Shown here: in pieces, positions 1 to 32,109 of the stretch
How positions within the stretch are numbered: position 1 is the stretch's first letter
How the letters are laid out: each line of letters begins with the position of its first letter
NCBI GenBank assembly: GCA_024282035.1
Contig: JAMWZR010000025.1
Span: 1 to 32,109, forward strand
DNA length: 32,109 bases
From: Nitrosomonas sp.
GTDB taxonomy: Bacteria > Pseudomonadota > Gammaproteobacteria > Burkholderiales > Nitrosomonadaceae
Direction: 5' to 3'
Position numbers and translations under genes: made by a program
The notes under the pieces: generated by a model
The model's input: the letters and a program-made list of their open reading frames with translations, nothing else
Database searches by the model: none
Told to the model about the DNA's origin: nothing

Positions 1-1146
1 CGATATCACTTACATACTGGCGCCATTGGCAGCGGCGCTGATTGAGCAAATGCTGGCACAGACAGAGACGCTGTATCGACAGCCTGCTTCTCTTCATCGC
101 GTCACAAAAGCGCAATGGAAACAGCAACTATGGATTGCCAATTTGGATTATTTACTGGCAGAACTTCACCCGCACATTGAGCCTGTAACCTACATTCGAG
201 CGCTTGCCTGCGGCATATCCGGTGAAGCGCAACTACTGCCGACATTGCGTGCCTGGTGTGCGGCGCTGGAGCAGAAGAAGGCCTATGGCACCATCCACAC
301 GATATTGCAATCACTCGTCACCGGTGCCGCAGAAACAGATCACACAGAAAAAGAAGATGCAGGTTTTTCTGAAGCAATTTTCCAGGAAAGCCTTGCATAT
401 CGGCAACTGCAACAAAGACTCAATTCTAATCATTCCAGTGCCCATCAGCCGGATATCCGTCATCTGCTGCAAGCGCTGGCAGCGGAAGATGCGCTGCAAC
501 TACAGCGCATTTATCAGGACTTGGGCAGGAATCGCTATGACTTGGCAGCCGCCCGGCTCAATCCTGTGGAATTGCTCGGCCTGATTGAATTTCGGTTGAA
601 GACCCAATCTTCGACAGCCAGCGACGATGGGCATACATTTCTACAAGCCGTCGAAGCGCATGCCAGTCAGCTGACAGAAGCCGGTCATCTACCTGGGTAT
701 TACCGGCAGGTGCTGGCAGATGTGTTGCAGGCAAGAGAAATTGATCTGGAAATGATTGCTCTGCAGGTACAAACAATGACGCCGCATTTAGGTGTGGATA
801 ATGATGATCGGAGAGAAGAAACAAAACTGAAAGAAAGCAAAGCGATAACAGATGTCGAAACGAGAAAAGCAGGGATATTGAGCAAGTCTGCAGACGACAC
901 CCATTTGCAGCAAGCTACTCAATCGACTCTTGTTGACGCGCAAAAACCCAGGGCCGGGTATGAATCTCTGCACTTAAGGATACTGACAGCCTTGCATGAA
1001 GCGGGATTGATTGCTGCAATAGCAGATTTTAGTTCAGATACTACGCAGGCTGGCATCGAGCAACTCACACAACACCTGCGCAGCTTGATTCGGTCACCGG
1101 GGCAGCTTGCCCAATGGGTGAACAGGCTGGCGCAGCCGGTACTGCT
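1..1146 (+). repeat. Long tandem repeat, copy 1 (left-truncated)
   Basis: This is the first visible copy of a ~1150-base in-frame unit. Bases 1-291 match 2311-2601 with about 11 differences by my count. Bases 320-628 match 1481-1789 with about five differences. The last ~350 bases are much less conserved between copies and act as a variable linker. Confidence 0.9.
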
Positions 1147-3235
1147 CGACATTACTTATTTGCTGTCGGCATCAGCGGCCGCGCTGATTGAGCAAATGCT
1201 GGCACAGGCAGAGACGCTGTATCGACAGCCTGCTTCTCTTCATCGCGTCACAAAAGCGCAATGGAAACAGCAACTATGGTGTGTCAACCTGAATTATCTA
1301 CTGGCGGAGCCTAGCCCGGACACTGAACCCGGGGCTTATGTGCAGGCGCTTGCCCGCGGCATGTCCGGTGAAGCGCAACTATTGCCGACATTGCGCGCCT
1401 GGTGTGTAGCACTGGAGCATAAGAAGGCCTATGGCACCCTGCATAAGCTCTTGCAAACACTGATCGATAGTAGTAGCGAGACCGGTGCCGCAGAAACAGA
1501 TCACACAGAAAAAGAAGATGCAGGTTTTTCTGAAGCAATTTTCCAGGAAAGCCTTGCATATCGGCAACTGCAACAAAGACTCAATTCTAATCATTCCAGT
1601 GCCCATCAGCCGGATATCCGTCATCTGCTGCAAGCGCTGGTGGCGGAAGATGTGCTGCAACTACAGCGCATTTATCAGGACTTGGGCAGGAATCGCTATG
1701 ACCTGGCAGCTGCCCGGCTCAATCCTGTGGAATTGCTCGGCCTGATTGAATTTCGGTTGAAGACCCAATCTTCGACAGCCAGCGACGATGAACACGCATT
1801 TCTACAAGCCGTCGAAGCGCATGCCAGTCAGCTGACAGAAGCCAGTCACCTGCCTGGGTATTATCGGCAGGTGCTGGCAGATTTGTTGCAGGCAAGAGAG
1901 ATTGATCTGGAAATGATTGCTCTGCAGGTACAAGCCATTGCGGTGCCTTCTGATATGAGTAATGACGATCAGAGAAAGAATGCAAAGCTGATAGCAGCGC
2001 AAGGGAGCGGAGGGATCGAAGTAGAAACGGCAGAAGGATCTGGCAAGCATGCAGAAACTGCCAATCTGCTGCCGATCACCCCATCGGCTCTCGCAGGTGC
2101 CCAGAAATCTCAAGTTGTTTATGGACCGTGGTATTTGCGCATACTGGCAGCGCTGCGTGACGCAGGGTTGGCTGATGAGGAATTCAAGGATGTTGCCATG
2201 GATTCGCCGCAAGCGGACATCGAGCGATTCAAGCAACATCTGCGCACTATGCTGCGAACTGCGCAACAGCGCACCCGGCTGGTAGGTAAGCTTCCGCCAT
2301 CAGTTTTACTCGATATCACTTACATACTGGCGCCATTGGCAGCGGCGCTGATTGAGCAAATGCTGGCACAGACAGAGACGCTGTATCAACAGCCTGCTTC
2401 TCTTCATCGTGTTACAAAAGCACAATGGAAACAGCAACTATGGATTGCCAATTTGGATTATTTGCTGACAGAACTTCACACGCACATTGAACCTGTAACC
2501 TACATTCGAGCGCTTGCCTGCGGCATGTCCGGTGAAGCGCAATTGCTGCCGACATTGCGTGCCTGGTGTGCGGCGCTGGAGCAGAAGAAGGCCTATGGCA
2601 CTCTGCATAAGCTCTTGCAAACACTGATCGATAGTAGTAGCGAGATCGGGCGAAGCCCGACAGAAAAGACGGCATCGCTTCCCATTGATCTGCGTGGCTT
2701 ATTGATGAAGATGCCATCGATGGAAATATTGGAAGAAATTTATATTCATAATGCCGGACAGGTATTGGCGGCGCCGTATTTGCCGCGTTTGTTCACCATG
2801 CTGAATTTGGTGGAAGATGGTGTGTTTATTGATCGGCAGGCGGCGGAACGAGCCGTTCATTTGCTGCAATTCATGGTGAATGAGCAGACGCAAACCCCTG
2901 AATATCAACTGACCCTGAATAAGGTGTTATGTGGCATTACGACAGGTATTCCAATTGATAACCGAATTGATATCAGCGCGCATGAGAAAAAAACTATTGA
3001 AGGTTTGATGCTGGGCATGATTCAGAACTGGAAAACCATTGGCAATACCTCGATTAGCGGTCTGCGACAGACATTTCTGCAACGCAAAGGCCGATTGCAC
3101 CTGAAAGAAGATGGCATGTGGTATTTGACCATTGAACCGGGAACCTTTGACATGCTGCTGGACAGCTTGCCCTGGAGCTATTCTGTCATCAAACATGCCT
3201 GGATGGAGCGGGCCATTCATGTTACTTGGCGTTAA
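2..3235 (+). CDS. eCIS tape-measure-family protein (CIS_TMP), 5' end outside window
   Basis: The frame is open to the left edge, so the gene starts upstream and at least 1077 residues are visible. The last ~190 residues carry what I know from the contractile-injection-system tape-measure family: the stretch IYIHNAGQVLAAPYLPRLF, then AERAVHLLQFM, EYQLTLNKVLCG, SGLRQTFLQRKGRL and a terminal LPWSYSVIKHAWMERAIHV. Before that the protein is made of two full and one partial copy of a ~385-residue unit, alpha-helical in character, nearly identical at DNA level in long blocks. In Afp/PVC systems the tape measure fills the tube and helps set particle length; that role is inferred here from family and from the AAA+ ATPase gene 39 bases downstream. 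A TTG at 26 could be read as a start, but the reading frame before it matches the third repeat copy residue for residue, so it is internal. Confidence 0.85.
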   Translation, partial: DITYILAPLAAALIEQMLAQTETLYRQPASLHRVTKAQWKQQLWIANLDYLLAELHPHIEPVTYIRALACGISGEAQLLPTLRAWCAALEQKKAYGTIHTILQSLVTGAAETDHTEKEDAGFSEAIFQESLAYRQLQQRLNSNHSSAHQPDIRHLLQALAAEDALQLQRIYQDLGRNRYDLAAARLNPVELLGLIEFRLKTQSSTASDDGHTFLQAVEAHASQLTEAGHLPGYYRQVLADVLQAREIDLEMIALQVQTMTPHLGVDNDDRREETKLKESKAITDVETRKAGILSKSADDTHLQQATQSTLVDAQKPRAGYESLHLRILTALHEAGLIAAIADFSSDTTQAGIEQLTQHLRSLIRSPGQLAQWVNRLAQPVLLDITYLLSASAAALIEQMLAQAETLYRQPASLHRVTKAQWKQQLWCVNLNYLLAEPSPDTEPGAYVQALARGMSGEAQLLPTLRAWCVALEHKKAYGTLHKLLQTLIDSSSETGAAETDHTEKEDAGFSEAIFQESLAYRQLQQRLNSNHSSAHQPDIRHLLQALVAEDVLQLQRIYQDLGRNRYDLAAARLNPVELLGLIEFRLKTQSSTASDDEHAFLQAVEAHASQLTEASHLPGYYRQVLADLLQAREIDLEMIALQVQAIAVPSDMSNDDQRKNAKLIAAQGSGGIEVETAEGSGKHAETANLLPITPSALAGAQKSQVVYGPWYLRILAALRDAGLADEEFKDVAMDSPQADIERFKQHLRTMLRTAQQRTRLVGKLPPSVLLDITYILAPLAAALIEQMLAQTETLYQQPASLHRVTKAQWKQQLWIANLDYLLTELHTHIEPVTYIRALACGMSGEAQLLPTLRAWCAALEQKKAYGTLHKLLQTLIDSSSEIGRSPTEKTASLPIDLRGLLMKMPSMEILEEIYIHNAGQVLAAPYLPRLFTMLNLVEDGVFIDRQAAERAVHLLQFMVNEQTQTPEYQLTLNKVLCGITTGIPIDNRIDISAHEKKTIEGLMLGMIQNWKTIGNTSISGLRQTFLQRKGRLHLKEDGMWYLTIEPGTFDMLLDSLPWSYSVIKHAWMERAIHVTWR
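1147..2310 (+). repeat. Long tandem repeat, copy 2
   Basis: The unit starts 1146 bases after copy 1 and is followed by copy 3 after 1164 bases, both multiples of three. Bases 1181-1279 are almost identical to 35-133. Bases 1280-1430 differ clearly from copies 1 and 3, while 1481-1789 again match copy 1. The linker 1930-2290 is diverged. Confidence 0.9.
2311..2645 (+). repeat. Long tandem repeat, copy 3 (partial, mosaic)
   Basis: Bases 2311-2601 follow copy 1, then 2602-2645 follow copy 2 (1440-1483) almost base for base, after which homology stops abruptly. The switch of best match inside one copy points to recombination or gene conversion among copies. Confidence 0.85.
2646..2660 (+). other. 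Perfect hairpin at the end of repeat homology
   Basis: TCGGGC, GAA, GCCCGA form a 6-bp stem with a 3-base loop inside the coding frame. It lies exactly where copy 3 stops matching copy 2 and the unique C-terminal part begins. It may mark a recombination joint; it may also be chance. Confidence 0.5.
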
Positions 3236-3274
3236 TTGCATGCCGTATGTTGCTACCGATAGAGGTCAGGGTTG

Positions 3275-4621
3275 ATGACGCAAAGCAACGCTAATGCAAT
3301 AACGCTGGACAAGGAAATAAGCTGGTTCAAGCAGGTGCTGGCAACACGCTTTGATGATTATTTTCATCGCGCAACTGCTATCGAAGCTATTCGTGAAATA
3401 GCACCACCGGATGTGACCAACGATCAATCCGAATACGCGCGGCTTGTACAGGAATACCAGATGGGCTTTGATGAGCGCATCGTGATCATATTGGCGCTAT
3501 TGCCGCAAATCCAGCCGCATGTGCTGGATACTTTTTTAATGAATAACCAGCAAATTGCGCGCGGGTTTACTGAGTTTGGCGGATGGAAAGGTAAGGATCA
3601 CAGCGGATTTCTGCCGACTTGTGAAACGGCTGCTTTTATTTTGGCCGGAGATAATCTGGTCGAACGATTTGCGGTGATGCGTTTGTTTCAGCCGGATCAT
3701 TACTTATCCAAGCAGCAAATGATCAAGATCGAACACGGTACGAGTGGTGAGCCATTTTTAAGCGCCATGCTGATCCTGACGCCGGAATATCTTAATCGGC
3801 TAACGACCGGACGATGGGATAAGCCGGATTATGGCATTCATTTTCCGGCAAAATTAATCACGACCTCGTTGACCTGGGATGATTTGGTGCTGAATCCGGA
3901 AGTGATGGATGAAATAGAAAATATCAATACCTGGCTGAAACATTCGCAGACCATTTTGCAGCAATGGAATCTGGGCAGGAATATCAAACCGGGCTATCGC
4001 GCTTTATTTTATGGTCCTCCTGGAACAGGAAAGACTCTGACAGCAACCTTAATTGGCTCTACGGCTGGTATTGATGTTTATCGCATTGATTTATCGATGG
4101 TTGTATCCAAATATATCGGTGAAACGGAAAAGAACCTGGCGAATGTGTTTGACCAGGCGGTGAATAAGAATTGGATTTTGTTTTTTGATGAAGCGGATGC
4201 ACTGTTTGGCAAAAGGACGCAAACCAGCAACTCTAATGATCGCCATGCCAATCAGGAAATATCCTACTTACTGCAAAGAGTTGAGGATTATCCAGGCGTG
4301 GTGATATTGGCAACCAACTTAAAGACGAATATTGATGAAGCATTTGCGCGGCGTTTTCAGACATCGGTGCATTTTGCTATGCCGGATGCGGATCAGCGGT
4401 TAAGATTGTGGCAAGGCATGTTTGTAAACAATTCACTGTTATCCGTCGGTGTGAATCTGGTGATGTTGGCTGAAACCTATGAGCTATCCGGTGGCGCCAT
4501 TACCAATGCAGTGCGCTATGCAGCGATTCAAGCGGTGCGTATGAAGCGCGATCAGATCTTGCTGGATGACCTGGTAAAGGGAGTGATCAAAGAGTTGCTT
4601 AAAGAAGGGCGAACGTTGTGA
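3275..4621 (+). CDS. Afp15-type AAA+ ATPase of the contractile injection system
   Basis: The product is 448 residues. The N-terminal ~220 residues are a helical adaptor without a motif I know. The AAA+ module follows, with Walker A GPPGTGKT at 247-254, Walker B ILFFDEAD at 301-308 (D305, E306), a sensor-1 stretch VVILATNL, and an arginine-finger region EAFARRF. Family knowledge: eCIS loci encode one such ATPase beside the tape-measure gene, needed for assembly or cargo loading in Afp/PVC systems; the exact step is not settled. I chose ATG 3275 rather than TTG 3272 because it follows an AGAGGTCAGG ribosome-binding region at 3261-3270. The stop is 7 bases before the next gene, so the two are surely cotranscribed. 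Confidence 0.88.
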   Translation: MTQSNANAITLDKEISWFKQVLATRFDDYFHRATAIEAIREIAPPDVTNDQSEYARLVQEYQMGFDERIVIILALLPQIQPHVLDTFLMNNQQIARGFTEFGGWKGKDHSGFLPTCETAAFILAGDNLVERFAVMRLFQPDHYLSKQQMIKIEHGTSGEPFLSAMLILTPEYLNRLTTGRWDKPDYGIHFPAKLITTSLTWDDLVLNPEVMDEIENINTWLKHSQTILQQWNLGRNIKPGYRALFYGPPGTGKTLTATLIGSTAGIDVYRIDLSMVVSKYIGETEKNLANVFDQAVNKNWILFFDEADALFGKRTQTSNSNDRHANQEISYLLQRVEDYPGVVILATNLKTNIDEAFARRFQTSVHFAMPDADQRLRLWQGMFVNNSLLSVGVNLVMLAETYELSGGAITNAVRYAAIQAVRMKRDQILLDDLVKGVIKELLKEGRTL

Positions 4622-4628
4622 GACTATT

Positions 4629-7250
4629 ATGAAAAAAATTTTCTTTTCTTGGATAGTGTTCATTGTATGGATTGGTTGTCTGTCTGCGGCATTTGCGGCG
4701 GAAGGATACTATGACCGTCTGTTGAATCAGGAAGCTTTCAGAAAGATGGATCATGCCACAGTGGTGCGGATGCAGCAGAATCTGTTCGTCATTTATCAGA
4801 ATGACCGCAATTGGAGCCGGGATGCCGCACTTAGTCAACATCCGCTCACCGATGGTCGCATGGGTCCGGTCACTCTCTTCTGGTTGCAACGCTTTATCGT
4901 TGATTTCAAAATAGAACCCATTGGTAATCGCTACATTCGTGAAATAAACACGCGCCTGGAACAGATCGCAGCGTTTGCCGATATGTTTCCGGAAGAAACC
5001 AACGTACTGACCAATCCTGATTTTTCGATTTGGAATGATGAGCAAGCTGATTTGCAGAGAAACTACTATTACACAGTCAGACGGAGTGGATCAGATCAAG
5101 AGTTGCTCGATCTGGTCGATCTGTATCGACGCGTGGTTGATCCTTTGCTTCCTGCCGCGCTGCGCACCAGTCGCCGCGAATTGGTCACTTATTATTACCA
5201 ATTGTCAGCAGAAGACTTCAAAGTGCTGCAAGGAAAAGAGCAAATTCAGGCGCAACTGGCTAAATTGGTGGATAAAAAATTCGACAATGTGTCAGCGTTG
5301 CAAGAAGCCGTGACGGGAGCCTTGAAGGATTATCCCGATCTGGCTAAAAAATTGCTGCCAGTTATTCAGCGCTATTACCGTTACGCGGATCCGGTCATTA
5401 CCCAGAGTTTTCTGGAAATTCTTATGGGAGATCCGCTGTTCACGGCACTCAATGGCATATTTGTCACCTTATTGGATAAGACTTTGTCGGGCGTGGCTTA
5501 TCCCACCCAGCAACTGTTTGCTAAAGCCGTACAAGCAAAAATTCATGCGGGCATCGGGGCATGCCAGGCGGTGAACAATCAGAATCCGTATGTGATCAGT
5601 TTGAAAATTAGCGATGAGGATTTTCATCAATTAGCGCAGGATTTACAGACCGGTCCTTATCAGGGCATGCGTGATTTTCAGCAGCAATTCCACGCTATCG
5701 ATTCATTGCGCGCACGCTCCAAAGCAGCGTGCGAGGTTCAAGATCTGGAGTTGGTCGATGAGTTTGTAGCAGGTCTGTATGAGTCGGTCATTCAGCCAGC
5801 CATTGTGTTGCTGTATAAAAAACAGCCGACGTACAGTGCGGCAACGCCGATCCAATGGAACGGCGAGGGTTGTGGTTGCGTTCTCGATTATCTTTCAGGG
5901 ATCGTGTATGGCTTTTATCCTTTCTGGATGGCCAGCGGAGAGAAGCAAAACGTCAATTTCAGTGTGCTGTCCAGAGTGGCCTATCATGAGCTGTCATTTG
6001 ATGAAGAAGGCGTCATCAAGCAGACGAATACTGGTGGCAGTGATGTGGCGGTTTTATCGTCCGATAGCTCGAGCAGGCAACTGCAAAATGAATTCGTGCA
6101 AGTAGCGCGAAAACACAATAGTCAAGTCGATTGGGTGATTCATAACGATAAAGCCTACTGGGAAGCCTGGAAAGTGCAGGGTTATGAATCCAGGGCAGCG
6201 GTTCTGGAAACGCTGGCGGAGAATATCGTGCGTTTGCTGACCCGTCCCATCACTACCACGCTGTCGACCATTCAACAGGATCTGACATTGGGCGCTTTGT
6301 CACCGCCGACTTACGGTGATGGTGTAACGCTGTATTTTGAGGATTATCCGGAAGATTCGGAATCCATCCAACTGTTCAATAATTTTTTTGAAAATCTGCA
6401 AAAGAAATTAAATGCTAAGCATGGGGAGCATTTCACCAATATTCTGGCGCCGCAATCCGCCATGGGAGCCGGTATCTACAGCTACCCGAATCTGCTGGAG
6501 CGGATTAATCATCAAGAGTTCTCCGACAGCGCATATGCGATGATAGACAATAATGCGAACAATGTGCTGACAACCAGAATTCTGGTGCTGATCGAAGAAC
6601 CCACCTCAAGCGCCAAAAAGCAATTGAGATTGGACGTGGAAAATAGCCAATTGCATGGGATTGAGCGCGGCTTGTTGTTGCGTAACATCATTCCCGTCAT
6701 AGAATTTGATGGCAAAAACTGGAAGCAGCTTGAAGATGATATTGTGTATTTCAAAGATAACTTTGGAGGCGTTGGTTTCTGGCCTTTGCTAGTCAATGAA
6801 AAAGCGGTGACTGAAGACATGTCGTCGCGTTGTGACGAGATTCTGTCAGTGACTGGCTGCCTGGTTAGATTCTTTCAGGAAGCCACTTGGCACGGCTATC
6901 CGGATGCCATGATCGACCAATTTGTTTGCGAGAATCGCACGATTTTTCGCTGGGCAATGGGTTTGCTTACTTTACTAAGCTTGATATTGGTGTGCCTGTA
7001 TCTTTATTCATGCCGTATACACAGTAAGATCAAATCTTTGTATATTCTGGGCTTGCTGGTTATCATTATTCCCGCTTTGGTGATTGCATTGCTGCTGTTG
7101 ACGTATGATCCGGTGATTGAACCTATTTCATCAGGCAACTTGCCGCTTATCATCGTTGTTTTGGTCGGGATTGCGATTGGTATTATTGTTTATCAGCGGC
7201 GCAAGCAGCATATGAAAAAACCTTCGCGCCCGAGAATACAGGCCCCTTAG
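4629..7250 (+). CDS. Secreted/membrane protein with PG-binding-like segment and degenerate GH18-like domain
   Basis: The product is 873 residues. A signal peptide (residues 1-23, ending AFA) is followed by a peptidoglycan-binding-like segment at ~40-98 with DGRMGPVT. Residues ~100-410 are a helical part I do not recognise. From ~425 the pattern resembles a GH18 barrel: a first strand ending GFYPFW (428-433), and GDGVTLYFEDYPED around 563-576, which aligns with the family signature DGxDxDxE. D564 and acid E571 are kept, but the two middle Asp are T567 and Y569. A late strand GVGFWPLL fits strand 8. Three membrane helices end the protein (~775-795, 801-826, 838-857). Sitting 7 bases after the eCIS ATPase gene, it may act at the envelope on particle anchoring or release; this is inference. 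Catalysis is doubtful given the altered signature. Confidence 0.6.
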   Translation: MKKIFFSWIVFIVWIGCLSAAFAAEGYYDRLLNQEAFRKMDHATVVRMQQNLFVIYQNDRNWSRDAALSQHPLTDGRMGPVTLFWLQRFIVDFKIEPIGNRYIREINTRLEQIAAFADMFPEETNVLTNPDFSIWNDEQADLQRNYYYTVRRSGSDQELLDLVDLYRRVVDPLLPAALRTSRRELVTYYYQLSAEDFKVLQGKEQIQAQLAKLVDKKFDNVSALQEAVTGALKDYPDLAKKLLPVIQRYYRYADPVITQSFLEILMGDPLFTALNGIFVTLLDKTLSGVAYPTQQLFAKAVQAKIHAGIGACQAVNNQNPYVISLKISDEDFHQLAQDLQTGPYQGMRDFQQQFHAIDSLRARSKAACEVQDLELVDEFVAGLYESVIQPAIVLLYKKQPTYSAATPIQWNGEGCGCVLDYLSGIVYGFYPFWMASGEKQNVNFSVLSRVAYHELSFDEEGVIKQTNTGGSDVAVLSSDSSSRQLQNEFVQVARKHNSQVDWVIHNDKAYWEAWKVQGYESRAAVLETLAENIVRLLTRPITTTLSTIQQDLTLGALSPPTYGDGVTLYFEDYPEDSESIQLFNNFFENLQKKLNAKHGEHFTNILAPQSAMGAGIYSYPNLLERINHQEFSDSAYAMIDNNANNVLTTRILVLIEEPTSSAKKQLRLDVENSQLHGIERGLLLRNIIPVIEFDGKNWKQLEDDIVYFKDNFGGVGFWPLLVNEKAVTEDMSSRCDEILSVTGCLVRFFQEATWHGYPDAMIDQFVCENRTIFRWAMGLLTLLSLILVCLYLYSCRIHSKIKSLYILGLLVIIIPALVIALLLLTYDPVIEPISSGNLPLIIVVLVGIAIGIIVYQRRKQHMKKPSRPRIQAP

Positions 7251-7316
7251 TCGTATATAGCCTGCTCAGGGGGCGCTGATCGCAACTTTTGCCTGTTATG
7301 GATCGGGGAATCAACC

Positions 7317-7940
7317 ATGGATCTACTTGAAAAAGCAACCGTGATGCACTACCACCGGCATCGTATCGCCGAATACCAAAGCGGTTCGGTGGAATCGCTC
7401 GGATGGCGCAGCCAGGTCAGTCAACAATTGCGTTATCAGCAATTGATCAAAGTCGGCGATCTGAATGGCGCCAGCGTGCTGGACATTGGCTGCGGCTATG
7501 GAGATCTGAAGGCTTTCCTGGATTTGCACGCTGTCGACTTTGATTACATCGGTGTCGATCAAATGCCAGAATTCATTGCAGAGGCCAGGAAACGTTACGC
7601 AAACTACTCACGCACCGCTTTTTATCAAACCGACTTCAGCACCGCAGAATTACCGCAGGTGGATGTGGTCTTCGCCAGTGGCGCATTGGGCTATCGCTGC
7701 AAGAATGACAGTTTTTATACCGACATGATCTGTAAACTTTATAACAGCGCACGCTTTGCGTTGGCATTCAACATGCTGGATAAAAAACATTTTCCGCAGC
7801 ATAATCTGCTGGTTGGTCATGATCGGGATGAAATCCTTACACTGTGTCAGGCATTATCACCTCGCGTGGATTGCTTAAGCGGTTACCTGGAAGATGATTT
7901 TACGGTGTTGATGTATCGGAATGCGGTGAATGATCAGTGA
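7317..7940 (+). CDS. Class I SAM-dependent methyltransferase
   Basis: The product is 207 residues. Motif I is LDIGCGYGD at 55-63, followed by an acidic end of strand 2 (IGVDQMPEFI), the usual SAM-ribose contact, and a motif II/III-like stretch PQVDVVFASGALGY. No substrate-specific domain is visible, so the target cannot be named. The start ATG is preceded by GGGGAA at 7305-7310 with good spacing. It lies 66 bases after the GH18-like gene and 42 before the DUF4157 gene, all on the same strand, so it is probably expressed with the injection-system genes and could modify a component, the cargo or a small molecule; none of these is shown by sequence. Confidence 0.75.
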   Translation: MDLLEKATVMHYHRHRIAEYQSGSVESLGWRSQVSQQLRYQQLIKVGDLNGASVLDIGCGYGDLKAFLDLHAVDFDYIGVDQMPEFIAEARKRYANYSRTAFYQTDFSTAELPQVDVVFASGALGYRCKNDSFYTDMICKLYNSARFALAFNMLDKKHFPQHNLLVGHDRDEILTLCQALSPRVDCLSGYLEDDFTVLMYRNAVNDQ

Positions 7941-7942
7941 TC

Positions 7943-7968
7943 ATGGGAAGGCTGGCTTAATTTCCCAT
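7943..7968 (+). other. Intercistronic hairpin before the cargo gene
   Basis: ATGGGAA (7943-7949) and TTCCCAT (7962-7968) form a 7-bp stem with a 12-base loop. It begins three bases after the methyltransferase stop and ends just before the CGGAGAG ribosome-binding site at 7972-7978. There is no T-run, so it is more likely an RNA-processing or translation-affecting element than a terminator. Confidence 0.4.
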
Positions 7969-7982
7969 AAACGGAGAGTCCT

Positions 7983-10082
7983 ATGAAGCAATCATTATCG
8001 ATTGGATCGGAACAACAAGTTCGGCAATCACAAACGACTGCGAATAATCGATCTGCAACAAGCGAGGCGCAGAGTTTCGTGGACAACCGTCCGCAAACCA
8101 TCGCGCAACGACAATTAATCAACACCATCCACGCCAGCCCTCAAATGATTGCTCAGCGCCAGCAGGCGGTATCGATCCATAACAGCCCGCGCATGGCTAC
8201 GCAAAGAGAACTCAGCCGTTCATTACAATCCCCCAGTGTGCAATTGCAGGCGGCACCTGACGAGGAAATGTTACAAGGCAAATTTGAGACAGCGCAGCGA
8301 ATTGAGGAAGAGGAAGAGCCTTTGCAAGGTAAGTTTGAAATGGCTCAGCGTGTTGAAGAGGAGGAACCAATACAAGGAAAATTCGAGGCAGTGCAACGGG
8401 TCGAGGAAGAAGAGCCTCTCCAGGGTAAATTTGCGTTGGCTCAACGAGTGGAGGCGGAAGAACCTTTGCAGGGGAAGTTTGATGTCGCTCAACGCGCACA
8501 GCAGTCTGCAGAAAAACCCAACAATACCGGCCTGCCGGACAATCTGAAATCCGGTATTGAGCATCTTTCCGGACTATCGATGGATCACGTCAAAGTTCAC
8601 TACAATTCATCGCAACCGGCGCAACTCAATGCCTTAGCGTATGCGCAAGGCGCGGATATTCATGTTGCAACAGGGCAGGAGCAGCATTTGCCGCATGAAG
8701 CCTGGCATGTGGTGCAACAGGCGCAGGGACGGGTGAGGCCGACGATGCAGATGCGAGGCAGTGTGCCAGTGAATGATGATGCAGGCTTGGAGCGTGAAGC
8801 GGATGTGATGGGAGCTAAAGCACTACAAGGCGTTTTCAGCTCTCCAGTTGATCATGCCAAACCTGAAACCCAACCGAATAGTGTTGCTCAATGCAAGATA
8901 GATAAATTACGTATTGGCATTATTGGCCCAGGTCATCAATTGGATATATATGCAAATACATTACCTGCCAATACTAATGTTTGGATTTTATCCAATCGCG
9001 CTGTTGATGCTGATGCGCTTGACAAATCAGGTGTTACCAAGGGGCAAAATAAGTCTAGCCCTAGCCAAATCATTAATGCAAATACAGCTAAAGTGGGAGC
9101 ACGAAAAAGATTAGATGAATCACGATCGGGTGGGGTAGTCAGTAGTCGTTTTTTTCAGTCAGGAGAATTTCTCATTCCGCGACAAGATAAACCGAGTAAT
9201 CGAAATGAAGTGGATTATTCCTTTTTAAGATACGCTGCTTTTGAATCGTACAAGTTATGGCATGCATCAACAGGTAACGCGCTGGGATGGCCATCATTAA
9301 CCGCAAATACCACGCTTGTGGAATCCATCGATAGTGATATTGGCGGTATTACCGGCAGCACCAACGATAGTAGTCAAGAAATGAGTCAAGGAAATAATAA
9401 GGTGTTAAAAACTGATTGGCTTGCTGAAGCAGGAAGCTATATTTGGGATTGGACTGAAGTTAAAGATCTGGATATCGTCAAAAATCGATTTACTCCCAAC
9501 GGAGGTAGTCTTGATATAACGCAACGAGACCAAGCATTGAAAAAATTCTCTGAGGAATACTATCAAGCAGAGTTGTCTGAACGCGAAGCTGCTAAGAGTT
9601 CCGATATTTTTAAAATCTATTTTCCGGAGCCTGCAACACGTTTAAGCCCCGGTGCATTTACATTGCTGGGGAACTCTGCTTTCGGTAACTTAAAAATCAC
9701 CCGTGGGGAACAATTGGGTCATAAACGCGAGAGCATTGGGTTGATTGCGGGTTTGGTCTTTTTGGATACGAAAGAAACAAAAAATACTGCCAGATCAAAA
9801 TCAAAACTTAAATTTGATTCATCATATAAGGTTACAACAGGTCTGGGAGAACGCAAAGGTGCGTATGCCAGTGTATTTCTTGAATGGCACTCAAAAGCAG
9901 CAAATGTAAATGGCGGTTTTAACGATGTTTCATTCACAGACTTGAATGCAACAAAAGAATTTGATCAATCTTACCTAAATCCAGGTGTGCCTGCTAATGT
10001 GTTGAAATGGCATAACGCAACGTTGGATAGTTTGGAGCAAGAGAAGGAAAATGGCGCTTCCTTTTTTAGTCCAAAAGCGTAG
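7983..10082 (+). CDS. Putative eCIS cargo: DUF4157 protein with unknown C-terminal domain
   Basis: The product is 699 residues, without a signal peptide. Residues 1-95 are a Gln/Asn/Ser-rich leader with repeated AQR and SP elements ([35 protein letters not shown]). Residues 97-171 hold five copies of (P/M)[15 protein letters not shown]. Residues ~183-290 are a DUF4157 domain: [24 protein letters not shown] at 238-242 (HExxH) and a following EREADVMG. From ~305 the last 395 residues match no family I can name. They start with RIGIIGPG and NVWILSN and contain LRY (415-417) and DSD (450-452), a faint hint of a GT-A glycosyltransferase-like toxin. Base composition falls sharply there (hand-counted 60-base lines: 67% GC at 8701, 35% at 9061, 27% at 9781). 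DUF4157 proteins of this layout are typical of eCIS loci, so injected cargo is the best guess. Confidence 0.72.
8271..8495 (+). repeat. Five tandem 16-17-residue QGKF repeats
   Basis: Coding repeats with consensus [16 protein letters not shown] start at residues 97, 114, 130, 146 and 162. The amino acids are better conserved than the codons (TTACAAGGCAAATTT, TTGCAAGGTAAGTTT, ATACAAGGAAAATTC), so the units are old or under protein-level selection. The acidic run shortens and degrades toward the last copy. Confidence 0.9.
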
Positions 10083-10145
10083 ATTCCGCCTTATAGAGCG
10101 ATCTCGTATATTTATCGTCCATTCTTTTCATTCAATCCAAAACCC

Positions 10146-10778
10146 ATGAGCTACCTTTTTTACATCCATGACCCCATGTGTAGCTGGTGCTATGCATTCA
10201 GTCAAAGCTGGGCCGCGTTGCAACAGGAGTTGTCAGCGAACATTCAAGTGGTTTATTTGCTCGGTGGGTTGGCGCCGGATTCAACGGAACCCATGCCGCT
10301 TGCGACGCAGAAAATGGTGCAGCAAGCGTGGCGAAGAATCGAACAAACGGTGCCGGGGGTGCAGTTTAATTGGGATTTTTGGTCGCAGAATACGCCGATA
10401 CGCTCAACTTTTCCGGCTTGCCGCGCGATTCTTGCGGCCAGGAAGCAACGTGATGCAGCCGAGCTGCCAATGATCCGAGCCATACAACAGGCTTATTATC
10501 AGCATGCCAAGAACCCGGCCCTGCCAGCGACATTACAGGAATGCGCGCAGGAGATTGGACTGGACGTGCAGATTTTCAGCGCGGATCTGATCAGCCCGGA
10601 GATCGAGCAGGAACTACAGCTTGAAATGCAACAGGCGCGCAACATGGATGTGCACTCCTATCCTTCCCTGCGGCTTATGCACGGCAATAAAGTGTATCCG
10701 ATTGATGCGGATTATCTGAATCATCGCACCATGCTGGAAGCAATCAACCGCATCATCGCTGCTAATCAACCGCGCTAA
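10146..10778 (+). CDS. DsbA-family thioredoxin-fold protein with CSWC motif
   Basis: The product is 210 residues. The first strand YLFYIHDPMCSWCYAF carries the redox pair C12 and C15 in a CxxC motif, followed by the large helical insertion usual in DsbA/FrnE-like proteins, and a cis-Pro-type segment VHSYPSLRL near residue 173. There is no signal peptide, so the protein is probably cytoplasmic and more like the FrnE/2-hydroxychromene-isomerase-like branch than periplasmic DsbA. No clear ribosome-binding site precedes ATG 10146. It lies 63 bases after the cargo gene and could be read through from it, but a link to the injection system is not supported. Its stop overlaps by four bases the stop of the opposing lipoprotein gene. 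Confidence 0.75.
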   Translation: MSYLFYIHDPMCSWCYAFSQSWAALQQELSANIQVVYLLGGLAPDSTEPMPLATQKMVQQAWRRIEQTVPGVQFNWDFWSQNTPIRSTFPACRAILAARKQRDAAELPMIRAIQQAYYQHAKNPALPATLQECAQEIGLDVQIFSADLISPEIEQELQLEMQQARNMDVHSYPSLRLMHGNKVYPIDADYLNHRTMLEAINRIIAANQPR

Positions 10779-11653
10779 CGGGCATCGGCGGTCAGTACGC
10801 GCAAGTCGGTTTCCCAGCGTTTCAGTTTGTCGTGTGCATGTCGGCGCTGGCTGGCGTTGGTGCTGTTGTGGATGCGTGCCGTGAAGGCGCAATTGTATTC
10901 CATCAATTTCTCTTGATAAACGCGGTAATCGGGATCGATAGAGTGTTCGATTTGCTTGGCCAGCCCGCGCAGTGCGGCGGTGACCTGATCGGCTTCATTC
11001 GGCTCGGCAGCAAGCCGGCGCAGTGTCGACAGAATCGCGCGTTGATTGCGTTGGCGTTCCATCAACCAAGCTTCGGGGTCAAAGGGAGAGGCTGCGATGC
11101 CGGTGGTGATCAGGTTGCGCTGCGCTTCATCAATATCGCCATAGAGATTCTCGATGCGCTTGACCGTGCGCTTGATCGATGCTTCCAAGCGTTCCTCGGC
11201 GCGCGGCTGCAAGTAGTCGCTACGCAGTTCATCGTTGCTTTTGGCGAAGCGCTGTTCCATGTGGCGCCACTGCGCTTCATTCAGGCCGGGCACCAGCGGG
11301 GCGCTGAGTTGCAATGAATGATCCAGCGCCGGTGCAATGGTGGTGCGTAAATCCTGGAACCAACTGCAGAGTTGCTCGGGCGTGACAGGATCATCGATCT
11401 GCGCGCGCAGCGTGGACAATAATGCCGCGTATTCGGGCAATTGCGAGGTGCGATGCCAGGTAAACCATTGGCGGATGGCCTCCTTGGCGTGCGGAGTCTG
11501 TTCGCTGCTGAAGTCGACATAGCTATCCAGCCACCACCAGACCAACTGCGGCCCCTGGTCGTAGCCAAGGCGCAACATGCTGCAACTGCTGAGCAGGAGC
11601 AGTAAGCAGATCAATATGCCTCGCGCAAGGGACACCCGCAGGGCATTCCACAT
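10775..11653 (-). CDS. DUF6279-family lipoprotein
   Basis: The product is 292 residues from the chosen start. A short positive N-terminus, a Leu-rich core and LLLSSC form a lipoprotein signal with a lipobox Cys near residue 23, so it should be attached to a membrane, probably the outer one. The mature part is helical and Arg/Glu-rich and resembles DUF6279 proteins as I remember them (YDQGPQLVWWWLDSYVDF, then IRQWFTWHRTSQLPEYAALL). Function is unknown. I chose ATG at 11653 because the signal starts there. In-frame ATGs at 11707 and 11719 would add 18 or 22 residues, and the 11707 one has a GAGAAC element just upstream. The frame stays open to 11923, but that part looks non-coding. Confidence 0.72.
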   Translation of the reverse strand: MWNALRVSLARGILICLLLLLSSCSMLRLGYDQGPQLVWWWLDSYVDFSSEQTPHAKEAIRQWFTWHRTSQLPEYAALLSTLRAQIDDPVTPEQLCSWFQDLRTTIAPALDHSLQLSAPLVPGLNEAQWRHMEQRFAKSNDELRSDYLQPRAEERLEASIKRTVKRIENLYGDIDEAQRNLITTGIAASPFDPEAWLMERQRNQRAILSTLRRLAAEPNEADQVTAALRGLAKQIEHSIDPDYRVYQEKLMEYNCAFTARIHNSTNASQRRHAHDKLKRWETDLRVLTADAR

Positions 11654-11978
11654 GGTGCTTATTGGTTGCAAACTAAAAAGCGAAGACAGGGATTGAAGAT
11701 AATGCATTTTGGTTCTCATGAGACAGAAATACCCCATAGTTTTTACGGTGATAGAAATTGATTTCAATCTGGATTTAATTGTTAGGATTAATCGCTTATT
11801 ACCCACATTGATTGACTGGATTCGATCTGTTGCGAGCATTTGTTCGATCTTAAAAGGGCTCACCAAAGCGGATAAATCTGGTAACTGGCTTATTAAGATT
11901 TTAGTTTCATATTCCAATGCCAAAGTAACGGGTGCGTAGCTTAATGCGCGTTCTAGTGAACGGATGGACTACTTTATT

Positions 11979-12003
11979 AGGCAGCATGCTGCACTGAGTG
12001 CCT
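11979..12003 (-). other. Palindrome over the stop of the HEPN-like gene
   Basis: The 12-base perfect palindrome GCAGCATGCTGC (11981-11992) sits inside an outer AGGCA/TGCCT pair (11979-11983 and 11999-12003), with the outer arm reaching the TAG stop of the gene at 12002. It could be a weak terminator or a protein-binding dyad. There is no T-run on the - strand. Confidence 0.3.
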
Positions 12004-12901
12004 AGTTGTCCCGACTTCGGCTCGATGCAAAAGAGTTGGAAATATTTTGCAGCAAAGGGTTCTTCACCTGTAGTTTTTTACGAACATCATCCCACTGAAG
12101 GAGCAATGGTACACGTTCGACAATTCGATCATTCTCAACAGCTTGGGCTTCCAAACCGAGCAAGCTAGCCTCAGTGCTAGAACTCGAGGATTGATACCGA
12201 TCTTGTTCTTCTTGTACGGTGCGGCGGGCTATTGCCACAGAATTGCTGATTGCGTCACGCCCTTTCGAATGGATTTCGCTAAGGGATTGCATATAAACCC
12301 GAGCTGCGATTAAAAGATCAACTTTCTCATCGCATTCCTCTAGTACAGTTTTCTTAAACTTCGTATCCTCAGCTAAGTGCTTCTTCTCCGCACATAGCGA
12401 AACACTAAACTCTCTGAGACCTTTGTCGGTTCGCTTGCTACCAACACTCCACCAGTGCAGTGGTAATCCATTATGTTGAACGTGATTCCGCAAAGCCTCC
12501 ATGAATCGGTATTCGAACGCACTATCGTAGGCTTGGCTTAACCAGGATTGGGCCAGTGTAAGTTGATTCTTATCAGCCGAGCAATCTCGAATATGCCGCG
12601 GGAATTGGTCGACGTAAAGCCGGGCTGCTGTTAGTAAATTGACTAAAGCAACATTGAAAACCATACGAAATTCAAAGAACTCTGAATAATCACTCTGAGT
12701 GCGAACTTGCGCTACAACAGCTTGACGCACAATCTGCTGTTCCAACTCCAGATAATTAGAAATCAGAATTTCGTATTTTTCTTCGAGCGCAAATGCCTCT
12801 ATTAAGGTGTGCCTGGCTCCTTTGAGAGAATCGAAACGCTCTTTATCAATTTCTAGTTCTTGACGCGGACCCAAAATTGCCAAGGTAAGTTGGTATTTCA
12901 T
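12002..12901 (-). CDS. Uncharacterised protein with HEPN-type RNxxxH motif
   Basis: The product is 299 residues, mostly predicted helical, with no signal peptide or membrane segment. I do not recognise the family. The strongest sign is EALRNHVQHNG, where R138-N139-x3-H143 fits the RNxxxH signature of HEPN ribonucleases exactly, and it sits in a helical context (FEYRFMEALRNH) after a long helix pair (FRMVFNVALVNLLTAARLY). The C-terminal third is charged and Ser-rich (SSSSSTEAS near 240). HEPN proteins serve in toxin-antitoxin, phage-defence and RNA-processing roles; which of these applies is not visible. A 24-residue ORF ends 5 bases upstream, and the gene itself lacks a clear ribosome-binding site, so translation may be coupled. 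The flanking genes are ordinary housekeeping, so this looks like an inserted accessory gene. Confidence 0.6.
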   Translation of the reverse strand: MKYQLTLAILGPRQELEIDKERFDSLKGARHTLIEAFALEEKYEILISNYLELEQQIVRQAVVAQVRTQSDYSEFFEFRMVFNVALVNLLTAARLYVDQFPRHIRDCSADKNQLTLAQSWLSQAYDSAFEYRFMEALRNHVQHNGLPLHWWSVGSKRTDKGLREFSVSLCAEKKHLAEDTKFKKTVLEECDEKVDLLIAARVYMQSLSEIHSKGRDAISNSVAIARRTVQEEQDRYQSSSSSTEASLLGLEAQAVENDRIVERVPLLLQWDDVRKKLQVKNPLLQNISNSFASSRSRDN

Positions 12902-12906
12902 ATCGC

Positions 12907-12981
12907 CTAATGATTGAGTTCATCAGCCTGCACGACTTTTCTCCTAGGTCCGATGGGTTGAGATGTTGGGTCATTACTCAT
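12907..12981 (-). CDS. Small ORF upstream of the HEPN-like gene (24 aa)
   Basis: An ATG at 12981 is preceded on the - strand by AAGGA with five bases of spacing, a far better ribosome-binding site than the downstream gene has. The peptide begins MSNDPTSQPIGPRRKVVQ and ends ADELNH. The stop leaves a 5-base gap to the next ATG. It may be a translational leader, a small partner protein, or the remnant of a longer gene. Confidence 0.45.
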   Translation of the reverse strand: MSNDPTSQPIGPRRKVVQADELNH

Positions 12982-13140
12982 ATCGATCCTTCTTATATTT
13001 GATAACATCGACTACATTATCATGTCGCGAACCAGGAACTGAATGACTGTTTTTGGTTGGAAGCGAACTTCCATCATGTCCATTATCAGCACTTATTCAA
13101 TTCCATTCCTACATAGCTTGGATTAAATTCAAAATTTATC

Positions 13141-14415
<1,275 letters not shown>

Positions 14416-14578
14416 TCATAAAATTTCTGAGTTAATGTAGGGATTTAAGAGATTATCATGTAAATTTGAAAGCGTAAGCTTTTTATGCAGACACTGGTAC
14501 GTATTGGGTACATCTATGCATAGCCAGCATGTATTATGCGTAGCTTGTTAGGCTTAATTCACTACGGGGAAAATCATC

Positions 14579-17125
14579 ATGCTCCTGTTTCTGTTCTATG
14601 TCATCTTGTTTCTGGTTGTCGTCGTCGGCTTGATTCTGGCGATTCCGGTCGTTCGTCGTTTTCTGGTTACCAATCATATACTCAAGTTGTTCCGTAAAAT
14701 GCTCCCGCAAATTTCGCAAACGGAGCAGGAAGCACTGGACGCAGGCACGGTTTGGTGGGAAGGTGATTTGTTCAGCGGCAAACCTGACTGGAAGAAAATG
14801 CTGGCTTATCCCAAACCGGCACTTACTGCCGAGGAACAAGCTTTTCTCGATGGCCCGGTAGAACAATTATGCGCGATGCTGGACGAATGGAAAATTACGC
14901 ATGAGTTGAAAGATTTGCCGCCGGAAGTCTGGCAATTCATTAAGGAAAAAGGTTTCTTCAGTCTGATTATTCCCAAGCAGTATGGCGGGTACGGTTTTTC
15001 AGCGCTGGCGCATTCCGAAGTAGTGATGAAGATTGGCTCCCGCAGCGGCACGGCAGCAGTGACTGTGATGGTGCCCAATTCGCTCGGCCCGGCTGAATTG
15101 TTGCTGCATTATGGCACTGAGCAACAAAAAGAATATTATTTGCCGCGACTTGCCAAAGGACTGGAAGTGCCGTGTTTTGCCCTGACCTCGCCGGAAGCCG
15201 GGTCTGATGCCGGTGCCATGCCTGATTTCGGGATTGTGTGCCGGGGCGAATTTGAAGGTAAAAGCGATGTCTTGGGCATGCGGCTTACTTGGGAAAAACG
15301 CTATATTACCCTGGGTCCGGTTGCGACCATCCTGGGGCTTGCTTTCAAATTGTATGATCCCGATCGATTGCTGGGCGGCAACGAAGATCTCGGTATTACC
15401 CTGGCATTGATTCCGACCAAAACCCCGGGAGTAAACATCGGGCGGCGCCATTATCCATTGAATGCCGCATTTCAGAATGGCCCGAATTCGGGTAAGGATG
15501 TGTTCATTCCGATGGATTGGGTGATTGGCGGGCAAGAAGGGATCGGGCAAGGTTGGCGCATGCTGATGAATTGTCTGGCGGCAGGGCGAGCCATTTCCTT
15601 GCCAGCCACCAGCGTGGGAGCCGCCAAACTGGCGGCGCGTACCAGCGGCGCTTACAGCCGGGTGCGCACGCAATTCAAAACGCCGATTGGCTATTTTGAA
15701 GGTATCGAAGAAGCGCTGGCGCGAATCGGTGGCAATACTTACATGATGGATGCTGCACGGGTGATGACAGCCGGCGCGGTTGATCTGGGCGAGAAACCTT
15801 CTGTCGTCTCGGCGATTGTCAAATACCATCTGACCGAACGGGGGCGCCAGGCAGTTAATGACGCGATGGATATCCATGGAGGCAAGGGCATTTGTATTGG
15901 CCCAAGAAATTATCTGGGACGTACTTATCAGCACATACCGGTCAGCATCACAGTTGAAGGTGCGAACATTTTGACGCGCAATATGATCATTTTCGGCCAG
16001 GGTGCGATTCGCTGCCATCCTTTTTTATTACAAGAAATCATTGCCGCACATGACAAAAATGAGCAGCGCGCATCGCTGACGTTTGATGAAGCGATTACCG
16101 GACATGCGCTGTTCATTGCGCGCAATACCCTCAATAGTTTGATTTACGGACTATTGGGGCAACACATCGAACACAACGCGCCTGATAACTGTGCGCCGGA
16201 AACAGCTGGCTATTATCGGCAACTGACGCGGTTTTCCGCCAGTTTTGCCTGTATTGCAGATATCGGATTGATGGTTCTGGGCGGTTCGCTGAAACGCAAG
16301 GAAAGACTGTCTGCTCGTTTGGGTGACATGCTGAGTATGCTGTATCTGTGCTCGGCGACATTGAAACGCTTTGAAGAAGATGGTCGGCCTGAGTCTGATC
16401 TGCCTTTGTTGCATTGGTCGATGCAGGATGCCTTATATCGCCTGCAACAGGCGTTTGATGAATTTCTGAGTAACTTCCCGGGCCCGGTTGCATTCTCCTG
16501 GTTGCTGAGAGGATTGGTGTTTCCGCTTGGTAAGCGCTGTAAACCACCGGCTGATGCATTGGCGCATCAGATCGCCAAGTTGATCATGGAACCGGGTGCC
16601 GTGCGTGACCGGTTGACAGCTGGCATTTATGTGCCGTCTGCGGACCATGAACCCTTGGCGGATTTGGAGCAAGCTTTGCAGTGCGTGATCGAATGCGCGC
16701 CCATTGAAGCCAAATTGCGGGAAGCTACCAAGTCACGTCAAATCACGGCCAGGGGTGATGAAAAAATTGCACAGGCATTGCAGCTTAAGATCATTACTGA
16801 AGTAGAAGCCGATTTGCTGAACAAGCTGAAAGATCTGCGCAGTCGAGTGATTAAAGTGGATGATTTTCCTGCTGATTTTGGCCCGGAAATCAAAACAACT
16901 GCTTCTCGGGCAGCGACTCAGCCGGTAACCAGTCACATCGCCAGCGTGACGAGTGCATCTGACAGTATGGACAGCACGGCAAGCAGTATGGATGCCGCAA
17001 GTGCTCAACGCAATGAGCGCCAGGAAAGTGCTTTCGAAGCACAGAACTTGAGAGAGATTGAGGATGTTTCTGCTAGTACGCGAACTCATCAAAGTACTCA
17101 GACGGTGATTGAAAGTAAAGATTGA
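14579..17125 (+). CDS. fadE: Acyl-CoA dehydrogenase, FadE type
   Basis: The product is 848 residues and catalyses the first, FAD-dependent oxidation of acyl-CoA to trans-2-enoyl-CoA. An N-terminal hydrophobic helix (residues 1-25) should anchor it to the inner membrane, as in the long FadE subfamily. The dehydrogenase core follows (IPKQYGGYGFSALAHSE, ALTSPEAGSDAGAMPDFG, MDIHGGKGICIGPRNYLGR, VEGANILTRNMIIFGQGAIR), then the FadE-specific helical C-terminal domain (GLVFPLGKRCKPPADALAHQ). About 70 residues beyond ~780 form a Ser/Thr/Ala-rich, low-complexity tail not expected from E. coli FadE (814 residues, from memory). GGGGA at 14566-14570 is the ribosome-binding site. The acyl-CoA ligase gene follows 71 bases later, as fits one fatty-acid operon. 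Confidence 0.93.
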   Translation: MLLFLFYVILFLVVVVGLILAIPVVRRFLVTNHILKLFRKMLPQISQTEQEALDAGTVWWEGDLFSGKPDWKKMLAYPKPALTAEEQAFLDGPVEQLCAMLDEWKITHELKDLPPEVWQFIKEKGFFSLIIPKQYGGYGFSALAHSEVVMKIGSRSGTAAVTVMVPNSLGPAELLLHYGTEQQKEYYLPRLAKGLEVPCFALTSPEAGSDAGAMPDFGIVCRGEFEGKSDVLGMRLTWEKRYITLGPVATILGLAFKLYDPDRLLGGNEDLGITLALIPTKTPGVNIGRRHYPLNAAFQNGPNSGKDVFIPMDWVIGGQEGIGQGWRMLMNCLAAGRAISLPATSVGAAKLAARTSGAYSRVRTQFKTPIGYFEGIEEALARIGGNTYMMDAARVMTAGAVDLGEKPSVVSAIVKYHLTERGRQAVNDAMDIHGGKGICIGPRNYLGRTYQHIPVSITVEGANILTRNMIIFGQGAIRCHPFLLQEIIAAHDKNEQRASLTFDEAITGHALFIARNTLNSLIYGLLGQHIEHNAPDNCAPETAGYYRQLTRFSASFACIADIGLMVLGGSLKRKERLSARLGDMLSMLYLCSATLKRFEEDGRPESDLPLLHWSMQDALYRLQQAFDEFLSNFPGPVAFSWLLRGLVFPLGKRCKPPADALAHQIAKLIMEPGAVRDRLTAGIYVPSADHEPLADLEQALQCVIECAPIEAKLREATKSRQITARGDEKIAQALQLKIITEVEADLLNKLKDLRSRVIKVDDFPADFGPEIKTTASRAATQPVTSHIASVTSASDSMDSTASSMDAASAQRNERQESAFEAQNLREIEDVSASTRTHQSTQTVIESKD

Positions 17126-17196
17126 TCGGACTCTGTACGGGAGATTCGAGCGACGAGAGTATCTGTAACTCGAGTGTCTGTGTAAAAGGAAAAATT

Positions 17197-19026
17197 ATGC
17201 AAACTGCGCAAGATGGAACAACCGATTTCATTCCGGTAGAGCAGGCAAAAACGCTGGATGGTTTGTTTAATGAACGAGTGAAACGTTCCCCGGAAAAAAT
17301 AGCTTATCGTTATTTCAATCTGATCAGCGAGCAATGGAGTAGTTATACCTGGGCGCAGATGAATCAATCGATTGCCCGTTGGCAGGCAGCCTTGACGCAA
17401 GAAGCCCTTGTCCCCGGTGATCGCGTGGCTGTGATGATGAAAAATTGCCCGGAATGGGTCATGTTTGAGCAGGCGGCATTAGGGCTTGGCTTGGTTGTCG
17501 TGCCACTGTATACCGATGATCGTGTTGAAAATGCGGCTTATGTCATCAATGATGCAGGTGCTAAAGTGTTGTTGCTGGATAACCCTCACCAATGGAAAGA
17601 ATTTCTTGCCATTGGTGATCAGATAACAGGGGTGAAGCGAGTAGTTATTCTCCGGTCTTTTGAGCAAAGCTGCATGGATCCGAATGACTGCACGCGAGTT
17701 GTCGGCATCAGGGATTGGTTGCCAGCCCACGCCAGCGAAGTGAAGCACTTCCCCAACGATCCACACAGTCTTGCAACCATCATTTATACCTCAGGTACTT
17801 CAGGTCGGCCCAAAGGCGTGATGCTCAGTCATTACAATATTTTGTCCAATGCACATAGCTGCTTGCAGGTGATACCGGTATTGCCGGATGATTTGCTGCT
17901 GTCTTTTTTGCCGTTGTCACATACCTTTGAGCGTACATCCGGTTACTATGTGCCGATGATGAGTGGCGCCACGATTGCGTATGCACGCTCAATTCCGCAA
18001 TTACAGGAAGATTTGTCGATCATCCGGCCAACGTTAATGATTTCCGTGCCGCGTATTTATGAAAGAGTGTATGCCGGCATACGCGCAAAATTGGCGGAAG
18101 GCTCTGGTTTCGCACGCTGGTTGTTTAAATTCGCGGTCGATGTGGGCTATGGCCGTTTTGAACACCAGCAGGGCAGAGGAGGTTGGCAATTATCGCATTG
18201 TTTGTGGCCGTTGCTGGAGAAGTTGGTTGCACGCAAAGTGATTAACCGGCTGGGCGGGCGGTTGCGTTTTGTAATGAGTGGCGGTGCTGCGTTACCGGCG
18301 GAAGTTTCACGCATTTTTATTGGCTTGGGATTGCCCATTCTGCAAGGCTATGGAATGACTGAGAGCAGTCCGGTGGCCTGCGCCAATCGGCTGCAAGATA
18401 ATGCTCCGGCCAGTGTGGGCTTGCCTGTCCCCGGTGTGGAGGTCAAACTGGGTGAAAGTAATGCATTGCTGATACGTGGACCCAATGTGATGCTGGGGTA
18501 CTGGAATAATCCAGCAGCAACGGCAGCTATCATTTCGTCGGATGGCTGGTTGAATTCAGGGGATATCGCATCCATCGATGCACAGGGACATGTCACGATA
18601 ACCGGAAGATTGAAAGAAATCATTGTGTTGTCGACCGGTGAAAAGATCCCTCCGGCTGATATGGAGGCTGCCATATTGCGCGATCCGCTGTTTGAACAAG
18701 CGATGCTGATCGGCGAAGCGCGTTCTTATTTAAGCGTTATGGTGGTTCTGAATGCAGCCCATTGGCAAAATGTTGTTTCTCAGTATGGTTTGGATGCCAG
18801 CCTGAATACCGATCAACAGCGACAGCAAATTGAGGAAATTTTATTGGATAAGATTACTGAGCAAACCAGTGAATTTCCAGGGTATGCGAAAATCCGCCGC
18901 GTTGCGTTGATTCAGGAGTCTTGGAGTGTTGAAAATGGCTTGTTGACTCCGACGCTGAAATTGAAGCGTGCTAAAGTGCTGGAGAAATATGCACGGGAAG
19001 TCGAGAGGCTGTATGCAGGACATTAG
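17197..19026 (+). CDS. Long-chain fatty-acid-CoA ligase (AMP-forming)
   Basis: The product is 609 residues of the ANL superfamily, activating a fatty acid with ATP and CoA by an acyl-adenylate. The P-loop-like signature TIIYTSGTSGRPKG is at 194-207, the A5 motif YGMTESSP starts at 385, and the hinge and A8 region are GWLNSGDIASIDAQGHVTI and GRLKEIIVLSTGEKIPP. The length and lid region resemble the FadD15/FAA1-like branch more than E. coli FadD, so I leave the symbol empty. The frame is open back to 17122, overlapping fadE, but ATG 17197 has an AAAAGGA ribosome-binding site six bases before it and begins a normal family N-terminus. Its place behind fadE supports a role in beta-oxidation or fatty-acid recycling. 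Confidence 0.9.
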   Translation: MQTAQDGTTDFIPVEQAKTLDGLFNERVKRSPEKIAYRYFNLISEQWSSYTWAQMNQSIARWQAALTQEALVPGDRVAVMMKNCPEWVMFEQAALGLGLVVVPLYTDDRVENAAYVINDAGAKVLLLDNPHQWKEFLAIGDQITGVKRVVILRSFEQSCMDPNDCTRVVGIRDWLPAHASEVKHFPNDPHSLATIIYTSGTSGRPKGVMLSHYNILSNAHSCLQVIPVLPDDLLLSFLPLSHTFERTSGYYVPMMSGATIAYARSIPQLQEDLSIIRPTLMISVPRIYERVYAGIRAKLAEGSGFARWLFKFAVDVGYGRFEHQQGRGGWQLSHCLWPLLEKLVARKVINRLGGRLRFVMSGGAALPAEVSRIFIGLGLPILQGYGMTESSPVACANRLQDNAPASVGLPVPGVEVKLGESNALLIRGPNVMLGYWNNPAATAAIISSDGWLNSGDIASIDAQGHVTITGRLKEIIVLSTGEKIPPADMEAAILRDPLFEQAMLIGEARSYLSVMVVLNAAHWQNVVSQYGLDASLNTDQQRQQIEEILLDKITEQTSEFPGYAKIRRVALIQESWSVENGLLTPTLKLKRAKVLEKYAREVERLYAGH

Positions 19027-19072
19027 GAGCATTCATTTATTAATTTGACCATCGTTGTGTGGGAGCAAATCA

Positions 19073-19432
19073 ATGGTAAAAGACACCAGTAAACTGGATA
19101 AAGTAGTTCTGCAAGCACGGCAGAATGCAGAAAAGCGCGCGCAAGGCTATCGGGAGCAGGCGCTCAAATTGTTTCCCTGGGTATGCGGCCGCTGTGCGCG
19201 TACGTTTGATCACAAAAATTTACAATTACTCGAAGTGCATCACAAAAACAGTAATCACGATGATAATCCTCCCGATGGCAGTAACTGGGAATTGCTGTGC
19301 ACCTACTGTCATGAAAATGAACACTCCAAGCTGAAAGACTCCATGGGGCGTGTGGATAGTGGAAAAACTGACACAATTGCCACGTTTAATCCGTTTGCCG
19401 ACCTTAAAGACCGGCTCAAGAATAAATCCTGA
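19073..19432 (+). CDS. yajD: YajD-family HNH nuclease-like protein
   Basis: The product is 119 residues, close to the E. coli YajD size. It has a zinc-binding CxxC at C38/C41 (WVCGRC), the HNH core VHHKNSNHDDNPPDG with H56/H57, N71, and a second CxxC with following His (LLCTYCHENEH, C76/C79). The N-terminus is basic and helical. HNH proteins of this type are presumed nucleases, but YajD has no firm role known to me. ATG 19073 follows GGGAG at 19061-19065. It lies 46 bases after the ligase gene and may be cotranscribed with it. A MITE begins six bases after its stop. Confidence 0.85.
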   Translation: MVKDTSKLDKVVLQARQNAEKRAQGYREQALKLFPWVCGRCARTFDHKNLQLLEVHHKNSNHDDNPPDGSNWELLCTYCHENEHSKLKDSMGRVDSGKTDTIATFNPFADLKDRLKNKS

Positions 19433-19437
19433 CCTAA

Positions 19438-19580
19438 GGAAACGCTGATTAATTGACTGTACGAGCGAATCACTTTGTTGCGCGGTACTCGCTCCCTCGC
19501 CTATCATGTTGATATGTCTCGGTTGCTGTGTTCCGTGCGCCTCGTGCTTCATCTCGTTCGCCGAATTAATCAGCGTTTCC
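19438..19580. mobile_element. 143-bp IS5-like MITE with CTAA target duplication
   Basis: Perfect 17-base terminal inverted repeats GGAAACGCTGATTAATT at 19438-19454 and its complement at 19564-19580 bound the element. With gaps they extend to about 28 bases, since ACGAG recurs at matching places on both ends. CTAA flanks both sides (19434-19437 and 19581-19584), a 4-bp target duplication that fits the YTAR preference of IS5-family transposases. There is no ORF inside, so it would need a transposase in trans. It lies directly after yajD. Confidence 0.85.
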
Positions 19581-19618
19581 CTAAGCCAATAGAGCTCAAC
19601 TCCATAAATAGATCGTTG

Positions 19619-19634
19619 TGTGACAAATCTCACA
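19619..19634. promoter_or_regulatory. CRP/FNR-superfamily-type binding site
   Basis: TGTGACAAATCTCACA is a perfect TGTGA-N6-TCACA palindrome, the consensus of CRP in enterobacteria. It lies about 265 bases before the protease start. A CRP-like regulator acting on the protease is inferred; no such regulator is encoded in the window. Confidence 0.55.
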
Positions 19635-19783
19635 GCCATTCAAATGTTCAGGCATCGATAATACTTCTCAGCGGCGCAACTACCCTGCGCATTGAATATG
19701 TGCAAACTAGTGATGATTTAGCGCTAAGCAATAAATTAATGTTGGAAAGCCTCTGAGCAAATTGATTGCGTTTACGGTTTGGT

Positions 19784-19814
19784 AAAGCAAAAGTAGTTAC
19801 TACTTCGGTGCTTT
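19784..19814 (+). promoter_or_regulatory. Hairpin in the protease leader
   Basis: An inner 7-bp palindrome AAGTAGT/ACTACTT (19791-19805) with a one-base centre is nested in an outer AAAGCA/TGCTTT pair (19784-19789 and 19809-19814). No T-run follows. It may be an operator dyad or an RNA structure in the 5' leader. Confidence 0.4.
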
Positions 19815-19897
19815 CTCTGGGATTGTCGAAGTATTTAATCAGGGTTTTCTTGATATTTTCAACGCGGTTTTTATAAATTTACCTCGGAGATTCAGAA

Positions 19898-22800
19898 ATG
19901 AAAACAAATGATCAAACTTTGGTTACTAATCCTGGTTTAGAGCGAAGCATTGCGATAGATTCGTCTGCTGGTTCTCTAAATATTCCCGCAAATACCTATA
20001 GAGTGGGCTCTATAACTCAGCAAGATTGGCTAAACCAAGTAGGGAGATCTCCTGATGTGGTCTCGATTGACGATTCACTCCTTGCATCCCGAACGGAATG
20101 GATTAATCAGCTCACTAATTCGAACCAGAATGGCGGGCTGAAATCTTCTGATCAGGCTGTTTTGGCAGGTGATCAGATTCAACCGCATGATCAACCTGCA
20201 CCGACGAGTGCAAAAGGAGATGCTTTTGGTGGTGCTACGGCTACTAATTCCACAGCGGCAAAAGGTGACAACAATATCGATGGACTTTTAATTGGCACAC
20301 AGTGGGCATCGACGTCGGTAAGTTACAGTTTTACAGATACATTCGATTTTAGATGGACTGTATTTCCTATCGCATTTGATTACACTGACTATGAGGCTGG
20401 CTATTCTCAAGCAGCGATACATGACGCTAGTTTTCAGATGTTTAATGCGACGCAACAAGTGGCTGCAAAGGACTGGATTGCTACAGCAGGTGAATACTTC
20501 AATGTTTCCATGCTATCCCCGAATGACCTGACTGGTGCCAGCGATCGGGATGCCACAATCCGTATGGCCATGTCCAGTGATCCTGGAACTGCCTACGGTT
20601 ATTACCCTGGCGGCTCGGTGGAAGCAGGCGATATCTGGGTCAACAATGGAGGTACTTACAATAATCCCATTATCGGTACTTATGCATACCATACGATCGG
20701 GCATGAATTAGGTCATGCGCTCGGGTTGAAACATGGGCATGAACTGGGTGGAGTGAATAACGTTGCCATGAATGCTGATCGTGACTCAATGGAATTCTCG
20801 ATCATGACCTATCGATCCTATATCGGTGGGCCACTGACAGGCTATTCGAACGAAGCAGGTGGTTATGCTCAAACGCTGATGATGTACGACATTGCGGCGA
20901 TTCAGCATATGTATGGTGCTTGGTTTGGTTACAATGAAGCTGATACCAACTACACCTTTTCAACGACGACAGGTGAAATGTTTGTGAATGGGATTGGGCA
21001 AGGAACGCCATATACTAATGACATTTTTCGTACCATCTGGGATGGCAACGGAATTGATACTTATGATTTCTCCAATTACACCACCAATTTATCCATTGAT
21101 CTGACACCCGGAGGGTGGACTGATGTGGATACTGCCGGCAATTTCCAAGCTGCTTATCTCGGAGGAGGAAATTATTCCCGTGGGGAAGTGTTTAATGCGT
21201 TGCAATACAACGGCGATGCGCGATCATTGATTGAGAATGCCAAGGGGGGGATAGGGAATGACACAATTATCGGCAATGCTGCTAACAACACAATTTGGGG
21301 AGGAGCGGGTAATGATTCGATCAGTGGCGGAGGTGGCAATGATATCTACTACGCTGGAACAGGTGATGACACCGTATGGGGGGGAGATAATGCTGAAATT
21401 TATAATGGCGATGATGGTAATGATACCCTTAAGGGAGCCGGAGGAAGTGACACACTGAATGGCGGTAATGGCAATGACATTATATACGGTGGAGACGGCG
21501 ATGACGTTGCAGATAGCGGAGCGGGTGACGATACGCTATATCTGGGAGCAGGCAATGATTTTGTCGACACAACCACAGGCGGCAATGATGCTTATTATGG
21601 GGAAGATGGCGACGATTATATCTTTGGTGGGTCCGGTAATGAAACCTATAGTGGTGGAAATGGAAATGATACCTTGAAAGGGTGGAATGGAGATGACACG
21701 CTGGAAGGTAATGCGGGAATTGATACGCTTGAAGGTGGTAGCGGTAATGATACTTATCTCATTGATACGACAACTGATATCCTCGTAGAATCTTTTGAGG
21801 CAGGTATTGATACGGTTAAGAGTAGCGTTAGCCATACGTTAGGTGGCAATTTTGAGAATCTGGTACTTTTAGGTGCAATTGCTATGGATGGAACTGGTAA
21901 TCAACTGAATAATGTGATTACAGGAAATGCTGCTGCCAATACCATCAATGCAGATAGCGGGGCGGATATCATCAATGGTGGTGACGGCGATGATACGATT
22001 TGGGGGGCATCCAGTTCTGTGATTTCTGATATTGGAGATTCCTTGTTTGGTGAAGGCGGTAATGATGTACTAGGGGGATCTTACGGTAACGATATTCTTG
22101 ACGGAGGGTTAGGCAATGATTCTTTGTATGGCGATGAAAATAATGATATTTTGCGTGGTGGTGGTGGGAACGATTATTTGAATGGTGGATGGGGTTGGGG
22201 AGCTGATACAACAGGTGCTGATACGCTCGATGGTGGAAGCGGGGTTGATACTCTGGAAGGCGGGTTTGGTGATGATACTTACATCATCGATACCACTACG
22301 GATACCATTATAGAGGCTGGGGGTATCGATACTGTTCGAAGTAGTGTTTCTTATACCTTGGGTGGCAATCTTGAGAAACTTACCCTGACGGGATCGTTTG
22401 TCATCAATGGTTCTGGTAATAATTTAAATAATACTCTGACTGGAAATGGCGCGAGTAACACGCTCAATGGTAACGGTGGAAAAGATATTCTGGTGGGCGG
22501 TTTGGGTAATGATACTTATGTGGTTGATACGACAACGGATACTGTTGCAGAAAATCTAAATGCAGGTACGGATACCGTTCAAAGCAGTGTTACTTATGCA
22601 CTGGGTAACAATCTTGAGAATCTTATTCTGACGGGGGCTTTTGCCATCAATGGTACTGGGAACGGTCGCAATAACGCTTTAACTGGTAACAGCGTTAACA
22701 ATACCTTAATTGGTGCCGCAGGTAATGATACGATGACTGGAAAGGGAGGTAACGACAAGTTTAAGTGGACTGCTACAGCTTTTAATACCGAAGATATTAA

Positions 22801-23092
22801 ATTCTCAGCAGTAGATAAAATAATGGATTTTACTGTGGGTGATTCACTGGATTTTACAAGTGGCATCGAAGCGTTATTAAGAGTGAATGGACAATCGTTG
22901 GGTTCGGTAGCGTCAAATATCAATTTGCCCAGTTCTTTCAATGCTAACACGAACATAGCTTGGACCGGAACGGATCTCGTGATTGACTTGGATGCCAGTC
23001 ACAGTATTACGGCAAATGATTTTCATATTCAGTTGGTTGGATTGGCTGGAAGTCTCAAGTACGATGCAGTAGCGGATACCATTCACGTTTGA
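19898..23092 (+). CDS. Serralysin-type RTX metalloprotease (M10B)
   Basis: The product is 1064 residues. The N-terminal ~170 residues are a leader without a Sec signal. The catalytic domain has the zinc motif HELGHALGLKH at 269-279 (H269, E270, H273, H279) and the Met-turn SIMTY at 301-305, with Y305 as the usual serralysin tyrosine. From about 450 to 955 follow many calcium-binding GGxGxDxxx nonapeptides, broken by three copies of a beta-rich spacer of the form DTYxIDTTTD...VxSSVxYxLGxNLENLxLxG. The C-terminus (DFHIQLVGLAGSLKYDAVADTIHV) is a typical type I secretion end, strongly acidic-hydrophobic. Export through a TolC-linked ABC transporter is expected, but no such genes are adjacent. ATG 19898 follows CGGAGA with seven bases of spacing. 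It is about twice the size of a classic serralysin because of the extra RTX blocks. Confidence 0.92.
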   Translation: MKTNDQTLVTNPGLERSIAIDSSAGSLNIPANTYRVGSITQQDWLNQVGRSPDVVSIDDSLLASRTEWINQLTNSNQNGGLKSSDQAVLAGDQIQPHDQPAPTSAKGDAFGGATATNSTAAKGDNNIDGLLIGTQWASTSVSYSFTDTFDFRWTVFPIAFDYTDYEAGYSQAAIHDASFQMFNATQQVAAKDWIATAGEYFNVSMLSPNDLTGASDRDATIRMAMSSDPGTAYGYYPGGSVEAGDIWVNNGGTYNNPIIGTYAYHTIGHELGHALGLKHGHELGGVNNVAMNADRDSMEFSIMTYRSYIGGPLTGYSNEAGGYAQTLMMYDIAAIQHMYGAWFGYNEADTNYTFSTTTGEMFVNGIGQGTPYTNDIFRTIWDGNGIDTYDFSNYTTNLSIDLTPGGWTDVDTAGNFQAAYLGGGNYSRGEVFNALQYNGDARSLIENAKGGIGNDTIIGNAANNTIWGGAGNDSISGGGGNDIYYAGTGDDTVWGGDNAEIYNGDDGNDTLKGAGGSDTLNGGNGNDIIYGGDGDDVADSGAGDDTLYLGAGNDFVDTTTGGNDAYYGEDGDDYIFGGSGNETYSGGNGNDTLKGWNGDDTLEGNAGIDTLEGGSGNDTYLIDTTTDILVESFEAGIDTVKSSVSHTLGGNFENLVLLGAIAMDGTGNQLNNVITGNAAANTINADSGADIINGGDGDDTIWGASSSVISDIGDSLFGEGGNDVLGGSYGNDILDGGLGNDSLYGDENNDILRGGGGNDYLNGGWGWGADTTGADTLDGGSGVDTLEGGFGDDTYIIDTTTDTIIEAGGIDTVRSSVSYTLGGNLEKLTLTGSFVINGSGNNLNNTLTGNGASNTLNGNGGKDILVGGLGNDTYVVDTTTDTVAENLNAGTDTVQSSVTYALGNNLENLILTGAFAINGTGNGRNNALTGNSVNNTLIGAAGNDTMTGKGGNDKFKWTATAFNTEDIKFSAVDKIMDFTVGDSLDFTSGIEALLRVNGQSLGSVASNINLPSSFNANTNIAWTGTDLVIDLDASHSITANDFHIQLVGLAGSLKYDAVADTIHV
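21247..22762 (+). repeat. RTX nonapeptide array
   Basis: Glycine/aspartate-rich nonapeptide repeats run through residues ~450-955, mostly as GGxGNDxx. Three longer internal units near 21745-21950, 22270-22480 and 22507-22710 repeat the same spacer, each starting DTYxxDTTTD and ending near LNNxxTGN. The array should fold into calcium-filled parallel beta rolls. Confidence 0.85.
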
Positions 23093-23109
23093 TACTTGAA
23101 TGGATTGGA

Positions 23110-23146
23110 TTAACCGCATACCTTTTAAGTGTGCGGTTAATTCTTG
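23110..23146 (+). terminator. Terminator after the protease gene
   Basis: TTAACCGCA (23110-23118) and TGCGGTTAA (23132-23140) form a 9-bp perfect stem 17 bases after the stop codon, followed by TTCTTGTT. The tail is T-rich though not a pure run. Confidence 0.65.
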
Positions 23147-23173
23147 TTGCAGTACGTGTCAAATTAATCTTAA

Positions 23174-23213
23174 ATCATGATCATCAGTTTGCAAGACAAA
23201 TGATGATCATGAT
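23174..23213. promoter_or_regulatory. 13-bp inverted repeat with 14-base spacer
   Basis: ATCATGATCATCA (23174-23186) is perfectly repeated in inverse orientation at 23201-23213. No T-run follows, and it lies 112 bases before the helix-hairpin-helix gene, so an operator or an RNA structure in that gene's leader is likelier than a terminator. Each arm itself contains the palindrome ATGATCAT. Confidence 0.5.
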
Positions 23214-23324
23214 GTCTACTATTCACTCAAATGTTTGCGGGGTGAAATACGACAGACCTGAAGTTCGTTGTATTAAGCTGGCAGATCGATATAATGAGCT
23301 TTTCAAGCAAACAGGAGTCTAGTC

Positions 23325-23765
23325 ATGGTTAAGTTAACTGATGTTACTGGAATCGGCCCCGTTACAATCAAGCTGTTATCTGAACACAATATCAAAACTG
23401 TTGAAGCACTTGCTGCTCTTAGTCTGGTGGAATTACTCAAAATACCAGGGTTTAGCGATCTGCGCGCACGTGCGGTCAAGAAGGCAGCTACTGCTGCTTT
23501 GCGCACCAAGGTCGTCAAACCATTGACTGCGGCCGTAACCGTGAGTCGTGAGCCAACGACAATTAAGAAAACGGTGGCTAAGAAGACTGCTGCAGTCATC
23601 CCCGTCGTGATTCCACCGGTGAAGCTGGCAGAAACTGAGATCGTCAAAGACAAGAAGAAAAGCAAGAAAGATGACAAGAAACAGGAAAAAGTAAAAGACA
23701 AGAAGAAAAAGGATAAGAAAAAGGACAAAAATAAAAAGAAAGGCAAAGACAAAAATAAATCCTAA
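23325..23765 (+). CDS. Helix-hairpin-helix protein with lysine-rich tail
   Basis: The product is 146 residues. Residues 1-60 form a double helix-hairpin-helix unit (GIGPVTIKLLSEHNIKTVEAL and KIPGFSDLRARAVKKAA), a non-sequence-specific DNA-binding fold. A Val/Pro/Ala linker follows to about 107. The last 39 residues (108-146) contain 24 lysines with Asp/Asn between them, written in almost pure purine codons. The layout recalls histone H1-like or nucleoid-associated proteins, so a DNA-compacting or nucleic-acid-binding role is inferred. A strong AGGAG site at 23313-23317 sets the start. It is followed by the convergent sixA gene. Confidence 0.75.
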   Translation: MVKLTDVTGIGPVTIKLLSEHNIKTVEALAALSLVELLKIPGFSDLRARAVKKAATAALRTKVVKPLTAAVTVSREPTTIKKTVAKKTAAVIPVVIPPVKLAETEIVKDKKKSKKDDKKQEKVKDKKKKDKKKDKNKKKGKDKNKS

Positions 23766-23807
23766 TGTGTGGTAGAGGTTCTGATTCTTTGCGAGAGCTC
23801 TCAATAT

Positions 23808-23824
23808 CAGCAGCTTAACTGCTG
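23808..23824. terminator. Possible shared terminator between convergent genes
   Basis: CAGCAG and CTGCTG form a 6-bp stem with a 5-base loop between the convergent stops at 23765 and 23831. A 10-base palindrome GAGAGCTCTC lies just left at 23793-23802. There is no T-run on either side, so this is tentative. Confidence 0.3.
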
Positions 23825-23830
23825 GATTAG

Positions 23831-24343
23831 TTAGAGTTCTTTGGGTCTGATCAAGTGTTTGAGATTTGCATGGTGAGATTGGGTGGAGATCGGGCCGGCA
23901 CCGTAATTCAGCACGGCCACTGCGCCGGTGGTCATTAACTTGCCAGCATGACTAAGCGGTAGCGGATCCTTGGATAGATGGTCGGTTAATTGATCCAGAC
24001 CAGGATTGTGACCAATCAAGAACAACGTATGGATTCCTTGGCTGTATTGATCGACAACTGAGAGTAAATCACGCAATGATGCCTCATAGATCGCGGACTC
24101 CCAGAGTATGTTTTTCTGGGAGACGCTCAATTCCTGTAAGACCCATTGACAGGTTTGCTTTGCCCTGAGAGCTGGCGAACATACGACCCGGTCCATGTTA
24201 TATTGCTGCTTTGACAGCCATTGTCCCATCAGTTTAGCGGCTTTGATTCCACGTGCTGTCAGCGGACGATCGAAATCAGGCAAATTGTCCTCAGACCAAT
24301 CTGATTTGGCATGACGCATAACGATTAACTGATGCTCTAGCAT
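23831..24343 (-). CDS. sixA: SixA-type histidine phosphatase
   Basis: The product is 170 residues of the short RHG branch of the histidine phosphatase superfamily. The phosphoacceptor is H11 in VMRHAKSDW with R10, R60 lies in SPALRAKQT, and the second catalytic His is H112 in FLIGHNPG. E. coli SixA removes phosphate from histidine phosphotransfer proteins; the substrate here is unknown. It is divergent from ppx with only 44 bases between the starts, so the two promoters must overlap. Some SixA relatives sit beside ppx or ppk genes, which suggests a tie to phosphate or polyphosphate control. Confidence 0.85.
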   Translation of the reverse strand: MLEHQLIVMRHAKSDWSEDNLPDFDRPLTARGIKAAKLMGQWLSKQQYNMDRVVCSPALRAKQTCQWVLQELSVSQKNILWESAIYEASLRDLLSVVDQYSQGIHTLFLIGHNPGLDQLTDHLSKDPLPLSHAGKLMTTGAVAVLNYGAGPISTQSHHANLKHLIRPKEL

Positions 24344-24387
24344 AATATGCAGTAAATTAATAACCTTGCTAATTTAATATCACTTTT

Positions 24388-25884
24388 ATGACACCCATTA
24401 TGGATGAATCCTATGCTGCTGTCGATTTAGGTTCGAACAGCTTCCACATGATCGTTGCCAATTTGGTAGATGGTCGGCTGCAAATCATCGATCGCATGAA
24501 AGAGATGGTCAGACTGGCTTCAGGTTTAAATGATAAACATGAGCTGTCCAAAGAATCGATGCAACAGGCATTGGAATGCCTGCAACGCTTTGGTCAGCGT
24601 ATCCGGGAAATACCTCATTTGAATGTGCGTGCGGTTGGTACCAATACCTTGCGCCAAGCGCGCAATGGTGAGGATTTTCTGGCGCGCGCGCATCTCGCCT
24701 TGGGGCATCCGATTGAGATCATTGCAGGGCGCGAAGAAGCGCGGCTGATTTATTCCGGAGTGGCGCACAGTTTGTATGATGAAGCGAGTAAGCGTCTGGT
24801 GATTGATATTGGCGGCGGTAGTACGGAATTGATTATCGGCTGCGGGTTTAATACCTACTATACTGAGAGCTTGTACATGGGCTGCGTGAACATGGGGCAG
24901 CGTTTCTTTGATGATGGCAAGATTAAAGCCAAAAAGATGCGTAAGGCCATACTGTTTGCGATGCAGGAACTGGAATCTCTCGAGACAGCATATAAAAAAA
25001 TGGGCTGGGATCAGGCGTTGGGATCTTCGGGCACGATTCTGAGCATACGTGATGTGGTGCAGGCACAAGGCTGGTGTGACGCTGGAATCACAGCCTCGGC
25101 GTTAAATCGGTTGATAGAAACCTTGATTGCCATCGGTGATACTGAATCCATCAATTTGGTGGGTTTATCGGAGCGCAGAAAGCCTGTCTTTGCCAGTGGT
25201 GTGGCGATATTAAGTGGTGTTTTTGAAGCTTTGAGCCTGGATCGGATCAATATATCGGAAGGCGCATTGCGAGAGGGCTTGCTATACGATCTGATAGGTC
25301 GGGTACATGATGAGGACATCAGGGACAAAACGATCCTGGATGTGTCGCAAAGATACAGTGTCGATATAGAGCAAGCCAATAAGGTCAGGCAAACGGCTGA
25401 GCTATTTTTTCATCAAGTAAAAGCTGATTGGGCTCTGGATAAAAAAGCGGACTTGAAATTATTGCAGTGGGGCGCGTTAATTCATGAAATCGGGCTTTCA
25501 ATTGCACATAATCAGTATCATCGGCATGGTGCGTATTTAATGGCTAATTCCGATCTGGCGGGGTTTTCCCAGCAAGAGCAAATCAAGCTGGCGATGCTTG
25601 TAAGAAGTCACCGCAGGAAATTTCCACTGGAAGAATTCGAAACCATTACCCAATCGCGCAGAATTTCAATTATTCGCTTGTGTGTGTTGCTAAGATTGGC
25701 GGTGGTTTTGCACAGAAGCCGGTCCAACAATAGTCTGCCGGAAGTGCAGCTCAGTGTGAACAAAAACCGGATTAATCTGAAATTCCCATCCGGCTGGATG
25801 GATCAGCATCCTTTGACACTGGTTGATTTAAGTATTGAGCAAAGTTTCTTGGAAATCGCAGATATCAAATTGAATTTTGACTGA
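24388..25884 (+). CDS. ppx: Exopolyphosphatase / GppA-family phosphatase
   Basis: The product is 498 residues of the ASKHA-fold PPX/GppA family, which removes terminal phosphate from polyphosphate or hydrolyses pppGpp. The phosphate-1 loop VDLGSNSFHM is near residue 12, the catalytic-Glu region is IIAGREEARLIY, and the phosphate-2 motif DIGGGSTE is at 140-147. A C-terminal HD-like helical domain follows (ALIHEIGLSIAHNQYHRHGAYL). Length lies between E. coli GppA and PPX, so sequence alone does not separate the two; the ppk gene in the same block favours polyphosphate. Two starts are possible, ATG 24388 or ATG 24400; neither has a strong ribosome-binding site. Confidence 0.88.
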   Translation: MTPIMDESYAAVDLGSNSFHMIVANLVDGRLQIIDRMKEMVRLASGLNDKHELSKESMQQALECLQRFGQRIREIPHLNVRAVGTNTLRQARNGEDFLARAHLALGHPIEIIAGREEARLIYSGVAHSLYDEASKRLVIDIGGGSTELIIGCGFNTYYTESLYMGCVNMGQRFFDDGKIKAKKMRKAILFAMQELESLETAYKKMGWDQALGSSGTILSIRDVVQAQGWCDAGITASALNRLIETLIAIGDTESINLVGLSERRKPVFASGVAILSGVFEALSLDRINISEGALREGLLYDLIGRVHDEDIRDKTILDVSQRYSVDIEQANKVRQTAELFFHQVKADWALDKKADLKLLQWGALIHEIGLSIAHNQYHRHGAYLMANSDLAGFSQQEQIKLAMLVRSHRRKFPLEEFETITQSRRISIIRLCVLLRLAVVLHRSRSNNSLPEVQLSVNKNRINLKFPSGWMDQHPLTLVDLSIEQSFLEIADIKLNFD

Positions 25885-26085
25885 AAGTATCTGATTTCTT
25901 CCGTGTGAATTCTACGCAACATTTATTTAGTGTAATTCCACATGCAAAAGTGCAGATCCACTGTCTGTAGTGATTGGTAAGTCAACAAAGAATATTCATG
26001 AAATCATAAAGTGTGACGATAAGGTCGGACGGGAGAATACAAATTCTGCCGGAAATTTTTTATCCAAATAAAAAAACGACTAAAT

Positions 26086-29000
26086 ATGCTCACATTGCCG
26101 TTGCGACCTTACCTTCGACTCAGTATAGGGTTAATTGTCTTAACTTTAAGTATTTTATTGATTGGAGAATCGCTGGGCATTGTGCCGGACAAGTCACAAA
26201 TTATTCTTGATCACCGCAAGAAATTAACCGAGATTCTGGCTGAGCAATATGCATTAGGTGCAGAAAAAAAGGATCTTTCCCAGATAGAAGCCGCGTTGAA
26301 TGCGTTGGTGAAAAAAAATTCAGAAGTACTTTCAGCGGCGATACGCCAAAGTGATGGAACATTTTATGCAATGGCTGGTGATCACCAAGCTATTTGGCAA
26401 ACTCCGGATGTTGGAAATCCATCTTTAACGTATATTCAAGTGCCTATCTTGCAAGACAATAAGACTTGGGGGACAGTTGAATTAAGTTTTGCTCCTTTTG
26501 ATAGCAATGATTTTTCCAATATCGTCAAAAACTCGTTTTGGGGATTGCTGCTGTTTGTCGCCTGCTCAGGTTTCTTGGCTTATTTGTTGATGCTGAAGCG
26601 TGCTTTGAAAGAATTGGATTCTTCCGCGGTTATCTCGCCGCGTGTTAAAGCAGCGTTTGATACCTTGACGGAAGGCATACTCATTCTCGATGAACAAGGC
26701 CGAATCGTATTAGCAAACAGTGCATTTTGCGATAAGTTTGGATTAGCCTTTGATAGCTTGATGGGTAAGGAAGCATCAAATCTTGGCTGGGAGAAATCTT
26801 CCATAGAGCAATTGAAGGAAGATTGGCAGTACCCCTGGATTGAATCCTTCAGGAATAAAAAAACACTGACTCGTATTCGATTGAACTTCAATGCAGGCGA
26901 TGACAGCAAAAGTGTTTTTATGGTGAATAGCGCGCCGATCCTAGGTGAGAATAATCAATGCAAGGGAGCGCTGGTAACTTTTGATGATGTCACAGAAATC
27001 GAAGACAGTAATATCAAGTTGGACATGATGCTAAAAAGACTTGAGTTGTCCCGTAATGAAATATCCCGTCAGAACAGTGAATTAAAGAAACTGGCGGAAA
27101 TTGATCCGTTAACTGGGTTTTACAATCGCAGAGCGTTGAATATTTATTTCAATGAAGTGTTCAATCAAACCTGCGAGCAAAGCACTGATCTGGTTTGTAT
27201 TATGTTGGATATTGATCGTTTTAAATCCATTAACGATACCTACGGGCATCAGACGGGCGATGAGGTTATCAAGTTGGTTGCCGCGATTACCAAAGAAAAT
27301 TTACGCGACACAGATATTGTTGGGCGTTATGGGGGCGAAGAGTTTTGCTTGGTATTGCCCCGCCTTGAGCTTGAGGCTGTTTTGAGAATCGCGGAACGGA
27401 TTCGCATCAATATCATGGATTCTACCGGCTACCATGCTTATGGCGTTGAGCGGGTGACCATTAGTTTAGGCGTTTCAACATTAGCTGATGGTGTTCAGAA
27501 TCCTAATGAGATGATCGATTTGGCAGATAAAGCACTCTATTTTGCCAAAAATAATGGCCGTAATCGTGTTGCCGTTTGGCGTGAGATTTTTCAGGATAAT
27601 GTGGGTGTGGTTGTGACAGAAAATACTGCCACTGATCAAAATGACATGGTGATCGCTTCCAATGATGCCGTGATTACTGATGTGCACCAGCTACATGCAA
27701 AGATTCGAGAATTAGAGCAGCTAACTGAGAAACAGCATAAAATAATCGCACATAGGTTGAATTTCGATGCTGCAACCGGGCTGCCCAATCGTATGGAATT
27801 GCATAGTCGCCTTAAAACGGCCATTTCATATGCTGCCAGATCAAATAGTTATGTTGCTGTGCTGTCTCTTTCTTTGAGCAGCTATAAACGCATTCACAGT
27901 ACTTTGGGCTATGAAGCGGCAGAGAAATTGATCATCGAGATCTCGCATAGAGTCAGTAGTATTCTACGCACCACAGATACTATATCCTCTGATATTGGCA
28001 TATCAAACTTTGATTCGATTTTGTCCAGAAAGAACGACAATGGTTTTTATATATTGCTTTCTGAATTAAAAAGAGATCAATCGATTACATGGATTATTAA
28101 TCGTGTGTATGCAGCTTTAAATCAAACATTGATCATCGAAGATCTCAATATTCAAACAGAAAGCGCCATTGGCGTCAGCATGTATCCAATTGATGGGCAT
28201 AATCCGGAAACTTTGTTAGATTTTGCAGACCAGGCTTTGCATAATGCGGAATCTCAAGGTAAAGGATCTTGTCAGTTTTATTCCAATAAAATGGATAACG
28301 AGTATCTGGCCCAAATCAAAATAGAATCTGGTCTTATACGTGCCATTGAGCGCCTTGAGTTTGAAATTTTCTACCAACCGATAGTGAATATGCAGCATGG
28401 CATGATAACCAGGCTTGAAGCGCTGTTGCGTTGGAATCACCCGGATAAGGAGATCTTTGCCGCAATGAGTTTTATTGATGTTGCGGAACAGAGTGGATTG
28501 ATTGTACAGATAGGCGATTGGGTGTTGCGTGAAGCGATCCGGCAGCTAGCGATTTGGCGCAGGGAAATATCACCAGAAATACAAATCTCAGTGAATATAT
28601 CCAGCGTGCAGTTACATCAAACAGATCTTGCGGAGAAGATTCTTGGTTACTTGCAGGACTATCGGGTTCCTGCTGAGAACCTTGTGCTTGAAATTACTGA
28701 AAGCATGATTATGCAATCGATTGAAAATGCAACTCGGATTCTCGGGCATTTGCATGATCGGGGAATCAAAATTGCACTGGATGATTTTGGTATGGGATAT
28801 TCTTCCTTGCAGTATCTACAAAAATTTCCAATCGATTTTATTAAAATCGATCGTTCTTTCATCACAGATATCGCGGCGAATAATTGCAACGACAATATCG
28901 TTTTAGGAGTGATCGCTATGTCGAAAAACATGGGATTCATGACGATAGCTGAGGGCGTTGAAACCGAAGAGCAATTCAAACACTTGTACAAGCTGGGATG

Positions 29001-29115
29001 CGATGAGGTTCAAGGTTATCTAACCGGCTTTCCAATTCCTAAGGAACAGATGCACAAGGTGTTGGAGCAGCAGAAATTAACTATGCATATTAAGTCCGTT
29101 GCTGTCAATCAATGA
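26086..29115 (+). CDS. PAS-GGDEF-GGDEF-EAL cyclic-di-GMP protein
   Basis: The product is 1009 residues. Membrane helix 1 lies at ~12-31, an extracytoplasmic sensor part of ~120 residues follows, then helix 2 at ~148-168. A PAS domain (~187-310) and a coiled coil lead to GGDEF-1 (~335-500), with active-type GGEEF at 416-420 in RYGGEEFCLVLPR. GGDEF-2 (~558-740) is degenerate: NDNGF at 650-654 stands where GGDEF is expected, so it should not make c-di-GMP. The EAL domain (~750-1000) keeps EALLRW (778), NISSVQL, LEITES, DDFGMGYSSL, KIDRSF and AEGVETEEQ, so phosphodiesterase activity is likely. Both synthesis and breakdown are therefore possible, switched by the sensor. It sits between ppx and ppk. 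There is no good ribosome-binding site at ATG 26086. Confidence 0.9.
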   Translation: MLTLPLRPYLRLSIGLIVLTLSILLIGESLGIVPDKSQIILDHRKKLTEILAEQYALGAEKKDLSQIEAALNALVKKNSEVLSAAIRQSDGTFYAMAGDHQAIWQTPDVGNPSLTYIQVPILQDNKTWGTVELSFAPFDSNDFSNIVKNSFWGLLLFVACSGFLAYLLMLKRALKELDSSAVISPRVKAAFDTLTEGILILDEQGRIVLANSAFCDKFGLAFDSLMGKEASNLGWEKSSIEQLKEDWQYPWIESFRNKKTLTRIRLNFNAGDDSKSVFMVNSAPILGENNQCKGALVTFDDVTEIEDSNIKLDMMLKRLELSRNEISRQNSELKKLAEIDPLTGFYNRRALNIYFNEVFNQTCEQSTDLVCIMLDIDRFKSINDTYGHQTGDEVIKLVAAITKENLRDTDIVGRYGGEEFCLVLPRLELEAVLRIAERIRINIMDSTGYHAYGVERVTISLGVSTLADGVQNPNEMIDLADKALYFAKNNGRNRVAVWREIFQDNVGVVVTENTATDQNDMVIASNDAVITDVHQLHAKIRELEQLTEKQHKIIAHRLNFDAATGLPNRMELHSRLKTAISYAARSNSYVAVLSLSLSSYKRIHSTLGYEAAEKLIIEISHRVSSILRTTDTISSDIGISNFDSILSRKNDNGFYILLSELKRDQSITWIINRVYAALNQTLIIEDLNIQTESAIGVSMYPIDGHNPETLLDFADQALHNAESQGKGSCQFYSNKMDNEYLAQIKIESGLIRAIERLEFEIFYQPIVNMQHGMITRLEALLRWNHPDKEIFAAMSFIDVAEQSGLIVQIGDWVLREAIRQLAIWRREISPEIQISVNISSVQLHQTDLAEKILGYLQDYRVPAENLVLEITESMIMQSIENATRILGHLHDRGIKIALDDFGMGYSSLQYLQKFPIDFIKIDRSFITDIAANNCNDNIVLGVIAMSKNMGFMTIAEGVETEEQFKHLYKLGCDEVQGYLTGFPIPKEQMHKVLEQQKLTMHIKSVAVNQ

Positions 29116-29228
29116 TGCAATGGACTTGTGCTTTATTCCGTTTCTGATTTTTCCTGGACTCATCACAAGCGTCCAATATCACCGCCATTATCTGGGAAGT
29201 GGTTTTTAGCAGCTTGAATAAAATTGTG

Positions 29229-31304
29229 CTAGGGCAGATCGCAATAATGTTCCAATAACAACTGTTGCGCTGAGCGCGGCTTCGACGTGCCGGGTTTTGA
29301 GCGTTTATACGAACCATCGCTTTGTAGTATCCATGCCTGAGTGTTATCTGATAGATAGCTTAACAAACCATATTCAATCACTGTGTCGCTGGTGCGCTTT
29401 TCCTCGATCGGGAAACATACTTCAACCCGGTAATGCAAATTGCGCGTCATCCAATCTGCACTGGAACAAAATACCAGTTCGTTTCCTCCATTATGGAAAT
29501 AATATACCCGAGTATGCTCCAGAAAACGTCCTACAATAGAACGCACACTGATATTTTCCGATACATCCTTGATACCTGGACGCAGGCAGCACACTCCACG
29601 GATGATTAAGTCGATTTTAACGCCAGCTTGCGAAGCCTTATACAAAGCCGTGATGATCTCGGGATCGACCAGTGCGTTCATCTTGGCAATAATCCAGGCT
29701 TTCTTGCCTTGGCTGGCTGCACTGATTTCTTTTTCGATATGATTTAAGATGCCTTTGTGCAAAGTGAAGGGCGATTGCAGCAGTTTTTTGAGTTTGCCGG
29801 CGCGACCCAGGCCAGTCAATTGATGGAAAAGCTTATTGACGTCCTCACCGATAGCCTTGTCACAACTCAAAAGACCATAGTCAGTATATAGCCGCGAGGT
29901 GCGTGCGTGATAATTGCCGGTTCCCAAATGCACATAGCGGCGTAGAGTGCGGCCTTCCCTTCTGACCACCAGAATCATTTTGGCATGGGTTTTATAATTG
30001 ACCACGCCATATACCACATGTGCCCCAGCTTGCTGTAATTCACTGGCCAGTTCGATATTGGCTTCTTCGTCGAATCGTGCCCGCAGTTCGATGACCACGG
30101 TGACTTCCTTGCCGGCACGCGCTGCAATTTTTAATATTTCGACGACTGCCGAATTAACACCGGTACGATAAAGCGTCTGCTTGATCGATAGCACATTGGG
30201 ATCGGCCGCAGCTTGCCGCAGAAAGTCGATAACCGGCGCAAACGATTGAAACGGATGATGCAGTAAGATGTCGCCATTGTGCAGGGCATCAAAAATACTG
30301 GTATTTTTGAGCAAACGCTTGGGTATTTCCGGTGTGAATCCGGCGAATTTTAATTCCGGCCGATCAACCAAATCACAAATCGCGAGCAAGCGCCCCAGAT
30401 TGACAGGCCCTGCGACCTGATACAGATCACTTGGTTGTAATTCGAATTTTTGTAACAAGAAGCTGCTAAGATTGTCCGGGCAATTATCTGCAACTTCCAG
30501 GCGCACGGCATCACTGAATCGACGCGAAGGCAGCTCACCTTCCAGGGCGCGCAGCAGATCGTCAATTTCTTCATCGTCGATAAACAAATCACTGTCGCGC
30601 GTCACTTTGAATTGATAGCAACCGGTTGCATTCATGCCAGGAAACAGATCACTCACATGCGCATGAATGATTGATGACAACATGACAAAATCATGACTCC
30701 CGTCACTGTATTTTGCCGGAACCGGAATGACTCTGGGCAATGAACGCGGTGCTTGCACAATGGCAAGCCCTGAATCCCGACCAAAGGCATCCTTGCCATC
30801 TAGCGATATGATGAAGTAGAGGTTTTTGTTCTGTACTTTGGGAAAAGGGTGTGCAGGATCCAAGCCAATCGGGCTGAGCACAGGCAATACTTCATCCTTA
30901 AAGTAGCGATGTACCCAGCGGCTGAGCAAGGGTTTCCACTGCGCACGGCGCAGTAATCGTATTTTATCCTTGGCCATCGCTGGAATGATCAAGTCATTCC
31001 AGACGCTATATTGTTCTTCTACAAACCGGTGCGCGGTTTCGCTGACCCGCGTCAGCACTTCGGTGGGCGACAGATTGTCGGGGCCCGTTTGTGTCGAGCC
31101 GTATTTGACCTGTTGTTTTAAACCGGCCACGCGGATTTCGAAGAACTCATCCAAATTGGTGCTGGCGATACATAAAAAACGTAATCTCTCCAGTAGGGGT
31201 AAATTTTCATCTTTAGCCTGTTCGATGACTCGCCGGTTAAACTCAAGCAAACTCAGCTCGCGATTGATGTAAAGCGTGGGATTTTTAAGATCAGTGGTGT
31301 CCAT
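29229..31304 (-). CDS. ppk: Polyphosphate kinase 1
   Basis: The product is 691 residues and reversibly makes polyphosphate from ATP. The N domain has YINRELSLLEFNRRV and STNLDEFFEIRV. The two catalytic histidines are H440 in YKTHAKMILVV, the autophosphorylated one, and H597 in LEHTRVYYFHNGG; their spacing of 157 equals that of H435 and H592 in the E. coli enzyme as I recall it. The phosphate-binding motif GTGNYHARTSRLYTDYG follows the first His. The length is standard. The gene converges on the c-di-GMP gene, 113 bases away, and is not in one transcript with ppx on the opposite strand. No clear ribosome-binding site is seen before ATG 31304. Confidence 0.96.
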   Translation of the reverse strand: MDTTDLKNPTLYINRELSLLEFNRRVIEQAKDENLPLLERLRFLCIASTNLDEFFEIRVAGLKQQVKYGSTQTGPDNLSPTEVLTRVSETAHRFVEEQYSVWNDLIIPAMAKDKIRLLRRAQWKPLLSRWVHRYFKDEVLPVLSPIGLDPAHPFPKVQNKNLYFIISLDGKDAFGRDSGLAIVQAPRSLPRVIPVPAKYSDGSHDFVMLSSIIHAHVSDLFPGMNATGCYQFKVTRDSDLFIDDEEIDDLLRALEGELPSRRFSDAVRLEVADNCPDNLSSFLLQKFELQPSDLYQVAGPVNLGRLLAICDLVDRPELKFAGFTPEIPKRLLKNTSIFDALHNGDILLHHPFQSFAPVIDFLRQAAADPNVLSIKQTLYRTGVNSAVVEILKIAARAGKEVTVVIELRARFDEEANIELASELQQAGAHVVYGVVNYKTHAKMILVVRREGRTLRRYVHLGTGNYHARTSRLYTDYGLLSCDKAIGEDVNKLFHQLTGLGRAGKLKKLLQSPFTLHKGILNHIEKEISAASQGKKAWIIAKMNALVDPEIITALYKASQAGVKIDLIIRGVCCLRPGIKDVSENISVRSIVGRFLEHTRVYYFHNGGNELVFCSSADWMTRNLHYRVEVCFPIEEKRTSDTVIEYGLLSYLSDNTQAWILQSDGSYKRSKPGTSKPRSAQQLLLEHYCDLP

Positions 31305-31479
31305 CGATGATGATTACTTGAGTAGATTTGCTTAAGAAAATGACTGGCCAGCCTTGATTAGGGGGCGACCAGCAGGATTTATATAAAACGCATTTAATTC
31401 TAGCGTAGTTTGTGGCGAGCCTGGATCTTATTTGTTGCGACTCACGATGAGTGTTGGTTTTAGCGCGAAATCGGATATT

Positions 31480-32109
31480 TCAGTGCTTGGGTGTGATTTT
31501 TAAGAGCCTGCCATTGTCTTCATCCGTCAATAAGTACAATGCACCATCCGGGCCTTGTTCGATATCACGGAAACGTGCCATCTGCTTTACCAGTTGTTCT
31601 TCCCCGAGAATTTTTTTGTCATCTACCGATAATCTGACGACATGCTGGCCTACTAATGCGCCGATAAACAAATTGCCGCGCCATGTTGGGAACTGATCGC
31701 CGGTATAAAACATCATGCCGGAAGGAGCGATCGAAGGTGTCCAAAAATAAATGGGTTCTTCAAAATCCTGTTCAGCATGTTCATCTTTGATGGGAATCCC
31801 ACTGTAATGACTGCCATAACTGGCTTTGGGCCACCCGTAATTTTTGCCCGCTTGAGGAATGTTGATTTCATCGCCGCCTCGCGGGCCATGCTCATGAATC
31901 CATAGCACACCCGTTTTAGGATGAATGGCCGCACCTTGCACGCTGCGATGACCATAAGACCAGATTTCCGGTTTTGCCTTCGGATTTTTGACAAAAGGAT
32001 TATCAGCAGGCACCGAACCATCAGGTCGGATACGGATGATCTTGCCGAAATGATTGTTTAACTGCTGGGCTTCATCCATGTGATTGCCGCGATCGCCCAA
32101 TGTGATAAA
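31480..32109 (-). CDS. PQQ-dependent aldose sugar dehydrogenase (GSDH/YliI-like), 5' end outside window
   Basis: The last ~209 residues of a six-bladed beta-propeller of the glucose/sorbosone dehydrogenase family are visible. Family-typical parts are LGDRGNHMDEAQQLNNHFGK, EIWSYGHRSVQG, the stretch HEHGPRGGDEIN with a catalytic-type and metal-contact character, GKNYGWP, and SIAPSGMMFY. The frame is open past the right edge, so the start and signal peptide lie outside; a TTG at 32100 is internal. Relatives such as E. coli YliI are periplasmic and oxidise aldoses with PQQ. It is 175 bases upstream of ppk on the same strand and is probably a separate unit. Confidence 0.85.
   Translation of the reverse strand, partial: FITLGDRGNHMDEAQQLNNHFGKIIRIRPDGSVPADNPFVKNPKAKPEIWSYGHRSVQGAAIHPKTGVLWIHEHGPRGGDEINIPQAGKNYGWPKASYGSHYSGIPIKDEHAEQDFEEPIYFWTPSIAPSGMMFYTGDQFPTWRGNLFIGALVGQHVVRLSVDDKKILGEEQLVKQMARFRDIEQGPDGALYLLTDEDNGRLLKITPKH

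Follow-up and report, generated by a model that had tools for sequence, protein, structure and literature searches.

Probable cargo gene and its neighborhood

The ORF under study occupies positions 7983-10082 on the plus strand of the window (the whole stretch of 32,109 nucleotides of Nitrosomonas DNA that was analysed) and forms one intact frame of 699 aa. It is located four genes past the gene of a CIS tape measure protein (CIS_TMP) and three past that of an AAA+ ATPase, presumed by its position to be a Pvc15-like cargo-loading ATPase. The coordinates of these genes and of the parts of the cargo protein are compiled in Table 1; a DUF6279 gene is found downstream of the DsbA-like gene on the opposite strand.

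Table 1. Genes, protein parts and motifs at the cargo locus (window coordinates)
Feature	Position	Strand	Description
CIS tape measure protein (CIS_TMP)	2..3235	+	E = 3.5e-72; 5' end lost at contig edge
AAA+ ATPase of eCIS	3272..4621	+	AAA match, E = 1e-28
873-aa protein, operon-conserved	4629..7250	+	membrane segments in the C-terminal part (by eye); no Pfam family reaches its cut-off
Class I SAM methyltransferase	7317..7940	+	delimits the cargo slot of the genus on the left
Leader, Gln-rich, hydrophilic	7983..8258	+	residues 1-92; motifs IAQRQ, IAQRQ, ATQRE, SVQLQ
Repeat region	8259..8522	+	residues 93-180; five (L/I)QGKF, each followed by AQR or VQR; acidic spacers
Conserved carrier core	8523..8812	+	residues ~181-276; eCIS_core, HEAWH and EREAD; sister-species DNA conservation stops here
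HEAWH zinc-binding motif	8694..8708	+	residues 238-242
EREAD, presumed third zinc ligand	8790..8804	+	residues 270-274 (E270-R-E-A-D), 27 residues past HEAWH
Swapped cassette	8813..10145	+	1333 bases; in L077 600 unrelated bases (8268-8867) instead
VAQCK junction motif	8883..8897	+	residues 301-305; hydrophobic-Q-x-K type as in the leader
Orphan payload domain	8898..10079	+	residues 306-699; relatives not found in our searches; first 62 residues weakly Rossmann-like
DsbA-like (Thioredoxin_5) gene	10146..10778	+	right-hand limit of the swapped cassette lies at its start codon

From the N-terminus the protein is made up of a Gln-rich leader, five QGKF repeats, an eCIS_core domain (formerly DUF4157) and, after a short linker, a last domain of about 395 residues at the C-terminus. 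The leader, the five repeats and a DUF4157 domain with HEAWH had been recognized in an earlier note made from the letters of this DNA, and all three were recovered: Gln accounts for 18.5% of residues 1-92 in a composition count, QGKF occurs at residues 98, 115, 131, 147 and 163, encoded by a 48-base tandem array spanning 8307-8494, and PF13699 matches over its cut-off at residues 184-249 (E = 1.3e-7, 32.1 bits vs 22). DUF2125 also matches the eCIS_core part, below its cut-off (16.5 vs 24.2). The leader is presumed to serve as the loading signal, and among the first 95 loci, some of which overlap, 91 ORFs have a homologue of it. With a Kyte-Doolittle sum of -46.3 its first 50 residues fit the hydrophilic signal described by Danov et al. 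2024 (PMC11297309). Many eCIS signals in that work carry an aromatic residue and a slight positive charge; unlike these, the leader has no aromatic residue within its first 8 positions and a charge of 0 in residues 6-21. Regarding base composition, the GC content is 0.524 in leader and core and 0.409 after base 8812. The drop noted earlier is thus real, while the range of 27-45% that had been counted by hand was slightly narrow at the top, as 60-base lines of the C-terminal part range from 0.267 to 0.50.

The host genome is a draft of 2.93 Mb in 97 contigs. No recognizable sheath was found in it by a search that detected the sheath in 5 of 5 congeners, and tube protein gp19 was not found in a search run without a positive control. 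Pvc16_N is present on contig C58 (6403 bases). Contig C1 begins within a long internal repeat of the tape measure gene, which is likely where the assembly broke. As the operon is interrupted at contig ends, an assembly gap and a true loss of sheath and tube are indistinguishable here. In a closed congener (G044) the 20 kb upstream of the TMP gene hold a sheath (PF17482 over, PF04984 under cut-off), two gp19 tubes, CIS_tube, a Phage_base_V spike/hub, gp25 and Baseplate_J. Genes with eCIS_core over cut-off are present in 38 of 85 Nitrosomonas species.

Cassette exchange and the cargo slot in Nitrosomonas

Two sister alleles were compared with the window. The first (L077, genome G027), which includes letter for letter the locus L096 of Nitrosomonas sp. 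isolate Go_SlAct_bin_519 (JAGOKN010000014.1), shares 97.6% DNA identity with the window over 2022-8812 and 98.0% over 10146-12631, and no blastn counterpart of 8813-10145 was found in it. Base 8813 lies in the codon of residue 277 (Gly), directly past E270-R-E-A-D-V-M, and the DsbA-like gene starts at base 10146. The second allele (L072, genome G055) carries a third payload; its similarity to the window, lost past the core at base 8821, returns at 10127. Since the borders are shared by L077 and L072, the exchanged unit extends from the end of the core to the start of the next gene. At the level of DNA alignment this shows that the C-terminal part is exchanged as a cassette, at one fixed position between the core end and the next gene, and recombination is the natural reading of such an exchange.

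We then define the corresponding slot in the genus by a methyltransferase orthologue with at least 60% identity, which gives 21 distinct loci including the window, with eight short loci left out. The gene order is TMP, AAA, 873-aa protein, methyltransferase and cargo. Of the 16 loci whose sequence extends 3.9 kb or more upstream of the methyltransferase, 14 have an AAA orthologue (76-98% identity); for the 873-aa protein the figure is 17 of the 19 loci with 2.5 kb or more of upstream sequence. TMP was seen in 12 of all 21 loci. Two loci (L049, L061) carry methyltransferase and carrier with no AAA, 873-aa protein or TMP in the 6 kb upstream. Between one and four leader/core proteins are encoded downstream of the methyltransferase in each locus, and in 12 of 21 loci a DsbA or DUF6279 gene lies within 8 kb on that side. 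By blastp, 35 slot cargoes from 20 loci fall into 23 unrelated groups; these cargoes were picked by hand, with stand-alone core proteins excluded along with ORFs that match neither leader nor core, and the near-identical loci L058 and L060 are counted separately among them. A core match above 100 bits is found in 19 of the 35, and the remaining 16 have a leader but no such core match, from which it follows that a cargo can do without the core in cis. Nine of the 21 loci also encode stand-alone proteins of 229-241 aa with leader and core and no payload. Across the whole genus 45 payloads form 30 groups; when 78 named-record loci are added, 128 payloads form 90 groups, of which 71 are singletons. 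Within Nitrosomonas this site is a slot for hypervariable cargo.

Several sister proteins carry nuclease domains. EndoU (L068) and WHH together with Colicin-DNase (L055) were found over cut-off in slot proteins, and Endonuclea_NS_2 over cut-off outside the slot (L070). The EndoU protein has a leader and no core match. Among 30 sister proteins scanned with Pfam, a subset chosen by hand, 12 show matches to nuclease families at E ≤ 0.05 (3 over the curated cut-off, nine below) and the other 18 show none. Variable payloads combined with nuclease domains make up the picture that would be expected of polymorphic toxins. The proposal of the earlier note, an eCIS cargo with a swapped-in effector, is hereby supported by the alleles of three species at one site, by the slot in the genus and by the nuclease domains of sister proteins. 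It had also suggested a search for leader plus DUF4157 with other C-terminal domains near AAA+ and CIS_TMP genes. Proximity of carriers to such genes is seen in 12 of 42 HEAWH-type loci, where an AAA or TMP orthologue is present; the other 30 show neither within the stretch examined, and some of these stretches stop at contig ends.

The stop codon of the payload lies 63 bases before the next start codon, and the payload stretch contains no other ORF above 72 aa, so no immunity gene is seen above that size. Given the lack of a second ORF above 72 aa that could provide immunity, the target is probably not the producer's own kind. We infer that the effector is probably aimed at distant bacteria or at eukaryotes, for example grazing protists.

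Search for relatives of the payload

The C-terminal domain of about 395 residues had been described as matching nothing familiar, and this description held throughout the libraries searched, with one weak partial match in NCBIfam. No Pfam, PHROGs or PADLOC match was obtained up to E = 10, where HMMER filters remove most matches above ~0.1, and no PDB match up to E = 10. In five overlapping genome samples the true matches were to the own genome alone: none was found in the other 100 genomes of the relatives sample, the other 398 of the order sample or the other 84 of the genus sample. The phylum sample gave 2 chance hits among 398, one to an ORF resembling a tail-specific protease and one to a GntR-like regulator, both named from the sequence by eye, and the class sample gave 1 among 369, with two in-frame stops and antisense to what by eye is an apparent histidine kinase. 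Plasmids gave no match and phages one at E = 3. In genome contigs 0 of 35 pattern matches were confirmed and in viral contigs none was found, both searches reaching close relatives only. Among 174 loci there was no match at E < 1e-3 outside the own loci. With cassette borders that coincide with the payload borders of two sister alleles, 399 open codons without a competing ORF above 72 aa and a balanced charge (47 acidic vs 48 basic residues), it is extremely improbable that the C-terminal part is a decaying or meaningless tail, a reading for which the failure to find relatives in any search would speak.

The one match is to the NCBIfam model of 2-dehydropantoate 2-reductase (KPR/ApbA) at residues 307-368, at the very start of the payload. 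It is weak and partial (E = 0.0034, 16.8 bits vs a cut-off of 308). A piece of 79 aa, chosen afterwards, reached E = 1.3e-4 with the same library, and 4 shuffles and the reversed piece gave nothing. We also built a local model on the N-termini of 18 Rossmann proteins, some of which are not reductases; it scores the payload at 4.5 bits, and 16 of 20,000 shuffles score as high. The payload may therefore be considered as an NAD(P)- or nucleotide-binding enzyme of Rossmann type, but we regard this as rather doubtful. Pfam, PHROGs and PDB give no support, the match covers about 62 of 399 residues, and a first local model, made from a mixed set with unrelated ORFs, did not report the payload. The GxGxxG motif is represented by GPGHQL, in which the third glycine is missing. 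Because of this missing glycine and the lack of any match past the first stretch of 62 residues, we do not file the payload as a 2-dehydropantoate 2-reductase. A match of residues 300-699 to a housekeeping family, which the earlier note had named as a refuting outcome, was not obtained beyond this single weak and partial Rossmann-like hit.

Two other readings were considered and rejected. For the sugar-transferase Tox-Glycosyltransferase (PF04488-like), the motifs [DNE]xxR and YxDxD are given in PMC3482391; the payload has SIDSD in place of YxDxD, an SFLRYA stretch was considered, and no Pfam or profile match was obtained. An ADP-ribosyltransferase reading had no match behind it. The orphan payload is a candidate for a new effector family.

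Zinc site, recurring motif and proposed mode of action

The layout of the protein has close precedents. Zhang et al. 2012 (PMC3482391) described PVC-metallopeptidase toxins with a constant N-terminal metallopeptidase and variable C-terminal toxins, proposed autoproteolytic release and noted that immunity genes are often absent. The window protein has the same layout, and a notable part of those toxins is without immunity genes. As both the architecture and the idea of autoprocessing were published in 2012, the kind of protein is already known; what differs is a C-terminal domain outside every family in the libraries searched. The portion of that article considered here names Nitrosococcus and not Nitrosomonas. 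The AlgoCIS cargoes Cgo1 and Cgo2 (PMC8894135) also combine a disordered N-terminus, a central DUF4157 and differing C-termini, and they fill the tube lumen; compared with them the window protein belongs to another organism and carries another payload, and its loading into a tube, demonstrated for Cgo1 and Cgo2, is presumed. DUF4157 has been used as an eCIS marker, and associated toxins were tested (Geller et al. 2021, PMC8213781; Danov et al. 2024, PMC11297309). Among the eCIS-associated toxins EAT1-EAT16, seven from the first set are linked to DUF4157, either within the protein itself or through a gene close by (PMC8213781, PMC11297309). Toxicity was demonstrated for those proteins, in contrast to the window payload, which has no family match to the toxins as described there and for which toxicity is an inferred property.

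Regarding the core, the conserved block extends past the Pfam domain to E-x-E-A-D-x-M-G. We examined 56 Nitrosomonas carriers with a core score above 145 bits (five with 90-145 bits were dropped) and found HExxH together with ExxAD/ExEAD complete in 51, the spacing being exactly 27 in 44 of these. In five carriers (L038, L039, L055, L069, L083) part of the zinc site is lost. The H, E, H and E of the zinc motifs are invariant in 12 of 12 aligned carriers picked from 55. Among named records from several phyla (108 ORFs in 78 loci, a few of them also in the Nitrosomonas set) the second motif is present in 107 of 108 ORFs and the spacing is 27 in 102 of 107; as this set was found by an HLPHE or HExWH string, it contains HExxH by construction and is informative for the glutamate and the spacing only. 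The zinc site of the window core, complete as HExxH-27-ExEAD, fits the signature HExxHxxQ-E published for PVC-metallopeptidases (PMC3482391). Since five carriers have lost part of the site and the toxicity of Cgo1 in E. coli was independent of its HExxH motifs (PMC8894135), the core need not be a working protease.

A zinc site that is complete in most carriers and payload-free leader-plus-core proteins in 9 of 21 slot loci could also mean that the eCIS_core metallopeptidase is itself the injected effector, with the variable C-termini as appendages for targeting or folding. VgrG2b of a T6SS (PMC6899460), also a gluzincin annotated as DUF4157 with HExxH and a glutamate as third ligand, shows that a peptidase of this type can be a toxin; there it is the C-terminal toxin, whereas in the window protein it is placed between leader and payload. 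We nevertheless consider this reading quite improbable: the C-termini are exchanged as whole cassettes, some of them with nuclease-toxin domains, EndoU is found on a slot protein with a leader but without a core match, and it is less likely that the toxin would stay constant while its appendage is hypervariable.

A short motif, hydrophobic-Q-R/K/C/L, recurs in the leaders and at some carrier/payload junctions. In the 56 Nitrosomonas carriers [VIAL]Q[RK] occurs 259 times before the core (mean of 200 shuffles 32.4, maximum 49) and, in 42 of them, 29 times in the 100 residues past the core (mean 8.1, maximum 18); in the named set it occurs 284 times in 106 leaders (mean 44.7) and 81 times in 91 linkers (mean 18.0), all of these counts being inflated by tandem repeats and common descent. 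With a wider spelling of the motif, 14 of 41 payload alignments across different carriers start at it, vs 4.6 expected, and 27 of 41 do not, whereby pair members are not independent. The 41 were obtained from the 128 payloads by taking the 55 with a partner of <70% identity over at least 40 residues and removing 14 that align within 12 residues of the linker start. In the window protein VAQCK directly precedes DKLRIGIIG, where the weak Rossmann match begins. We read the motif as a putative docking or cleavage site. A literature search combining DUF4157, VQRK, QGKF and QRK returned nothing related to it.

It is quite possible that nothing is cut and that the core is a chaperone or docking module tying leader and payload to the tube or hub, with hydrophobic-Q-x-K as a binding site. 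A chaperone has been proposed by Danov et al. (PMC11297309), and binding of a DUF4157 protein to the N-terminal region of an effector is described for Streptomyces (PMC13277306). The 16 slot cargoes with a leader and no core match above 100 bits, many of them beside a stand-alone leader-plus-core gene, fit an action in trans, and the five carriers that persist despite partial loss of the zinc site point in the same direction. Pure docking, however, does not need the HExxH-27-E spacing that is kept in 44 of 51 Nitrosomonas and 102 of 107 named cases.

Taken as a whole, ORF 7983-10082 is very probably a cargo (effector) of an extracellular contractile injection system, for which we propose loading, escort or release, and payload action. 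Family knowledge suggests that the disordered Gln-rich leader and the QGKF repeats would be recognized for loading into the tube with the help of the AAA+ ATPase. The eCIS_core, compact and similar to a zinc metallopeptidase, would escort the payload and may cut at the adjoining hydrophobic-Q-x-K motif; that the HExxH part processes or escorts the payload had already been supposed in the earlier note. After contraction, residues 306-699 would act in the target cell, most likely as a harmful enzyme.

Nitrosomonas species are ammonia oxidisers, and in literature searches for eCIS or contractile injection in Nitrosomonas few records named the genus. As far as our searches show, three things are new, namely the junction motif, the orphan payload and the resolution of the Nitrosomonas cassette exchange to single bases; the architecture is the expected one, but the payload is so far unmatched and the natural swap is clean. 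Many Nitrosomonas species with eCIS_core share the payload-exchange site and thereby offer a natural set of payloads on closely related carriers. With the same carrier, different payloads and a candidate junction motif, the role of the DUF4157 core becomes testable. A more far-reaching interpretation, which we judge unlikely, is that residues 306-699 represent a new effector family with an undescribed injected activity and that hydrophobic-Q-(R/K/G/C/L)-(K/F) is a code read by the zinc site of eCIS_core, in cis or in trans, which fixes the release point of the payload. If this held, the motif copies in the leader would be further docking or cutting sites, and their copy number would set loading or timing. 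The number of QGK copies is four in the sister allele L077 and ranges from 0 to 6 among the carriers listed.

Separate core genes and altered or divergent carriers

In the cargo slots behind the methyltransferase gene at loci L054, L055, L058-L061, L065 and L068, a stand-alone leader-plus-core gene (235-241 aa) adjoins leader-only or fused cargoes, a gene arrangement that looks as if the core might act in trans. At L049 and L061 the methyltransferase and carrier genes are present, while orthologues of the AAA+ ATPase, the 873-aa protein and the tape measure protein (TMP) are all absent from the more than 6 kb of upstream sequence covered; here the slot may have been relocated or the machine lost.

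The HExxH or the downstream glutamate motif was found changed in carriers L055:8943-10436, L069:6588-8048, L038, L039 and L083, of which those of L055 and L069 sit in the cargo slot. The L055 carrier has a WHH/colicin-type nuclease domain over the cut-off in the Pfam scan. The genus-wide search showed in some Nitrosomonas a second eCIS_core subtype (>80 bits), mostly HELTH and distinct from the window's own HEAWH type, whose genes form tandem arrays, e.g. on contig C19 of genome G498 and contig C11 of G002. A GFEFE-like stretch opens the payloads of L147, L046, L056 and L110 (the same place as L049) directly after VQRK, VQRR or LQGKF, and we take these payload starts to be reminiscent of amidoligases.

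Machine genes in the window and its own draft genome

Several stretches of 0.3-1.7 kb within the TMP repeats cross-match the sister contig in the DNA comparison. The first base of the window contig falls within these internal repeats, which probably caused the assembly break at this point. The 873-aa protein has an orthologue in 17 of the 19 slot loci reaching far enough upstream (51-99% identity). No Pfam family scored over the cut-off for this protein; by eye, its N-terminal start presumably resembles a peptidoglycan-binding repeat and its middle a GH18-type glycosidase, and membrane segments are seen at its C-terminal end. A possible role is particle release or anchoring.

A genome search of the draft revealed no sheath or tube genes. 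Its Pvc16_N gene has HerA-like, glucokinase and phosphorylase genes as neighbours on a 6.4-kb contig that ends 0.7 kb away.

Features of the window and its draft genome
Feature	Position	Strand	Remark
CIS_TMP tape measure protein	2-3235	+	long internal repeats
873-aa protein	4629-7250	+	between AAA and methyltransferase
299-aa ORF	12002-12901	-	no Pfam match
RTX protein, 1064 aa	19898-23092		serralysin-type C-terminal repeats
Pvc16_N gene	L206:5121-5690		contig C58 of G000

Other ORFs

The RTX protein gives a reprolysin-like match under the cut-off. Among the first 95 loci, the sister Nitrosomonas stretch (L077) is the only other one with the 299-aa ORF, for which NCBIfam gives a very weak match (E=0.011) to the effector kinase HopBF1.
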